From the NCBI RefSeq assembly GCF_034263275.1, contig NZ_CP139559.1, positions 4,030,001 through 4,094,000 on the forward strand: a stretch of 64,000 bases of DNA, in the 5' to 3' direction. Shown here in pieces: positions 1 through 64,000 of the stretch. Within the stretch, counting starts at the first letter, position 1, and the number at the start of each line of letters is the position of its first letter. The DNA is from Mucilaginibacter sp. cycad4 (GTDB taxonomy: Bacteria > Bacteroidota > Bacteroidia > Sphingobacteriales > Sphingobacteriaceae). The notes under the pieces were generated by a model. The model was not told the DNA's origin, ran no database searches, and saw nothing but the letters and a program-made list of their open reading frames with translations. The translations under genes were made by a program, and so were the position numbers.

Positions 1-86
1 TGGGGCGAAGTGGCAATCTCTAACTATACAGGGTGGACATGTATTGGCTACGAGATTGCCGCGCCTGCGCTCGCAATGACATATTT
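1..86. repeat. REP-like palindromic repeat (GTCATTGCGAG family)
   Basis: Imperfect palindrome: GGCAATCTC near base 12 pairs with GAGATTGCC near base 52, and the right end carries CTCGCAATGACA. The same arrangement recurs at 36354-36448, 36733-36850, 38525-38570, 43132-43328 and 47462-47577. The left end is cut by the window edge. Nothing here looks coding. Confidence 0.6.
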
Positions 87-100
87 TTACCCCTTGTTTT

Positions 101-150
101 CTTGCGCTCGTTTGCAACGAGTGCTTAATATGGTTTAGCGATTGTATCGC
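101..150. repeat. 50-bp direct repeat, copy 1
   Basis: Matches 769-818 at 49 of 50 positions (A versus G at one site). Its core GTTTGCAACGAGTGC is present again in inverted orientation near 849-864. The two direct copies flank the unrecognised gene at 217-738. Confidence 0.75.
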
Positions 151-216
151 TTAATGTAGTCTGATGATTGTATAGTTAGTAATTTATAACTGGCATATGT
201 ACCACGTATGCACCAC

Positions 217-738
217 CTAAAGGTGTGACATTACTTCAATCACAGACGGCATATCTAAATTAAATTTCCAGATACAATCAAGGGTGCTAATTGCAATCAC
301 CTGCCCTTCTTTTATTGTCACCTTATGGAATGGATTTGAAGATGTAAAATAAGCTATCCAAATTACTTTTTCTCTTTCCAAATTCATAACGCAGACAAAC
401 CCGTCGCTACCATAGCTCCCCTCTCCACAAAAAGCTTTTATGGAACCTGTTTTATCAACATACTGATTTAGAATTGCACAGCTGCACCACGATAATTCCC
501 CTTCTTTTTCAAAGTTATCAATAGAAGTAACAGACGACGCTTGTAATTTAAATTCAACTGGGTTTTCCCAAGACACTTCTATTTCAAAAAGTTGTATTGT
601 CCTATCAGGAAAAACAATTCCATTTATCAATGGACATTCTAAATGGTCTATAAAACTTTCAATTTCTTTCATTTTACCACTATCGTTGGCACAGGTGAGT
701 ATCCTTGCTTTTAAAAGCTTAACAATCGTAACTGTCAT
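217..738 (-). CDS. hypothetical protein
   Basis: Unrecognised protein of 173 residues from the ATG at 738; the frame extends upstream to a GTG at 756, which is less likely. No signal peptide, membrane segment or known motif is visible. The sequence mixes strand-like hydrophobic stretches with acidic loops and has a Trp-Ser-Cys-Ser-Cys stretch in the middle, so it is probably a small soluble cytoplasmic protein. It is bracketed by two 50-bp direct repeats and is more AT-rich than the metabolic genes further right, which suggests a recently shuffled accessory cassette. An immunity-type protein is possible, but nothing in the sequence proves that. Confidence 0.5.
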   Translation of the reverse strand: MTVTIVKLLKARILTCANDSGKMKEIESFIDHLECPLINGIVFPDRTIQLFEIEVSWENPVEFKLQASSVTSIDNFEKEGELSWCSCAILNQYVDKTGSIKAFCGEGSYGSDGFVCVMNLEREKVIWIAYFTSSNPFHKVTIKEGQVIAISTLDCIWKFNLDMPSVIEVMSHL

Positions 739-768
739 ATTGGATACACGCGACACGCGTGCATCCTT

Positions 769-818
769 CTTGCGCTCGTTTGCAACGAGTGCTTAATATG
801 GTTTGGCGATTGTATCGC
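769..818. repeat. 50-bp direct repeat, copy 2
   Basis: Near-identical to 101-150 (one mismatch). A third, inverted and partial copy of its core follows at about 849-864, so 769-870 can fold into a long stem. Confidence 0.75.
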
Positions 819-906
819 CTTTGCGTTGAACGCAAATCCAGCTACGCACTCGTTGCAAACGTGCGCGAGTTTAATAAGGTTATGGATTTCATTCAATTCA
901 ATTTTT

Positions 907-1512
907 TTACCTAAGTTGCAAGTTAATACCAAGTGTGCTGCAACTTTTTTCAAACTCCAACTTATTTAATGGTCCTATACGCTTGTTCTTTTTCTTTTCG
1001 ATAATCCAATAGTTTTCTTTGGCAGCCAACAAACGCACATAAAATGGATCATTACAGAAAATAGTATCTACTACAAGAGCAATTATTTTTTGATCTCGGG
1101 CGGAGTTCGAATCTGTAACTCCATCCGATTTGAAACGTTTATATAAAGCACTGTCCGCCTTGATAATAGTATGCATACCATCAAAGTCTTTGGCTGCCGT
1201 GTCTTTAAGATAATCGGTGTAAACACTGTACCGGCTTCCCAAATCACTACCAACAAATAGTTTATAGTGCTCATAATCTGGATTCTGTTTTGCAACAATG
1301 AAATTTTCGTTATAAGCGTAGTCCGTCACTTCGGAGTATATCTCCGTGTTACAATCCGTCGAAGCAGGTATAATCTTTCGCCACTTACTATCAGTGCAAT
1401 AAGTGTAGCCATCTCCCAAATCCACCACGGTGTCATTCAAATTGGCACACGAAAAGATAAGCATCGACACAACTATGAATATTGTAAAAACATGTATTGG
1501 CACTTTTTTCAT
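907..1512 (-). CDS. hypothetical lipoprotein
   Basis: 201 residues from an ATG. The N-terminus is a clear lipoprotein signal: Lys-Lys, a hydrophobic run at residues 7-20, then the lipobox LIFSC with Cys22, so the mature protein should be membrane-anchored. The rest is polar, with several Asp/Tyr-rich stretches and a basic KKKNKR patch near the C-terminus. It loosely resembles small DUF3997-type lipoproteins, but I cannot assign a family with confidence. It lies in the AT-rich accessory stretch with the genes at 217 and 1590 on the same strand, separated from them by repeats, so co-transcription is uncertain. Confidence 0.6.
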   Translation of the reverse strand: MKKVPIHVFTIFIVVSMLIFSCANLNDTVVDLGDGYTYCTDSKWRKIIPASTDCNTEIYSEVTDYAYNENFIVAKQNPDYEHYKLFVGSDLGSRYSVYTDYLKDTAAKDFDGMHTIIKADSALYKRFKSDGVTDSNSARDQKIIALVVDTIFCNDPFYVRLLAAKENYWIIEKKKNKRIGPLNKLEFEKSCSTLGINLQLR

Positions 1513-1589
1513 ATGACTATTGTTGACAGTGGGAGTGGTGTACGCTAATATGCATGCACCAACATCGACGCAAACAGCATCGGCTTAAC

Positions 1590-2171
1590 CTATATTACAA
1601 ATCTGCGAACATACTCTTCCACCTCAGTATAGGTTAGCAAAGCAGGTTTTACCCTTTTATCCATTAAAAAACTTTGCTTTATATTCATCCATTGGTGGTA
1701 ATCGACATCTATAAAACCGTCTTCGAAATCCATCATGGTTTCGGCCGATTTTATTAAAACATTCCATTGCTTATGTAAGTACTCGATAACACTTTTAAAA
1801 TCATCACGGTTCTTTTTAGCAACGATATTTAAAACAATTTCTATAATATCTATTTCAATATACTTGTAAGTGTATTTGATTAAGGTGCAATATGAAAACA
1901 CATTGGTAAAGTTTTCGCTGAGCGTTATTAAATCATCCAATTTGATATCCGTCCATATTTCGGGCAGGCAAGCTAATAATTGAGTTACGTAGAGATCATT
2001 AACCATTTCGAAATTATAGTACAAAAAAGAGACGGCATTAAACGATTTTATTTCATCTAACCGTTTTTCGAGAAAGTTTCTGTCAACCGGAAATATCTCT
2101 GATTCGTCCGGTGCTTGTTTTGCCAGTAACCAAACATAACTTTCCAATTTATCATCAAGTATTGAACTCAT
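1590..2171 (-). CDS. hypothetical protein
   Basis: 193 residues from an ATG, with no signal peptide. The composition (Leu/Ile/Phe/Tyr alternating with Lys/Asp/Glu) predicts an all-helical soluble protein. No family is recognised. Its length, helical character, low GC and position among repeat-flanked small genes resemble immunity-type or orphan accessory proteins, but that is inference only. Confidence 0.55.
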   Translation of the reverse strand: MSSILDDKLESYVWLLAKQAPDESEIFPVDRNFLEKRLDEIKSFNAVSFLYYNFEMVNDLYVTQLLACLPEIWTDIKLDDLITLSENFTNVFSYCTLIKYTYKYIEIDIIEIVLNIVAKKNRDDFKSVIEYLHKQWNVLIKSAETMMDFEDGFIDVDYHQWMNIKQSFLMDKRVKPALLTYTEVEEYVRRFVI

Positions 2172-2281
2172 TTCTTTGAGTTGATTTTATTTGGCAATCC
2201 TTTACTATTTTATAACATCCCCGCTGCCATAAGCCTCCTCGCTTGTGGCCCGCGTTCCGGTCTTTAACATGTCAAGCAAGC

Positions 2282-2656
2282 TCACAACACCATCTGCTCA
2301 AACAACCTATTCAGCGTAGCTTCCGCATCAGCAGTCATGCCAGGGTGCACTTTGGATGCTTGTACCACCGTACTACGTGTAGCGGTAAGCCAGCGAAAGC
2401 GCGAGGGCTGATCCAGCTGTGCTATTGGCCCTGCATCCTTTTCACCATTACAGATGCGCTCAAGCGAATTTATATTTTCCTTCAGGCAATCCAGATCCAA
2501 ATCACCGCAAAAGGCAGCTAACCTTGCATCATCAGCTTTGAATAATACTTTTAAAAACTTTTGTTTAGGGCAAAACAGGATCACTCCTATATTGATAAAC
2601 TCTTCGCGCTCCACCCTTGGTACAACGCGGATTATGGCGTACTCAAATACCTGCAT
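2282..2656 (-). CDS. DUF3037 family protein
   Basis: 124 residues from the ATG at 2656; an upstream in-frame TTG at 2683 would add nine residues. The N-terminal stretch (FEYAIIRVVPRVEREEF followed by INIGVILFC) is the signature of DUF3037, a family with no established activity. The start lies inside the end of the HipA-like kinase gene (14-nt overlap), so the two are translationally coupled on the minus strand. DUF3037 and this type of HipA-like kinase are a recurrent gene pair in bacteria, which suggests a shared but unknown function. Family assignment is firm; function is open. Confidence 0.8.
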   Translation of the reverse strand: MQVFEYAIIRVVPRVEREEFINIGVILFCPKQKFLKVLFKADDARLAAFCGDLDLDCLKENINSLERICNGEKDAGPIAQLDQPSRFRWLTATRSTVVQASKVHPGMTADAEATLNRLFEQMVL

Positions 2657-3440
2657 ATAGGGCTTGTTTTGCGGCGTTAACAAATACTTCTGACGCGGCC
2701 AGCCGGGTTATCAAAAACTCGGCATATATATTTCGTACCTCATCAGGCGTTTCTTCAAAATCGCGGTAGGTGATCCATTCATCGGGGATCAACGCTACTA
2801 TATCACGGATTCTTTCGGGTGTCAGCATCGCTTTAAACTCAGCGTCTACAGCATCCAGCTGATTAGCACGGGGCAAAAGCACATGATCTTTCACCTGTAA
2901 AAACGGGCGCGTGGCCATTTCCTGCCAGTTGTTCCATGAGTGATGAAAATACAGCGCGGCGCCGTTATCAATCATCCACAACTCTTTATGCCAAATGAGC
3001 ATATTGGTATTACGGGCGGTACGGTCAACATTGGTAAGCAAACAATCAAACCAAACTATTTGCGAGGCAAGCTTACTATCCACTACAGTTACCGCCGGAT
3101 CAAAAGTAATAGCGCCCGACAAATAATGCAAAGCCAGGTTAAGCCCAACACTAAATTTCAACAGGTCCTGGATTTCTTCATCAGCTTCCGAGCGACCAAA
3201 GGCTTCATCAAGGTTGGCAAAAACCAGTTCTGGTACTTTAAAACCCAGCAAACGGGCAATTTCGCCGCCAATCAGTTCGGCAATGAGGGCTTTTACCCCT
3301 TGCCCTGCTCCGCGGAATTTTAGTACATATAAAAACTCGTCATCGGCCTCGGCAATCGCCGGCAATGACCCGCCCTCGCGTAATGGCGTTACGTAACGGG
3401 TCACGTTTACGGTGCGGAGCTGTGGTGGTGTGTAGTTCAT
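2643..3440 (-). CDS. HipA-like kinase domain protein (HipA_2 type)
   Basis: 265 residues. It has the layout of the stand-alone HipA-like kinase family: a nucleotide-binding Lys41 in VLKFRG, a helix Glu55, the catalytic-loop-like segment around Asp139-Arg140 (TNVDRTARNTN) and a metal-binding Asp158 in MIDNGA, which takes the place of DFG. This differs from HipA of HipBA, which is about 440 residues and follows an HTH antitoxin; no HTH gene is present. The downstream DUF3037 gene overlaps it. Protein or small-molecule phosphorylation is inferred from the fold; no substrate can be named. Confidence 0.8.
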   Translation of the reverse strand: MNYTPPQLRTVNVTRYVTPLREGGSLPAIAEADDEFLYVLKFRGAGQGVKALIAELIGGEIARLLGFKVPELVFANLDEAFGRSEADEEIQDLLKFSVGLNLALHYLSGAITFDPAVTVVDSKLASQIVWFDCLLTNVDRTARNTNMLIWHKELWMIDNGAALYFHHSWNNWQEMATRPFLQVKDHVLLPRANQLDAVDAEFKAMLTPERIRDIVALIPDEWITYRDFEETPDEVRNIYAEFLITRLAASEVFVNAAKQALYAGI

Positions 3441-4077
3441 AGTTTAAATTGAACAAAAGCCCCGCGTTAGGGATTGCAGCGGATACCGTCCGTTAGCCAA
3501 CGGAAATGCCTGCAGGCGTATGAGCGGAAAGCCCGCCCGTTAGCTAACGGGAACGCCCACACTACTAATGAGTTTAGCTTTAACCAACTTACATTCGCCG
3601 CTCAATTGCCGCGGTGGCTGTTACTTTTGTCTTGATACAAAAGTAACCAAAAAATCAAGTCAGCAGAGAGGTTTCTTTGCCCGCAATCTGCCCTCCATGC
3701 CCTCGCCATGCCTTTGCCCTGCAAAACAGCCAGAACCACGGCTGCTAAATTTTGCCCGGCCTTACGCGTTCCCCCCTGGCAAAATTCGCTAATGCCTTTG
3801 CAGCCACACAAACCCACCATTGTTCTGCCTGCTTTCACCCGAAACTTATCTGCTGACGGAGAAATATTAACTCATTAAGATAATAAGAATTAAAAACAAT
3901 ATATCCCGTAATCCTTAATCCCAAAAATCCCGGTTCAGAAAAAAATCAGTGTAATCGGTGAAATCAAAAATCAATCGGTGTAATCCCAAAAAATAAAATC
4001 AAATCAACGGTCCCTGCTGACATAGGGCTGTCATTACCCCTCCGTTACTTTACATCATAAAACAAACAACAACACTT
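3441..4077. other. 637-bp intergenic region made of repeats
   Basis: No convincing gene. It holds a dispersed repeat at 3458-3559 (see that entry), a perfect 11-bp-arm palindrome at 3620-3647 (GTTACTTTTGT / ACAAAAGTAAC), a C-rich low-complexity stretch at 3690-3790 and, at about 3896-3990, a fragment containing CCCGGTTCAGAA that is shared with 5250-5325 and 13195-13331. Short open frames here have no start signals or recognisable protein character. The promoter of the DinB-like gene presumably lies in the last 60 bases. Confidence 0.6.
3458..3559 (+). repeat. dispersed repeat GCGTTAGGGATTGCAG family, copy A
   Basis: About 100 bp beginning with GCGTTAGGGATTGCAG and ending with GGAAAGCCCG then CCCGTTAGCTAACGGG AACGCCC. 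Copies lie at 5328-5438 and 36502-36602, both in the opposite orientation. The ends are conserved and the middle is variable, as expected of a small non-autonomous element or a structured repeat. Confidence 0.65.
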
Positions 4078-4575
4078 ATGGACACTTTGAAATCGTTATT
4101 GGAAGAGATGGAGCAGGAAGCTCAAACCACCGAAAAAATGCTGAGTCGCATCCCCGACGATAAATACCAGTGGAAGCCGCACGCAAAAAGCATGACCATT
4201 GAACAACTCTCTACCCACATTGCCGAACTGCCTACCTGGGTAAGCCTTACCCTACATACCGATGGACTTGATTTTGCCACCGCACCCTATGAACCCAAAA
4301 AAGTAAGCGGCACAGCTGATTTGTTGAAACTATTTGAAGATTCACTGGCCGATGGCTATTCGAGCCTGCAAAAAGCTGATATCAGCACGTTTGATAAAAC
4401 ATGGACGCTGCGTAACGGGGAGCAGATCCTTAATCAACGTACAAAAGCAGAAGTGATCAGGATGACCTATTGCCAGATTGTGCACCACAGGGCACAGTTG
4501 GGAGTTTATTTACGTTTGCTGGATATCCCGATACCGGGCAGCTACGGCCCAAGTGCGGATGAGCAGGGTTTCTGA
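4078..4575 (+). CDS. DinB family protein
   Basis: 165 residues, ATG start. Four-helix DinB/YfiT-type fold: an N-terminal helix with SRIPDDKYQWKPH, a typical second-helix His47 (LSTHIAEL) and the C-terminal MTYCQIVHHRAQLG segment with His136/His137 supplying the metal site. Members are small cytoplasmic metal-binding proteins, some acting as thiol-dependent transferases or hydrolases; the substrate cannot be predicted here. It appears monocistronic, preceded by the repeat-rich gap and followed by a strong terminator at 4607-4654. Confidence 0.85.
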   Translation: MDTLKSLLEEMEQEAQTTEKMLSRIPDDKYQWKPHAKSMTIEQLSTHIAELPTWVSLTLHTDGLDFATAPYEPKKVSGTADLLKLFEDSLADGYSSLQKADISTFDKTWTLRNGEQILNQRTKAEVIRMTYCQIVHHRAQLGVYLRLLDIPIPGSYGPSADEQGF

Positions 4576-4606
4576 AAAAAGCAGGAGTAATAAGATCAGT
4601 TTTTAA

Positions 4607-4654
4607 ATACAAAAGCAAAGCAGGCAAAAGCGTGCTTTGCTTTTGTATGTTTTT
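4607..4654. terminator. intrinsic terminator
   Basis: Perfect 16-bp stem (4607-4622 with 4633-4648, ATACAAAAGCAAAGCA) followed by GTTTTT. It sits between the convergent DinB-like gene and the small membrane-protein gene and probably serves both. Confidence 0.8.
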
Positions 4655-4658
4655 GCAC

Positions 4659-4877
4659 TCAACTACGGTGCTTTGACAGCTTGCCTGTATTTATTTCTTC
4701 AAGGAAGCCATTTTCATTAATAGCATATCGGGCCTCAGAGGTATCGGTATCTATCTTGTAATTAACGGTCTTTACTTTTTTGTTCCTGATCCTTTTACCA
4801 AATATGAACATCGGCAAAATGAAAACCGCAAGCAGGACTACAACTTGTAACAGGGTTGTGTACATAACGTCTAACAT
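4659..4877 (-). CDS. small single-span membrane protein
   Basis: 72 residues from an ATG. Residues 8-27 form one hydrophobic span (LLQVVVLLAVFILPMFIFG), followed by a basic RIRNKK turn and a polar tail of about 45 residues that would be cytoplasmic by the positive-inside rule. No family is recognised. It is convergent with the DinB-like gene and shares its terminator. The coding assignment rests on the ATG, the plausible topology and the terminator position. Confidence 0.5.
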   Translation of the reverse strand: MLDVMYTTLLQVVVLLAVFILPMFIFGKRIRNKKVKTVNYKIDTDTSEARYAINENGFLEEINTGKLSKHRS

Positions 4878-5621
4878 AAAAATTTAAGTCTGATTGGTAC
4901 CCATATAACGTTATCCGGCGAGAAATGGTTCGCCTTTTTAATGTTATTTTATACCCATCATGTGTACATATAGCTAAATGTGTGCCATACTTATATCTGA
5001 CGCTCTGTGTTACCTTAATATTACATTTATGCTGATATTTAATTGATTTATAATTAAATGAACCAAACACAGCGCTATCATATTGATAATAGAGCCTATC
5101 GTTTTGAAATAAATAATATACAGTATAGCTTAGTAATTTTAGTACAGTGGCGGGGTATCGTTAAAAGGCGAAATTTGATGATTTTGGAAGTATCAAACCA
5201 TGTCATATCAATGGCGCTTTTTATTGTTTTTAAACAGCCCCTTAAATAGGCAGGATTTTAAATAGCCGGAGATATTTGAAAAAAATCCTGAAATCAGGAA
5301 AATCCCTTTAATCCCGGTTCAGAACATGGGCGTTCCCGTTAGCTAACGGGCCGGGCTTTCCGTTGCAAGTCCTCGCTTTGTCCACACACAAACCCGATGC
5401 ACGCTCCGGGCTTTACACTGCAATCCCTAACGCGGCCCCTGCACCATCCAAAAATATACCTTAAACGTCATTACGATTTTCCCGGGGGCCCGGTGGCGCC
5501 TCGCAAATGACATAAATTGCAAAAGCGTTCGTGAGGACACGAACGCCGGGTAATGAATCAATTGTATCTTACGATCCGTGTCCCCACGGATCGCTGTCAT
5601 TTGCATCAATGGTAACACCAG
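4878..5621. other. 744-bp intergenic region with repeats and hairpins
   Basis: No gene supported. 4878-5250 is AT-rich and shows nothing distinctive; short frames there lack protein character. 5250-5325 is a fragment shared with 13195-13331. 5328-5438 is copy B of the GCGTTAGGG repeat. Two hairpins follow: GCGTTCGTG/CACGAACGC at 5525-5546 and CGATCCGTG/CACGGATCG at 5572-5593, both flanked by CAAATGAC or GTCATTTG. They lie just beyond the last gene of the fucose operon and could act as a transcript 3' end. Confidence 0.55.
5328..5438 (-). repeat. dispersed repeat GCGTTAGGGATTGCAG family, copy B
   Basis: Reverse orientation of copy A: starts GGGCGTTCCCGTTAGCTAAC and ends CTGCAATCCCTAACGC. Its middle is closer to copy C (36502-36602) than to copy A. 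Confidence 0.65.
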
Positions 5622-6452
5622 CTATAAACCGTAAAACGCAGCCGCGTTCCCACCAAAAAACAACCCCTTTTCCGTACCAGAAAGTCGTTCAGCATAAAGG
5701 TCCATCACCTCCATTGTTTTTTCATAGCCTCCGGCCAGGAGGCATACCGGCCAGTCGGAGCCGAACATTACCCGGTTGATGCCGAAAGCGTTGAATACAA
5801 TATCAATATATGGGATAAAATCAGTTGCCGGAGTGTTGTCCCAATCCGCTTCTGTGAGCAGGGCCGATACCTTGCAATATACATTTGGACAGCTTGCCAG
5901 CTTTTCGATATCCTGTTTCCAGCCATCTATTTTCCCGGCTTTGATGTAGGGCTTGGCCATGTGGTCGAGCACAAACTTTTGATCAGGAAACTCTGCCACT
6001 AATTGCGCTGCATAAGGCAAATGGTTAGGGAAGATCAGGATATCATAGGTATAACCATGTTTGCCCAAAGCAACGATGCCCTTTTTAAATGCAGGATCAA
6101 GCATGTATTGCTCATCGGGCTCCGATTGCAGGATATGCCGGAAGCCTTTAAGCTTTTCGTATTTCTTAAAATGATCCAGGCGGTCTTCCAGGTCACCGGC
6201 TTTCAAATCTATCCAGCCTACTATCCCTTTGATGAAGGGGTTAACTGATGCCAAATCTAACAGAAATTCCGTCTCCTTTTCCGACTGATCGGCCTGAACG
6301 GCCACACTGCCATCCATGCCGTGTTTTTGCAGTACAGGTAACAGGTCTTCGGGATAAAAATCCCGGCCTATTACCTGCATGTCTTCAGTGATCCAGCCGT
6401 CCCTTACCGGGTTGTACTGCCAGAAATGCTGATGTGCATCAATTTTTAGCAT
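5622..6452 (-). CDS. L-fuconolactonase (amidohydrolase family 2)
   Basis: 276 residues. Amidohydrolase-2 TIM barrel with the N-terminal metal motif DAHQHFW (His7, His9), a mid-barrel LDHMAKP segment and the C-terminal GSDWPV motif. Members in fucose loci open L-fucono-lactone to L-fuconate in the cytoplasm. It is the last gene of the minus-strand operon 13075-5622, and its start overlaps the preceding FAH-type hydrolase gene by 14 nt, indicating translational coupling. The fucose specificity is inferred mainly from the two alpha-L-fucosidases and the other pathway genes; rhamnono- or galactono-lactone are alternatives from sequence alone. Confidence 0.85.
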   Translation of the reverse strand: MLKIDAHQHFWQYNPVRDGWITEDMQVIGRDFYPEDLLPVLQKHGMDGSVAVQADQSEKETEFLLDLASVNPFIKGIVGWIDLKAGDLEDRLDHFKKYEKLKGFRHILQSEPDEQYMLDPAFKKGIVALGKHGYTYDILIFPNHLPYAAQLVAEFPDQKFVLDHMAKPYIKAGKIDGWKQDIEKLASCPNVYCKVSALLTEADWDNTPATDFIPYIDIVFNAFGINRVMFGSDWPVCLLAGGYEKTMEVMDLYAERLSGTEKGLFFGGNAAAFYGL

Positions 6453-7290
6453 AAGCTACGAGGTTTTGTTTCGATTCGCCCAGGCCTTCTATGCCTAATT
6501 CTACCACGTCGCCTGCTTTTAAGTAGATCGGTGGTTTCATTCCTAATCCAACACCTGCAGGTGTACCTGTCGAGATGATATCGCCCGGCAGCAGGGTCAT
6601 GAACTGACTGGTGTATGAGATCAGGTGCGGCAGGTTAAATATAAAGTTTGAGGTAGTACCGTCCTGCATAGTTTCGCCATTAACTTTAAGCCACAGGCGC
6701 AGGTTATGCGGATCAGCAATTTCATCTGGTGTAGCTAAAAACGGGCCAAGCGGTGCAAAGGTATCACAGCCTTTACCTTTATCCCAGGTACCATTGCGCT
6801 CTAATTGAAATTCACGCTCGCTTACGTCATTGTGCAGTACATAACCGGCTACATAATCCATAGCCTCCGCTTCTTCCACATACGATGCTTTTTTGCCAAT
6901 AACCACAGCAAGTTCCACTTCCCAATCAGTTTTTACCGAGTTTTTAGGGATCATGATATCATCAAACGGACCAACAATAGCTGTGGTTGCTTTCATAAAG
7001 ATCACCGGCTCAGGTGGCAGGGGAGCATTGGTTTCTTTAGCGTGATCGGCATAGTTAAGGCCAATACAAACCAGTTTTGAAGGGCGCACGATAGGACTGC
7101 CTAAGCGTACATCTTCAGCAACTTCAGGCAGTTGTTTATCTTTTATAAAAGCGGCAAGGCGGTTAACACCATCAGTTTCAAAAAACTGTTCGGTATAGTC
7201 TTCGCCAAAGGCCGATACATCATATTTTTTATCGTTCAGGATAACTCCCGGTTTCTCTTTACCGCTTTCGCCAAATCGTATAAGCTTCAT
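6439..7290 (-). CDS. FAH family 2,4-diketo-3-deoxy-L-fuconate hydrolase
   Basis: 283 residues with the full fumarylacetoacetate-hydrolase fold: CIGLNYADHAKE, then the metal triad Glu124, Glu126 (DWEVELAVVIG) and Asp155 (HNDVSERE), and a C-terminal GDIISTGTPAGVG loop. In the non-phosphorylating fucose route this enzyme cleaves 2,4-diketo-3-deoxy-L-fuconate to pyruvate and L-lactate. The gene stops inside the lactonase start and begins 8 nt after the fucosidase stop, so it is embedded in the operon. Family is certain; the exact substrate follows from context. Confidence 0.85.
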   Translation of the reverse strand: MKLIRFGESGKEKPGVILNDKKYDVSAFGEDYTEQFFETDGVNRLAAFIKDKQLPEVAEDVRLGSPIVRPSKLVCIGLNYADHAKETNAPLPPEPVIFMKATTAIVGPFDDIMIPKNSVKTDWEVELAVVIGKKASYVEEAEAMDYVAGYVLHNDVSEREFQLERNGTWDKGKGCDTFAPLGPFLATPDEIADPHNLRLWLKVNGETMQDGTTSNFIFNLPHLISYTSQFMTLLPGDIISTGTPAGVGLGMKPPIYLKAGDVVELGIEGLGESKQNLVAYAKN

Positions 7291-7298
7291 TTGTATGT

Positions 7299-8588
7299 TT
7301 AGTTAGTTGTCAGTTTAATAATAGTATCGTTAGGGTCGGTTGCCACACCGTTAAGATATACAAACAGTCCCTCAGTTTGTTGTTTAAATTTCACCGGGCT
7401 GCCATCGGCCAGTAAAGCCGCTTTAGTTACCTTACCTTTTAATTGCGGAATGAAAACGTAGGGTTGTTGCGGCGGCGTCATCACATGTACATACAGGTTT
7501 TTATCTTTTTGGGTGACAACTCCCCATGGCTGTGCCGGGATACCACTGCCGCGGGTACCGTAAATTGCTTCACCATTTTTTTGTACCCAGGCGCCCACAA
7601 TAGCCAGTGTATCGGTAAATTCAGGCTGGATCTTTCCGTTTGGCATTGGGCCTATGTTCAATAAAAAGTTGGCGTTTAGGCCTGCTGCATTCACCAGGTA
7701 ATGGATAATGCGTTTGGATGATTTAAAGCTCCTGTCGGTAATGTTAAAGCCCCAGCTGTTGTTGATGGTTTCGCAGGTTTCCAAAGGCAGGGCACCTATT
7801 TTTGATTTACCGCTGAAACCGGTGGTATTGGCTCCGGGCAAATCCTTTTCAAACATCTGAAAATCTTCACCCTCTTTAGGCTCGAGGTGGTGGTTGTTAC
7901 CTACCAATATGGCCGGGTTCAGTTTATGGATCAATCCGTAGATCTCGTCATAATGCCAGTTAACATCACGCTCCCAGTGGCCATCAAACCAAATGCCTTT
8001 AACACCTGGGTATTTGGTGATGAGTTCGGTAAGCTGGGCTTTCATGAAACTGATATAGCTGTCCCAGTCGCCATTTGCGGGTTTGCCGTTAACTATCGGG
8101 CTGCCGTAGGCGTAATCTTTGCGGCCCCAATCCAACAGTGAATAGTAAAAATGCAGCTCAATACCTTCCTTAACGCACTCCTGCGCCAGCTCCATCAACG
8201 GATCTTTATGGTAAGGCGTGGCATCAACAATGTTATATGGCGATGCCTTGGTACCAAACATGCTGAACCCATCATGGTGGCGCGAAGTAATGGTGATATA
8301 TTTCATACCCGCTTTTTTGGCAAACATCACCCATTCATGAGCGTTAAAAGCCTGCGGATTGAAAAAATCGGCCAGGCGTTTATAGCTATCATAGGGGATA
8401 TGTTTTTCATTCATCACCCACTCGCCCGCGCCAAGCTCACTGTAAATTCCCCAGTGAATGAACAGACCAAACTTCATATCCTGGAAGTTTTGCCTTGCGG
8501 CAAGATTGTCGGCCGTTGGTGTGTAGGTTTGAGCGCCTGCACGTACAACGCCAAGCAGCATCCCCATTAATAATAGCTTTTTAATCAT
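7299..8588 (-). CDS. alpha-L-fucosidase (GH29), first copy
   Basis: 429 residues. Sec signal peptide (residues 1-19, ending AGA-Q), then a GH29 barrel: FIHWG (43-47), RHHDGF (103-108), YYSLLDW and the nucleophile Asp202 in GIWFDGHW. It is exported, probably to the periplasm, where it releases L-fucose from glycans. The C-terminal region carries a small beta-sandwich. It lies between the SDR and FAH-hydrolase genes. The second GH29 at 11379 is only distantly similar (for example HHDGF versus HHEGF), so the two are not a recent duplication and may prefer different linkages. Confidence 0.92.
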   Translation of the reverse strand: MIKKLLLMGMLLGVVRAGAQTYTPTADNLAARQNFQDMKFGLFIHWGIYSELGAGEWVMNEKHIPYDSYKRLADFFNPQAFNAHEWVMFAKKAGMKYITITSRHHDGFSMFGTKASPYNIVDATPYHKDPLMELAQECVKEGIELHFYYSLLDWGRKDYAYGSPIVNGKPANGDWDSYISFMKAQLTELITKYPGVKGIWFDGHWERDVNWHYDEIYGLIHKLNPAILVGNNHHLEPKEGEDFQMFEKDLPGANTTGFSGKSKIGALPLETCETINNSWGFNITDRSFKSSKRIIHYLVNAAGLNANFLLNIGPMPNGKIQPEFTDTLAIVGAWVQKNGEAIYGTRGSGIPAQPWGVVTQKDKNLYVHVMTPPQQPYVFIPQLKGKVTKAALLADGSPVKFKQQTEGLFVYLNGVATDPNDTIIKLTTN

Positions 8589-8602
8589 ATTTAATCAGGT
8601 TT

Positions 8603-9367
8603 TTAATTGTTCAGAGTGATAAAGCCGCCATCGATAGGATAATCGGTACCGGTAATGAAACCGGCCTCATCCGAGCAAAGGTAAAGCGCCAATGCAGCCA
8701 CTTCTTCGGGCTTGCCCATCCTGCCTATCGGCTGGCTTTTTGATAGCTTTTCAAAGATCTCATCCTCCTTACCGGCGTAATTTTTGGCAATAAAGCCATC
8801 CACAAACGGCGTATGCACCCTTGCCGGCGAAATACAATTACAACGGATGTTATCATGCAGAAAATCACGCGCTACGGATAAAGTCATCGCATGGATAGCG
8901 CCTTTGCTCATGGAGTAGGCAAACCTGTCGGTAATACCCACACTGGCCGCTATAGAAGCCGTATTCAGGATCACACCACCGCCATTGGCTTTCAATACCG
9001 GGAGGGCTGCGTAAAGACAATTGTAAGCGCCTTTAACATTCACGTTAAACACACGCTCAAAATCCTCGGTACTGGTGTTATCTGCTCTGCCTATATGCGC
9101 TATGCCTGCGTTATTGATCAGGATATCTATCTTACCTATTTTGGTAAAAGTGTCCACTACCTGCTGCTGGCTGCTCACATCGCAGGCGTAGCCTGTTGCT
9201 TTGCCACCTGCGGTAGCTATTTCGGTTACGGTATCGGCCGCTGCCTGATCGTTCAGTTCTATGATATGAACTTCGGCACCTTGCTGTGCAAATAATACGG
9301 ACATGGCTTTACCTATGCCGCTGCCGCCGCCTGTTACAATTACTGATTTATTGGTTAGTTTGAACAT
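8603..9367 (-). CDS. SDR family dehydrogenase, fucose pathway
   Basis: 254-residue classical short-chain dehydrogenase: TGGGSGIG (12-19) nucleotide loop, NNAG at 85-88, catalytic Ser138, Tyr151 and Lys155 (YSMSK). Glu37 at the end of the second strand favours NAD over NADP. The route needs two oxidations, L-fucose to lactone and 2-keto-3-deoxy-L-fuconate to the diketo acid, but this is the only dehydrogenase in the operon, so its step cannot be fixed. The start codon lies directly after a repeat element whose G-rich strand (GAGGGGGG) sits where a ribosome-binding site would be. Confidence 0.85.
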   Translation of the reverse strand: MFKLTNKSVIVTGGGSGIGKAMSVLFAQQGAEVHIIELNDQAAADTVTEIATAGGKATGYACDVSSQQQVVDTFTKIGKIDILINNAGIAHIGRADNTSTEDFERVFNVNVKGAYNCLYAALPVLKANGGGVILNTASIAASVGITDRFAYSMSKGAIHAMTLSVARDFLHDNIRCNCISPARVHTPFVDGFIAKNYAGKEDEIFEKLSKSQPIGRMGKPEEVAALALYLCSDEAGFITGTDYPIDGGFITLNN

Positions 9368-9669
9368 AAGCCCCCCTCTAAATCTCCCTCGGAAGGGGAG
9401 ACTTTTTTGTTTTTATGGTTTATTAATATTTCTTCTTTACTTCCCAAATCTGGGAATGCGCGATTCTCCTCTTGAGAGGGGTGTAGGGGTGTGTTTTTGC
9501 GTTGAAAGTCAATGCGCAAAAACACACCCCTGCTACCGCTCTTTTCCATCGCGCCCCCTCTCAAGAGGGGAGTTTTTATTTTCGTTTTTGTTGGTATTGT
9601 CACCGACAACTTTATGCCTCCACGCAAATCAAAAATCCTCCCTCTCCGGGGAGGATTTGGTGGGGCTGC
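9368..9669. repeat. repeat cluster inside the fucose operon
   Basis: The 302-nt gap between the SDR and dehydratase genes is built from repeats. Outer short elements occur at 9368-9410 (CCCCTCTAAATCTCCC type) and 9634-9669 (CCGGGGAGGATTTGG type). The centre (9466-9570) is a compound palindrome with CTCTTGAGAGGGG at one end, CCCCTCTCAAGAGGGG at the other and inner arms GGGTGTGTTTTTGCG / CGCAAAAACACACCC. The same element type recurs at 60576-60820. Polarity on downstream genes is possible. Confidence 0.7.
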
Positions 9670-11331
9670 TTACAACGATACCCCTCTCTTCCACGGAATA
9701 AAATCATCCTGGCCAAGTTTTACCGATTTTGGTTCGACTTCGCCGCTGGCTACTTTTATTACGTAATCCAGGATCCGCTCGCCGGCCTGGTGAATGGTTT
9801 CGGAACCTTCAATAATAGTACCGCAGTTAATATCGATAATATCGGGCATACGCTCAAACATGGCCGTATTGGTTGATAGTTTGATCACCGGCGTAACAGG
9901 GTTGCCCGTAGGTGTGCCCAAACCTGTGGTAAACAATACGATATTGGCACCTGCACCTACTTCGGCAGTGGTGCTTTCCACATCGCTGCCGGGGGTACAA
10001 AGAAGGTTCAAACCGGGCTTGGTTACTTTTTCAGGATAATCCAATACCGCGGTTACCGGCGATGTACCGCCTTTTTTTGCTGCACCTGCCGATTTGATAG
10101 CATCTGTGATCAATCCATCGCGGATATTGCCCGGCGATGGGTTGGCGTAAAAACCTGACCCATCAGCCTCTGCACGCGCATTATAAGTAGTCATCAGGTG
10201 CATGAAGCGATTTGCAGTTTCTACATCGATACAACGGTCGCTCAGCTCCTGCTCCACGCCGCAAAGCTCGGGGAATTCCGACAAGATCACCGAGCCGCCC
10301 ATGGTAACCAGCAGATCAGACAGGTAACCCAATGCCGGGTTAGCCGAGATGCCCGAAAAACCATCCGAGCCGCCGCATTCCAAACCAACACACAGTTTTG
10401 ACAATGGCGCAGGTTGACGGGTAGTTTCATTGGCTTTTACCAAACCGGCGAAAGTTTGCTTCAAAGCTTGTTTTAACAATTCGCTTTCGGTACCTACTTT
10501 TTGCTGTTCCAATACCACCAGCGGCTTATTGAAATTAGCATCGCGTTTGGCAATTTCATTTTGTAAAATACTTACCTGCGCATGCTGACAGCCTAAGCTT
10601 AATATGGTTGCTCCGGCCACGTTGGGGTGTGTGATATATCCTGCTATTAATCCGCAAAGCGTATCCGAATCTTCGCGTGTACCGCCGCAACCCATGCTGT
10701 GACTCAGAAATTTGATACCATCAATGTTTTTGAACAGGCGTTTGGAGTTTGGCTTATCTTCGGATGCCTGGATATCGGCATTCAAAATTTCCTCTACCGA
10801 TTTACCGGCCTGGTAAAGTTCCATCAGCTGTTCCACGTCGCCCTCGTAGCTTTTGGCTTTTTTATAGCCCAGCTTATCAACCAGTGCTTCCTTTAATACG
10901 TTGATATTCCTGTTCTCGCAAAAAACCATCGGTACCACTATCCAGTAGTTACCCGTACCTACCGAACCATCGGCACGGTGGTAGCCCATAAAGGTTTTGC
11001 CTTCAAAGTTAGCCGTGTCGGGCTGGTGCCATTGAAGCTTGCGTTCGCCCAAATGGAAGCCTTCGGCTGCATGATGCACATTTTCGGTGGTTAACAAACC
11101 ACCCTGCGGTATAGTTGCCGAAGCTTTGCCTACCAGTACGCCGTACATGTAAATTTCCTTGTCGGCCGGTAGTTCGTTAATGGCAAATTTATGCTTGGCT
11201 GCTACTTTATCTGCCAGTGTAAACGTTTGTCCATCAAATGTAATAACGGTACCCTGCGGCAGGTCTTGTAAAGCTACCAGTACGTTATCATGCGGATGGA
11301 TCCTTAAATATGTTTCTTTTTGTGTTGACAT
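9670..11331 (-). CDS. UxaA-family (altronate dehydratase-like) sugar-acid dehydratase
   Basis: 553 residues from the ATG at 11331; the frame extends ten residues upstream. An N-terminal SAF domain (about 5-90) is followed by the large dehydratase domain with SHSMGCGGTREDS, LSLGCQHAQ and GLECGGSDGFSG, the Cys-rich metal or cluster-binding motifs of the altronate/galactarate dehydratase family. In this operon the expected step is L-fuconate to 2-keto-3-deoxy-L-fuconate, which in many bacteria is done by an unrelated enolase-superfamily enzyme. So this may be a non-orthologous replacement. Altronate itself as substrate cannot be excluded. No uronate genes are nearby. Confidence 0.82.
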   Translation of the reverse strand: MSTQKETYLRIHPHDNVLVALQDLPQGTVITFDGQTFTLADKVAAKHKFAINELPADKEIYMYGVLVGKASATIPQGGLLTTENVHHAAEGFHLGERKLQWHQPDTANFEGKTFMGYHRADGSVGTGNYWIVVPMVFCENRNINVLKEALVDKLGYKKAKSYEGDVEQLMELYQAGKSVEEILNADIQASEDKPNSKRLFKNIDGIKFLSHSMGCGGTREDSDTLCGLIAGYITHPNVAGATILSLGCQHAQVSILQNEIAKRDANFNKPLVVLEQQKVGTESELLKQALKQTFAGLVKANETTRQPAPLSKLCVGLECGGSDGFSGISANPALGYLSDLLVTMGGSVILSEFPELCGVEQELSDRCIDVETANRFMHLMTTYNARAEADGSGFYANPSPGNIRDGLITDAIKSAGAAKKGGTSPVTAVLDYPEKVTKPGLNLLCTPGSDVESTTAEVGAGANIVLFTTGLGTPTGNPVTPVIKLSTNTAMFERMPDIIDINCGTIIEGSETIHQAGERILDYVIKVASGEVEPKSVKLGQDDFIPWKRGVSL

Positions 11332-11378
11332 TATTTGTATATGATCGGTCCTTTTTAGCAAGGACTATATTTTTTTGC

Positions 11379-12731
11379 TTATTGCTGAAGCGTAAGTTCA
11401 ATTACCGGAATTTCATACGGTGGTTTTTGTGCGGGGAGCGTGAGCTCCAGGTCATCACCACTGCCATCCTTATATAAAAGCTCCGAGCTGTCATTTAAAA
11501 ATTGTGCGTATTTGATTTTGCCTTTGTAACCTGGCAAAACCAGCTTGCCTTGCGGATAGTTAAACAAATGTATATACAGTTTACCGGCGGCTTTGTTATA
11601 AGTAAGCTTGGTTCCTTCAGGTACTTTATAAGTATCAGGAGCAAACGTACAATTGTATACCGATTTGCTGTTGGCGTGCATCCAGTAAGCCAGGCTATCC
11701 AGCGCGCGGGTAGCACGATAGTCAAACTCGCCGCGGGCGGTTGGCCCCACATTCAGGATCAGGTTGCCGCCATTGCTTACCGAAGTGATTAACAGGTCGA
11801 GCAGCTGACGATGGGTTTTCCAGGTATTTTCATCGCGATAGTATCCCCATGAACCCGAAAAAGTTTGACAGGTTTCCCAGGTTTTGCCGCGGTATTTGGC
11901 CAGTTCGGCGGTGCTTACCTGTTCAGGGGTTTCAAAATCAGCGCCGTCTTTATATTCTTCCAGGTTAAGGCGGTTATCTACAATAATGCCCGGCTGTAAC
12001 TTTCTGATCAATTTAAGCAATTCAACAGATCCCCACTCGTCTTTACCTTTGCCGTGTCCATCCTTACGCGGGAATGAAAAATCAAGCCAAAGGATATCGA
12101 TTTTGCCATATTTGGTTAGCAGTTCGGTGATCTGGTCGCGCATATACTGGCGGTATTTGGCCATATCTCTCCCCTTGTTCAGTTTAGCGTATGACGCGTC
12201 ACTTTTATCGGCGGGCGACTGCGGATGGATCTCATCGATAGTATATTGAGGATGGTGCCAGTCTAACAGCGAATAATAAAAGCCAACTTTTAAACCCTGA
12301 GCCCTGAAGGCGTTCACATACTCGCGTACCAGGTCGCGTTTGGCTTTGGTATTTGGCGCTTTATAATCGGTGAATTTTGAATCGAACAGGCAAAAACCTT
12401 CATGGTGCTTGGTGGTTAGCACGGCATATTTCATACCGGCTGCCTTCGCTTGCTTAGCCCATTTTTGCGGATCAAAAAGATCGGGGTTAAACTGATCGAA
12501 ATATTTCTGATAACCGGCGTTATCAATTTTTTCGTTATGCTTTACCCATTCGTGGCGGGCAGCCTGCGAGTATAACCCCCAGTGAATGAACATGCCAAAG
12601 CGGTCGTCCTTCCACCATTCCATGCGTTTATCTTTCTGGGCATCAGTTTCGGTGCCTATCATTTTTTGTGCAAATACCGATGGGGCCATCAGCAACACAA
12701 ACATTAACAGTAATTGTAGTTTCTTTAGCAT
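11379..12731 (-). CDS. alpha-L-fucosidase (GH29), second copy
   Basis: 450 residues from the ATG at 12731, chosen because it starts the signal peptide (MLKKLQLLLM to VFAQ); the upstream extension of the frame would overlap the mutarotase gene. GH29 landmarks: FIHWG near 48-52, KHHEGF, FYYSLLDWHHP and nucleophile Asp217 in ILWLDFSFP. A C-terminal beta domain (about 360-450) completes the fold. Exported fucosidase, second in the operon after the mutarotase. Confidence 0.92.
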   Translation of the reverse strand: MLKKLQLLLMFVLLMAPSVFAQKMIGTETDAQKDKRMEWWKDDRFGMFIHWGLYSQAARHEWVKHNEKIDNAGYQKYFDQFNPDLFDPQKWAKQAKAAGMKYAVLTTKHHEGFCLFDSKFTDYKAPNTKAKRDLVREYVNAFRAQGLKVGFYYSLLDWHHPQYTIDEIHPQSPADKSDASYAKLNKGRDMAKYRQYMRDQITELLTKYGKIDILWLDFSFPRKDGHGKGKDEWGSVELLKLIRKLQPGIIVDNRLNLEEYKDGADFETPEQVSTAELAKYRGKTWETCQTFSGSWGYYRDENTWKTHRQLLDLLITSVSNGGNLILNVGPTARGEFDYRATRALDSLAYWMHANSKSVYNCTFAPDTYKVPEGTKLTYNKAAGKLYIHLFNYPQGKLVLPGYKGKIKYAQFLNDSSELLYKDGSGDDLELTLPAQKPPYEIPVIELTLQQ

Positions 12732-12742
12732 GGCTATTCTGT

Positions 12743-13075
12743 TTATAAGGAAAAAATTTTGTCCATTAAAACCCATTTTGCCCCTGCGGGCGCATTTTTT
12801 ACCGGCGCCTGGTAGCCCCACATCAAATCTTCCCACTCCTGTACTTTGGGGTTTGCAGCATCAATAGCTGCTGATTTCTCAAAGCTGAAACTACCATCCA
12901 CTTCCATGATCATAAACATGCGGGTATCAAAACGGTAGATCTCCATTTTAGTGATTCCCTTGGCGATAATGCTGTCATGAATTTCGGGCCAAATAGCCTG
13001 ATGATATTTTTCGTATTCGGCAATGAGTGCCGCATCGTCTTTCAGATCGAGGGTTAAACAGTATCGCTGGCTCAT
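12743..13075 (-). CDS. L-rhamnose/L-fucose mutarotase (RhaM-like)
   Basis: 110 residues, typical for the family. His25 lies in the YHQAIWPEI motif, followed by the ferredoxin-like segments ITKMEIYRFDTRMFMIMEVD and MWGYQ. It interconverts alpha and beta anomers of a 6-deoxyhexose in the cytoplasm, which speeds entry of released fucose into the pathway. It is the first gene of the fucose operon; the second fucosidase starts 11 nt after its stop. The promoter should lie at about 13080-13150, but I see no perfect consensus there. Confidence 0.85.
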   Translation of the reverse strand: MSQRYCLTLDLKDDAALIAEYEKYHQAIWPEIHDSIIAKGITKMEIYRFDTRMFMIMEVDGSFSFEKSAAIDAANPKVQEWEDLMWGYQAPVKNAPAGAKWVLMDKIFSL

Positions 13076-13194
13076 AGAATAGCTCTCAAAAAAGTTTATA
13101 TCGGTAGTACAAAGAAATAAGGTTTGCAGGTAAATAGTTATCGGAAATTAAACAAAACGTTCAACTATTTTGGCATAGACCTGAACCATGATTT

Positions 13195-13331
13195 ATGGAA
13201 TTTCAGGATTGTCAGGATTTTTTCTGAACCGGGATTTTTAGGGGATTTATTGAATGGGCAGAATTTTAAATAGCCAGGGATATTTCGACTGTCATCCCGG
13301 CAATCCTGAAATCCCATAAATCACGGTTCAG
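13195..13331. repeat. dispersed repeat fragment (CAGAATTTTAAATAGCC type)
   Basis: Carries TTTTAAATAGCC, GATATTT, AATCCTGAAATC and CGGTTCAGAA, shared in the same order with 5250-5325, and in part with 3896-3990. It fills most of the gap between the fucose operon and the next gene. Confidence 0.5.
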
Positions 13332-13347
13332 AATGGGCACCTTATCG

Positions 13348-13836
13348 TCAATCAAACCCTAAGTATTCCTTCTGATGCACCTCTACCGAGCCGGAGATGT
13401 TATCGTGGTTGAGGAATATTACGATATGGAAAAAATCGTTATCAAACAGGTAGATATCGTTTTTAGCATCGGAGCCGTGGAGTTTCATGATCAGGCCCAT
13501 ATGCTTTGCCTGGCCTATTAAATTAATGATGTGTTGCGATGTAGAAGTGGCGTAGGTAACAGTACGCAATATAGCCCCGCTGCTAAGCTTGCTGCTAACG
13601 CCTATTACAATGGTTTCTTCCTTATTATCCGGCCCTACCCTGTTCAGGTGCTCAATGCTGTTGCCATTAACATCCTGGAGATACTGGCGCTTAAATTTTT
13701 TACCAAGGGTAAGATAGTTGTGTGCTTCGGCGTTTGAAAGGTTGGAGATATTTGCCAGATCATTAATGGTTATGCTTTGGGCAAACAGCGTTGCACCGCA
13801 AAACAATAATAAGGCAATTAACAGGGTTCTCTTCAT
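13348..13836 (-). CDS. exported protein of unknown function
   Basis: 162 residues with a clean Sec signal peptide (1-19, ATLFAQ). The mature part is small and soluble with no Cys pair or known motif. It starts 25 nt after the acylase-family gene on the same strand, so the two are probably co-transcribed. No family recognised. Confidence 0.65.
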   Translation of the reverse strand: MKRTLLIALLLFCGATLFAQSITINDLANISNLSNAEAHNYLTLGKKFKRQYLQDVNGNSIEHLNRVGPDNKEETIVIGVSSKLSSGAILRTVTYATSTSQHIINLIGQAKHMGLIMKLHGSDAKNDIYLFDNDFFHIVIFLNHDNISGSVEVHQKEYLGFD

Positions 13837-13861
13837 TTTTAACTTACCAAATATACTTTTA

Positions 13862-16066
13862 CTATTTTAAATAATCGCCGGGATGATAGGTGCGCTGCGC
13901 ATGCTTTAAAACATCTTTTTTATAAAACAGCACGTCCTTAAATTTACCATCAATAATGCCCTGCTCCTGATCGGTGAAATTTTTTGATGCCGGGTTAAAA
14001 GAGCTGCCACCGTTTACAATGCTTTTAGCCCTCAACCGTGTACCAAATTCCACAACAGCGATAAAACTATTGCCCGAATATCCATACCGCTTGTTGGTGT
14101 TCATGGTGCGGCTTTGGAACGACGGCAGCTGTCCGAAGCCCGATCCTGTTAAACCAACCGGGATGCTGGATTTGTTATCATCAAAGGTAATGCCATCATC
14201 CGGGCGCTGGTAGCGGTTCATATCGCCCCACTCTACTTTCCAGGTGCCAAAACGGCTTTGCAAATTTTTAAGCACGTCATTTAACCAGGCCAACTGCTGC
14301 CCCTGGCTTATGGTTTTAACCAGTGTTTGAAAGCGCCGGGTAATGAAAGTGCTTTCCTGATCGGTTTGAGGCGGCGGCAGGGCTTTCATCATCAATGTGC
14401 CCCATTCAATGGCAAGCGAACTGGCTACAGAATGGATGGCGGTATTCCTGTCCCACTGCTGCAGGATCTTTATTGGTTCGGCCAATGCTTGCTTAACTGA
14501 ATCGGGAGCAGCGTCATAGGCTTTGAACAAAGAGGGCAACAAATCGTCAAAAGCGGCAAGGTAATGGTCATAACCTTTGGCTACCAGGCTATCAAGCGTA
14601 AGATTTTTCGCATCTTTTAAAATCCTGATAGCAGTTATTGCCCGGTAGTTTTCACCGTCAGGAGCCATGTAAACCGGGTATTTACTTTTATCCGGACTTG
14701 ACGTGCCCGATGCGGTATAGGGTGTTGAGTTACAATTCTGGATCCAGCCGGTAGCGGGGTTTGTATTGGTGATGATCTCGCTCAGTTTGTGAACACCCTG
14801 CCATTCGGTGGCTGATGTGCTGCCATCAACCGGCAAACTCCAGTCATATTTGGGGTTGCGTTTAGGAATATAGTTTCCGTACCAAAAAATGGTGTTCCCC
14901 TTATCATCGGCATAAACAGTACTGTTTGTAGCGTTTGATACCATATTCATGGCCCTTTTATATTCGGCCAGGTTATTGGCCTTCGTTATTAGCCATGACT
15001 CAACCAGGGCATTATATGAACGGTTGTTGGCTTTAAGAGCCAGCCATTTACCATCCCTGACGCCCAGCACCGGGCCGTGGTGGGTATAATAACCTGTTAT
15101 GGAACGCTGTTCAGTCTCATCGCTATTCTTTATTTTGAAAGATAGTTTGCGGGTGATAACGGGCCTTAGCTTACCATCATATTCATAATACCATTTACCA
15201 TCCTTTTTACTCACCTTTTCGGCGTATAGGTCGGCCACATCGGCGTAGGCACTGGTATGCATCCAGCCGCAATGCTGGTTAAAGCCCTGGTAAATAAAAA
15301 ACTGGCCCCACGTAACGGCTCCATAAGCGTTAAGGCCTTCATCGCTTACCAGCTCAACTTCGCTGCGGAAATAGAACGGCACGTGCGGATTGATATACAG
15401 CAAAGCATGGCCCGATGCCGATTTGGATGGTGCTATAGCAAAGCCATTTGAGCCGGTTTCGCGCTCGTTCACCATATCATAAATATTTTTTGCAGGCTGG
15501 CCGGTTACCGCGCCAAGCTTTTCAGGGGCGGCACTGTAAAAGGCTTTGGTTTCGCTTAGTTTAATGCCCCCGGTTTCGGTAGCTGCAACGCTGCCATCGG
15601 TAAACATCAACGCATACCAGGGTTCAAAATGTTTAAATACTTTGGGTTTTACTTCGGGATGTTTGTACAGGTAATAATTAATGCCATCGGCAAAGGCATC
15701 CAATAGTTTCCGGAACCAGGGGGCGCTTGTTTTATAATCTTTAATAGCATCGGCACTATCGGCAATCAGTTGCAGCTGCACGTCGGTATATAAATTAGTT
15801 TCGCCGTCAACCTCAGCCTGTTTACCTAACTGGTAAAGGTAATTGCGTTCAATACCTTTAAAGTTATCTTCGCACTGGGCATACATCAATCCAAAAACAA
15901 CCGCGGCATCTGTTTTTCCATAAATGTGAGGAACTCCCCAATTATCCCTGATAATGGTTACCGACTTTGCTAATGTTTCTTCCAGTTTTATTTCCTTTTG
16001 ATTAATTTTTTGAGCAAAAACCAAAACAGGAAGAAACATTGAAACAATAATAAAATTAGCTTTCAT
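13862..16066 (-). CDS. penicillin acylase family N-terminal-nucleophile hydrolase
   Basis: 733 residues from the ATG at 16066 (signal peptide FIIVSMFLPVLVFAQ); an upstream ATG at 16099 would add 11 residues. Hallmarks of the family: IIRDNWGVPHIYG near the N-terminus of the alpha chain and ETGSNGFAIAPSKSASG, where the Gly-Ser bond is the expected self-cleavage site and Ser206 becomes the nucleophile of the beta chain. The periplasmic enzyme hydrolyses an amide; members take beta-lactams, acyl-homoserine lactones or acyl-peptides. The substrate cannot be told from the sequence. Confidence 0.88.
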   Translation of the reverse strand: MKANFIIVSMFLPVLVFAQKINQKEIKLEETLAKSVTIIRDNWGVPHIYGKTDAAVVFGLMYAQCEDNFKGIERNYLYQLGKQAEVDGETNLYTDVQLQLIADSADAIKDYKTSAPWFRKLLDAFADGINYYLYKHPEVKPKVFKHFEPWYALMFTDGSVAATETGGIKLSETKAFYSAAPEKLGAVTGQPAKNIYDMVNERETGSNGFAIAPSKSASGHALLYINPHVPFYFRSEVELVSDEGLNAYGAVTWGQFFIYQGFNQHCGWMHTSAYADVADLYAEKVSKKDGKWYYEYDGKLRPVITRKLSFKIKNSDETEQRSITGYYTHHGPVLGVRDGKWLALKANNRSYNALVESWLITKANNLAEYKRAMNMVSNATNSTVYADDKGNTIFWYGNYIPKRNPKYDWSLPVDGSTSATEWQGVHKLSEIITNTNPATGWIQNCNSTPYTASGTSSPDKSKYPVYMAPDGENYRAITAIRILKDAKNLTLDSLVAKGYDHYLAAFDDLLPSLFKAYDAAPDSVKQALAEPIKILQQWDRNTAIHSVASSLAIEWGTLMMKALPPPQTDQESTFITRRFQTLVKTISQGQQLAWLNDVLKNLQSRFGTWKVEWGDMNRYQRPDDGITFDDNKSSIPVGLTGSGFGQLPSFQSRTMNTNKRYGYSGNSFIAVVEFGTRLRAKSIVNGGSSFNPASKNFTDQEQGIIDGKFKDVLFYKKDVLKHAQRTYHPGDYLK

Positions 16067-16099
16067 AGTAACAGTAATTTTACCAAACAATTTATCCAT

Positions 16100-16436
16100 A
16101 TAAATGTGAAGTAAACGAGGCTTTTTAAAGATTTTGAGGTAAATTTGGAGATTAATTCATAATAATTACATCGCACCGCCGTTTTTATTCAAATATTTAC
16201 AAATCGGCTTTTTTGAGGTGATTATTTGCTGTACTGTAAAGCTGTATAGTTAACAATTTGTGGAATTTCTGTACCGGTTTCCGCTCCGGTATCCGAATAT
16301 AAAGGACTTGGGTACGCATTTAATATGATATCTGAGATTTAGTTGATTCAATATCATTTGAGACGTGATATTGTGTGCGTTCCGGGGTGAGATACGGAAC
16401 GCATTTTTTGTTTATGAAGAGATCATGGTTCATAGT
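16100..16436. other. intergenic region without a gene
   Basis: AT-rich, no coding frame. It must hold the minus-strand promoter of the acylase gene. On the plus strand it contains ATATCA/TGATAT hairpins at about 16327-16372 and a terminator at 16376-16409 with no plus-strand gene in front of it. Confidence 0.5.
16376..16409 (+). terminator. orphan intrinsic terminator
   Basis: TGCGTTCCG (16376-16384) pairs perfectly with CGGAACGCA (16395-16403), followed by TTTTTT. The T tract is only on the plus strand. The nearest upstream gene runs the other way, so it either ends an unannotated RNA or shields the IS element from read-through. Confidence 0.65.
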
Positions 16437-16491
16437 TATATAAAGTCTAATATATTTTTACAATTAAAGAAAAAAAATGTAACTTGCTTAC

Positions 16492-17016
16492 ATGAGCAAA
16501 GTAGCATTAAAAATAGAACATTATACTTCAGAAGAGTTACGATCCCTATTGAGGAAAGACGAGAAGTATCAACAGGCGATAAGATTATACGCCTGTTACC
16601 AGGTTTCTTTAGGTAAGCGGCCACAGGAGTTGGAATCGATTTACGAAACGTCTTTTAAGTCGATTTGCAATTGGGTAAACCGTTTAAATGAAGGCGGGAT
16701 AGAGGCATTAATAGATAAGGTAAAACCGGGAAGAAATAACCGGCTTACGAATGATGAGCTACAATCGATAAAAGCTGTATTGTTAAATAAGCAGCCCGAT
16801 GATTATGGATTTAACAGCGCCACCTGGACAGGGCCGTTATTGATTGAACTGATCAGGAAGGAATATCAGGTTGAATATAAAAAAGCGCAGATATACAATA
16901 TATTAAAGAAGTTAGGTTTGACATTTCAAAAGGGTAAAGGCCTGTATCCCGAAGCACAGGACAGGGAAGAAAAGGTAAATGTTTTAAAAAAAACTCCGGG
17001 AGTTTCGGCAAGCTGA
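16492..17016 (+). CDS. IS630-type transposase, N-terminal part (frameshifted)
   Basis: 174 residues from an ATG. The N-terminal half is a helix-turn-helix DNA-binding region (for example YACYQVSLGKRPQELESIY and SICNWVNRL), followed by a second winged-helix-like part typical of IS630 transposases. The frame stops at 17014-17016, shortly after the A8 run at 16986-16993. The catalytic domain continues in the +1 frame, so this product alone would bind DNA but lack catalysis. Confidence 0.85.
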   Translation: MSKVALKIEHYTSEELRSLLRKDEKYQQAIRLYACYQVSLGKRPQELESIYETSFKSICNWVNRLNEGGIEALIDKVKPGRNNRLTNDELQSIKAVLLNKQPDDYGFNSATWTGPLLIELIRKEYQVEYKKAQIYNILKKLGLTFQKGKGLYPEAQDREEKVNVLKKTPGVSAS

Positions 17017-17542
17017 TGCGGTAATCGTATTTGAGGATGAAGCAAGTTTGTCAAACACAGCTACAGTTTCGTATATGTGGGCAGAAAAAGGTAAGCAGCC
17101 GAAAATAAATCAAAAGCAACGAAAAAGAGAAAGGAAAACTTTGTTTGGTTGTATTGAACCTGAAACCGGGATTGTAATCACCGGTAAAGCCGACAAAGGC
17201 AATACTGTCAGCTTTTTTAGTTTCCTGCTATTGGTGGCGAAAATGTACCGGAACCGTAAGGTGATAATGGTTCTGGACAATGTGCCCTACCATCACGCCA
17301 AAAGACTGAAACCGATATTGGAGCGGTACAGGCACAGGATAGAATTACTATACCTTCCAGCGTATTCTCCCGACCTGAATCCCATTGAGCGGGTCTGGTG
17401 GTATATGAGAAAGAAGATTACTCATAATCGGTATGTTCAGAACCTGGAAGATAGGATCAATAGCTTTGATGTCTTTATGCAGGATTTCAAAGTTGAAAAT
17501 GATATCGGAAAGAAATTAGCTAAATTAATTGTAAATATTTAA
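16988..17542 (+). CDS. IS630-type transposase, catalytic DDE part (+1 frame)
   Basis: The open frame begins after a TAA at 16985-16987 and overlaps the first part for about 29 nt. Reading from the A tract gives LREFRQADAVIVFEDEA, containing the first catalytic Asp. The second Asp is in MVLDNVPYHHAKR, and the Glu is in PAYSPDLNPIERVW. It has no own ATG (first possible start is a TTG at 17048), so expression needs a +1 shift, or loss of one A or gain of two A by transcript slippage. Otherwise it is an inactivated copy. All three catalytic residues are intact. Confidence 0.8.
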   Translation, partial: KKLREFRQADAVIVFEDEASLSNTATVSYMWAEKGKQPKINQKQRKRERKTLFGCIEPETGIVITGKADKGNTVSFFSFLLLVAKMYRNRKVIMVLDNVPYHHAKRLKPILERYRHRIELLYLPAYSPDLNPIERVWWYMRKKITHNRYVQNLEDRINSFDVFMQDFKVENDIGKKLAKLIVNI

Positions 17543-17640
17543 TGTACTTTATATAATGGTTCATGGCAATTAGTGGTAATCACTAACGAGATTCAAATTC
17601 GGCTATGATCTATGATCTATGAACCATTAACTATGAACTA

Positions 17641-18732
17641 CTAATGAACCCACTGGTTTCGGTACCACGCCATAGCTAACAACACCATGCGGTTGTAGGT
17701 TTCGAGGCCCTGGGGCTGGTTGTTGGCTTTCAGGAAATTATCGTAAAAAATACTGCTTATGGCCCCCAGCTTGTTTTCGTAAGCCAGCCAGTAATTACGC
17801 TCAGTGATATAATCGCTGCGTACATCTTTGCTGATGAGCGCTTTGAGCTCTTTATGAGCAAGGGTATCACGCGCGCCGAGCGAATGCATGAACTCCTGCA
17901 CAGCCAAGTGATAGGCCGAATAACGCAATAACCTGTCGTGTGATTTTACGGCGATAACAAAACCGGCAAAATCAGCTTCATCTTCGGCACCATATCCCAT
18001 CTGGTGCGACATTTCATGACAAACCACAAAAGGCCGGTTAAAAATGGGCATCTGGTAATTTACCTGAGCTTCGGAGGTGAAAGGGTTATAATAGCCAGAC
18101 GTGCCAATATAATTTAATAATGGCGTTAATATGGATGGCTTTATATCGGGATTATAAGCCCTGAAATTAACAGAATCTTTACTGAGCACGCCGATGGCAT
18201 GACGTGCTGTATTGTAAATATGGGTATTACTTTGAGCCCAATCTGCAGGCCTGAGGCGTGCACGGGTAACGTTGGCGCTGTCAATCAGGATCCGGGTTAC
18301 AGCTTTAAGATCGGCTGTGGTAAAAGCCGTATCCCTGAGCCCAAGCCGCTCGGAAGCCGGCAGCCTGAAATAATTCATTCCCCACAAAAGATAAAAAGCC
18401 ACAATGCCTGCCTGGATCCCTATAACCAATCCTAAAAAAAGCCTTCCTGCCATTTGAAACCGTTTTTTAAACAGCAGGACAATTAACCTGATCACTGTAT
18501 AAATCAAATAAATTACCACGGCTATATATACAATGTCGCCAACACTAAACGGAAATACGTTTAAAACGGAGTGAAAAACCCGGCAAATGATAATGTAAAA
18601 ACCATTGGCATAATAACGCTCAACAGCGGCCGGATGATCAGCAAACAGCATCAGCAAAAAAACAGCCAATGCTAATAATATTATTGCGATGATCCTTTTT
18701 AGTACAGGTTTTTTGTTGGTTGGGTAGCGCAT
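17641..18732 (-). CDS. DUF3810 domain membrane protein with HExxH motif
   Basis: 363 residues. Three hydrophobic spans lie in the N-terminal third (about 12-30, 66-88, 97-118), followed by a soluble domain carrying HEMSH (239-243) and, ten residues on, DEADFAGF, which fits a gluzincin-like zinc site. This is the DUF3810 family, common in Bacteroidota; protease activity is suggested by the motif but unproven. It seems monocistronic, lying between the IS element and DUF2911. Confidence 0.82.
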   Translation of the reverse strand: MRYPTNKKPVLKRIIAIILLALAVFLLMLFADHPAAVERYYANGFYIIICRVFHSVLNVFPFSVGDIVYIAVVIYLIYTVIRLIVLLFKKRFQMAGRLFLGLVIGIQAGIVAFYLLWGMNYFRLPASERLGLRDTAFTTADLKAVTRILIDSANVTRARLRPADWAQSNTHIYNTARHAIGVLSKDSVNFRAYNPDIKPSILTPLLNYIGTSGYYNPFTSEAQVNYQMPIFNRPFVVCHEMSHQMGYGAEDEADFAGFVIAVKSHDRLLRYSAYHLAVQEFMHSLGARDTLAHKELKALISKDVRSDYITERNYWLAYENKLGAISSIFYDNFLKANNQPQGLETYNRMVLLAMAWYRNQWVH

Positions 18733-18807
18733 TATCTAAGGTAAATATAGCGCTTTAGGGTTCAGGTTAAAAAAAGAATGCTTTTGCGCGCTAAAAACCA
18801 GGGTAAT

Positions 18808-18833
18808 AGAAAAGGCCCCTGGTGGGGCCTCAA
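18808..18833 (-). terminator. intrinsic terminator after the DUF2911 gene
   Basis: On the minus strand GAGGCCCC-ACCA-GGGGCCTTTTC, a perfect GC-rich stem followed by T residues, about 30 nt beyond the stop at 18861. Confidence 0.7.
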
Positions 18834-18860
18834 AATTGTGAAAAATAAGGTTACTGAATA

Positions 18861-19391
18861 TTATTTACTTACAGACACCGGCACTACGATCTTATCCCAG
18901 AACATGCAAAAGCTTTTTGCATCAACTGTATAAACTAATCTTTCGTGCATTGGCGCGGCTTTGGTTTTTACGTTTACACGCAGGGCATCTTTTGACTCAT
19001 CGTATTTAAATGCACCCCATTGTTTGGCCACTTTGTTAAAAATAACTGTCCAGGTACCGTTTTCGGCAGGGACCAGGAAAAAGCCGTAAGTACCCGCTGC
19101 CAGTGGTTTACCCTCAACTTTAATATCTTTTGTTGTCGTAAAAGTTGTGGCTTCGTTAGCACCTGCACGCCATACTTTACCATAAGCTTCAAGACCGCCC
19201 CAAATTTTACGGCCTTTAACCGATGGGCTGCCATAGTTAATAGTAATAGTTGAACCGGCAGCTGTACCGCTAACGCTATCGCGCGGGCTTGCTGGTTTGT
19301 CCTGGGCAAAAGTTACCGCTGATACCAATAAGGCAAAGGCAAACAGGAATGCCGCCTTAAGCTGAAATGATTTTTTCATAAGATTTCTCAT
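18861..19391 (-). CDS. DUF2911 domain exported protein
   Basis: 176 residues from the ATG at 19391; a second ATG at 19379 (MKKSFQLK) gives an equally good signal peptide ending VTFAQ. The mature domain shows the DUF2911 hallmarks SPRDS near the start, INYGSPSVKGRKIWG, GKVWRAGANEATTFT and LAAGTYGFFLVP. It is exported, probably periplasmic or surface, of unknown activity. It has its own promoter-like element (19405-19436) and terminator. Confidence 0.88.
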   Translation of the reverse strand: MRNLMKKSFQLKAAFLFAFALLVSAVTFAQDKPASPRDSVSGTAAGSTITINYGSPSVKGRKIWGGLEAYGKVWRAGANEATTFTTTKDIKVEGKPLAAGTYGFFLVPAENGTWTVIFNKVAKQWGAFKYDESKDALRVNVKTKAAPMHERLVYTVDAKSFCMFWDKIVVPVSVSK

Positions 19392-19404
19392 AATTTATTT
19401 AATA

Positions 19405-19436
19405 TAAAGATAGATTGAAATTTGGTTTAAAAACAA
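19405..19436 (-). promoter_or_regulatory. Bacteroidota-type promoter upstream of DUF2911
   Basis: Minus strand TTG at 19434-19436, 21-nt spacer, then TATCTTTA at 19405-19412, one base from TAnnTTTG. It lies 14-45 nt upstream of the start. Confidence 0.4.
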
Positions 19437-19606
19437 CTATTCGTTTAAATACCTTCAAGAGGTGATTTTAACACATAAAACACTGAAAATAAACAACTGA
19501 TGGTTAAACTATTTTGATTTTATATTGTTTAATAATTGAAAGATCATATTGCAGTTAGGAATCGACCGGAGGGATTCATAGCCCAAAGGTTAAACAATTG
19601 TTGTGG

Positions 19607-19640
19607 TTTTTTTACCCTGCCTACCATGGCAGGGTTTTTT
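19607..19640. terminator. intrinsic terminator after the MG2/plug gene
   Basis: CCCTGCC (19615-19621) pairs with GGCAGGG (19628-19634), with T runs on the plus side (TTTTTT after the stem) and A/T-rich sequence on the other. It may act in either direction. Confidence 0.65.
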
Positions 19641-19651
19641 ATGCGCCGGCA

Positions 19652-22057
19652 TCATTGTACCTTATAAGTTAATATGCTCCGTCCTATATTGCCTGCTTCA
19701 TCAATACCTTCTATCACCAAACGGTAATTACCTTTGCTATCTGCATTAAAAAAATCAAACGAGGCATTGCCATCTTTGTCAGTTACAATATCGGGGTTCC
19801 AGTAGATAGCAGTTCTGGCATCGGGTTTCTTATCAGTAACTGTTGATGCTTCATAAACCGGTGAATAAAAGGTACGGGCTTTGTAAAAACCTTTTGCCGT
19901 AAAATACAGCAAGCCCGGCGAAATCACGTTATTTGAAGCAACCGGAGCCTGAGTTTTCCGCATTTTGAGCACCAATACCCCATTTGCGCCCCTTACACCA
20001 TATATAGTAGCATCGTTATTTTTTAACACATTTACACTTTCAACATCAGCAGCATTGTAATTATCAATACTTGTTCCGGCCGGCAATACGGTATCATCAA
20101 CTATGATCAGCATTGGCCCTCCCTGCATTGCGGGATTCACCTTATCAGCCAGGTAAGGTACGCCTTGTCTCAAAACAACGCCATTTAAACGCCCCTGTAA
20201 CCCGTTTGACAAGGTACTTTGGTCTCTCAGGTTATTTTTCCCCAAAACCTCTGTAGTAAGTTTACCGGCATTAATGCCTCTTTCATTAATTGTAACCGCA
20301 TTGAGTGCCCTGCTATTTGCATCAGCTATATAAACCGGCTGTTCCGCTGTTTTATCATAGCCTGCACCATTTACCCTCTGTACCGTGCTAATCAAATCTC
20401 CGGTTTTAATATTTGTTAATGCCTTTGCCGGATAAATGGATATTTTGGTATTGCTTTTCCCTTCGGCCGTTTTAGCCTGGATCATGAACGGGGTTTTATC
20501 ATCATAAACCAGGTTTTTGAAAGTAAAATTACCATCATGGTCGGTAGTTTGTGTTAATAAAGCCCCGCCCGCCTGCGGCATCAGCGTTACCGTACCGCCA
20601 TCAACCGGCTTCCCCGAAATTGTTTTTACCTGGCCCGACACATCGAACCCATTTTCGGCAGTATACGCCGCAGCAGTATTGCTGTCACTTAGCAATTGCT
20701 TCCACTCAAACTGACGGTACCCCTGCGTTAGCATCAATACATCCAGGTTGGAGCGGGTATCATTGGTAACATCAGCAAAATAATAATTGGGTTGCTCAAT
20801 TGTCCCTTTCAAATCTGAGGTTAGCAACAGGCTTGATAATATGCTATTTTCATCATCCCCGGCAATGGGGACTTTACCTGCATCAATAACTGCTGCTGAT
20901 AAATAGCTCTTTACTGCCTCACCATTTTTATTTTTAGTATTGATAGCAATATGCACCTTTCCCCTTACCGGGTATAAAGGTTTATCACCGGCAGGCGTAA
21001 TTGTTAACAGGTCGGGATTTTGGATAAATACCAGGCGTTCATTAAGCGGTTCGCCCTGCTCCGAAAAAAGCGTTACCCGGGTTATCCCTGTTTTAAAATC
21101 CTTTTTATTGAGGTTTAAGTCAAGTACCTGGTTATCAAGCACTGCTTTTACCGACCGGATAGCGCCAGCCGAATAAATAATTAGCCCTATCTCTTTGTTC
21201 TTATTTTTAAGATAATAAGCTTTATTGGCATTTATTTCAACGGTGAGTTTATCGGGGTTATCATTGTTAACCATCAACGTAATCCCCTCGTTATCGGCTT
21301 TCGGTAAATCAACTATCGCTTTGGTACCATCGGCATAGGTTAAATTAGCTTTATAAGTTTTACCTGCTTCGGCAGTAATAAATATAAGGCCCATGCCCAG
21401 GTGGGTCGATTCAAATCTGGTTACTTCGGTATTGGCGTTATCAACCACAACACCTTTAACATCAAGCCCCAGCCCGTTTGCGCCGGCAGTTTTAAAGGCC
21501 AGCTTGGTTAGTATACCGTTTACAAAACTACCGCCTTCCGGAAAAAAAGTGATGTTAGGTTTACTTGCTTTAACCACTAAAACTTTATTGCCTGTATATG
21601 CCTTCCCATTGACGTTTACCTGGCGGTCAAATAAATTCTGCCCGTTATTGAGCATCCATTTGGTATAAGCCCTGATACGATACGCACCTCCCGGCAATAT
21701 ACCGGGAAGACTAAAATCGCCTGCGGCCAAACCATTCACCACTTGCAGCGATATCGTTTGCAGCAGAGAATCGGCCGGGTTAACCAGGTCGACATGTAAC
21801 ATACCGCTTAACTTTGAAGGCTCATGTCGTTCGCCGAGGGTTACGTATGCTTTAAAGTAAATGGTATCGCCCGCATTGTAATAGGGTTTATCTAAATGCA
21901 GGTACACTTTTTCAATAGCTTTATCGGCCGATAAAGCCTGCAGGCGCGATACCACAGCATCTAAAGAAATGGAAGGAGAAACCGGTTTATCATTTTGCGA
22001 AAAAACAGGCGCAGAGCAACACAACGTCGCTAACAGCGATAAAAATATCTTTTTCAT
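19652..22057 (-). CDS. MG2-domain protein with TonB-receptor plug-like domain
   Basis: 801 residues with a signal peptide (VFSQ at about 21). An MG2 alpha-2-macroglobulin-like domain (about 55-150; KVYLHLDKPYYNAGDTIYF) is followed by further beta-sandwich domains, a carboxypeptidase-like regulatory segment (about 485-550) and a plug-like region (about 610-705) with SNGLQGRLNGVVLR, ADVESVNVLKNNDA and YGVRGANGV. No beta-barrel follows, so it cannot be a receptor by itself. Proteins of this build are frequent in Bacteroidota, probably at the outer membrane, with no settled role. Its 3' end is at the terminator 19607-19640. Confidence 0.82.
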   Translation of the reverse strand: MKKIFLSLLATLCCSAPVFSQNDKPVSPSISLDAVVSRLQALSADKAIEKVYLHLDKPYYNAGDTIYFKAYVTLGERHEPSKLSGMLHVDLVNPADSLLQTISLQVVNGLAAGDFSLPGILPGGAYRIRAYTKWMLNNGQNLFDRQVNVNGKAYTGNKVLVVKASKPNITFFPEGGSFVNGILTKLAFKTAGANGLGLDVKGVVVDNANTEVTRFESTHLGMGLIFITAEAGKTYKANLTYADGTKAIVDLPKADNEGITLMVNNDNPDKLTVEINANKAYYLKNKNKEIGLIIYSAGAIRSVKAVLDNQVLDLNLNKKDFKTGITRVTLFSEQGEPLNERLVFIQNPDLLTITPAGDKPLYPVRGKVHIAINTKNKNGEAVKSYLSAAVIDAGKVPIAGDDENSILSSLLLTSDLKGTIEQPNYYFADVTNDTRSNLDVLMLTQGYRQFEWKQLLSDSNTAAAYTAENGFDVSGQVKTISGKPVDGGTVTLMPQAGGALLTQTTDHDGNFTFKNLVYDDKTPFMIQAKTAEGKSNTKISIYPAKALTNIKTGDLISTVQRVNGAGYDKTAEQPVYIADANSRALNAVTINERGINAGKLTTEVLGKNNLRDQSTLSNGLQGRLNGVVLRQGVPYLADKVNPAMQGGPMLIIVDDTVLPAGTSIDNYNAADVESVNVLKNNDATIYGVRGANGVLVLKMRKTQAPVASNNVISPGLLYFTAKGFYKARTFYSPVYEASTVTDKKPDARTAIYWNPDIVTDKDGNASFDFFNADSKGNYRLVIEGIDEAGNIGRSILTYKVQ

Positions 22058-22173
22058 AAGCAGGAATGATAACAGGTTAAAACTGGTTATATAAAGGCAA
22101 TTAAATATAAGTATTTATTTACAAAAACACTCATTTTAAATTAGTTATACACAACCTTGTAAAACCGCGCCTG

Positions 22174-22380
22174 TTATTGCGTCAGCTCGGCATCCTGCTT
22201 CATTTCTTCCCAGTAAAGTGTTTCAAGGTAAATACCGTTTTGAATAGCTACACGCGCACGTATTTTTTCTAATTCGGCCTTCACTTCTTCATTGCTGAGC
22301 TCCCTGCCCAGCGAATGGTAATAAATGGCGTAACCTGTTTTGCTGTTTACGCATTTATAATGCTTTTCCCCGGCTTTCAT
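22174..22380 (-). CDS. small hypothetical protein
   Basis: 68 residues from an ATG. Charged, predicted soluble; one Cys, and a helical middle (NEEVKAELEKIRARVA). No family recognised. It is divergent from the DUF47 gene across a 291-nt promoter region. Confidence 0.5.
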   Translation of the reverse strand: MKAGEKHYKCVNSKTGYAIYYHSLGRELSNEEVKAELEKIRARVAIQNGIYLETLYWEEMKQDAELTQ

Positions 22381-22562
22381 AATCGGATTAACTAATACAA
22401 TTATAATATAGTAAGGCCCCGGATTGTTTTAATTAAACTTAAATGTTACACAATTTTCTTTATTCAACAAACAGCTTTCTTCTCACTTCAAATCAGCCAC
22501 TTACAACCTCATCAATTTCGTTTTATTACATTGGCTTAACCATTCTTAACATTAACTTAACA

Positions 22563-22590
22563 TTTGGCATTGTATTAATGGTTACTTTTA
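22563..22590 (+). promoter_or_regulatory. possible promoter of the DUF47 gene
   Basis: TTTG at 22563-22566 and TACTTTTA at 22583-22590 (one base from TAnnTTTG), 16 nt apart, about 80 nt upstream of the start. The spacer is slightly short for the consensus. Confidence 0.3.
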
Positions 22591-22671
22591 TCCGCTGAAT
22601 AATTTATAGTGACATATTTTAAAATCCACTTAATATAACTACTGTAAATTCACGACTGATAAAACAGATCA

Positions 22672-23319
22672 ATGAAGAGCACTAACTCAAAATCGATATT
22701 TCCAAACTCAAACCAGGTTTTTTACGATTTGTTCAACTCTGCTGTAGCCAATGTTACCGAAATGGCCCGGCTGCTTGACGAAGCCGTTAACGCCCCGACA
22801 TCATACGAGCAAAAGTTTAATTTTGCCCATATTGATAAGCTGAAATTTAAAAGTTACGAGATAACACACAGGGTATTTTCCGAATCAGGCCGGATGTTGA
22901 TCTCACCGTTTAACCGCAAGGATATGTGCGACCTGGCATCGGCCATTGATGATGTTGCTGACAGGATTACCATGGCCGCCCGCAGGATAAACCTTTACAA
23001 CGTACCTGCTATTACCCAGCCGATGATAGATTTGGCTGCCCTGATCCTTAAAACCAGCACCGAGCTTGAAAAAGCGGTGAATGCAATGAATAACCTGAGC
23101 AAATCGCCCGAAATTTTTGAGCTTTGCAGTAACATCAAAAAACTGGAAGCCCAGGCCGATTCAGTTCACAATAAAGCGTTTGCCGACCTGCTCAATAATG
23201 AAAAAGATCCTATTGAACTAATTAAATACACCGATGTTTTTGCGGCCATGGAAACCGCTACCGACAGTTGTGAAGATACAACCCTGATCATTGAAAGTAT
23301 TTTGATCAAGAACGGATAA
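22672..23319 (+). CDS. DUF47 family (PhoU-like) protein
   Basis: 215 residues, all-helical, with the two-repeat PhoU-like pattern: an N-terminal helix set (FYDLFNSAVANVTEMARLL) and a C-terminal set with KKLEAQADSVHNKAFADLL and YTDVFAAMETATDSCED. The Asp/Glu-rich helices fit metal-bridged phosphate regulators. Genes of this family usually sit directly before a PiT-type phosphate transporter; here a terminator and an opposing TonB receptor follow, so the transporter partner must be elsewhere if it exists. Confidence 0.85.
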   Translation: MKSTNSKSIFPNSNQVFYDLFNSAVANVTEMARLLDEAVNAPTSYEQKFNFAHIDKLKFKSYEITHRVFSESGRMLISPFNRKDMCDLASAIDDVADRITMAARRINLYNVPAITQPMIDLAALILKTSTELEKAVNAMNNLSKSPEIFELCSNIKKLEAQADSVHNKAFADLLNNEKDPIELIKYTDVFAAMETATDSCEDTTLIIESILIKNG

Positions 23320-23441
23320 CCTCACCCAACCCCCTCCAAAGGAGAGGGCTAAAAAACTAAAAAAGCGATGAATTATCATCGCTTTTTTAGTTTAGTACCG
23401 TTTATTATAAAGCCCTCTCCTTTGGAGAGGGTTGGGTGAGG
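23320..23441. terminator. bidirectional terminator nested in an inverted repeat
   Basis: Inner stem: ACTAAAAAAGCGATGA (23356-23371) with its perfect complement at 23376-23391, loop ATTA; both strands end in T-rich tracts. The outer arms (about 23320-23350 and 23411-23441, CCTCACCCAACCC and AGCCCTCTCC parts) are near-perfect inverted copies abutting the stop codons of the two convergent genes. Confidence 0.85.
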
Positions 23442-25928
23442 TTACTTCCCCTTATCAGGTTGCGGGCCATTGTCGCCGCCATTATTATCCTGGTCATTAT
23501 TCCTTTCTTTCTCCCTCTCCTTTTTAAACTCAAGCTTGCCAAATTTATAGCTCAGGCTTATGCCGAACGATTGTACCGGCACCAGCCTTACGTTGGTTTG
23601 ATAAAAGTTGCTGCCAAAGGTTGATGAACTTTGACTCACATATTTGGCAAACGGATTGGTGGCAGTAAGCCCGATGCTGGCTTTTTTGTTCATGAACATT
23701 TTGCGCATGGCAAAGTTGTAAAACACAAATTTGGGATTGGTGCCCTGGATGCCCTTTTGCGATGAGTTGTAGTTGCCAAAAAACTCGGCGCTCAAATCAT
23801 GCCCAAAGTTATATTGTGCATTGAGGTTAAGACGGTATGCAAAAGCACTTACATTGGCAAAACCCGGGTTGGTGCTGCGCCTGTCGCTGAAAATCATATT
23901 GGTACGAAGGCTCAGTTTGCTGGTTACCGGTACCGAAGCATAAATATTGATACCGATCCGCTCTTCCGAACCTATATTATAACGCTGGTTCAGTGACACA
24001 TCGGTATAGGTAGTGCCGTTTACATCAAACGTAGAATAAAAGGTAGTGAACTGCTGAATATCATCGGTGTTACGGCGATAGAAAGCTGCTATGTTAATAT
24101 TGGCTCCTTTATCATATGATTTGTTATAGCCTAACTCAAAAAGGTCGCCTTTTTCAGGTTTCAGATTGGGGTTACCTGTGCTGATGTTATGCGGATCGCT
24201 GATGTTGAGGAAGGGGTTCAGATCGCCATAATCAGGGCGCTGGATGCGGCGGGTGTAGCTTAATTTAACGGATTCGGCGCCATTGCCAAACTTATGCGAA
24301 AACACCAGTGACGGCGCAAGGATATTATAAGATGGGATGTTCACACCCTGAAAATCGGCTTTGGTAGTAGTATATTCATCTCTTAAACCGGCTTTCACAT
24401 CCAAAAATTTATTAAATACCGATGTTGATGCCGACAGGTAATAGGCATACACTTTACGATCATAAGTAAAGCCATAAGTTTGGCTTGGGTTAGGTACAAA
24501 GGTATTACCGCCAAAAAGGGTATCTGTTACCACATTATTATTGATGTGATTAAATACAAGCTTGCCACCTGTTTCAAGCGTGAAGTTTTTGCTTACCGGT
24601 TGGGTATAGTCGACAGAAATATCGGTTTCCCTGTCCTTACCCGGGTTATTGTTGGAGATGCCGGATGAGGTTATACCCGAATCATAATCCTGCCGCTGAA
24701 ATGAGCTGAACGAGTTACGGCCAAAACTTGATGAATATAATACATCAAGCTCCTGCCCTTCTTTGGCGAAAGTTTTTTTGTAATTCAAACTTACATCGGT
24801 TGAGTAGCCACTGAATTTACTGCTTGAGTTACGGATGCTCCTGATATCAGATATCGGGTTGCCGGCCGCGTCAACAACGCTCTGATCCTGGTTGGTAATG
24901 CCGTTGCCATGGTTACCAAAATGGTTAAAGCCCACACCGGCGGTCAGCTGATCTTTAGGGGTGATATCCCAATTAAAATTAATACCCGATTCATAACCGC
25001 TGCGTTTAAAATTGTTGCTGCCCTGCTGAAAAAGGGTGGTTCTGTTACCTGCCGAATCGGTTGATACGCGGTTACGGGTATTAGGTGCATTACTGTTGAT
25101 CTGTGCGTTGCCGCTAAAAAAAGCATTCACCCCAAAATTGCCTTTACGGGCATTGAGGTTAAATGAACCGTTTTCGCGGCGGGTACCTGCCGATAGGTTA
25201 ACGCTGCCGTTAACGCCCTCTACTTTACTGTCTTTCAATATAATGTTTACGATACCTCCCGTGCCGGCAGCGTCATACTTTGCGCCCGGGCTGGTAATCA
25301 CCTCGATACTTTTGATCTGGCTGGCCGGGATACTGGCCAAAGCATCGGCAAGGCTGGCCCCAAAAATGCTCGATGGCTTGCCATTGATCAAAAAGCGGAT
25401 ATTGGCATTGCCCTGAAGTTCCACATTGCCATCAATATCAACAGTGATCTGCGGCACTTTTTTCAATACGTCAATAGCTACGCCGCCCTGTGCACTTAAA
25501 TCGTTCTGCGGGTTGTAAACCATTTTATCAATCCGGTTTTCAACAGTAGGTACTTTGGCGGTTATAGTTACCCCTTTTAACTCATTGGCAACAGGCGTCA
25601 GTTTGATCTCGCCCAGTGATACTGCACCATCTTTAACTATTACATGTTCGAGAGTTGCTTTTTGGTAACCTAAAAATTCGGCGGTTATTTTATACTCCCC
25701 GGCAGGGATGTTATTTATGCTGAAATTTCCCTTGGGATCGGTGCTGATGCCATTGAAGGGCGAAGCAGCACCTTGTTTAAATACAGATACGGTGGCATAG
25801 TCAACCGGTTGTTTCGTGGTGGCATCGGTAACTTTACCTGTGATTTTCCCCTTGGCTCCTGGGGCAGTTTGGGCGTGTAAGGTGGTTATAAAAATAAAAG
25901 AAAATAATATCAAAAAAACGGACTTCAT
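23442..25928 (-). CDS. TonB-dependent outer-membrane receptor
   Basis: 828 residues with signal peptide (TTLHAQ at 15-20). A carboxypeptidase-regulatory-like domain (about 28-112; KGKITGKVTDATTKQPVDYATV), plug domain (about 125-232; IDVLKKVPQITVDIDGNV, SIEVITSPGAKYDAAGTGGIVNI), then a beta-barrel of the OMP_b-brl_3 kind to about 800. The last 25 residues are a charged Lys/Glu/Asp/Asn tail. No SusD partner, so it is not a SusC-type glycan importer; cargo unknown. No TonB-box partner genes adjoin it. Confidence 0.9.
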   Translation of the reverse strand: MKSVFLILFSFIFITTLHAQTAPGAKGKITGKVTDATTKQPVDYATVSVFKQGAASPFNGISTDPKGNFSINNIPAGEYKITAEFLGYQKATLEHVIVKDGAVSLGEIKLTPVANELKGVTITAKVPTVENRIDKMVYNPQNDLSAQGGVAIDVLKKVPQITVDIDGNVELQGNANIRFLINGKPSSIFGASLADALASIPASQIKSIEVITSPGAKYDAAGTGGIVNIILKDSKVEGVNGSVNLSAGTRRENGSFNLNARKGNFGVNAFFSGNAQINSNAPNTRNRVSTDSAGNRTTLFQQGSNNFKRSGYESGINFNWDITPKDQLTAGVGFNHFGNHGNGITNQDQSVVDAAGNPISDIRSIRNSSSKFSGYSTDVSLNYKKTFAKEGQELDVLYSSSFGRNSFSSFQRQDYDSGITSSGISNNNPGKDRETDISVDYTQPVSKNFTLETGGKLVFNHINNNVVTDTLFGGNTFVPNPSQTYGFTYDRKVYAYYLSASTSVFNKFLDVKAGLRDEYTTTKADFQGVNIPSYNILAPSLVFSHKFGNGAESVKLSYTRRIQRPDYGDLNPFLNISDPHNISTGNPNLKPEKGDLFELGYNKSYDKGANINIAAFYRRNTDDIQQFTTFYSTFDVNGTTYTDVSLNQRYNIGSEERIGINIYASVPVTSKLSLRTNMIFSDRRSTNPGFANVSAFAYRLNLNAQYNFGHDLSAEFFGNYNSSQKGIQGTNPKFVFYNFAMRKMFMNKKASIGLTATNPFAKYVSQSSSTFGSNFYQTNVRLVPVQSFGISLSYKFGKLEFKKEREKERNNDQDNNGGDNGPQPDKGK

Positions 25929-26075
25929 TATATAATACGGGTGTTTGGAACCACAAATTTTATAAGAAAGATTGGATTAAATCTGAATTAAATGGTTTTG
26001 AAGTGTATTTGTTACAATATGATTTTACAATGTATGCATGCTTGTTACATTGTATATGAGCATGTTACAAAAAGA

Positions 26076-26489
26076 TTAGAAAATCAATACAATTGTGCCC
26101 CCGATAATAAGCAGCGCGCCAATGGCGTTCTTCAGGGTTAGCGGTTCGCCCAGGAACAAAACAGAGAGCGCAATGGCTAAGGCAACGCTCAATTTATCAA
26201 CCGGGGCAACCTGGCTTACCTTGCCCAATTGCAGGGCTCGGAAATAACAGATCCACGAAAGCCCGGTTGCACATCCCGAAAGGATGAGAAAAACCCAGTT
26301 GGTTTTGCTGAGACTGGCTATACCACCATGGCTCCCTTTAAAAAGTGCGATGGCCCAGGCCAGGATCAGGATTATTACCGTACGAATGGCAGTGGCCAGA
26401 TCGGTATCAACCCCTTTAATTCCTATTTTGGCAAAAATGGCCGTTAGCGCAGCAAACAGCGCCGAAAGTAATGCGTAGATCCACCACAT
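26076..26489 (-). CDS. EamA/DMT family transporter, single-domain
   Basis: 137 residues, four to five membrane spans covering nearly the whole protein (MWWIYALLSALFAALTAIF, then TAIRTVIILILAWAIALF, VFLILSGCATGLSWICY and the C-terminal pair). This is one EamA repeat, the size of EmrE-like small transporters, so it would work as a dimer. Divergent from the two-component operon. Substrate unknown. Confidence 0.8.
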   Translation of the reverse strand: MWWIYALLSALFAALTAIFAKIGIKGVDTDLATAIRTVIILILAWAIALFKGSHGGIASLSKTNWVFLILSGCATGLSWICYFRALQLGKVSQVAPVDKLSVALAIALSVLFLGEPLTLKNAIGALLIIGGTIVLIF

Positions 26490-26646
26490 AATGATCAGAT
26501 TTTGTATTTAACTTGCAACAAGCTAAGTACAAATTTGATTAGGTATTCTGTATAAAATCTGTGAGCAGTTTTGCATGGCTCTACCCACTAACCAAAAAAT
26601 CCAGAATCCGTACAAATTCACTATCTAATTTTACCTGAAAAAAGTT

Positions 26647-27324
26647 TTGAAAATACTCATCATCGAAGACGAAGAAGGCCTGCGCGAAAGTATTGAAGAA
26701 TATTTTACCGAAGCCGGCAACATTTGCGAAACCGCGGCCAGCTATGCAGCAGCCCTTGCCAAGGTTGAACTTTACCGTTACGATTGTATCCTGCTGGATA
26801 TCACCCTGCCCGGCGGCAATGGTATTGATATATTAAAAACGCTTAAAGCCAATAACTATACCGACGGGGTGCTCATTATATCAGCCAAAAACTCGCTCGA
26901 TGACCGCCTGCAAGGCCTTGACCTGGGTGCTGATGATTACCTGGTAAAGCCCTTTCACCTTTCGGAATTGAAAGCAAGGGTATCGGCCATCATCAGGCGT
27001 AAAATGTTCAATGGCAGCAACGTGCTTAACTTTAACGAGCTCAGCATCGACCTGATGGCTAAAACGGTAGCTGTAAACGGCATCCCCGTAAAGTTTACCC
27101 GTAAAGAGTTCGCCCTGCTCATCTATTTCATATCCAACAAAGGCAAGGTAATTTCAAAAAATGCCATTGCCGAACATTTATGGGGCGATGGCATCGACCT
27201 GGCCAATAATTTTGACTTCATTTACTCGCACATTAAAAACATCCGTAAAAAAATAATGGAAGCCGGCGGTAAGGATTATATTTATGCCGCCTATGGCATG
27301 GGCTACAAATTTGCCGATCAGTAA
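26647..27324 (+). CDS. OmpR-family response regulator
   Basis: 225 residues starting at a TTG (no in-frame ATG fits the receiver start MKILIIEDEEG). Receiver domain 1-118 with acidic pocket Glu8/Asp9, phospho-acceptor Asp51 (ILLDITLPGGNG) and switch Lys (LVKPF), then a winged-helix DNA-binding domain (about 128-225). First gene of the operon RR, kinase, TolC, adaptor, RND pump, so it very likely controls that pump. Its stop overlaps the kinase ATG (TAATG). Confidence 0.92.
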   Translation: MKILIIEDEEGLRESIEEYFTEAGNICETAASYAAALAKVELYRYDCILLDITLPGGNGIDILKTLKANNYTDGVLIISAKNSLDDRLQGLDLGADDYLVKPFHLSELKARVSAIIRRKMFNGSNVLNFNELSIDLMAKTVAVNGIPVKFTRKEFALLIYFISNKGKVISKNAIAEHLWGDGIDLANNFDFIYSHIKNIRKKIMEAGGKDYIYAAYGMGYKFADQ

Positions 27325-28571
27325 TGAAGCTTTCGGAAAGGTATAACCGGGTAAATTTAATCGCTACTATTGTTATCATGCTGATAACCGGTGCCATTTA
27401 TTACCAGGCCATCAGCCTCATCCTCACTAATCAAAAAGACAATTCACTTAAGGTTGAGGAGCAGGAAGTTTTTGATTACGTAAAGCTCAATCACCACCTG
27501 CCCCAGGTTTTTGACTCGAAAGACCAGCAGATCACCTTTATTTCGGCCGACCCTAACTCAGTTAAACGCGAATTTTTTAACACTACTTATTACCGCGAAA
27601 AAGACGAACCGGAATCCGGTCGCGGGTTAATCAGCTCGGTAACAGTTGGCGGCAGGTACTATAAGATCCTGATAGTTGAATCGAAAGTAGAAACTGAAGA
27701 CCTGATCCAGATCATCTTCGGCATTACCATTGGCGTTATCTTATTACTGCTGCTGGTGCTGGTAATCACTAACCGCCTCATATTAGGCAGGCTTTGGCAG
27801 CCTTTTTATAGTATCCTGAGCGAGTTAAAACTCTTTAACGTTACCGACAGTCGTGAAATGCCATCTCCCAATACTACTATCGACGAATTTAAAGAGCTCC
27901 AGGCCGAAGTTACCGCCATGGCTGAAAGGGTAAAAAAAGACTACAAAGACCTTAAAACCTTTACCGAAAATGCCTCGCATGAGCTGCTTACCCCTATTGC
28001 TGTCATCAACTCCAAACTGGACACCCTGATCCAGACAGAAAATTTCAGCGAACACCAAAGCAAATTGCTGAATGATCTTTACAGCGCCGTATCGCGCCTG
28101 AGCAGGCTTAACCAGTCGCTGTTACTACTGGTGAAGATTGAGAACAAACTACTGAACGACCGACAGCACCTGGATTTGCAGGAACTGATAGAGGAACTGC
28201 TGTATCAATTGGAGGATATTTTCAGCGACAAAGAAATAACAGTTATTTCAACAATTGGCGAAAAGGAAATTGAGGCCAGCAATTACCTTATTGAGATATT
28301 ATTAAATAACCTCATCATCAACGCAGTTAGGCATAACCGCACTGGCGGCGAGATCATCATCAGCCTCACAGCCGAAAATTTAACCATCAAAAACACCGGC
28401 GAGCAGATAGCCCTTAACCCCGAAAATATCTTTACCCGCTTTCATAAAGCATCCACATCCGAAGGCAGCGGACTGGGGCTTACCATCTCCAAACAGATCT
28501 GCGAAAGTTTGGATTATCAGTTGGTTTATAATTATGAAGAGCCTTATCATATTTTCACCGTTAACTTTTAA
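27324..28571 (+). CDS. sensor histidine kinase
   Basis: 415 residues. TM segments at about 13-36 and 127-149 frame a periplasmic sensor loop of roughly 90 residues. The HisKA domain has the phospho-acceptor His219 in ASHELLTPIAV, then the N box (NNLIINAVRHNR) and G box (GSGLGLTISKQ). No clear HAMP domain beyond a short linker. It overlaps the response regulator by 1 nt and is its evident partner. The stimulus is probably a pump substrate or envelope stress; this is inferred from context. Confidence 0.92.
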   Translation: MKLSERYNRVNLIATIVIMLITGAIYYQAISLILTNQKDNSLKVEEQEVFDYVKLNHHLPQVFDSKDQQITFISADPNSVKREFFNTTYYREKDEPESGRGLISSVTVGGRYYKILIVESKVETEDLIQIIFGITIGVILLLLLVLVITNRLILGRLWQPFYSILSELKLFNVTDSREMPSPNTTIDEFKELQAEVTAMAERVKKDYKDLKTFTENASHELLTPIAVINSKLDTLIQTENFSEHQSKLLNDLYSAVSRLSRLNQSLLLLVKIENKLLNDRQHLDLQELIEELLYQLEDIFSDKEITVISTIGEKEIEASNYLIEILLNNLIINAVRHNRTGGEIIISLTAENLTIKNTGEQIALNPENIFTRFHKASTSEGSGLGLTISKQICESLDYQLVYNYEEPYHIFTVNF

Positions 28572-28649
28572 ATTTGTTACACTGCCCCTACCAATTTTTT
28601 CCAGAATTATCCTGTAGCTTAGCTATTATTTAACACAATACACATTATT

Positions 28650-29897
28650 TTGACCATCCGGATAAAATGGGTTTTCGGCTTTTTATTTTGCCTGCTTAGT
28701 GCTGTTACACAGGCACAAACCTACAATCTTGAACATTATTTGGAGCTTGCTAAAAGCAACAGTCCGCTGTTAAAGGACCTGCAAAACCAGGTTGCTTCGG
28801 GCCGGTTGGATAGCCTCCGGATCAGGGCTGGTTACAAACCCCAGGTAAGCGCCAACAGCGGCGGGCTTTATGCTCCGGTTGCCGGTGGCTATGGTTATGC
28901 TGCCGCTATTACTAATGAGCACACCCTCAACGCGCTATTGGGTGTCAATCAATCGCTGGATAGCAAAAAAAATATCGCTGCGCAGATCGACGCCGTGAAA
29001 CTTCAATCGCAGTCGGTACTCAATACCGCTAAAATCTCCGAGCAGGACTTAAAAAAGGCAGTCACCGCGCAATATATAGCTGCCTACGGCAGCCTGCAAC
29101 AGGTAAAATTTAACCAGGAGGTGATCACCCTCCTTAACCGAGAAGAAGAACTGCTGAAGAAACTAACCCGCACCAATGTTTATCGCCAAAGCGATTACCT
29201 TACTTTTTTGGTTACCCTTAAGCAACAGGAACTAACGCTATCGCAGGCGAGATTGCAGTATAAAAACGATTATACTACACTCAACTACCTAACCGGCATT
29301 GCCGATACCAGCTATATAGAACTGCAGGATCCCGGTATTCAAAAAAACATCCGTGCCGATATCAGTAACAGCATCTTTTTCAGCCAGTATAAAACCGATA
29401 GCCTTAAGCTGGTGAACAGCCTGGCACTGATTGATTTCAGTTACAAACCAAAGATCAACCTGCTGGCCGATGGCGGCTATAATTCTGATTTCCTGAGCGG
29501 TCCGGCCTATAAAAATTTCGGCGCCAGTGTCGGGTTCAGTTTTACGCTGCCATTATATGATGGCGGTCAGCGTAAGATCCAGTACCGAAAGCTTTCGTTA
29601 GAAGAAGATACCCGCCGCAGCTACAAAGCTTTTTTTGACACCCAATACCGCCAGCAGATTGCCCAGCTAAACCAGCAGATTGATGGCTCCGAAAAACTGC
29701 TAAATCAGATAGACGAACAAATGAAATATACCGAGAGCCTGGTAAAGGTTGATACGCAACTACTGCAAACCGGCGATGTGCGCGTGGCCGACCTGGTATT
29801 GGCCATTAACAATTACCTGGCTATAAAAAACCTTAAAACACAAACCAATATTAATAAGCTGCAACTTATTAATCAGCTAAATTACTGGAACAAATAA
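28650..29897 (+). CDS. TolC family outer-membrane efflux protein
   Basis: 415 residues starting at TTG (no in-frame ATG near the signal peptide, which ends VTQAQ at about 23). It has the long amphipathic helices of TolC, including YNLEHYLELAKSNSPLL at the N-terminus and two coiled regions (about 120-200 and 320-400) with beta-strand segments between (FSFTLPLYDGGQ). It forms the outer-membrane channel for the adaptor and pump encoded next; the adaptor ATG follows one base after its stop. Confidence 0.9.
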   Translation: MTIRIKWVFGFLFCLLSAVTQAQTYNLEHYLELAKSNSPLLKDLQNQVASGRLDSLRIRAGYKPQVSANSGGLYAPVAGGYGYAAAITNEHTLNALLGVNQSLDSKKNIAAQIDAVKLQSQSVLNTAKISEQDLKKAVTAQYIAAYGSLQQVKFNQEVITLLNREEELLKKLTRTNVYRQSDYLTFLVTLKQQELTLSQARLQYKNDYTTLNYLTGIADTSYIELQDPGIQKNIRADISNSIFFSQYKTDSLKLVNSLALIDFSYKPKINLLADGGYNSDFLSGPAYKNFGASVGFSFTLPLYDGGQRKIQYRKLSLEEDTRRSYKAFFDTQYRQQIAQLNQQIDGSEKLLNQIDEQMKYTESLVKVDTQLLQTGDVRVADLVLAINNYLAIKNLKTQTNINKLQLINQLNYWNK

Positions 29898-29898
29898 T

Positions 29899-30834
29899 AT
29901 GAAATTTAAACATATATACCTGGCTGTCGGCCTCCTAATACTGCTGTATAGCTGCAAAGGCAACACCCAACCGGCGGATGATGCCGGCGATGCAGAAACA
30001 GCCGCTCAAACGCCTGTAACCGTAACCACAGTTGCCGACAGCGCCATGGTTGATTATATTGACCTGAGCGCAACATCCGTTTTTCAGCAAAAAAATATTG
30101 TTAAGGCCAATGCCAACGGTTATATCCAAAAGGTAAACATCCTGCCCGGGCATTATGTAAACAAAGGAGAGTTCATCTTCAGCATAAAAACCAAAGAAGC
30201 GCAGAGTATTGGCAACAGCATCAATGTGCTGGATACCACTTTCAAATTTTCGGGTGTAAATAAAATAAAAGCGGCCGGCAATGGCTACGTTACCCAACTC
30301 AACCACCAGCAGGGCGATTATGTACAGGATGGCGAACAACTTGCCGTGATCAGCGACCGCTCAAGCTTTGTATTTGTGATGCAATTGCCTTATGAACTGC
30401 GTGCGTATGTGAAAAATAATCAGGACGTACAACTTGTACTGCCCGGAGGCGAAAAACTTACAGCACGGGTAAGCTCATCAATGCCCGCTGTTGATTCACT
30501 ATCGCAAACCCAGGGCATTGTACTTAGGGTAAACAGCGCTAATCCAATTCCCGAAAATTTAGTTGCTAAAGCACGGATCATTAAAGCGATAAGGCCCCAT
30601 ACGGTGTCGCTGCCAAAATCAGCTATACTGAGTAATGAAACCCAAACCGAATTCTGGGTAATGAAGCTTATCAATCCTACTACTGCCGTAAAAACCGCCA
30701 TAACCAAAGGCATTGAAACCGGTGACAGGGTGGAGATCTTAGCGCCAAAGTTTTCGGCAAATGATAAAATAGTGATCACAGGTAATTATGGGCTGGCAGA
30801 TACAGCTAAAGTGAAAATAACAAGCCCCCTCTAA
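29899..30834 (+). CDS. RND efflux periplasmic adaptor, lipoprotein
   Basis: 311 residues. Lipobox LYSC at about residue 19 gives an inner-membrane lipoprotein. It has the barrel-hybrid halves of MFP adaptors: VKANANGYIQKVNILPGHYVNKGEFIFSI and, after a very short connector instead of a long coiled coil, IKAAGNGYVTQLNHQQGDYVQDGEQL. The beta-barrel and membrane-proximal domains follow. The last three codons and stop (Ser-Pro-Leu-stop, AGCCCCCTCTAA) are supplied by a repeat element. Confidence 0.9.
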   Translation: MKFKHIYLAVGLLILLYSCKGNTQPADDAGDAETAAQTPVTVTTVADSAMVDYIDLSATSVFQQKNIVKANANGYIQKVNILPGHYVNKGEFIFSIKTKEAQSIGNSINVLDTTFKFSGVNKIKAAGNGYVTQLNHQQGDYVQDGEQLAVISDRSSFVFVMQLPYELRAYVKNNQDVQLVLPGGEKLTARVSSSMPAVDSLSQTQGIVLRVNSANPIPENLVAKARIIKAIRPHTVSLPKSAILSNETQTEFWVMKLINPTTAVKTAITKGIETGDRVEILAPKFSANDKIVITGNYGLADTAKVKITSPL

Positions 30835-30973
30835 ATCTCCCCCGGAAGGGGAGACTTTAAAGCCCTCCTTTCCAGGGAGGGTTTGGGTGGAACATTCAAT
30901 TCCTCTCTGATAAATCCCACCAATCAGAGAGATAATTAAGCCCTCCCTTCCGGGGAGGGTTTGGGTGGGGCTT
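30822..30973. repeat. repeat cluster between adaptor and pump genes
   Basis: Two inverted copies of the CTCCCCTTCC/GGGGAG-type element (30822-30855 and 30940-30973), an intermediate copy with TCCAGGGAGGGTTTGGGTGG, and a hairpin CTCTCTGAT / ATCAGAGAG at about 30902-30931. It separates two genes that must be expressed together; the pump start codon follows the repeat end within 8 nt. Confidence 0.7.
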
Positions 30974-30977
30974 ATTT

Positions 30978-33900
30978 ATGAACCAGCGCAAAAACTATTT
31001 TATAACCCACCGCAAGCCTTTAGGCCTGGTGCTGGCCCTGCTTATTATGGGCGGGCTGTTTGCCTATTCAAAACTGCAAACCTCACTTTTCCCCGAGATC
31101 ACCTTTCCAAAAATAAAGATCATTGCCGACGAAGGCCTCCAGCCGGTAAATAAAATGATGGTAACGGTTACCAAACCGCTGGAAAATGCCATTAAGCAGG
31201 TACCCGACCTGCAACTGGTACGCAGCACCACCAGCAGGGGAAGCTGTGAAATTTCGGCCCTGCTCAACTGGAATGCCGATATCGACCTCAGCCAGCAGCG
31301 CATCCAGTCAAGTATCGACCAGATCAAGAACGACCTGCCCGCCGATGTAAATATCAGCGTAGCTAAAATGAACCCTTCTATTTTGCCGGTAAGCGGTTAT
31401 ACACTGGAAAGCCATAACCTGTCCCCTATTGAATTAAGGCAATTAGCTACTTACACTGTAAAACCGTTCCTTTCGCAGGTTGACGGGGTATCGGAGATCA
31501 GGGTGATCGGCGGTAAATTGAAAGAATACTGGCTCACGCTCGATCAGCAAAAAATGACTTCGTTGGGCCTTACGCCTGATATTATCAGCAATACGCTTGC
31601 CACTACCAATTTTGTAAAATCAGAGGGCTACCTGTCTGATTATAAGCGCATGTACCTCACTGTTACCGATGCTACCATCAACGCCAAAGATCAGTTGGAA
31701 GACCTGGTGATCAGTAACAACCGTAAAAGGATAGTACGGCTCAAGGATTTTGCAAGCATTCAGGTAAACGAAGGGATCGAGTACACCCGCATCAATGCCA
31801 ACGGGCGTGATGGCGTACTGATAGCTGTAATAAAACAGCCTAACGCCAACCTGATATCGGTGAGCAATGACATGGCAGATAAGATTGAGGCACTAAAAAA
31901 ATTGCTTCCCAAAGGGGTAAGTATCAGGCCATATTATGTTCAGGCTGATTTTGTGAACGATTCTTTAAAAAGTGTAAGTGACAGCCTTTGGATTGGTTTA
32001 CTACTGGCCATTATTGTGGCGGTGATCTTTTTAAGATCGTTCAAGGCAAGCATCACCATATTGATTACTATCCCGGTTACACTTGGGCTTACATTGCTCA
32101 TATTGTACTGGCTTGGTTACACTTTCAATATCATGACACTGGGTGCTATAGCAGCTTCTATCGGTTTAATTATTGACGATGCCATTGTGGTTGTCGAGCA
32201 GATACACCGTGTACACGAAGAACACCCGGATGAGCTGAGCAGCCATCTGGTCCGCAAAGCCATCGATTACCTTTTCCCGGCCATGGTTGGTTCATCTATC
32301 AGCACCATCGTAATCTTTATTCCGTTTGTACTGATGACGGGGGTTGCAGGAGCGTATTTTAAGGTACTTACCGATACCATGATCATTACCCTCTTGTCCT
32401 CGTTCTTTGTAACCTGGATAGGCTTGCCGGTAATTTACCTGCTTGTAACCCCTAAGCCTAAATTAAACGCGGCGGCAAAGGCTAAAAAAGAAGAGGTACA
32501 TACGGTTAAACAACAAAAATGGGTGAGTTTTTTCATCCTGCGCCCTTATGTAAGCCTCATTATCATTGCCGCATTAGCAGCCGTAATTGTGATAGTACCA
32601 CCTTTGCTTGAAACAGGCTTCCTGCCCGATATGGACGAAGGTGCCATTGTGCTCGATTATAAATCCCCTCCCGGGACTTCCCTGGAAGAAACCGACCGGA
32701 TGTTAAAACAGATAGAGAAACAGATTGTAAAACATCCCGATGTAACGGCGTATTCGCGCCGTACGGGCACTCAAATGGGCTTTTTTATTACCGAGCCCAA
32801 CAGCGGCGATTACCTCATCCAGCTTAAAAAAGACCGTACTAAAAGCACCGAAGAGGTAATCAGCGATCTGCGCAAAATTGTTGAAGAAACCCAGCCGGCG
32901 CTGGAGGTTGAATTTGGCCAGGTAATATCTGATATGCTGGGTGATTTGACCACGTCGGCCGAGCCTATCGAGATTAAAGTTTTTGGCGATAAGCAGCAAA
33001 CTTTGCAAAATCTGTCGAGGCAAATAGCAGGGCTCGTTGAAAAAGTAAAAGGCACTGCCGATGTGCTGCCGGGTATTATCATTGCAGGCCCTACGGTCAG
33101 TATCCAGCCACATTACAGTAAGATTGCACAGTATGGAATCACCGCCGCCGATCTGCAAATGCAGGTACAAACCGCATTGGAAGGTAACGTGATAGGCAGC
33201 TTACTGGAGAAAGAACAGCTGTCCCCTATTCGCATGGTTTACCCCGGTAACCGCTCACTTAATGTTAATGATATTCATAACCTGCATATCTTTTTACCAA
33301 ACGGCAAGCTTATTCCGATAACCGAACTTGCTTCGGTTGAATTAAGGCCCGGCGATGCCGAGATCAACCGCGAAAACCTGCAAAGCATGAACGTAGTGAG
33401 TGCAAGGCTGGAAGGCAGCGATCTGGGTACCGTAATAGCGGCCATTCAAAAAACTATCCATGATAACGTAAACCTGCCTACCGGCTACCATGTAGAATAT
33501 GGTGGCGCTTATGCCCAGCAACAGCAATCATTTAAAGAATTGCTTATCATCCTGGTAACAGCTTGTTTGCTTGTTTTTGGAGTGATCTTGTTCCTGTTCA
33601 GGCAATTCAGGATAGCGCTGCTTATTTTGGTGATTGGCATTTTAGGTATCGCCGGCAGCTTCCTGGCCTTATTTATAACCGGCACACCGCTCAATGTGGG
33701 CAGCTACACAGGACTCATCATGATTGTAGGAATCATTGGCGAAAACGCTATTTTCACCTTCCTGCAGTTTAAGGAAAGCGCTATCGAAAATGGAAATAAA
33801 AACATTGACGCTGCTATAACTTTTGCCATCAGCACCCGTTTAAGACCCAAGCTAATGACCGCTTTAGGTGCAATTATAGCGCTGATGCCGCTTGCTTTGG

Positions 33901-34070
33901 GCATAGGTGCTGGCGCACAATTACATCAGCCACTGGCTATTGCAGTTATTGGTGGTTTTTTAGCGGCATTGCCATTGTTACTTATTGTTTTACCGGCAAT
34001 GCTCCGTATATTGTACCGCAAAGGGTTCAGCACCCACTTAAATGAAATTAATGAAAGCCACCACGGTTAA
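30978..34070 (+). CDS. RND family efflux permease
   Basis: 1030 residues with the RND build: TM1 (about 13-30), a large periplasmic loop, TM2-6 (about 335-480), a second loop and TM8-12 (about 850-1010). The proton-relay motif in TM4 (SIGLIIDDAIVVVEQ, Asp pair near 398) is intact. The sequence is nearer to the hydrophobe/amphiphile group than to CusA-type metal pumps, which is consistent with the short adaptor, but the substrate is not predictable. Last gene of the two-component/efflux operon. Confidence 0.92.
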   Translation: MNQRKNYFITHRKPLGLVLALLIMGGLFAYSKLQTSLFPEITFPKIKIIADEGLQPVNKMMVTVTKPLENAIKQVPDLQLVRSTTSRGSCEISALLNWNADIDLSQQRIQSSIDQIKNDLPADVNISVAKMNPSILPVSGYTLESHNLSPIELRQLATYTVKPFLSQVDGVSEIRVIGGKLKEYWLTLDQQKMTSLGLTPDIISNTLATTNFVKSEGYLSDYKRMYLTVTDATINAKDQLEDLVISNNRKRIVRLKDFASIQVNEGIEYTRINANGRDGVLIAVIKQPNANLISVSNDMADKIEALKKLLPKGVSIRPYYVQADFVNDSLKSVSDSLWIGLLLAIIVAVIFLRSFKASITILITIPVTLGLTLLILYWLGYTFNIMTLGAIAASIGLIIDDAIVVVEQIHRVHEEHPDELSSHLVRKAIDYLFPAMVGSSISTIVIFIPFVLMTGVAGAYFKVLTDTMIITLLSSFFVTWIGLPVIYLLVTPKPKLNAAAKAKKEEVHTVKQQKWVSFFILRPYVSLIIIAALAAVIVIVPPLLETGFLPDMDEGAIVLDYKSPPGTSLEETDRMLKQIEKQIVKHPDVTAYSRRTGTQMGFFITEPNSGDYLIQLKKDRTKSTEEVISDLRKIVEETQPALEVEFGQVISDMLGDLTTSAEPIEIKVFGDKQQTLQNLSRQIAGLVEKVKGTADVLPGIIIAGPTVSIQPHYSKIAQYGITAADLQMQVQTALEGNVIGSLLEKEQLSPIRMVYPGNRSLNVNDIHNLHIFLPNGKLIPITELASVELRPGDAEINRENLQSMNVVSARLEGSDLGTVIAAIQKTIHDNVNLPTGYHVEYGGAYAQQQQSFKELLIILVTACLLVFGVILFLFRQFRIALLILVIGILGIAGSFLALFITGTPLNVGSYTGLIMIVGIIGENAIFTFLQFKESAIENGNKNIDAAITFAISTRLRPKLMTALGAIIALMPLALGIGAGAQLHQPLAIAVIGGFLAALPLLLIVLPAMLRILYRKGFSTHLNEINESHHG

Positions 34071-34126
34071 CACAGCATTTTTACAGATTCGGGACTTAAT
34101 TTCATGGCAATAAACACTCCCGAAAA

Positions 34127-35128
34127 ATGAAAAAGCAAATTTTGGCCGTAGCCTTGCTCATAGCAGGTATAGCTCCGTTTAAACTGAATGCGCAAACCTA
34201 TGTGGCCGATAAAACCATCGCGCTTCCGGGCGATGGCGGTTACGATTACCTGGCGATTGATAAAGTAAACCGTAACCTGTACGTATCGCATAGCACATCT
34301 GTAAACGTTATTAACCTGGATACCGAAAAGCCGGTTGGTGTTATTGATAACATGAAAGGCGTTCACGGTATAGCCATAGTAAATAAACTTAATCGCGGCT
34401 TCATCAGTGATGGCAAGGCAAATGCCGTAGTGGTTTTCGATCTGAAAACTTTTAAAACCATTACTACTATTGCCCTTACGGGTGCCGATGGCCCGGATGC
34501 CATTATGTATGACCCTTACTCAGATCGTGTGTTTACCTTCAACGGCGAAAGCAATAACTCATCAGTAATTAACCCGGCCACACTTAAACAGGTTGGCACA
34601 GTGGCACTTGGCGGTGGCCCCGAGTTTGCAGTATCTGATGGAAAAGGAAAGATCTACAATAACCTTGAAGACAAAAGCAGCCTGAATGTTATTGATAGCA
34701 AAAGCCTTAAAGTGATCAAAAACTATCCCCTTGCTCCCTGCGGTGGCCCAACAGGTTTAGCGCTTGATGCCGTTGATCAGAAATTATTTACCGTTTGCCG
34801 CGAAAATAAGGGGGTGAGTGTTGTTGATATCAAAACAGGAAAAGTTACTGCTACCCTGCCAATTGGCGCAGGTGTTGATGCCGTAGTTTATGACCCCGAA
34901 ACCAAACTGATCTTCTGCTCATGCGGCGATGGCGTTACTACCATCATCAAACAAAAATCGGCCGATGAATATGAGGTGATCCAATCGCTTAAAACTGCCG
35001 AAAGGGCCAGGACAATGGCGCTGGACGCCAAAACCCACAAGATTTATTTAAGTGTTGCCCAGTTTGAACCAGGAACCCGCAAAACCATTCCCAATACTTT
35101 TAAAGTGCTTGTTTTTAAGCAAAACTAA
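34127..35128 (+). CDS. YncE-like beta-propeller exported protein
   Basis: 333 residues with signal peptide (PFKLNAQ at about 22). About seven repeating blade units of the YVTN/YncE kind, for example NVINLDTEKPVGVID, VVFDLKTFKTITTIAL, SVINPATLKQVGTVAL, NVIDSKSLKVIKNYPL and SVVDIKTGKVTATLPI. Probably periplasmic. It starts 56 nt after the pump gene and may be read through from that operon. Role unknown; proteins of this type bind partners or ligands. Confidence 0.85.
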   Translation: MKKQILAVALLIAGIAPFKLNAQTYVADKTIALPGDGGYDYLAIDKVNRNLYVSHSTSVNVINLDTEKPVGVIDNMKGVHGIAIVNKLNRGFISDGKANAVVVFDLKTFKTITTIALTGADGPDAIMYDPYSDRVFTFNGESNNSSVINPATLKQVGTVALGGGPEFAVSDGKGKIYNNLEDKSSLNVIDSKSLKVIKNYPLAPCGGPTGLALDAVDQKLFTVCRENKGVSVVDIKTGKVTATLPIGAGVDAVVYDPETKLIFCSCGDGVTTIIKQKSADEYEVIQSLKTAERARTMALDAKTHKIYLSVAQFEPGTRKTIPNTFKVLVFKQN

Positions 35129-35259
35129 AGTAAATTGTATATAAAATTTATATGAAATGATCATGAAGATTTGGTTTATTCCTGGTATTACTAATTAATT
35201 TTTACAAAAAAATGAACTTTTTATGCACGTTATCGTTATATTTAACGTTTTAACATTAT

Positions 35260-36297
35260 ATGATAAAAAAGACTGATTTTGTTTATTCCCAGGAGTCTGA
35301 ACCTCATCGCATCCGCACAAAAAAAATCTTGAAAGAGTTTCCGCAACTGCGTAAACTTATAGGTAAAAATCCTAAAACGATATGGGCCATTGTTGGGTTA
35401 GTAGCTTTCCAAGTTGTTTTAGCCTGGTTTGTACGTGACCAGTCATGGTGGATAGTTTTTGGCGCAGCCTATTTGCTTGGGGCTTTTGCCGATCATGCGC
35501 TGTTTGTGATGATCCACGAATGTACACACCAGTTGCTGTTTAAAAACCGTAATGCCAACCGCTGGGCATCTATGTTTGCCAATTTACCGCAAATATTGCC
35601 AAGTGCCATTTCGTTCGAGAAATATCATATCAAACATCACTCTTTTCAGGGTGTACATGAGCTTGATGCCGATTTACCGAACCGCTGGGAAGCAAAACTG
35701 ATCAGTAATTCATTTTTTGGTAAAGCAATCTGGCTGCTGTTTTTCCCGGTATTCCAATTGTTCCGCCTTTCACGTTTAAGGGAAATCCATCCCTTTGATG
35801 GCTGGATCCTGACAAACTGGTTATTGCAGGCAGCATTTACTACTGCTATCGCTTACTTTATGGGCTGGCATGCCGTAGCATTCCTGCTGCTAAGCTTCTC
35901 GTTTTCGGTTGGCCTGCACCCGCTGGGCGCCCGCTGGATCCAGGAACACTACCTTACCGTTACCGAAGAACAGGAAACTTACAGCTACTATGGTAATTTT
36001 AACGCCGTAGCCTTTAACGTAGGCTTCCACAATGAGCACCATGATTTCCCTTCTATCCCATGGAATAAACTTCCGGAGATCAGGAAGACTGCCCCTGAAT
36101 ACTACGATACTTTATACTATCATACCTCATGGACAAAATTATTTTTCCAGTTTTTGTTCGATAGGGAGATCTCGCTGTTCAACCGCATTCTGCGTAAAGA
36201 CCGCGGCCGTGTAGCGCTGACAGATATTTCAAAACCAGATATCGATCTCACCAAGTCCGAAACAGCAAAGCCGGAGCTTGTGGATGTTGAAAAATAA
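35260..36297 (+). CDS. sphingolipid delta-4 (dihydroceramide) desaturase homologue
   Basis: 345 residues. The N-terminus (DFVYSQESEPHRIRTKKILKE, PQLRKLIGKNP) matches the Lipid_DES domain that precedes the desaturase in eukaryotic DEGS enzymes. Three His boxes for the di-iron site are intact: HECTH (86-90), HIKHH (123-127) and HNEHH (257-261), with the DEGS-like context ETYSYYG ... FNVGFHNEHHDFPSIPW and EYYDTLYYHTSW. Four to five membrane spans. The predicted reaction is insertion of the 4,5-trans double bond into the long-chain base of ceramide. It is monocistronic with its own terminator. Confidence 0.85.
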   Translation: MIKKTDFVYSQESEPHRIRTKKILKEFPQLRKLIGKNPKTIWAIVGLVAFQVVLAWFVRDQSWWIVFGAAYLLGAFADHALFVMIHECTHQLLFKNRNANRWASMFANLPQILPSAISFEKYHIKHHSFQGVHELDADLPNRWEAKLISNSFFGKAIWLLFFPVFQLFRLSRLREIHPFDGWILTNWLLQAAFTTAIAYFMGWHAVAFLLLSFSFSVGLHPLGARWIQEHYLTVTEEQETYSYYGNFNAVAFNVGFHNEHHDFPSIPWNKLPEIRKTAPEYYDTLYYHTSWTKLFFQFLFDREISLFNRILRKDRGRVALTDISKPDIDLTKSETAKPELVDVEK

Positions 36298-36306
36298 GAA
36301 ATTGAG

Positions 36307-36336
36307 AAAGGGCCTTGAAAAAAGGCCCTTTTTTTG
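36307..36336 (+). terminator. intrinsic terminator after the desaturase gene
   Basis: AAAGGGCCTT (36307-36316) with AAGGCCCTTT (36322-36331), followed by TTTT; starts 10 nt after the stop codon. Confidence 0.85.
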
Positions 36337-36353
36337 TTGGACAGCATGCTAAT

Positions 36354-36448
36354 TGTCATTGCGCCTGATAATGTGGCAATCTCGTAGCTATGTATCTTCA
36401 GTCTGCATTGCCACGAGATTGCTTCGTCGGTCTTCCTTATAATGACGT
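36354..36448. repeat. REP-like repeat (GTCATTGCGAG family)
   Basis: GTCATTGCG ... GGCAATCTCGTAGC ... GCCACGAGATTGC ... ATAATGACG: an imperfect palindrome of the same family as 1-86 and 47462-47577. Confidence 0.6.
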
Positions 36449-36501
36449 GATTGTAAGTTATTGATTATTATTGTGTTTCTTAATCAAATTTTATAACAAT
36501 A

Positions 36502-36602
36502 GCGTTGCCCGCGGCCCCGGGCTTTCCGTTACAAGTTCTCGCCTTTCCATCCCGACAATCCCTGCGCTCGCTGTGGGCTTTTCACTGTAATCCCTAACGC
36601 GA
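36502..36602 (-). repeat. dispersed repeat GCGTTAGGGATTGCAG family, copy C
   Basis: Ends CTGTAATCCCTAACGCG and holds GGGCTTTCCGTTACAAG and TCTCGCCTTTCC, matching copy B at 5328-5438 along its length with substitutions. Confidence 0.6.
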
Positions 36603-36732
36603 CATGCACACAATCTCGATAAACATAAAAGGCTTTCCGTCCCTCCATATACGTGTGTCGGTATGTTTATGGACGGGTGATGAACGGGGTGTGATAGTAG
36701 TTGCCTGTAGAGCAGCGCCCCCTCCCCACCCC

Positions 36733-36850
36733 GTCATTGCGAGGTACAAAGCAATCGCGAACTATACTAGGGCAATCCCGCATAGTCACCATCTCCCTGC
36801 TAATTAGGATACGCGCGGCACGCGCGCACCAGCGGGAGGTCACTCCTGAC
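36733..36850. repeat. REP-like repeat (GTCATTGCGAG family)
   Basis: CGTCATTGCGAGGTAC AAAGCAATC at the left, with GCTAATTAGGA and a degenerate right end near CCTGACATA. A TACGCGCGGCACGCGCGCA palindrome sits inside. Confidence 0.5.
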
Positions 36851-36926
36851 ATATAGAAAACACACTTTCATTTCCCGCTTGCATCTCATCAACTAATTTT
36901 CGTATTTTGCTAAAAATATTAGTAAC

Positions 36927-37370
36927 ATGATTTCCTTAAGCAAAGCCGATCAACTTATAATTTTTAGCCGTTACATCGGCCAACAGGTTGTGATCACCAG
37001 TCTTTTAAATACCAGGGAGATCAATATTGGCACACTTGAAGGTGTAAAGCACAGCGCCTTAGCTGTTAGTATTGATGATATAACACGCTGGATCCCGCTA
37101 TATGATAATTTTAAACTTTATGAAATCAAGTTGCTTTTAAAGCCCTTAAAAAAACTTACGCCCGAAGTTATTGCTGCAGCAAATGACCTGCCTGTAAAAG
37201 CGTTCATCACCCCATACTATCAGCAACTGGGCTATGACATGCCTGTTTTTATTAAACCCGGTCACCCCTGCAATTGTAAATATGTTCAGGAACTTGAACT
37301 GGCCGACTACCGCACCCCTGCAGAAATATTCCGGCAAAATACTTTATTACATGCTTTTGAATCGGCATAA
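36927..37370 (+). CDS. hypothetical protein
   Basis: 147 residues from an ATG, no signal peptide. The N-terminal half looks like a small beta-barrel (IGQQVVITSLLNTREINIGTLEGV, ALAVSIDDITRWIPL), reminiscent of Sm/OB-like modules; the C-terminal half has PCNCKYVQELEL with two cysteines. No family recognised. Monocistronic. Confidence 0.6.
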   Translation: MISLSKADQLIIFSRYIGQQVVITSLLNTREINIGTLEGVKHSALAVSIDDITRWIPLYDNFKLYEIKLLLKPLKKLTPEVIAAANDLPVKAFITPYYQQLGYDMPVFIKPGHPCNCKYVQELELADYRTPAEIFRQNTLLHAFESA

Positions 37371-37507
37371 ATGTTTCATGGTACGAATATTGTGTACCAT
37401 ATGCCCTATTTGTTATACAATTTTCATATAGTCGTAACAAAATCAAATAATTAATGTCAACTTCATACTAATGCGCTTTATTTGCGTTATTGTTTGCAAG
37501 AAACAGA

Positions 37508-38416
37508 ATGAGTCGATCAAAAAAATTAAATATCCTACTCCCCCTTGTATCCCTGCTTTTCATGGGGGCCTTTGCCAAGCACAGGCTGCTCGACAGGCAG
37601 GATATTACAGGCACCCTGAATGATAAAGAGATGGATGAAACGTCGGGCATTGCGGCATCATCCATTAGTCCCGATACTTACTATGTACATAACGACAGTG
37701 GCGATACGAGCCGTTTTTTTGCTATAACAGCCGATGGCAAGCTCAAATCAACCATTTATTTTAAGGGAGACAGCGTTCATAAATTGGGCGTACAGGATTG
37801 TGAAGATATAGATGTTGGCCCCGGGCCGGAAAAAGGCAAAAGTTACGTTTACCTTGGCGATATAGGCGATAATAATCAAAGCAGGCCATATATTACAGTT
37901 TACCGCATGGCCGAAAAAAAATCATGGGCTACAGGCGATAAGGCATTTACAAACACACAAGCTGTGCGGGCAGACTTTAAATATCCGGATGGCCCTAAAG
38001 ATGCCGAAACGTTGATGATTGATCCGATAGGCAAACAATTGATCGTAGTAAGCAAAAGGAGTGATACCGTTGCGGTTTACACCAGTCCGTTAAAATACCA
38101 GGCCAATACAACAACTGTATTAACCAAACGCTGCAAATTGTTCTTCGCGGGTTTTAAACCTTTTAAATGGATCACAGCCGGCGATATCTCTAAAGACGGG
38201 CAGCAGATCCTGCTGAAAAGCTACGACAAAGTTTACTACTGGCGCCGCCAGCATAACGAACCCATATGGGAAACTATGGTACGCAAACCACAAGAGCTTA
38301 ACTATAAAGTTGAAAAACAGGGTGAAGCAATAGGATTTCAACCGGATGGCAAAGGCTACTACACTACAAGTGAAGGTGTTTTTTCGCCGATATATCATTA
38401 TGATGTTCCAAATTGA
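37508..38416 (+). CDS. exported beta-propeller-like protein of unknown function
   Basis: 302 residues from the ATG at 37508 (MSRSKK), preferred over the upstream TTG at 37490 because it opens the signal peptide (LNILLPLVSLLFMGAFA). The mature part contains DETSGIAAS, YYVHNDSGDTSRFFAI, QDCEDIDVGPG, YVYLGDIGDNN and DAETLMIDP, the pattern of PE-PGRS/phytase-like esterase propellers found in many Bacteroidota, without proven activity. Its own terminator follows. Confidence 0.7.
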   Translation: MSRSKKLNILLPLVSLLFMGAFAKHRLLDRQDITGTLNDKEMDETSGIAASSISPDTYYVHNDSGDTSRFFAITADGKLKSTIYFKGDSVHKLGVQDCEDIDVGPGPEKGKSYVYLGDIGDNNQSRPYITVYRMAEKKSWATGDKAFTNTQAVRADFKYPDGPKDAETLMIDPIGKQLIVVSKRSDTVAVYTSPLKYQANTTTVLTKRCKLFFAGFKPFKWITAGDISKDGQQILLKSYDKVYYWRRQHNEPIWETMVRKPQELNYKVEKQGEAIGFQPDGKGYYTTSEGVFSPIYHYDVPN

Positions 38417-38423
38417 TTTTTAA

Positions 38424-38461
38424 ATAGAAAAGGCCTTCGGGTAAACAAAGGCCTTTTCTAT
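38424..38461. terminator. intrinsic terminator
   Basis: 14-bp stem ATAGAAAAGGCCTT (38424-38437) / AAGGCCTTTTCTAT (38448-38461) directly after the propeller-gene stop. The arms are self-supplying T and A tracts, so it can work in both directions. Confidence 0.75.
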
Positions 38462-38475
38462 ATCTTAAAACGTAT

Positions 38476-38570
38476 CCCTCAGGGTCCTCTGCGAGAGACC
38501 CTGAGGGGGACATGAAACTTGCTTAGTTACTCTGCTAATAGGGGATTGCTTCGTACCTCGCAATGACGCG
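38476..38570. repeat. hairpin plus REP-like repeat
   Basis: CCCTCAGGGTC (38476-38486) pairs perfectly with GACCCTGAGGG (38497-38507). It is followed by a half-unit of the GTCATTGCGAG family (GGGGATTGCTTCGTACCTCGCAATGAC region, 38538-38567). Confidence 0.6.
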
Positions 38571-38598
38571 TGTTTTCTATTGCTTTCTTTAGAACTCT

Positions 38599-40815
38599 CT
38601 ACATCACCCGGATAAGCTTTACGCCATGCGGTGGTATTTTGAAAGTATATTTGTGATTAACCGCTATCAGGTATTTTTGCTCCCAAACATCACGGGCTTT
38701 GGTAAAGCCTTTTAACAGCTTGTCAGTAGCATCCAGGTTAACGGTTTGGTATTTATCAGATGTGTTAAAGAAACCTATTGCTTTTTCGCCTTTGGTAAGC
38801 TCTTTTACCCAAATTTGCTGTTCATCTGTTTTAGAAGCTTGTCTTGCACCTTTGCCTAAGGCATCCTGGTCAATAGCCAATACTTCATCATTGGTTAGCA
38901 GACTAAGTGTAAACCTGTCCAGGTGCCCCATATCGCAACCAATTAATAATGGCGCAGACAGCAGGCTCCATAAACTGATGTGTGTATATTGCTCGTCATA
39001 GGTTAAACGGCTATTGTGCAGACTTGGCCCCCAGCCCACTTTACCCACAACCAACATATCCGGATCATTAAAATGGCCCGGACCGGCATAAGGCGAAGCA
39101 GGGTCCTGACTAAAGCCAATATCGCTCATGCTTCTCCAGGTATCCTGGATATCGCCGGTGGTACGCCAGCTGTTACCGCCTGTTTCGGCACCCCATTTCC
39201 AAACATCGCCCCAGCCGTACTGGCAAAAACTAAACATAATATCACGGTTCACTTTATTTAAAGATGCGCGCATTACTTCATATGGTTTCTTAAGCGCAGG
39301 CAGGTCGGGATGCGGTGGGGTAACTTCCGAGTAAGAGCACCAGTCGTATTTTAAATAATCGAAACCCCAGTCGGCATAAGTTTTGGCGTCCTGGTCTTCA
39401 TGCTGCCAGCTGCCCAAAAAGCCGCCACAGGTACGCGGGCCGGGCGATGAATAAATCCCGGTATGCAAGCCGAGGCTATGCACATAATCAGTTAAGCCTT
39501 TCATATCCGGAAACTTGCTGTTAGCAACAATGGCGCCATCGGCAGCACGGCTTTCAGCTTCCCAGCCATCGTCGATATTGATATAGTTCCAGCCATAAGC
39601 ACTCAATTTCTCCGACATTTCTTTAGCCGAGATCTTTACTTTTTCATCGTTCACGCTCAATCCCCAGGCGTTCCAGCTGTTCCAGCCGAGGGCTGGTGTG
39701 AGGCCGATTTTATCACCAATGCTAATGGTAAGCGTTTTAGTTTTATTGCCTAAGCTATTGGTAACCGTAAGCGTTACAGGATAATCTCCCTTTTGGCTTA
39801 CCACGCCTGTAATGATCCCTGTTTTAGCATCAAGCGTTAACCCGGCAGGTAATCCTGCAGCTTTATAGGTAAGCGGCTTTTTACCGGTTGCCGGAATCAA
39901 ATAAAGGAAAGGATTGCCCGGCCTTGCACCGTAAACGTCAGTTCCATTAATCTTTGGCTTGGCCGATGGATAAGGCGTAAGAATATAAGGTGTAGTTTCT
40001 GTTTTAACAATCTCCTTCCCCGATTTCTGATCGCTGAAAGTGTAAGCGATAGTGTAAGATTTTTTAGCTAACCGGGCTATCACGAACGAATAAGTGAAAG
40101 GCTTGCCGGCAGTGAAGTTTGCGGGATTTGTTTTTTCGTAGATGACCGCGCCTGTTTCGGGGTCGGTAACCTTAAAGGCCAAAGTACCCTGATACTGGTA
40201 TTTATTGGTAGTGATCAGTTTAATTGATTTGGCCAGGCTGTTATTTTCCTGGAAACTGTAATCGCCATCGGTATTTACCGTAACATGATCCATTACATCG
40301 GCCATGGCAATGCTAAAATTATCACCGTAAATACCGCCGTCGCCACCGGTATCGTAAATGCGGATGGCCAGTACATTTTCCTTATCCCACAAAATAGCCG
40401 GGTCAGAAGCCGGGATACTATAAGTACGCGGTCCGTAGTTGCCATCCTTAATAGTTCCGCTGTGGCCGCCATATTTAGCAATCAGCTTTCCGTTCAGGTA
40501 TATTTCATCGTTATCATCAACACTGGCCAGGCTTAACCGGAGACTATCCTTTAAATAGGCTTTTTCCTTAAGCGATGAAGGGATCACCACGTGGATGCGG
40601 TACCAGCCGAAGCCATCGTAATTTGGATGCCCCTGCGGTTCCCAGGAGCGGGCAACATCAATGTTTTGCCAGTTTTGATCGTTAAAAGTTGGGGACGACC
40701 ACTGGGCAGAATCGCCCACGGCAAATTTCCAGCCTTTGTTAAGCTGAACGTCCTGTGCGGAAGCGCCCAGGTATGTACCACCCAACAATAGCAATGCGGT
40801 AAAAATTTTCTTCAT
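38599..40815 (-). CDS. alpha-galactosidase (GH27) with N-terminal sandwich and Ig-like domains
   Basis: 738 residues, signal peptide to about 21 (GASAQ). Domains: a galactose-binding-like beta-sandwich (about 25-180; NKGWKFAVGDSAQW, YDGFGWYRIHV), a linker with beta strands, a putative Ig/He_PIG domain (about 290-368; LTYKAAGLPAGLTLDAKTG) and the GH27 barrel (about 370-650) with nucleophile Asp491 (YLKYDWC) and acid/base Asp555 (TTGDIQDTW), then a C-terminal beta domain. Exported. It could remove galactose from galactomannan, complementing the mannan operon 15 kb away, or act on other alpha-galactosides. Confidence 0.9.
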   Translation of the reverse strand: MKKIFTALLLLGGTYLGASAQDVQLNKGWKFAVGDSAQWSSPTFNDQNWQNIDVARSWEPQGHPNYDGFGWYRIHVVIPSSLKEKAYLKDSLRLSLASVDDNDEIYLNGKLIAKYGGHSGTIKDGNYGPRTYSIPASDPAILWDKENVLAIRIYDTGGDGGIYGDNFSIAMADVMDHVTVNTDGDYSFQENNSLAKSIKLITTNKYQYQGTLAFKVTDPETGAVIYEKTNPANFTAGKPFTYSFVIARLAKKSYTIAYTFSDQKSGKEIVKTETTPYILTPYPSAKPKINGTDVYGARPGNPFLYLIPATGKKPLTYKAAGLPAGLTLDAKTGIITGVVSQKGDYPVTLTVTNSLGNKTKTLTISIGDKIGLTPALGWNSWNAWGLSVNDEKVKISAKEMSEKLSAYGWNYINIDDGWEAESRAADGAIVANSKFPDMKGLTDYVHSLGLHTGIYSSPGPRTCGGFLGSWQHEDQDAKTYADWGFDYLKYDWCSYSEVTPPHPDLPALKKPYEVMRASLNKVNRDIMFSFCQYGWGDVWKWGAETGGNSWRTTGDIQDTWRSMSDIGFSQDPASPYAGPGHFNDPDMLVVGKVGWGPSLHNSRLTYDEQYTHISLWSLLSAPLLIGCDMGHLDRFTLSLLTNDEVLAIDQDALGKGARQASKTDEQQIWVKELTKGEKAIGFFNTSDKYQTVNLDATDKLLKGFTKARDVWEQKYLIAVNHKYTFKIPPHGVKLIRVM

Positions 40816-41108
40816 TATTATAGGTTGTTTAAAAGTGAAAAGCGAAACAGGATTTCGCCCGGTTAGTATGCAGATTTAAAGGTACAATGATTTTGAATAA
40901 TTAGAAATGTATTGTTAACATTTATATAAATACACATAAAACACCCGTAAATACAACTAAAAGTAAAAAAGTAAGCTATGAATAACTATCAGGCTGTTGC
41001 AGTACAGTTTTTGTTTATAAATCGATAACACCACCGACGATAAATTTAATGTACAGTTTACGTTTTGGTTTAATATCGATTATACATTTACTGGTGAAAA
41101 CAACAGGT

Positions 41109-41465
41109 ATGAAAAAGACTTTTTTAACCTTAGCCCTTGTAATAGTTTGTGTTGCGGCTTGCTTTGCAGCCATTGCCGGAATTGCCGGAAAGTGGGAAGG
41201 CAAGCTTGAAACTGAAACCGGTGAAGTTTACCCATTGCTTTATAATTTTCAGATTGATGGGGATAAACTAACCGGCACAGCCAAAACCCCTAAAGGCGAT
41301 ATGCCGATTGAAGACGGCAAAATAACGGGCGACAGTTTCAAATTTACTGTAAGCATCGAAGATATCCATATTTCCCATACAGGTAAATTCTATGGCGATT
41401 CGGTAGGTGTTGATATTGAAGCGAACGGTTCAAAAGTACATAGCACTTTAAAAAGGGCGCAATAA
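41109..41465 (+). CDS. small exported protein, tandem paralogue 1
   Basis: 118 residues from the ATG at 41109, preferred over an upstream in-frame start because it opens the signal peptide (MKKTFLTLALVIVCVAACFA). The mature domain is a compact all-beta module: GKWEGKLETETG, PLLYNFQIDGDKLTGTAKTPKGD, a DGKITGDSFKF turn, HTGKFYGDSV and a TLKRA end. The same pattern occurs in the next two genes. Family unknown; a lipocalin-like or small beta-barrel fold is likely. Confidence 0.75.
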   Translation: MKKTFLTLALVIVCVAACFAAIAGIAGKWEGKLETETGEVYPLLYNFQIDGDKLTGTAKTPKGDMPIEDGKITGDSFKFTVSIEDIHISHTGKFYGDSVGVDIEANGSKVHSTLKRAQ

Positions 41466-41486
41466 CCTTGATTTTCCTGATAGCAG

Positions 41487-41530
41487 GATTACATGATATT
41501 TAAATTGCATAAAATATCATGTAATCGTTT
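41487..41530. terminator. hairpin after paralogue 1
   Basis: GATTACATGATATTT (41487-41501) with its perfect complement at 41512-41526, then GTTT. AT-rich but long; probably a terminator. Confidence 0.5.
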
Positions 41531-41580
41531 CATCCAATAAATCAAGCTTCTTATATTTATCTCAACCAAAATTCAAGTTT

Positions 41581-41946
41581 ATGAAAAAAAAGATTTTTAC
41601 TACTACACTATTGGTAAGCTGTTTTATGATATGTCTTGCAGCAATAGCTGACCTTAACGGCAAATGGGCTGGCAAACTAATTACAGGCGACGGACAGGAA
41701 TACCCATTGCTATATAATTTTAAGATTGATGGCGATAAACTGACCGGTACAGCATTAACCCCCGAAGGTGATGTTGATATTAAAGAAGGCAAAACCAACG
41801 GCACCGACTTTTCATTTACAGTAGCCACCAGCGGTATCGTGATCCCGCATACAGGTAAATTCCTGGGCGATTCGGTTAGCGTTGAACTGGATATCAATGG
41901 CTCCAAAAGCAGCTCGGTATTGAAAAGACCGGTTGAGAAGAAATAA
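41581..41946 (+). CDS. small exported protein, tandem paralogue 2
   Basis: 121 residues, ATG, signal peptide to about residue 21. It shares with paralogue 1 the blocks NGKWAGKL, YPLLYNFKIDGDKLTGTA, TPEGDVDI, HTGKFLGDSV and a TLKR-like end (VLKRP). The N-terminus holds an in-frame A8 run. Separately terminated from its neighbours, so each copy seems to be its own transcript. Confidence 0.75.
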   Translation: MKKKIFTTTLLVSCFMICLAAIADLNGKWAGKLITGDGQEYPLLYNFKIDGDKLTGTALTPEGDVDIKEGKTNGTDFSFTVATSGIVIPHTGKFLGDSVSVELDINGSKSSSVLKRPVEKK

Positions 41947-41965
41947 GTTCCCTACTAACATAATA

Positions 41966-42056
41966 GTCAGGCCGAACTTGTTTCGGCAACCCACCTGCTA
42001 AGCAAGCTTGCATGGTTCACCTGCCAGTGGGGTCCTGAAACAAGTTCAGGATGACG
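41966..42056. repeat. dispersed palindrome (GAACTTGTTTC type)
   Basis: GTCAGGCCGAACTTGTTTCGG at the left and CCTGAAACAAGTTCAGGATGAC at the right are inverted relative to each other, with a variable middle. This is another intergenic repeat type. Confidence 0.55.
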
Positions 42057-42064
42057 CTCCCGAT

Positions 42065-42100
42065 AAAAAACCTTACCCATCAGTAAGGTTTTTCTTTTTT
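42065..42100 (+). terminator. intrinsic terminator after paralogue 2
   Basis: AAAAACCTTAC (to 42076) with GTAAGGTTTTT (42083-42093), then CTTTTTT. Confidence 0.8.
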
Positions 42101-42175
42101 ATTAAACTTAAAGGCAATAAAATTGTATATAGTTTAAATTACAGCATATAGATATCTGCTTAAACTATATCAACA

Positions 42176-42535
42176 ATGAAAAAAGAGTTCCTGGTGATTA
42201 GTGCGTTCATCATTATTACCGCTTTCAGTTTTATTTCGATGGCCGATATTAACGGCAAATGGATAGGTTCGTTAAAGCTTCCGGGCGATGATCATTTTCC
42301 CTTAAGCTACACTTTTAAGGTAGATAGCGGCAAACTTACAGGTACAGCCCACGCTCCGCAGGGGGATGTTGCTATTACCGACGGCATGATCAACGGCGAC
42401 AATTTTTCATTCAGTATACCGGTACCGGGAGGCAGTTCGCCCCATACGGGTAAAGTTTATGCAGATTCCATTGGCATGAACCTGGTTTACAAGGGCCAGC
42501 ACCTGCATGCTACGTTGAAAAGAGACAAGCCTTAA
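42176..42535 (+). CDS. small exported protein, tandem paralogue 3
   Basis: 119 residues, ATG, signal-like N-terminus (FLVISAFIIITAFSFISMA). Shares ADINGKWIGSLKLPGDDHFPL, FKVDSGKLTGTAHAPQGDVAI, DGMINGDNFSF, PHTGKVYADS and TLKRD with the other two. It is the most diverged copy. The stop codon lies inside a perfect 21-bp inverted repeat (42531-42551 / 42618-42638). Confidence 0.75.
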   Translation: MKKEFLVISAFIIITAFSFISMADINGKWIGSLKLPGDDHFPLSYTFKVDSGKLTGTAHAPQGDVAITDGMINGDNFSFSIPVPGGSSPHTGKVYADSIGMNLVYKGQHLHATLKRDKP

Positions 42536-42638
42536 GTCGAAAGTTCTAAGTCAAAAGTCTTTAGTCGGATTATGCTTTTAGATTTTTTAACTTTCGACTT
42601 AAAGACTGAGACTTCCTACTTAGAACTTTCGACTTAAG
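42531..42638. repeat. 21-bp perfect inverted repeat
   Basis: Arms 42531-42551 and 42618-42638 (CTTAAGTCGAAAGTTC.. type) are exact reverse complements with a 66-nt spacer that itself contains AGTC/GACT-rich degenerate copies. The left arm overlaps the stop codon of paralogue 3. Confidence 0.7.
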
Positions 42639-42673
42639 ATTTAGAACTTAAGAGTGCGGACTTTTAACTAAAG

Positions 42674-42704
42674 TTGCTTATTAAACGCATAGGGTGTACC
42701 TTTG
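42674..42704 (+). promoter_or_regulatory. consensus Bacteroidota promoter of the metal-uptake operon
   Basis: TTG at 42674-42676, a 20-nt spacer and a perfect TACCTTTG at 42697-42704. The ATG of the next gene is at 42709, so transcription would begin at or next to the start codon, giving a leaderless or nearly leaderless mRNA. Confidence 0.55.
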
Positions 42705-42708
42705 CGCC

Positions 42709-43080
42709 ATGCTGCAACGTATTACAGCCTATTTACTCATCTTTTCGCTGATCACGGTCAACTTCTCGCGCTTTTTCATTTTCGCGGGTTTTGAGCTGAA
42801 CAGGAATTACATTGCCACCAAACTTTGCGAAAACAGGAACAGACCCTGGCTGCATTGCGATGGCAAATGCTACTTCGCGAAAAAGATCAAACAGGCAGAG
42901 GACAAGCAGGCCAGCGACGAAAGGCAGTCGCAAAAGAGCCTCTTCCAGGAGGTTTATGTCATCAGCTCAACTGATGTAAAGTTCCACTCCAGCCTGTTGC
43001 AGGTTATTTCAACCCCTTACACCCCAACCGTACCGGCCGATCGCCCGGCTACGATATTCCAGCCTCCGCAGTTAGGATAA
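42709..43080 (+). CDS. small membrane-anchored Cys-motif protein, metal operon
   Basis: 123 residues from the ATG at 42709. One N-terminal hydrophobic segment (about 7-28), then a conserved-looking NRNYIATKLCENRNRPWLHCDGKCYFAKKI stretch (given here in parts: Cys40, Cys50, Cys54 in LHCDGKCYF) and a charged helix. The Cys/His cluster suggests metal binding or a redox role outside the cytoplasmic membrane. It leads a set with a TonB receptor, PepSY protein and heavy-metal-binding lipoprotein, although 335 nt of repeats separate it from them. Function inferred from context only. Confidence 0.65.
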   Translation: MLQRITAYLLIFSLITVNFSRFFIFAGFELNRNYIATKLCENRNRPWLHCDGKCYFAKKIKQAEDKQASDERQSQKSLFQEVYVISSTDVKFHSSLLQVISTPYTPTVPADRPATIFQPPQLG

Positions 43081-43415
43081 TCATTTCATTTTTTATTGGT
43101 TTTTGATTGATGGTATAGGATAAAAACTATGTCATTGCGAGCAGAGCAATCGCACGCTTTACAGAGTAAGCTTTTTTATCTTTTGCGATAGGATCGTATT
43201 TACTACATATGATCGGATTTAAACATTCCGTCATTTCGAGGTACTAAGCAATCCCAAACTGTTTAGAGAGCCTTGCATAGCCACCCTTGCTAATCGGGGA
43301 TTGCTTCGTACCTCGCAATGACGGGTAGAAGACACCTTTACACTCTCCTGTCAATCAATCCACACCCTACTCTACCCTTTTTTACACGGGGAGGCAACTT
43401 CCGTAATACTATATA
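43081..43415. repeat. REP-like repeats upstream of the TonB receptor
   Basis: Contains a half-unit TGTCATTGCGAGCAGAGCAATCG at 43132-43154 and a full unit at 43229-43325 (GTCATTTCGAGGTAC to GTACCTCGCAATGAC). No gene. The receptor promoter or a read-through path from the small upstream gene must lie here. Confidence 0.6.
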
Positions 43416-45773
43416 ATGAAACGATATCTAATCCTATTTATAACTTTTATACTTATTAAAACACTGGCTTATAGCCAAACTACCATACAAGGCACAATTA
43501 CTGATGCCATTACACATGAGGCTATAGCGGGCGCATCAATCTGCAATGCCGATGCTGCTACAGGTGCAAAACTGGGCATGACCAATGCTAAAGGCCACTT
43601 CAGCATCAATGCACAGGGCATTACCCGGCTTAAATTTGCCATGGTGGGCTATAGTGCACATATCATTGAAGTATCTGCCATAAAAGGCCAAAAGCTTGAT
43701 GTAGCGTTAGAGCCCTCACCTGTCGATTTGCAGCCCGTAGTGGTAACCGCCAGTCGTGAAAGCCAGGCCAGGCAGGACGCTCCTATCGCCATCAGCAAGA
43801 TCAATTCCACCCAAATAAAAGATACCAAAGCTACGGCCCTTTATCAATTACTTAACAAAGTGGCAGGCGTTTACATGGTAAACCTGGGTAATGAGCAACA
43901 TACCATGGCTATCCGCCAGCCTATTACCTATAACGCGCTTTATTTGTATATGGAAGATGGCGTGCCTATTCGCCCTACAGGGATCTTTAATCATAACTCA
44001 CTATATGAAATTAACATGTCGGGCGTTAAGGATATCGAAGTGATCAAAGGACCGGCATCATCGCTTTACGGCAGCAATTCAATCGGCGGCGCGGTTAACT
44101 TCATTACGCAGGGGCCACCTACAGGCTATGCAGGCAATGTTTCTGCTCAGGGCGATAATTACCATTACCGCCGCGTTGATGCTGATGGTGGTTTCACCCA
44201 GGGCAAATTTGGTTTGTATTTAGGCGGATATGTAGCCCACCAAACCGATAGCTGGCAGGACTATTCTGATTTTGATAAATATTCGGCAAATTTCAAAACC
44301 ACCTATGATTTCAGCGCCAAAACCAAGCTTACTACTTCGGCAGCTTACAACTACCTCAACACCCAAACGCCCGGCAGTTTGGACAGCGCCCATTTTTACG
44401 ATCGCAGCTACGGCTCCAACCAGCGTTTCACCTATCGCAAGGTAAAATCCTTCCGCGCAGGCACCCGGTTGGACCATCAGTGGGATGATAAGAACAGTAC
44501 ATTTGTAACGCTCTTCTTCCGCAATAACTCAACTGCACAGCTGCCAAGCTATTTTATATCCGATGTTCGCGACGCCAACGGCGTTTACCAGAGCAGCAAC
44601 GGACAGGTGAACGATCAAAAATTTAACAGCTACGGTTTATTGGCGCAGCACCGGGTTGATTTTGATTTCCTGCATTCGAGGCTGATTGGCGGTGTTTATA
44701 TAGACAATAGTCCAAGCTCATACTACGCTCAATACCTCGATATCACCAAGGATGTAGCCAACAACTACTACACCGGCTTCAGCAATACCGGCAGGTATAT
44801 TGATAATTACAAGATCAAGTTGTTTAATACAGCGGCTTATGTTCAGTACGAGATAAAACCTACGGAAGCATTAAGAATAGTTGGCGGTTTACGTTATGAC
44901 AGGGTTCATTACAACTTTGATAATGAGATCCCCGCCGGGCAAACCAAATACAAACAACAGGAAACCAACAATTTCAACATTGTTGCACCCAAACTGGGCA
45001 TCACCTATAATCTGGGAAACAACAAAGGTTTTTATGCCAACTACAGCGTAGGTTTTCAACCACCCGAAACCGGCGATTTATACAGCTCGCGTCAGCTTAC
45101 CCAGCTTAAACAGGCCACTTTTGATAATTACGAAGCCGGCGGCTGGTTCTCGGCCTTTAACAAAAAACTCTACTTTGAATTAAGCATATTCGATCTGGAA
45201 GGCCACAACGAAATCATTAACCAATTACTGCCGGATAACACTACGCAAAACCAAAACGCTGGCGCAACACGTCATCGCGGCGTTGAATACTCGCTTACTG
45301 TGGCCCCGGTTAAAGAGCTTACCTTCCGGTTTAGTGGTACCAATGCCAAACATACTTATGTTGAATACAGCGAGGTAACCACCAATTACACCACCGGTAC
45401 TAACACCGTAACCAACTATGACGGCAAACGCATGAACAACGCACCGGCCTGGATTGCCAACTCCGAGCTTACCTACAAGCCGCAATACCTTCCCGGCTTC
45501 AGGATAGCGACCGAATGGCAGCACATTAATCATTATTTCACCAACCCCGCCAATACCAAAACCTATTCTGGTTATGATATCTACAACCTGCGTTTAGGTT
45601 ATGATGTAAAAAGCAGTGTATTGAAAGGCGCAGGCATCTGGTTCAATGTGCTTAACTTAACCAACAAGCTTTATGCAACTACGGTAACCAGCAGTCAGTA
45701 CGGCGACACTTATAACGCCGCGCCGCCGCGCACCTGTACGCTGGGTATCAGTTATTCATTTTCAAAATATTGA
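43416..45773 (+). CDS. TonB-dependent receptor (metal/siderophore type)
   Basis: 785 residues. Signal peptide to about 20 (LAYSQ), carboxypeptidase-regulatory domain (about 23-100), plug (about 115-225; DIEVIKGPASSLYGSNSIGGAVNFIT) and barrel ending in a C-terminal aromatic pattern (YSFSKY). The plug is of the FepA/CirA kind rather than the SusC kind. The PepSY gene follows after 3 nt, so the pair is co-translated; receptor plus PepSY reductase is the usual layout for iron- or copper-chelate uptake. Confidence 0.9.
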   Translation: MKRYLILFITFILIKTLAYSQTTIQGTITDAITHEAIAGASICNADAATGAKLGMTNAKGHFSINAQGITRLKFAMVGYSAHIIEVSAIKGQKLDVALEPSPVDLQPVVVTASRESQARQDAPIAISKINSTQIKDTKATALYQLLNKVAGVYMVNLGNEQHTMAIRQPITYNALYLYMEDGVPIRPTGIFNHNSLYEINMSGVKDIEVIKGPASSLYGSNSIGGAVNFITQGPPTGYAGNVSAQGDNYHYRRVDADGGFTQGKFGLYLGGYVAHQTDSWQDYSDFDKYSANFKTTYDFSAKTKLTTSAAYNYLNTQTPGSLDSAHFYDRSYGSNQRFTYRKVKSFRAGTRLDHQWDDKNSTFVTLFFRNNSTAQLPSYFISDVRDANGVYQSSNGQVNDQKFNSYGLLAQHRVDFDFLHSRLIGGVYIDNSPSSYYAQYLDITKDVANNYYTGFSNTGRYIDNYKIKLFNTAAYVQYEIKPTEALRIVGGLRYDRVHYNFDNEIPAGQTKYKQQETNNFNIVAPKLGITYNLGNNKGFYANYSVGFQPPETGDLYSSRQLTQLKQATFDNYEAGGWFSAFNKKLYFELSIFDLEGHNEIINQLLPDNTTQNQNAGATRHRGVEYSLTVAPVKELTFRFSGTNAKHTYVEYSEVTTNYTTGTNTVTNYDGKRMNNAPAWIANSELTYKPQYLPGFRIATEWQHINHYFTNPANTKTYSGYDIYNLRLGYDVKSSVLKGAGIWFNVLNLTNKLYATTVTSSQYGDTYNAAPPRTCTLGISYSFSKY

Positions 45774-45776
45774 TCA

Positions 45777-47225
45777 ATGGCATCTGCAACAGTAAAAAGT
45801 AACTTTTATAAATGGCACCGTGTGCTGGGCTTAACGGCCCTCATCCCGGTAATATTCTGGACATTGAGCGGGCTTTCACACCCGTTCATGTCAAACTGGT
45901 TCAGGCCCTCAATAGCCTGGGAGGTATTCAAACCCTTAGCTCAAAGCCAGATGAAACCGGAGCTCAGCATTCAACAGGTGTTGGATAAAAATAAGATCTC
46001 CATTATCCGCAACTTCGGACTGGTTAATTTTAATCACAACACTTATTACCAGGTGCTGGATAAAGATAGTGTGTACAATTACTACTCGGCCAATGATGGG
46101 GCATTGTTAAAAGATGGTGATAAGCTATATGCCACTTATCTTGCCCGCTATTTTACGCAGGATTCAACATCTAACATTAAAAAGTTCGATCTGCAAACAA
46201 CCTTTGACGGGCAATATCAGCCCATCAATCACCTTCTGCCCGTTTGGAAGATCAGCTTTGACCGTCCCGATGGCATGGACATTTATATTGAAACCAGTCA
46301 GAGCCGCATGGGTACATTTAACAACAATACCCGCAAGGCTTTCCTTTGGCTGTTTGAACAGTTCCATACCTGGCAGTTTTTGGCTGATATTGGCGGCGAT
46401 ACTTTCCGCAATGTAGTATTACTCATCATCATGGTGGTAATGCTGTTCGCCCTCATCAGCGGCTTAACTGTTTATGGTTTAATGTGGAATAAGTTTAAAT
46501 CCGTAACTCAAAAGCGAAAAGAAAATGGCGGTGAGGACACGCGCATCGTTCATCGTTATCACCGGCAGATAGGGCTTATTGTTTCCCTTGTGATGTTTAC
46601 TTTCGTAATCAGCGGGGCTTTTCACCTTGCCGTAAAACTGCACAATACCGAAACACCAAAACCTGATTATGGGCAGGTGATCAACAGGAAACAGTTGGGT
46701 ATCTCCAATCTTCGGCTTCCTGTTGCCGATAGTGTCATCAAGAGGATAGCCGTAGTCAGCTTTAATGGCAACAGCTATTACCAGGTAACTGATAATAAAA
46801 AGCAGATCTCCTACTTCAACACCTTAACCGGCAAAGAACAAATTAGTGGAGATGAGGATTATGCCCGTTTTTTAAGTACCTATTACCATACCCACCAGGA
46901 TCCTGACAAGTTTTATGGCAGGGTAAAAGTTAACCAGGTAAGGCAGTTTGATAACGAGTACGGTTTCATCAACAAACGCCTGCCGGTTGAACGGGTAAGC
47001 TACGCTGACGGCAGCAATTGGTATATTGAAACTACCTCATCAAAACTGGCTACAAAAGTTGCAGGAATTGACAGGGCCGAAGGGCTTTCTTTTATATTTT
47101 TACACAAGTATTTCGGCATGACCTGGGCGGGTAAGGATATCCGCGATATAGTGAGTATGCTGGCCGCCTTAGGTGTGCTGGTAGTATCATTGTTCGGGTT
47201 GACCTCATTCATCAAAAACAAATAA
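45777..47225 (+). CDS. PepSY domain membrane protein (putative chelate reductase)
   Basis: 482 residues with the PepSY_TM layout: TM1 at about 17-35 beginning at YKWHRVLGLT, periplasmic PepSY-type domains, TMs at about 208-232 and 263-285 (the latter led by HRYHRQIGL) and a last TM at about 458-478. The paired His residues near the membrane faces would suit haem ligation. Proteins of this family are thought to reduce metal chelates delivered by TonB receptors. Tightly packed between the receptor (3 nt) and the metal-binding lipoprotein (3 nt). Confidence 0.88.
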   Translation: MASATVKSNFYKWHRVLGLTALIPVIFWTLSGLSHPFMSNWFRPSIAWEVFKPLAQSQMKPELSIQQVLDKNKISIIRNFGLVNFNHNTYYQVLDKDSVYNYYSANDGALLKDGDKLYATYLARYFTQDSTSNIKKFDLQTTFDGQYQPINHLLPVWKISFDRPDGMDIYIETSQSRMGTFNNNTRKAFLWLFEQFHTWQFLADIGGDTFRNVVLLIIMVVMLFALISGLTVYGLMWNKFKSVTQKRKENGGEDTRIVHRYHRQIGLIVSLVMFTFVISGAFHLAVKLHNTETPKPDYGQVINRKQLGISNLRLPVADSVIKRIAVVSFNGNSYYQVTDNKKQISYFNTLTGKEQISGDEDYARFLSTYYHTHQDPDKFYGRVKVNQVRQFDNEYGFINKRLPVERVSYADGSNWYIETTSSKLATKVAGIDRAEGLSFIFLHKYFGMTWAGKDIRDIVSMLAALGVLVVSLFGLTSFIKNK

Positions 47226-47228
47226 TCA

Positions 47229-47450
47229 ATGAAAAAAAGCTTTATCATTTTAGCCTTGGCAAGCCTTGTCCTTGGCGCCTGCAACAGTGCGGTTAAAAGC
47301 ACCGGCAAAACCGACAGCACCTCAACCATAAAGAAAAAAGGCAAATACACCTGTACCATGCACCCCGACCTTACCTTCGATAAACCCGGCACCTGTCCTA
47401 AATGCGGCATGGCCCTGGTTGAAAGGGATACTACTGAGGATAAGAAATAG
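47229..47450 (+). CDS. heavy-metal-binding domain lipoprotein
   Basis: 73 residues. Lipobox LGAC with Cys18, a Lys/Ser/Thr spacer and then one heavy-metal-binding domain: YTCTMHP (Cys42, Met44, His45) and PGTCPKCGM (Cys56, Cys59, Met61). This motif occurs in copper-handling and heavy-metal efflux proteins, so the operon may carry copper rather than iron. Last gene of the operon; REP-like repeat follows. Confidence 0.88.
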   Translation: MKKSFIILALASLVLGACNSAVKSTGKTDSTSTIKKKGKYTCTMHPDLTFDKPGTCPKCGMALVERDTTEDKK

Positions 47451-47461
47451 TAAAAGAAACA

Positions 47462-47577
47462 GTGTCATTGCGAGGAGCAGCACAGGCCAATGCAATGGGG
47501 CGACGCGGCAATCTTGTAGCTACACAGGGCGGCTATGCATTAGCTACGAGATTGCCACGCTTCGCTCGCAATGACAT
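47462..47577. repeat. REP-like repeat (GTCATTGCGAG family), full unit
   Basis: GTGTCATTGCGAGGAGC ... GGCAATCTTGTAGC ... GCTACGAGATTGCC ... CTCGCAATGACA: one of the best preserved inverted units in the window. It resembles 1-86 closely on its right half. Confidence 0.7.
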
Positions 47578-47702
47578 ATTTTAAATTTTTCAGCTTGCAC
47601 ACGTTGAACAGGTGCTCGATTTCTATCCGTAACAATTACCTCTTCCACCCGTCTCATACTTACAAACAATACAACTTATAACCCTTGTTACAAATAAATC
47701 AC

Positions 47703-47710
47703 TAATTTTG
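47703..47710 (+). promoter_or_regulatory. -7 element TAATTTTG
   Basis: Perfect TAnnTTTG six bases before the ATG at 47717; a TTG lies 15 nt upstream. As at 42697, the position would give a nearly leaderless transcript. Confidence 0.4.
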
Positions 47711-47716
47711 GCGCTG

Positions 47717-48010
47717 ATGAAAAAGGTGGAAGTATTAAAACTTATTGACTTGGTTGAAGAGATCAAGAAACTTGATGACCTCATACAACAAAGCCGTAAG
47801 AAAAAAACTTCTGACTTTGTGATCAACCAGTACGAGGCAAAAAAGCTTAAACTCATCGGTTCCATCATCACTGAACTGGCCTCCGCTCCCATTCAATCCA
47901 TCGAAAGCTACCAGCTTATACAAAAGGTACTGAATAAATATTACCCCAATATTTCTGAAGACGCCCCGCTTAACGATGATGATATCAGCAAAATAGCAAC
48001 CGCTATTTAA
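47717..48010 (+). CDS. small hypothetical helical protein
   Basis: 97 residues from the ATG at 47717; the upstream TTG is inside the -7 element. Lys-rich, all-helical (KVEVLKLIDLVEEIKKLDDLIQQ) with coiled-coil potential in the first 50 residues. No family recognised. Convergent with the DUF3179 gene, with a 12-nt gap. Confidence 0.6.
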   Translation: MKKVEVLKLIDLVEEIKKLDDLIQQSRKKKTSDFVINQYEAKKLKLIGSIITELASAPIQSIESYQLIQKVLNKYYPNISEDAPLNDDDISKIATAI

Positions 48011-48022
48011 TTAAAGCTGTTG

Positions 48023-49261
48023 TTAAAAAGGCGGGTAAATGGATGCCGTTTGCTCCAGCGATTCATCGCCTTTCCAAAACACAGTGCCGGGATGAAAATG
48101 TTTCCATGAGTGCCAGTACTCCTGGTAGGCCTGAATTTTAGCCAGGCGCTGCCCTTTTTGCAAACCAGCCAGGCATAAGCCGTCCCAATCCCAAACCGAA
48201 GCTGTTTCCTCGTCGGTAAGCATGCCTTTATCATCCAGTTTAAAATGAAGGGTTTTACCACTTACTGATGTATTCCAGGCATGATAACTGAGACTGTCTT
48301 TTTCAATGCCAATGAGCAGTGAACTTTTGTTCAACTCATCATTCAGCAGGCGCTTGGCGTACATGTGGCGCCAGTCGTAAGCTTTGGCTTTTCCGTTTAT
48401 GATCACACCAATTACCCAGCTTTTGCGCATCAGGGAATCTTTATTTTTTATAGTGCTGTCACGGTCGATAGCCTGCACACGGTCGTAGTTTTTCAGGTCG
48501 GCATAATCGGTGGTGTATAGCCTGTCTGGTTGTAAAATGAGCGTTTCGGGATGTTTCTGCAACCAGGCGGCAAGGGTTAATTGTTCATAAGGCAGCTCGG
48601 TTAATTGTTTTCCTTTCAACTCCCCGACAGCCGCGTTACCGGTAGCCTGGTACCACCAGGTTTTAGTGTTTTCATCTTCAATTATAGCATTATAGTGCCT
48701 TGCCCCCACCAGCCTGAAGTTTTGCCTTACACCGTTAATAACCGGACTGTAAACCCTGCCTGTACGGCACATGGTGCAATAGGTAACCAAAACAGGTTTA
48801 TTGCCTACATTGTCCTGCAATTTATGATGATAGCCCAGGTATATGAGCGGATAAGCCTTGGCTACACCGTTATTTACAACACCTACTACCAGGTAGCTTA
48901 GCGGCACCCTGTTTTTCAATCCATTTTCAAAAACAGCTTTTGTGGTTTCTTTAAACATGGTTTCGGCTTTGTACATATAATCGGTTATGTAAAAGCTGCC
49001 TATACAAAGCATAAAAACAGCGGCTTTAACGGCCTTTTGTTTAAAGGTATTTTTAGCGTAGAATTTAAATAAGTACCAAACAATGAATAGCAGCCCTATC
49101 AGGCGCAGTGGCATGATCACCTTTTCGAGATAGTAACACAGGGTTATGGCATTCAGATCCTGGCTGCCGGGAAATGGCATGAGCAGGTAAGCATGAACAA
49201 GGCCGGGCACCACCAGTAAAATGATACCTATCCAAAATATTTTAGCACTGTTCCATCTCAT
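48023..49261 (-). CDS. DUF3179 domain membrane protein
   Basis: 412 residues. Three to four N-terminal membrane segments (about 7-27, 47-66, 75-95), then a DUF3179 domain with VTYCTMCRTGRVY, FRLVGARHYNAIIEDE and TKTWWYQATGNA, and the late KAYDWRHM. The domain is widespread in bacteria and archaea with no known function; the CxxC may bind metal or haem. Appears to stand alone. Confidence 0.85.
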   Translation of the reverse strand: MRWNSAKIFWIGIILLVVPGLVHAYLLMPFPGSQDLNAITLCYYLEKVIMPLRLIGLLFIVWYLFKFYAKNTFKQKAVKAAVFMLCIGSFYITDYMYKAETMFKETTKAVFENGLKNRVPLSYLVVGVVNNGVAKAYPLIYLGYHHKLQDNVGNKPVLVTYCTMCRTGRVYSPVINGVRQNFRLVGARHYNAIIEDENTKTWWYQATGNAAVGELKGKQLTELPYEQLTLAAWLQKHPETLILQPDRLYTTDYADLKNYDRVQAIDRDSTIKNKDSLMRKSWVIGVIINGKAKAYDWRHMYAKRLLNDELNKSSLLIGIEKDSLSYHAWNTSVSGKTLHFKLDDKGMLTDEETASVWDWDGLCLAGLQKGQRLAKIQAYQEYWHSWKHFHPGTVFWKGDESLEQTASIYPPF

Positions 49262-49387
49262 GCTTATTCAATAAATCCTCAGCATTGGGCTGTTACCTCA
49301 ATAAGTTTATAATTGGTTTATAATTTCCTAATTTATAAAAATTTACATATTACAAAAAATTATCGCCCAAATAAAAACGGTCAGCAA

Positions 49388-50182
49388 TTATTGCTTTTTT
49401 CCATTCTCAACGCTTTTGATCTCTTCCTTACGGTCTTTCTTAAAGTCAAAGCTGTTAAATTCCGGCGTTTGCGGCAGGTCAATGGTATAACTTGTCAGCG
49501 TTTCAACTTCAATGGTGATATCATCTGCAAGCAAATCAATGATATGGCCGCCACCGGTTTTATCATCAGATAAAAAATGAAAGTGGTAACCGCTGATATG
49601 AGCTCCTTCCATCAGCGCAGGGATTTTAAAACCAATAAGATCGCCTTTGATGTTCTTAAAATCAAAAAAGTGCTGCCTGTCAAGCATCGCCGCTAAGGGC
49701 AAATAAGGCTTATCAACCGGAGGGAAAGCCCTTGTTTTAACCATACTAAAACTTCCTTTGATGTGGATAGCGTAGATCCCGTTCTGGTTGGTTAAGATAC
49801 TGTCCAGGTAGCTAAAAAGTGCTGATTTAGATAAGGGCTTATTACACTTATATGTTTTTTCGGCATGAAAAAAGCAAACCACGGCATAAGGAGTTTTGCC
49901 TGTATCTGCAAGCAGGGTGGTTTTACCTGTTGCCTGGGTTTGATAAAGTTTACCGTCAAGCACCATGAGCTCGCCATCAAGCTTGCCCGGGGCACCCAAA
50001 CCAAAATCGCCATGTTGTTTTAGTTGTTTATACGGATAATAAGAATCATACAAGCCGCCAATAAAACCCGCGGCATAACCTGCGCTGAATAAATTTTTAT
50101 CGGTTGTTTTTTGTTGCGCCGATGCTTTAAGGCTTGTAAAGATAATTAAGAGCGAAAAGCATGTCAGGTATAAATTCTTCAT
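49388..50182 (-). CDS. exported alpha-acetolactate decarboxylase
   Basis: 264 residues with signal peptide (1-22, LKASAQ). All key residues of the family are present with the right spacing: GLGAPGKLDGEL with Glu71, catalytic Arg151, and zinc ligands His200, His202 (GYHFHFLSDD) and His213 (GGHI). It converts 2-acetolactate to acetoin. Export is notable because the substrate is made in the cytoplasm; acetolactate leaking out could be the target. No acetolactate synthase or acetoin genes are nearby. Confidence 0.9.
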   Translation of the reverse strand: MKNLYLTCFSLLIIFTSLKASAQQKTTDKNLFSAGYAAGFIGGLYDSYYPYKQLKQHGDFGLGAPGKLDGELMVLDGKLYQTQATGKTTLLADTGKTPYAVVCFFHAEKTYKCNKPLSKSALFSYLDSILTNQNGIYAIHIKGSFSMVKTRAFPPVDKPYLPLAAMLDRQHFFDFKNIKGDLIGFKIPALMEGAHISGYHFHFLSDDKTGGGHIIDLLADDITIEVETLTSYTIDLPQTPEFNSFDFKKDRKEEIKSVENGKKQ

Positions 50183-50290
50183 AGGGGAACGTGTTTTTAA
50201 AGTGATAAAAGTAGTTCAAAAATTACTCTGGCATCTAACAAAGCCTGTTAAATTTTACTTTGCCCTTACGGGCATAAGAATTACAGGTCT

Positions 50291-50298
50291 TAAATTTG
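50291..50298 (+). promoter_or_regulatory. -7 element TAAATTTG
   Basis: Perfect TAnnTTTG, 21 nt upstream of the DsbA/FrnE start. No clear -33 element. Confidence 0.3.
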
Positions 50299-50318
50299 TT
50301 TAAACATTTAAAATAGAA

Positions 50319-51029
50319 ATGATGAAAGTAGAAATATGGTCGGATGTAATGTGCCCGTTTTGTTATATAGGCAAACGCAGGTTCGAGGAAGCACTGGCCG
50401 GCTTTGAAGGCAAAGAACAAATTGAGATAGAATGGAAAAGCTTTCAGCTAAACCCCGATCTTAAAACCAACCCCAATATCAGCATTAACCAGTACCTGGC
50501 CGATATAAAAGGATGGACGCTTGACCATGCCGAACAGATGAACGATCATGTTACCCAAATGGCAGCACAGGCCGGCCTTACTTATAATTTCAGCAAATCT
50601 GTTGTGGCTAATAGTTTTAATGCGCACAGGTTAGCTCATCTGGCAAAAAAACATGGTTTGGGAGATGCCGCCGAAGAAGCTTTGTTCAGGGCATATTTTA
50701 CCGAAGGCCGCAATATTGATGATACCGAAACCCTTATTGAAATGGGTACGGCGATTGGCCTGAACGCTGAAGAAATTAAACAAACGCTTGAAAGCAACAC
50801 CTACGCCGACGATGTAAAACACGACATTGCCGAAGCTCAGTATTTAGGTGTACGCGGCGTTCCGTTTTTTGTAATGAACCGCAAATATGCCGTATCAGGA
50901 GCACAGGACGTGGCTGTATTTAAAGATACCATTGCAAAAGCGTTTACCGGCTGGCAGGAAGAAAACCCCAAACCTGCATTTGATACAATTGAAGGTGAAT
51001 CATGCAGCCCCGATGGCGATTGTAAATAA
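50319..51029 (+). CDS. DsbA family (FrnE-like) thiol oxidoreductase
   Basis: 236 residues from ATG-ATG. The N-terminus VEIWSDVMCPFCYIG carries the CxxC pair Cys12/Cys15, with an inserted helical domain (about 60-175) and the cis-Pro strand GVRGVPFFVMN. No signal peptide, so cytoplasmic, like FrnE of Deinococcus. The C-terminus SCSPDGDCK has a second Cys pair, which extended FrnE members use. Monocistronic. Confidence 0.88.
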   Translation: MMKVEIWSDVMCPFCYIGKRRFEEALAGFEGKEQIEIEWKSFQLNPDLKTNPNISINQYLADIKGWTLDHAEQMNDHVTQMAAQAGLTYNFSKSVVANSFNAHRLAHLAKKHGLGDAAEEALFRAYFTEGRNIDDTETLIEMGTAIGLNAEEIKQTLESNTYADDVKHDIAEAQYLGVRGVPFFVMNRKYAVSGAQDVAVFKDTIAKAFTGWQEENPKPAFDTIEGESCSPDGDCK

Positions 51030-51123
51030 TTGAAAAAATTGTAAACTTTTCTTAACATTATTTGTATCAAATAGTTTTTCCAATACGTACAAAGAGCTAA
51101 AATACTTATCTTTAACCCGTTAA

Positions 51124-51876
<753 letters not shown>

Positions 51877-51894
51877 AAAGAACAGTATATTTCA

Positions 51895-51940
51895 GAAAGC
51901 GGTCATTTACCTGTAAACTGGTGAAAATGATCGCTTTTTC
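51895..51940 (+). terminator. intrinsic terminator
   Basis: GAAAGCGGTCATTT pairs with AAATGATCGCTTTTTC across a 16-nt loop (one G-T pair), ending in TTTTTC. Confidence 0.7.
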
Positions 51941-52009
51941 ATTTTAAACAGCTTTAATTCACCTGAAAGTAAAAAACGATTTAGCTATTAAAATTACAAT
52001 TAATTGCCT

Positions 52010-52051
52010 TATATTTGCGCTCACAAACACATAGTGTCAAATTGACACTAT
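52010..52051 (+). promoter_or_regulatory. promoter plus operator-like palindrome ahead of the MFS gene
   Basis: Perfect -7 element TATATTTG at 52010-52017; then a perfect palindrome ATAGTGTCAA-A-TTGACACTAT at 52031-52051, where the 5' leader would be, 14 nt before the start. This is the usual place and symmetry for a repressor operator. Confidence 0.55.
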
Positions 52052-52065
52052 GATAATATTTTAAC

Positions 52066-53304
52066 ATGATCAACTTACCCGATTCAAAAGATACCATTAA
52101 CAAACTAACGCTCCGCATTGCCGTGGGTGCTATGTTTTTTATGGCGGGGTTAAGTTTCTCCAGCTGGGCATCGCGTATTGCTACTGTTCAGCAAAATTTA
52201 GGTTTATCAGATGCCGGTTTAGGGGCAGTATTATTCGCCCTGCCTGTCGGCCTTATGTGTTCCCTGCCTTTTTCGGGCTGGATCATCACCAAAATAGGCA
52301 GTAAAAAACTCGTTATCACCGCGCTATTGGTTTATGCTGCCGCATTGGTTAGTTTAGGCCTCGCTCAAAACACTTTTCAGCTTATCATATGCCTGCTTTG
52401 TTTCGGCTTTGCAAGTAATTCTGTAAACATTGCAGTAAACACGCAGGCAGTGGCTACCGAGCAGCTTTATCAAAGGCCTATTATGGCATTTTTTCATGGT
52501 TTGTGGAGCCTGGCCGGTTTTACCGGGGCAGGGGTAGGCACGTTCATGATAGCCAACGGCGTTATCCCTTTTCATCATTTTTCGTTAATGCTGATTGTGA
52601 TAGCAATTGGCGTGGCCGTAGCTGCCCGTTACCTGAAAGACGATAAAGTTACCGATACAGGACCTGTATTTGTCATGCCCGATAAATCGCTGATCAAATT
52701 AGGCATCATTGCTTTTTGTTCGATGATTTGTGAAGGTGCCATGTTCGACTGGAGCGTGATCTACTTTAAAAAAGTGGTACTTGCCCCCGAAGCGATGGTT
52801 GGCATAGGTTTTACTACTTTCATGTTCACCATGGCAGGCGGCAGGTTTATTGCCGATTGGTTTGCACACAAATTTGGTTTAAAACGCACGTTGCAGGTTA
52901 GTGGATCACTGACCGCTACAGGACTGTTAATAGCGGTAGCTTTCCCTTATGTTTATACAGCCATGGCAGGCTTTTTACTGGTAGGCGCCGGTGTATCATC
53001 TGTAGTGCCAATGGTTTACAGTGTGGCCGGCAAATCAAAAACCATGTCGCCGGGAGTTGCACTGGCAGCAGTATCAACCATTGGTTTTATGGGCTTTTTG
53101 ATAGGCCCGCCGGTTATCGGTTTTATAGCAGGTATTGCTACACTCAGGGCTTCGTTTATATTGATAGCCTGCATGGGTATCTCGGTAGTAGTGGTATCAA
53201 CCAAAGCTAAAATTGATTCGGACGATACCAAAGAAGAATTACCGGCCGACGCAGCAACCGTTGATTTTAGCCCTCCTGTTCCAAATCCGCAGCAGCAGGA
53301 TTAA
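52066..53304 (+). CDS. MFS transporter (YbjJ-like)
   Basis: 412 residues, twelve predicted spans in two sets of six with a central loop at about 190-208. The first cytoplasmic loop shows a degenerate MFS motif (SGWIITKIGSKKLVI). The FFMAGLSFSSWASRIATVQ start and MCSLPFSGW resemble the YbjJ branch, which includes sugar and unknown-substrate carriers. The gene has an operator-like palindrome in its leader, so a local repressor is expected; none is adjacent. The 3' end overlaps a convergent gene. Confidence 0.85.
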   Translation: MINLPDSKDTINKLTLRIAVGAMFFMAGLSFSSWASRIATVQQNLGLSDAGLGAVLFALPVGLMCSLPFSGWIITKIGSKKLVITALLVYAAALVSLGLAQNTFQLIICLLCFGFASNSVNIAVNTQAVATEQLYQRPIMAFFHGLWSLAGFTGAGVGTFMIANGVIPFHHFSLMLIVIAIGVAVAARYLKDDKVTDTGPVFVMPDKSLIKLGIIAFCSMICEGAMFDWSVIYFKKVVLAPEAMVGIGFTTFMFTMAGGRFIADWFAHKFGLKRTLQVSGSLTATGLLIAVAFPYVYTAMAGFLLVGAGVSSVVPMVYSVAGKSKTMSPGVALAAVSTIGFMGFLIGPPVIGFIAGIATLRASFILIACMGISVVVVSTKAKIDSDDTKEELPADAATVDFSPPVPNPQQQD

Positions 53305-53554
53305 GCAGGTATTCAAACTGCTCATAGCCATTGTGAAAAATAAATTTCAGCCTTTCCTTCGGTAAATTAATATCCAAAGCCATCAGCGCAAGTGTTTCAG
53401 GCAGATTATCCCTTATCAGTTTAAGGTCTGTAACATGCGGCATCTCCACAAAAATATCATCACCCTGCGGCTTGATCTCCCAACCATTTAAATGAGCGTT
53501 TTTCAATGTACTTATCCATTTTTGCTGATAGTTATTCATAATATCCGGTTTCAT
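53267..53554 (-). CDS. hypothetical protein
   Basis: 95 residues from the ATG at 53554 (or 90 from 53539). Small, soluble, alpha/beta pattern (GWEIKPQGDDIFVEM, ERLKFIFHNGYEQFEYLL). It overlaps the 3' end of the MFS gene by 38 nt in convergent orientation. No family recognised. The protein-like composition and ATG support it being real. Confidence 0.55.
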   Translation of the reverse strand: MKPDIMNNYQQKWISTLKNAHLNGWEIKPQGDDIFVEMPHVTDLKLIRDNLPETLALMALDINLPKERLKFIFHNGYEQFEYLLNPAAADLEQEG

Positions 53555-53649
53555 TGATAAATGTTTTATGGCCGGGTTTTGTTTTAATCCGATGTAATCG
53601 GCAGATCATCCCGTCCAAAAATCAACTTAATTCCTTAATTTAGGCATCT

Positions 53650-54978
53650 ATGAAACAAAGCTACCCTATTGATAAAATCACGCAGCCGGTAAGCAAATTC
53701 ATAAACCAGGAACATACCGGCGGCATAGTGCTTTTTATCAGCGTGATTGTTGCTATCATATGGGTAAACTCGCCTTTTCAGCACAGCTACCACCAGCTTT
53801 GGGAACTCAAACTATCGCTCGGTTTTGATAAATATGTTTTAAACCATCCCCTGCACCTCTGGATCAATGACGGCCTTATGGCTTTATTTTTCTTTGTGAT
53901 AGGCCTCGAGTTAAAACGCGAGTTTATGGCCGGCGAATTATCATCCGTAAAAAAAGCCTCATTGCCTATGTTTGCTGCATTGGGCGGAATGCTGGTGCCT
54001 GCTTTCATCTTTTTCCTTTTTAATACAGGTAAGCCGTCAGCTCATGGCTGGGGGATCCCGATGGCTACAGATATAGCCTTTGCGCTGGCTTTACTATCTA
54101 TGGCGGGCAAACATATTCCATCTTCTGTAAAAGTTTTCCTGTCGGCATTGGCTGTAGCTGATGACCTTGGCGCGGTATTGGTAATTGCCCTGTTTTATAG
54201 CAGCCATATAGCGCTTGTGCCGCTTACTATTGGAGTTTGGCTGCTGGTGATGCTGCTTATCGGCAATAAAATGGGGATCAGGAGCACAGCTTTTTATTTG
54301 ATCATAGGCTTCGCTGTTTGGATAGCTTTTTTACTTTCGGGAGTCCATGCAACTATTGCGGGTGTATTGGTGGCTTTTACCATTCCTGCCCGTACCCGCA
54401 TCAGCGAAATCAGTTACACCCAATCTGTAAAGCAATACCTTACCGATTTTGAAAACGAGCAACCCAACAACAGCACGCTTATAACGCCCGAACAGCACCA
54501 CATTATTGATAAAATAAAAAAGCTGAGCCTTGATGCAGAAACACCGCTGCAGAAAATTGAACACATCCTGCACCCCTGGGTAGCCTTCATCATCATGCCG
54601 CTTTTTGCTTTAGCCAATGCCGGGATTGTTGTCGGTCATGACTTTTTCTCATCGTTGGCTAACCCTGTTAGTATGGGTGTAGCTGTAGGCTTGCTTGCCG
54701 GGAAATTTACAGGGGTATTGCTGTTCACCTGGCTTATGGTAAAATTTGGTGCACAGTTACCGGCTGGTTCATCATGGAAACAAATGACCGGCGTAGCCTT
54801 ACTTGCAGGCGTAGGCTTCACCATGTCCCTTTTTATATCGGCGTTAGCCTTTGATCATGCCGAAATGATTGACCAGGCAAAGTATGGGATTTTATTGGCT
54901 TCGTTGTTGGCGGGGATATCAGGAGTGGTTGTTTTAAAGAACCCCACCCAAACCCTCCCCAAAGGGGAGGGCTTATAA
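53650..54978 (+). CDS. nhaA: NhaA Na+/H+ antiporter
   Basis: 442 residues with the NhaA fold: WINDGLMALFFFVIGLELKREF, MATDIAFALALL, and the ion-binding pair Asp171-Asp172 in ALAVADDLGAV. Eleven to twelve spans; the long soluble insert at about 265-300 is common in Bacteroidota. The last 13 residues (KNPTQTLPKGEGL) and the stop are encoded by a dispersed repeat, so the natural C-terminus has been replaced or extended. Exchanges Na+ for H+ across the inner membrane. Confidence 0.93.
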   Translation: MKQSYPIDKITQPVSKFINQEHTGGIVLFISVIVAIIWVNSPFQHSYHQLWELKLSLGFDKYVLNHPLHLWINDGLMALFFFVIGLELKREFMAGELSSVKKASLPMFAALGGMLVPAFIFFLFNTGKPSAHGWGIPMATDIAFALALLSMAGKHIPSSVKVFLSALAVADDLGAVLVIALFYSSHIALVPLTIGVWLLVMLLIGNKMGIRSTAFYLIIGFAVWIAFLLSGVHATIAGVLVAFTIPARTRISEISYTQSVKQYLTDFENEQPNNSTLITPEQHHIIDKIKKLSLDAETPLQKIEHILHPWVAFIIMPLFALANAGIVVGHDFFSSLANPVSMGVAVGLLAGKFTGVLLFTWLMVKFGAQLPAGSSWKQMTGVALLAGVGFTMSLFISALAFDHAEMIDQAKYGILLASLLAGISGVVVLKNPTQTLPKGEGL

Positions 54979-55068
54979 AGATTTTCAAAAAGTCTCCCCT
55001 ACCGGGGAGATTATTCGCAATTAATTTGTTTTTAGCGCTCATGAGGGCTACGCCGTTTAGAGGGGGCT
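54940..55068. repeat. paired CTCCCCAAAGGGGAG-type repeats
   Basis: Left unit 54940-54976 (CCCCACCCAAACCCTCCCC AAAGGGGAGGGCTT) codes for the NhaA tail; a second part at 54985-55010 (AGTCTCCCCTACCGGGGAG) and a last one (TTTAGAGGGGGCT, 55056-55068) contains the GH26 stop codon. Confidence 0.75.
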
Positions 55069-56184
55069 CCAATTCGGCTTACCATAAATCCCCAATGGCG
55101 TTATGCGGTTTTGGAAAATGGTTTGCGGGTTGTTGTAAAACTTTATAAAATCATCGGCGCTGGTTTGGCCGGGGTACGGAACATAATAGTGATGATCGTT
55201 TCCGTTGCGCCAGGCCATTACGTATGATACTTTGTGCTTAGCAAGGGTTTGCAGCAATACCTCCGTCCACCAGTTTTGCATGGGGATACCTTCATAGCCG
55301 GTTTCGGGCAGGCATGACATTTTATGGTGTTTCGCGGCGATGACATCAACAATGGCAAGGCGCTTATCCAGTTTAGTTTGATAGCTTTCTACGCTGTTGG
55401 TACAGTAATTATCAAAGCCTATAAAATCGGCATAAGCATCGCCGGGATAGCGTTCCAAAAACTCATCTTCCGATTCAAAATCGGCTGCCGAATATACGAT
55501 GAGCAGGTTATGCAGCTTCTTTTTATCCCGCAGGTAATCGATAGTAAAGCGCCACAGGGTTTTGAATTCATCGGGCGTACAGGTGTTTTTGCACCACCAA
55601 AACCAGTTACCTGTAAGCTCATGGAAGGGCCGGAACAATATCGGGATAGCCTCGCCCTCCGGCCCTTTCAGATCAGCTAAATAATTGGCGGCACGATCAA
55701 GATATCCAACATATACCTCATGAAACGCACCACCCGGGATAAGATCTTTTATGGTACGCTGCGTGGTATCCCAGGCGGTTTTACCATTGGCCGGGTTATC
55801 CATATGCCAGCAAAAAGTATTGATACCGCCCAGCGCATAAACATCCTTAACAAACTGCTTTTGCTGCTCAAAGGCAATACCGTTAATATCATGAATGCTG
55901 TCATGCTCAATCCTGGCCAGATCCCAGCCATACAGGGCAGGGTATGATCCGGTGACACTTTTAACGTCTGAACGGCCGGGTTCATTACGCCATCCCACAC
56001 CATAAGCCAGGTCATCATGATGACCAAATATTACACCCACGTTGAGCAGGCGCTGCATACTGTAAAAAAGCTGCCGGGTTTCGGCTGTGGCTCGTTTATC
56101 GGCAGGGTCAAACAGTTGCGCCATAGCGGTTGAGCTATGGATCAGCAGGCATAAAATAATAATCCCTTTAAAAGCTTTGCTCAT
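55057..56184 (-). CDS. endo-beta-1,4-mannanase (GH26)
   Basis: 375 residues with signal peptide (STAMAQ to about 23). GH26 landmarks: IFGHHDDLAYG, WHMDNP, acid/base Glu189 (FRPFHELTGNWFWW), IGFDNY and nucleophile Glu294 (LPETGYEG). It cleaves beta-mannan to manno-oligosaccharides in the periplasm or outside. Last gene of the mannan operon. The final codons (Trp-Ser-Pro-Leu-stop) use AGCCCCCTCTAA from a repeat element, exactly as in the RND adaptor. Confidence 0.92.
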   Translation of the reverse strand: MSKAFKGIIILCLLIHSSTAMAQLFDPADKRATAETRQLFYSMQRLLNVGVIFGHHDDLAYGVGWRNEPGRSDVKSVTGSYPALYGWDLARIEHDSIHDINGIAFEQQKQFVKDVYALGGINTFCWHMDNPANGKTAWDTTQRTIKDLIPGGAFHEVYVGYLDRAANYLADLKGPEGEAIPILFRPFHELTGNWFWWCKNTCTPDEFKTLWRFTIDYLRDKKKLHNLLIVYSAADFESEDEFLERYPGDAYADFIGFDNYCTNSVESYQTKLDKRLAIVDVIAAKHHKMSCLPETGYEGIPMQNWWTEVLLQTLAKHKVSYVMAWRNGNDHHYYVPYPGQTSADDFIKFYNNPQTIFQNRITPLGIYGKPNWSPL

Positions 56185-56267
56185 TAACGTTTCCCTTTAT
56201 TTCTTACGTTCATTTTACCTAACGCCCAAATTAACGCATTCAAATACAATCCCTACAGGCAGATGTG

Positions 56268-58028
56268 TTATTTTTTATCAGTCACCAAAAATACCACTCC
56301 CCTTGCCGGTACGCTCACTTTGATCCCGCCGCTGGTAGCAGTTGAGCTGGCTGCTATGGTTTTATAATTCGACGGGCCACCATAAGCTATCGCCGGACCA
56401 TTACCGTTCACCAGCACTTTGGTCGAAAACTCGCCGTTGTCGGTACCGCCTTTAAGCGTATAGTAATAATAATTGCTGCCGGTATAATAGTTTTTAAAGT
56501 TGATGTTCACCACCTGGTCGGTTGTGCTTTTATTAACCAGTATTACACCGGCCTCGCCCGAGTTAAAGGATGAAGCATAACTCACAATATCCGAGCTGCC
56601 ACTAACAAACGAACTGATCATCCTATCGCCAAAATATTTCTGAAAGTAATACATATAATAAAATGCAGGACGAGGTGTAAAATCAGGAGCATCTGGCTGA
56701 CCAATGCTGAACAAACCATGGTCATCGCCCGGATGGTTAGTGTCCCAGCTGTTTGCAAGGTCCCATCTGCTGGCCTGGCCGTACTGATCTTTAATAGTTT
56801 CGCCCAAAACCATTACAGCATGCACCCCGGCAATGTTAGAGATCTGCTGCCTGGAACCTGATGAAAATATATTCCATTCGGTAAGCGCAATAGGTTTTTG
56901 GGCCACACCAGCAGTTTGTATAGCTCCTTTAACATAATCCATCATCGTTTTTGAGGAAACGGGAGCGGTGTTGAGGATGGTTATCGCGTTTGAATTTTCG
57001 TTATAATTAGTATAGTAGTTATGCACTATAAAAAAGTCGGCCTTGTCACCTATCTGACCCAAAACTCCAGGGTTCCAGTTGGTTACTATGGTAGGATTTG
57101 AATTATCGGCACTTTCATGCAGTACAGCGCCAATTTTTATAGTCACACCAATATCTGCGGCAGCTTTACGCATCGAATCGGCAAAAACCTTAAAATGTTT
57201 GCCATACAAATCGCCGGTGAGTATGGCAGGCTGACCGTCTTTATTTTTGCTTACATCAATGCGGTAACAGGCCTCCCAATTGCCATAACATTCGTTGCCA
57301 ACTTCCCAATATTTTGTTTTGCCTTTATCATACCTTACCCATTGCGCGGCCAGGTGCGCAGCAGTAGCTACCGGATCGGCGCTGGTACCGTAACGGGCAT
57401 AGGCATAATTTACAGTGATAATACCGGTAGTATTTGTTTTTTGCAAAAGGCTGTAATAGTTGCTTAAACTTAATGACCAGCTATCGTTTACATTACCACT
57501 CCAGTAACCAGTATTCGTATCAACCGAGCCATCCGCTTTCAGGGGATGATCGGGCACATCGGCAGGTTTACCGCCGGCAGCTAAATCCCAGAAATAAATA
57601 TCAGAGATACTTCCCCCGGGTGCGCGGATGATATTGGGCGACAGGTTAGTAATATTAGTCACCGTACCGCCATCTGTGTACTGGCCTGTAAACGGGTTGA
57701 TGTTATTACCAAACAGGTATTTGGATACTTTTGATACCACCTGGCTAAAATCGGCAGTAACGGTTATGGATGTGCTGGCTGTTGGTTTGGCTGCATCAAC
57801 GGTGGCAGGTTTAGTGAAAGTTTTGCCCTGCCAGTCGTCAAGGAAAAAGCCCTGAGTTGCCGCTACCGAAGGATCAGTTGGCGCCGTAACAGGGCCTGTC
57901 GCGCCGCCGTTACCGGGGTCAACAACAACAGGTGTTGGATCGGGCGCGGGTTTGCTGCCCTTTTTACATGCCCCCATGATCAAGAGGGCCAGCGGCAAAA
58001 CCGCTATAAATGTTTTTAATAATTTCAT
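56268..58028 (-). CDS. clan GH-A glycoside hydrolase lipoprotein
   Basis: 586 residues. Lipobox MGAC with Cys21, a Pro/Thr/Gly linker to about 60, then a TIM barrel with acid/base Glu246 (YWEVGNECYG) and nucleophile Glu384 (IALTEWNIF) and a C-terminal beta-sandwich (about 490-586). The build recalls GH51/GH39-like arabinofuranosidases, but I cannot place it in a family. Being membrane-anchored and in the mannan operon, it may remove side groups or act on mannan itself. Its ATG overlaps the epimerase stop by 4 nt. Confidence 0.8.
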   Translation of the reverse strand: MKLLKTFIAVLPLALLIMGACKKGSKPAPDPTPVVVDPGNGGATGPVTAPTDPSVAATQGFFLDDWQGKTFTKPATVDAAKPTASTSITVTADFSQVVSKVSKYLFGNNINPFTGQYTDGGTVTNITNLSPNIIRAPGGSISDIYFWDLAAGGKPADVPDHPLKADGSVDTNTGYWSGNVNDSWSLSLSNYYSLLQKTNTTGIITVNYAYARYGTSADPVATAAHLAAQWVRYDKGKTKYWEVGNECYGNWEACYRIDVSKNKDGQPAILTGDLYGKHFKVFADSMRKAAADIGVTIKIGAVLHESADNSNPTIVTNWNPGVLGQIGDKADFFIVHNYYTNYNENSNAITILNTAPVSSKTMMDYVKGAIQTAGVAQKPIALTEWNIFSSGSRQQISNIAGVHAVMVLGETIKDQYGQASRWDLANSWDTNHPGDDHGLFSIGQPDAPDFTPRPAFYYMYYFQKYFGDRMISSFVSGSSDIVSYASSFNSGEAGVILVNKSTTDQVVNINFKNYYTGSNYYYYTLKGGTDNGEFSTKVLVNGNGPAIAYGGPSNYKTIAASSTATSGGIKVSVPARGVVFLVTDKK

Positions 58029-59260
58029 GTCAATATTTTTATCCGTTTAATGATTTCAATACATGCACGACTGTTGTGGTAAGGGCATTTCCAAAGCCCT
58101 GCTTTGTCTTCGCCGGGCATAATACTGCCATCGGCCTTAATGCCCCAAAACCACTCACCATTTTGTTTATCTAATATTTTATCTTTTACAAAAGCCCAGT
58201 TGCTAAGTACCAGTTGAAGATATTTATCATCCTCGCTTATCTGCCAGGTATTGTAAAAGCCTACCATCGCTTCGGCCTGCACCCACCAGTGTTTTTCTTT
58301 AATGAGATGATCATCTGCCGGTTCATATTCGTACCATAAGCCGCCATCAGTATCCAGGCCTTGTAATGTTGCATTTGCTATCGCGATACAAATATCCTTG
58401 ATCTTTCCCGTCATTTCATGGTTACCGATAACTTCCGCCGCTTCAAGCAAAAGCCAGGTAGCCTCGATATCGTGGCCATATGAAACGGTATCCGATCTGC
58501 GGTTCCAATCCTCATCAAAAAACAGCACAAGGTGATTAGCTTCTGCATCAATAAAATGATCAAAAAAGTTATTGATCAGGCTTTCGAGCTGCTGTTTAAG
58601 CCCATCATCGGGCCAGATGCGGTACAGGTTGGTATAAGCTTCCAGTACATGCAGATGGGTGTTCATGGTCTTTTTTTCATTGGCATCTTTTGCGCTCAAA
58701 CGCAGATCACCCAACTGCTGCCAATTACGGGTAAAAGCTTCGAGATAGCCTGTTTGATCCTTGTCGTAGCTTTTATCAACTAAAAGATGATACAGGCCGA
58801 TGGCTTCCTGCTTTACCGTTTCCTGTTTTGAAGCTATATAGTACTCGCTTAGTGCATAAATGGTAAAGGCGTTGGCATATACCTGCTTCTTGGTATCCAA
58901 CTTATCGCCTTTATAATCAACCGACCAATACACACCGCCAAATTCATCATCAACAAAATGAGCTTTGATATAATCATACGCCCGCTTAGCCGCCTGTAAA
59001 TAAGCGTCATCGGCGTTTTGATTATAAGCAGCCGAGAAGCTCCACAGGATGCGCGCGTTTAACACCGAACCTTTTGGAGCATCGGGGGTAATTTGGTTAT
59101 CATTGTTGATCTTGCCCCAAAAACCACCGTTTACTTCATCTACAGTATAGTTAAGCCAATAGTTGAGTATGTTTTTTAACTCATCTGTTAATTCGTTACT
59201 GAAGATGACAAGCTGATCTTTTAACATAGCGTTTGATGATTGGGATGTATTATTTGTCAT
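58025..59260 (-). CDS. AGE-family epimerase, probable cellobiose 2-epimerase
   Basis: 411 residues, (alpha/alpha)6 barrel, no signal peptide. Key segments: NARILWSFSAAY, MNTHLHVLEAYT, GHDIEATWLL (His263), HWWVQAEAMVGF and CPYHNSRACIEI, the catalytic His pattern of cellobiose 2-epimerases. With GH26 and GH130 it completes the Bacteroides fragilis-type route: mannobiose is epimerised to mannosylglucose for the phosphorylase. Cytoplasmic. An ISAs1-type element lies about 140 nt upstream of its start, so its expression may now rely on read-through or a new promoter. Confidence 0.88.
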   Translation of the reverse strand: MTNNTSQSSNAMLKDQLVIFSNELTDELKNILNYWLNYTVDEVNGGFWGKINNDNQITPDAPKGSVLNARILWSFSAAYNQNADDAYLQAAKRAYDYIKAHFVDDEFGGVYWSVDYKGDKLDTKKQVYANAFTIYALSEYYIASKQETVKQEAIGLYHLLVDKSYDKDQTGYLEAFTRNWQQLGDLRLSAKDANEKKTMNTHLHVLEAYTNLYRIWPDDGLKQQLESLINNFFDHFIDAEANHLVLFFDEDWNRRSDTVSYGHDIEATWLLLEAAEVIGNHEMTGKIKDICIAIANATLQGLDTDGGLWYEYEPADDHLIKEKHWWVQAEAMVGFYNTWQISEDDKYLQLVLSNWAFVKDKILDKQNGEWFWGIKADGSIMPGEDKAGLWKCPYHNSRACIEIIKRIKILT

Positions 59261-59417
59261 AGTTTACAGGCATACCTCTCCCATAACAGCTTTTATCACA
59301 CTGTTGGGGAGGAATGGTTTTAGATGTTTAGTAAATAGTTGGCCTTAGTAAGCAAGTGTTTCGCTGTTTGAAAGGAACACACCCCTCCGCCCCTCTCAAG
59401 AGCAGGGCTGTTGCATT

Positions 59418-59978
59418 CTAATTTAATAGTTGTTTTAACCTGTTGATATCGTTGCAAACAAGCCTTTGCGCTTGTGCGAGGTTTGGGTAATCATTTATTC
59501 TAAATACATTAATAACTATGTTTCTGAACACAGAAGTATTTTCAGGCGCATTGGATGTTCTAATTCGTGAAGCGTCTTCGTTAAATGTCACGTCCTTTAC
59601 CCAATGAAGACTGTTTTCTATACTCCAATGGCTTTTAATACCATGGCAGAATGTTTGCGCATTACCGATTAAGCTACTGATGAAAAAGGCGTATTCTTCC
59701 CGGATACCTCCTTTTTCTTTTACCCAGCGATGCACTTTAATAAGTTGGCTTACCCCAGCCCATGTGTTACTGATTTCCTCTGTTCCCGGGTACACCCAAA
59801 CTGTTCTACGTTCTATTCGCCCTTTGTTTTTCAACAACTCAACAAACTTACTACAAACCATTGCCTCGTCCGATGTAATGGTTTCGATCTTTTTGTAAAG
59901 GTTCTTTTGATTCTTCTTCACGCCTATTATATAATTGTTATCTGTATCAATAATAGCATCTACCGTTTTTTTTGACAA
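59418..59978 (-). CDS. ISAs1-type transposase, C-terminal part (-1 frame)
   Basis: 186 residues, first possible start a TTG inside the frameshift zone. It continues the catalytic domain with TVDAIIDTDNNYIIGVKKNQKN and carries the catalytic Glu region HWSIENSLHWVKDVTFNEDASR (in parts). The stop codon TAG lies in the terminal inverted repeat. It joins the upstream part perfectly if the ribosome slips -1 on the A8 tract, since the join gives ALHCQKK-TVDAI. Confidence 0.85.
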   Translation of the reverse strand: MSKKTVDAIIDTDNNYIIGVKKNQKNLYKKIETITSDEAMVCSKFVELLKNKGRIERRTVWVYPGTEEISNTWAGVSQLIKVHRWVKEKGGIREEYAFFISSLIGNAQTFCHGIKSHWSIENSLHWVKDVTFNEDASRIRTSNAPENTSVFRNIVINVFRINDYPNLAQAQRLVCNDINRLKQLLN

Positions 59979-60511
59979 TGTAATGCGTCAAGTGTAAACG
60001 TTACCCCCTGTAATCCTAAACTGGAAATAAGCTGTTGAACTACAGAGATTTCACTTTGTTTTGAGTTGTCAACTAAACCATGGCCAACGACTTGATTACT
60101 CCTGCTACTATACAAGCTTACCAGGCTTACAAATCGTTGTTTGTCAAGAGAATAATCGCTCATCGTCCCTTTCATTGCCTTACCATCTATATGTAGCCAT
60201 TCATTTTTAGACAAATCAATATGCTGACTGGCCCATTTATGGAAACTCTCATTTAAGCTGTTAAAGTCTAAATCTTGTATTACACGTCTTATAGTATAAA
60301 AGCTTGGAAGGCGGGCTTTATTAGGCTGAAAGAAGGCCAAAAGATCGACTTCATTCCGCTTTATAAAATCACCCATCGAACGATAGCCATGATAACCGCT
60401 CATTGTACTCATTAACACAAGCAACAGAATGAAAGTCTGGTCATGGCGCTGGCCTGCCTTTCGCCTTATATCCGGTAACTCTGATAAATACGCTAATATG
60501 CTCTTATCCAT
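59960..60511 (-). CDS. ISAs1-type transposase, N-terminal part
   Basis: 183 residues from an ATG. N-terminal DDE-associated domain (SELPDIRRKAGQRHDQTFIL, GYRSMGDFIKRN), then the first catalytic Asp in HIDGKAMKG and the second in FTLDALHCQKK. It ends four codons after the A8 run (59966-59973 on the plus strand as T8). The sequence C-AAA-AAA-AAC-like zone fits an A_AAA_AAA -1 slippage site. Confidence 0.85.
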   Translation of the reverse strand: MDKSILAYLSELPDIRRKAGQRHDQTFILLLVLMSTMSGYHGYRSMGDFIKRNEVDLLAFFQPNKARLPSFYTIRRVIQDLDFNSLNESFHKWASQHIDLSKNEWLHIDGKAMKGTMSDYSLDKQRFVSLVSLYSSRSNQVVGHGLVDNSKQSEISVVQQLISSLGLQGVTFTLDALHCQKKR

Positions 60512-60565
60512 CCTAACTTTTTTGACCTCAAGTTAACTTATAATATTTAGAATGCAACAGCCCTG

Positions 60566-60851
60566 CTCTCAAGAGGGGGCGCGTTGGGCGGCGTGGTGGC
60601 AGGGGGTGTGTCTCGTCACGCGACAAGTAACACACCTCCGCCCCTCTCAAGAGGGAACCGCACCGCCCCTGCTTGAAAAGTTTATTTATAACCGCCTTTT
60701 AAATCCCCTCTTGAGAGCGCGTTGGGCGGCGTGGTGGCAGGGGGTGTGTCTCGTCGCGCGACAAGTAACACACCTCCGCCCCTCTCAAGAGGGGAATCGC
60801 ACCGCCCCTGCTTTGAAAGATAAAGAATATATATGGTCAGAGGTTAAGTGG
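60566..60851. repeat. two tandem copies of the CTCTTGAGAG compound repeat
   Basis: About 100-bp units at 60581-60680 and 60719-60819 (138-bp period), each GCGTTGGGCGGCGTGGTGG ... GGGTGTGT-CTCGTCxCGCGACAAG-TAACACACC ... CCCCTCTCAAGAGGG ... ACCGCCCCTGCTT. The first unit is the one split by the IS. Same family as 9466-9570. No gene; an open frame across it has only repeat-derived composition. Confidence 0.8.
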
Positions 60852-62048
60852 TCAGGCGCCGGCTTCCTGTAACTGACCTAAACCTTTATTTTTATCGATG
60901 ATATTGTAAACCGCCTGTACCGACGAGGCCGAACGCAAACCATCGGCAGGTGTGTTCATGGCATAGTCTATCAGTTTATCAACTGTGGTGGTGGCTACAT
61001 GCATCCGGGTGTCAGAGGATGCGTAATAAACATAAACCGATCCGTTATCATCAGCTATCCAGCCGTTACAAAACACTACATTTGATACATCGCCGATACG
61101 CTCCTCGCCTACCGGGGCTAAAAAGTAACCGGCAGGCTGGTAAAGCACTTTGGTAAGATCATGAAGGTCGGTCATGAACATGTACAGTACATAGCGTAAG
61201 CCTGCAGCGGTATTGCGTACGCCATGTGCAAGGTGAAGCCAGCCTTTTTTCGTTTTGATTGGTGTCGGGCCCTGGCCATTCTTGGCCTCATAAACAGTAT
61301 GGTAGTTTTTATTATGAATAATGGTTTCCTGGTCAACAACCGCGTTCTCCATGGTATCGCACAAACCAAACCCTATACCGCCACCGGTACCTGCGCTGAT
61401 AAAACCATCCTGCGGGCGGGTATACAAGGCATACTTGCCATTAACAAACTCGGGATGTAATACCACGTTACGCTGCTGGGGCGAATTGGTTTTCAGATCG
61501 GGCAGGCGCTCCCATTTCACCAGGTCCTTAGTACGCGCAATACCGCAGGCTGCTATCGCCATCGACTGATCATACGACGGAGCTTCCGGATCACGGCGCT
61601 CGGTACAAAACAGGCCATAGATCCAGCCGTCTTCATGCTGCGTTAAGCGCATATCGTATACATTGGTATCAGGCTCTTCGGTTTGTGGTAGCTCAACGGG
61701 ATAATCCCAGAATTTAAAACCATTGATACCATCAATACTCTCGGCTACGGCGAAAAACGATTTACGATCGGCCCCTTCAACGCGGGCTACCATGAGGTAT
61801 TTACCGTTAAATTTTATGGCGCCGGCGTTAAAAACCGCATTGATACCAAACCGCTCCATTAAATGCGGGTTGGTTTTAGCATCAAGATCATACCGCCATT
61901 CAAGAGGGGTGTGGGCCGCAGTGAGCACAGGATATTTAAACCGGCAAAAAATACCGTTGCCTGTTTCCTCAACCTGATTTTGCCAGTTAATTAATTGCGC
62001 TTGTTCGGCCTGTAGTTGAATGAGCCTTTGGTTAAATTCCTGCGTCAT
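60852..62048 (-). CDS. beta-1,4-mannosylglucose phosphorylase (GH130)
   Basis: 398 residues from the ATG at 62048 (a TTG at 62063 would overlap the symporter stop). Five-bladed propeller of GH130 subfamily 1: [50 protein letters not shown] and the proton-donor Asp132 in NVYDMRL, then [20 protein letters not shown] and GNGPTPIKT-like [11 protein letters not shown]. It phosphorolyses mannosyl-beta-1,4-glucose to mannose 1-phosphate and glucose in the cytoplasm. Second gene of the operon, 11 nt after the symporter. Confidence 0.92.
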
Positions 62049-62059
62049 ATAGTTTTTTA

Positions 62060-63892
62060 TCAATAGTCCTTTAATTTATTCCACCATGTTTTTTTCAGTA
62101 TGGTGATGGTGACCACCAGTATAGCTATGGTAATTATAAGGGATGTTTTTTGTGCCAGTATAAGGTACATGGGCAGTATGGTAAGGCTGCATTGTGTTAT
62201 GGTGCCGATAACCACATTGAACATATTAAGCTTAAAGTTTTTGTTAGGCACAAATGAGGGATCGCCCTCCATTACAATTGCCTTAACAGGGCCCCAAAAG
62301 CCCCATGGCCTCACGGTTGTATAAAACGACCGCAACACGGTCATATCCGTTGGTGCCGTAGCGTACGAACCGATAACAGAACCTGCGAGCGAAATAATGA
62401 ACAACACCGGAAACCAGTACAACAGCTCGACCGAAGGGATAATTAGCGAGAATATCATAGCTGATAAGATCCCCGAAAGCATGCCGTAAAAAAAGCCATT
62501 GGCATTAAAGCGCCACCAATGCCATTTAAGCACGTTACTGGCTATGTAACCACCATAAAGCGCCGATACTATCCATTGCAGCACACTGTTCACATCTTTT
62601 ACAAAAAAGCCTAAAACCACACCTACGGCTACCACAAAAACCCCTACCAGGTAATTGGCTGTAATTATTTTTTTGGTAGATGCCTTTGGGTTGATGTATT
62701 TGAGGTAGATATCATTCACAATGTAAGCCTGCGCCGCATTCATAGTACCGCTAAATGTGCTCATGAAAGCGCCTAACAAACCGGCCAATAGCAAACCCAC
62801 CAAACCAACCGGCAAAAAGTTGTTGATCACCGCCGGCAGGATCCGTTCAAAATCGATAGCCCCTCTGGCATCTTTCAAATCCATTTGGTGATAAAAAAGC
62901 ACGCCCAGTATGGTTAAACTCACGATAAGCGAATAGCGGATAGGCAGCAGGATGATATTTACAAAGCCACTCATTTTGCTGGCCTCTTCGGGCGAGCGGG
63001 TGGAGAGGATCTTCTGCATATCATAATTAGGTGCAGGCCCGGCAACCGCCGCGAAAAAGCCTTTAAAGGTCATCATCATAAAAAACAGGCCGAACAGCGA
63101 ATAACCATCTTCTTTGATCTTATTATTTACCTCGTTGATGATCCCCGTCCAGCTCAAACCAAGATTTTTACCAAAGAACGGACTGTACCAGCCATCGGGT
63201 ACGTTAAGATGGTTTCCATGCAATTTTCCGGCAGCAATAAAACTGATCCATACACAGGCCACCGTCATGATACCGTATTTAATCATATCGCCCAGTACAA
63301 TACTGTGCATGCCGCCTATAATGGAATAAAACATAGCGAAAAGCGTAAATATGATCCCATATACATGCGGCACATACTGAGGTGCTACATTGAAAGGCAC
63401 ATACGCTTTAACCAAATCCCAGGGGATAAATATTTCAATGAACTTGCCTAAACCAATAAACCCGTAGGCCAAAAAGCCAAAACAACTCAACAGCGCGAAA
63501 GCGATAACCACCACATTTGAGCCGGTTACCCCCGGCCCTGCTTTACCAAAACGGGTTGCCAGCCACTCGGCACCTGTTGCAGCGTTTGAGCGGCGCAGCC
63601 AGCGCGACAGGTACATCATTAAAAACACCTGGTTAAATACCGGCCAAAGCCAGGGGATCCAGATACTTTTCATGCCATAAACAAAGCACAAGCTCACCAT
63701 CCACATGGTGCCGCTGATGTCGAACATATCGGAGGCATCGCTTAAACCCAGCTTATACCAGGGTAAAGATTTGCCGCCAAGCATATAGCTTTCCTTGTTT
63801 TCGCGGGCCTTTTTACGGTACCATAACCCAATAAAAATGGTGCTCAACAGGTATAAAATTATTATGGCAACATCAAGTAAGTGTAACTTCAT
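62060..63892 (-). CDS. sodium:solute symporter (SSS), mannan operon
   Basis: 610 residues, about 14 spans. SSS signatures: the [22 protein letters not shown] stretch (in parts), [18 protein letters not shown], and [24 protein letters not shown]. First gene of the operon and the only importer seen, so it probably brings mannobiose or another manno-oligosaccharide across the inner membrane with Na+; the B. fragilis mannan locus has a similar symporter. No SusC/SusD pair is in view, but the window ends 108 nt upstream. Confidence 0.88.
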
Positions 63893-64000
63893 CTTGTCTG
63901 AATCAGAATTTATAGAATTTTTGAATTAACAGAATTAAAATATTTCAGTACATAAAGGCTGACAGGGATGTGCTTAAGCATTCTGAAAATTCTTAAATTT

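Follow-up and report, generated by a model that had tools for sequence, protein, structure and literature searches.

A bacterial clade of the dihydroceramide desaturase (DEGS) family in Mucilaginibacter, with a predicted role in 4,5-desaturation

Introduction

Can a bacterium carry a dihydroceramide delta-4 desaturase and, if so, what would the enzyme act on and where would its gene have come from? One open reading frame raises the question. It lies in a 64,000-nucleotide stretch of the Mucilaginibacter sp. cycad4 genome, which we refer to as the window and whose first letter is position 1 in all window coordinates below.

Spt aside, bacteria are said to lack homologues of the enzymes by which eukaryotes make sphingolipids (PMC11087976), and a case has been made that BT_0972 of Bacteroides is homologous to the eukaryotic reductase (PMC9278070). 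Delta-4 sphingolipid desaturases are described as a cluster of their own, in a classification whose clusters mix sequences of different kingdoms (PMC5037126), so bacterial members may already sit in databases unremarked. The open-access passages we searched yielded no bacterial dihydroceramide desaturase; subscription papers are mostly outside this scope, making it weak evidence of absence. The gene described here belongs to a bacterial clade of the known DEGS family, and its activity is predicted from sequence.

The gene and its domains

The gene and its immediate features are as follows.

35260 to 36297, plus strand: gene for a DEGS-family protein, an ATG-started open reading frame of 345 amino acids, identified by its Pfam domains and its clade in the tree
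35269 to 35376, plus strand: Lipid_DES N-terminal domain (PF08557), 49.5 bits at G000:C1:4065269-4065376 in the genome profile search
35515 to 35529, plus strand: histidine box 1, HECTH, amino acids 86-90, with both histidines invariant in 46 aligned rows
35626 to 35640, plus strand: histidine box 2, HIKHH, amino acids 123-127, with three histidines invariant in the 46 rows
35974 to 35994, plus strand: ETYSYYG motif, amino acids 239-245, with E, T, S, Y, Y and G invariant in the 46 rows
36028 to 36042, plus strand: histidine box 3, HNEHH, amino acids 257-261, with three histidines and the glutamate invariant in the 46 rows
36303 to 36338, plus strand: hairpin and then a T run directly after the stop codon, a probable terminator judged from sequence and fold

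Both domains of the translated protein score well above their Pfam cut-offs: FA_desaturase (PF00487) reaches 96.5 bits against 29.7 over residues 62-286, and Lipid_DES (PF08557) reaches 45.8 bits against 23 over residues 4-39. The Lipid_DES profile has a single match in the 7.11-Mb, single-contig host genome and none in any of 14 control genomes, so the match stands above chance. The nearest named relatives are from Mucilaginibacter, at 98% identity.

Structure adds little to this. The protein has no sequence relative among solved structures, and its AlphaFold model is weak (pLDDT 66). The alignment behind the model drew on 38 of the 80 related loci and excluded L068 because of a stop codon. 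With this weak model, Foldseek placed the AlkB chains 8f6t and 8sbb at ranks 3 and 4 and gave no match at E <= 0.001.

The gene is probably transcribed alone. A gap of 131 bases separates it from the upstream beta-propeller gene, and a hairpin and T run come directly after its stop codon (the fold of 36300-36340 has -19.8 kcal/mol and z -5.35). A simple pattern scan did not report the hairpin at 36303-36338, and pattern scans found promoter-like sites at no more than the shuffled level.

Two kinds of neighbouring sequence can be recorded in passing. Upstream of the desaturase gene, the region 29899-35128 encodes a 311-aa efflux-adaptor-like lipoprotein and a 1030-aa RND-type transporter (both read from translations), followed by a 333-aa beta-propeller protein with YncE-like matches below cut-off; none of these genes points to lipids. 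The motif GTCATTGCGAGG occurs eight times in the window with at most one mismatch, where 0.22 copies are expected, at sites 36733-36744, 38556-38567, 43131-43322, 47464-47575 and 69-80. Its copies often form near inverted pairs, and it looks like an intergenic palindromic repeat family.

Likeness to DEGS and to other desaturases

The human DEGS1 and DEGS2 sequences used throughout, called reference DEGS1 and DEGS2 below, came from no database, and all comparisons with them are approximate. The window's protein is about 38% identical to reference DEGS1 over 322 aa (E 5e-77) and about 39% identical to reference DEGS2 over 318 aa. When these two were aligned with 44 bacterial homologues, 43 columns were invariant across the 46 rows, including all of the histidine-box histidines, H16, H79, H220, H230, E-T-x-S-Y-Y-G and D262. 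The translation also has EYYD at amino acids 280-283.

A sequence-only reading of this DNA had proposed a Lipid_DES/DEGS family protein at 35260-36297, with three histidine boxes in DEGS context (ETYSYYG and EYYD). The family assignment is borne out by Pfam, the identity to DEGS1, the tree and the invariant columns, and the motifs are confirmed in both translation and alignment. That reading had also held that a place among ordinary acyl-lipid desaturases would speak against it, and we found no such placement. The nearest desaturase outside the DEGS family, among the few outgroups compared, is an Anabaena plasmid protein with 26% identity over 274 aa (E 3e-13). Three other host proteins have desaturase domains: two align to the window's protein over no more than short stretches (27 and 41 residues), and the third does not align at all. 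In the NCBIfam search, acyl-lipid models included, no model was over its cut-off, the top match being 26.7 bits against 500.

Proposed function

We propose, with moderate confidence, that the gene encodes an integral-membrane, histidine-box (di-metal) enzyme of a bacterial DEGS-family clade, with a predicted role in the 4,5-desaturation of dihydroceramide. In DEGS-family chemistry, a di-metal site formed by the histidine boxes activates oxygen, and hydrogens are removed at C4 and C5. In the host, the boxes would hold such a site in the membrane, oxygen would be activated with electrons from a donor, and the long-chain base of dihydroceramide would lose hydrogens at C4 and C5. This would yield a 4,5-unsaturated ceramide, which may pass on to an inositol sphingolipid. 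The double-bond position, substrate, electron donor and membrane side of the predicted enzyme are features that we infer.

A source for the proposed substrate is plausible because the host has a row of sphingolipid genes. Its serine palmitoyltransferase (SPT) gene at C1:954259-955440 scores 748 bits with NF047600 (cut-off 640) and 620 bits against the solved SPT 3a2b. On the same strand, it is followed by genes for GNAT-family and epimerase-family proteins, a myo-inositol-1-phosphate synthase, a DUF5686 protein and a CDP-alcohol transferase (PIP synthase). The CDP-alcohol transferase passes the PIPSynBT1523 cut-off, and the GNAT and epimerase proteins have no NCBIfam model over cut-off. The Bacteroides inositol-lipid enzymes include BT_1522, BT_1523 and BT_1526 (MIPS) (PMC9246714), and Caulobacter dihydroceramide is completed by the N-acyltransferase CerS and the NDUFA9-like reductase CerR (PMC11324152, PMC11087976). 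By analogy, the host's GNAT and epimerase genes may fill the CerS and CerR parts.

Co-occurrence and linkage with sphingolipid genes

The 40 desaturase-bearing genomes found in the phylum divide into nine with an SPT over the cut-off, 25 with an SPT-like protein below it (477-526 bits) and six with neither. A homologue of the host's GNAT protein adjoins the SPT in all nine of the first group and the SPT-like gene in 24 of the 25 in the second, the exception being G070, for which one of two SPT-like loci was examined. Where a cut-off SPT occurs without a desaturase (n=9), a GNAT homologue is at the SPT in 4/9.

Statistical association depends on where one looks. Over the whole phylum, SPT and desaturase are not significantly associated (p 0.18), and outside the window's class SPT-like proteins are near-universal (280/297 Bacteroidota), so the test is empty there. 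Inside the class (98 genomes, with size and memberships counted by hand), a cut-off SPT is found in 9/15 desaturase-bearing genomes versus 9/83 others, with p values, inflated by kinship of the genomes, of 9e-5 overall, 0.03 when the genus counts as a single row and 0.09 when it is left out. In a 161-genome family draw, whose membership was worked out from genome numbering, the counts are 26/27 versus 46/134 (p 7e-10 for the full draw and 0.056 once the genus is removed, both subject to the same inflation); G442 is the desaturase genome without a cut-off SPT. We considered SPT co-occurrence as proof of substrate and set it aside as not decisive, given the phylum-wide result and the weakness of the signal without the genus. 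SPT without desaturase is common.

Physical linkage gives no pointer either. Among 49 desaturase neighbourhoods there was no conserved operon: the most frequent neighbour family turns up at 13, three of them from the 37-locus phylum set, and the desaturase itself was recognised in 46 of the 49 (the motif filter missed L160, L166 and L169). None of the host's SPT-row genes had a match at E <= 1e-10 in 44 desaturase neighbourhoods.

An SPT-like gene adjoins a GNAT homologue in 24/24 of the desaturase-bearing genomes examined outside the class (L225-L248), and sphingolipid synthesis in Bacteroidota may be wider than the curated SPT model shows. G047, G082 and G176 have BioF/Kbl-like frames with one or two internal stops, which are either broken copies or assembly errors.

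Alternative substrates and reactions

The SPT-less desaturase genomes and the free-standing gene keep a capnine-based substrate, alone or additional, as a live rival. The enzyme would then act on a sulfonolipid, i.e., on capnine base or N-acyl-capnine (the cysteate fatty-acyltransferase route), either instead of dihydroceramide or besides it. Each of the six SPT-less genomes (G146, G150, G249, G371, G387 and G391) has a homologue of cysteate acyltransferase, with scores of 589-637 bits. A further homologue is present in the window's genome, at 615 bits to the solved chain 28eh, so sulfonolipids may also be made by the host. Flavocristamide A may be an unsaturated sulfonolipid, but the literature passages did not confirm this, and it does not count here as evidence. 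Against a sulfonolipid substrate, the homologue is near-universal in the window's class (91/98, a hand count), so its presence in the six genomes does not discriminate. Moreover, 25 desaturase genomes lie outside the class, and the non-f24 ones among them have no strong cysteate-acyltransferase match among the matches listed. We regard a sulfonolipid substrate as unlikely, if worth keeping in mind.

A second reading changes the reaction rather than the substrate: the enzyme could be a C4-hydroxylase, or bifunctional like DEGS2, giving phytosphingosine-type 4-hydroxy bases. DEGS2 belongs to the same family and performs both reactions (PMC10140171), and sequence family alone does not distinguish the two. 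The third histidine box gives a weak hint the other way, being HNEHH in the 44 bacterial rows and reference DEGS1 but HVEHH in reference DEGS2. Hydroxylation is likewise a live rival, though we judge it to be unlikely.

More doubtful again is an acyl chain as the substrate, whether in a glycerolipid or, amide-linked, in a sphingolipid. PMC11324152 reports that the Caulobacter DesA-family protein CC_0202 hydroxylates the amide-linked acyl chain of a sphingolipid, and the window's protein has weak matches to DesA and other NCBIfam models, all below cut-off. Its Lipid_DES domain and its conserved delta-4 family residues argue against this reading, and 4,5-desaturation of dihydroceramide stays the one that we prefer.

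Distribution and origin

Our distribution survey covered Bacteroidota along with viral, phage and plasmid collections. Lipid_DES genes are present in 40/395 Bacteroidota genomes and 25/170 genera. Within the family draw, 40/42 genomes of the window's genus have one, as do 5/179 others. The two genus genomes without a Lipid_DES match, G564 and G594, are natural negatives for a lipid comparison. There were no desaturase homologues in IMG/VR or in phages, and the plasmid search gave one remote desaturase (24.5% identity).

The tree has 46 rows: 35 of the 40 phylum hits, nine proteins from seven further family genomes and the two human reference proteins. G326 (no open reading frame in its short locus, L095), G031, G176, G261 and G363 were left out. 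The tree is unrooted, since a first tree could not place its four outgroups and they were dropped, and eukaryotes are represented by one species, human.

A starred split (99/96) separates 38 bacterial proteins, including the window's, from a group that holds human DEGS1 and DEGS2. The 38 come from nine family codes (f1, f2, f8, f9, f10, f17, f24, f35 and f43), and all have HP(L/V)G(A/G)RW(I/V)QEH. On the other side, alongside the human proteins, are four f24 proteins (L082-L085), L255 and L257, and all have GHF(I/V)xEH. Within the 38, a starred clade of 13 unites f17 with f35, and the window's class has its rows in a clade of 20 (92/89, without a star), so the desaturase gene follows the phylum in broad terms. 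Joining the six genus rows, the window's included, with the human proteins in one tree is rejected, with a log-likelihood lower by 64.9 and p-AU 5e-7.

The sequence-only reading had called the enzyme "eukaryotic-type" and had suggested either transfer from a eukaryote or a bacterial root for the family. The first description is loose, as the protein falls in a bacterial HPLGARWIQEH clade and the joining of its genus with the human proteins is rejected; a bacterial root stays a conjecture on this unrooted tree. Recent capture of the window's gene from a eukaryote, for which one could cite a family best known from eukaryotes and a patchy distribution in the phylum, is very unlikely given the starred split, the AU result (in which eukaryotes are represented by the two human reference rows), the near-constant presence in the genus and a GC content (44.2%) that matches the window's (43.8%).

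The bacterial proteins on the human side of the split deserve separate mention. L082-L085 are eukaryote-like desaturases in bacteria: L082 is 49% identical to reference DEGS1 over 310 aa (an approximate figure) versus 42% to the window's protein, and further f24 genomes have the GARWIQEH type. Two genus genomes have a second Lipid_DES gene of the GHFI type, L255 (G473:C13:274900-276800) and L257 (G597:C14:29700-31900). The pair share 89% identity, are 32-34% identical to the window's protein, sit on a long branch and are candidates for transfer between domains.

A wider hypothesis, which we offer tentatively and consider unlikely, is that true sphingosine-type (4,5-unsaturated) ceramides have long been made independently in Bacteroidota (in the genus perhaps as ceramide phosphoinositol), that eukaryotic DEGS derived from a bacterial member, and that a eukaryote-like subtype survives in some Bacteroidota.

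Implications

If the predicted activity is right, the presence of delta-4 desaturases across 25 of the 170 Bacteroidota genera would be a further exception beside Spt and BT_0972, and some bacteria may make sphingosine-type lipids that are usually counted as eukaryotic. Bacterial ceramide and sphingosine become a testable prediction for named species, among them the cultured gene carriers Mucilaginibacter gossypii and M. lappiensis (loci L002 and L007), and one that bears on the source of the eukaryotic enzyme.

Comparison with known systems

With eukaryotic DEGS1/DES1 and DEGS2, the window's protein has in common both Pfam domains, its length, the three histidine boxes and E-T-x-S-Y-Y-G, at the 38-39% identity given above. 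It differs in having HPLGARWIQEH where the human reference proteins have HPISGHFxAEH, and in its separate clade. The human reference sequences start with MG, whereas the window's protein has no glycine at position 2, and its C-terminal tail is longer.

The bacterial GHFI subtype (L082-L085 of f24, L255 and L257) shares the family and motifs with the window's protein. Its signature, however, is that of the human proteins, it is 32-44% identical to the window's protein, and it lies on the opposite side of the split.

Caulobacter CC_0202 is, like the window's protein, a bacterial enzyme of the desaturase/hydroxylase kind, and it is reported to act on sphingolipids. By its description in PMC11324152, it is set apart by its DesA family and by its target, the amide-linked acyl chain.

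Finally, the host resembles the bacterial Spt/CerS/CerR pathway in having an SPT with adjoining GNAT-family and epimerase-family genes. As described in PMC10191378, that pathway ends at dihydroceramide, to which the desaturase would add one step.
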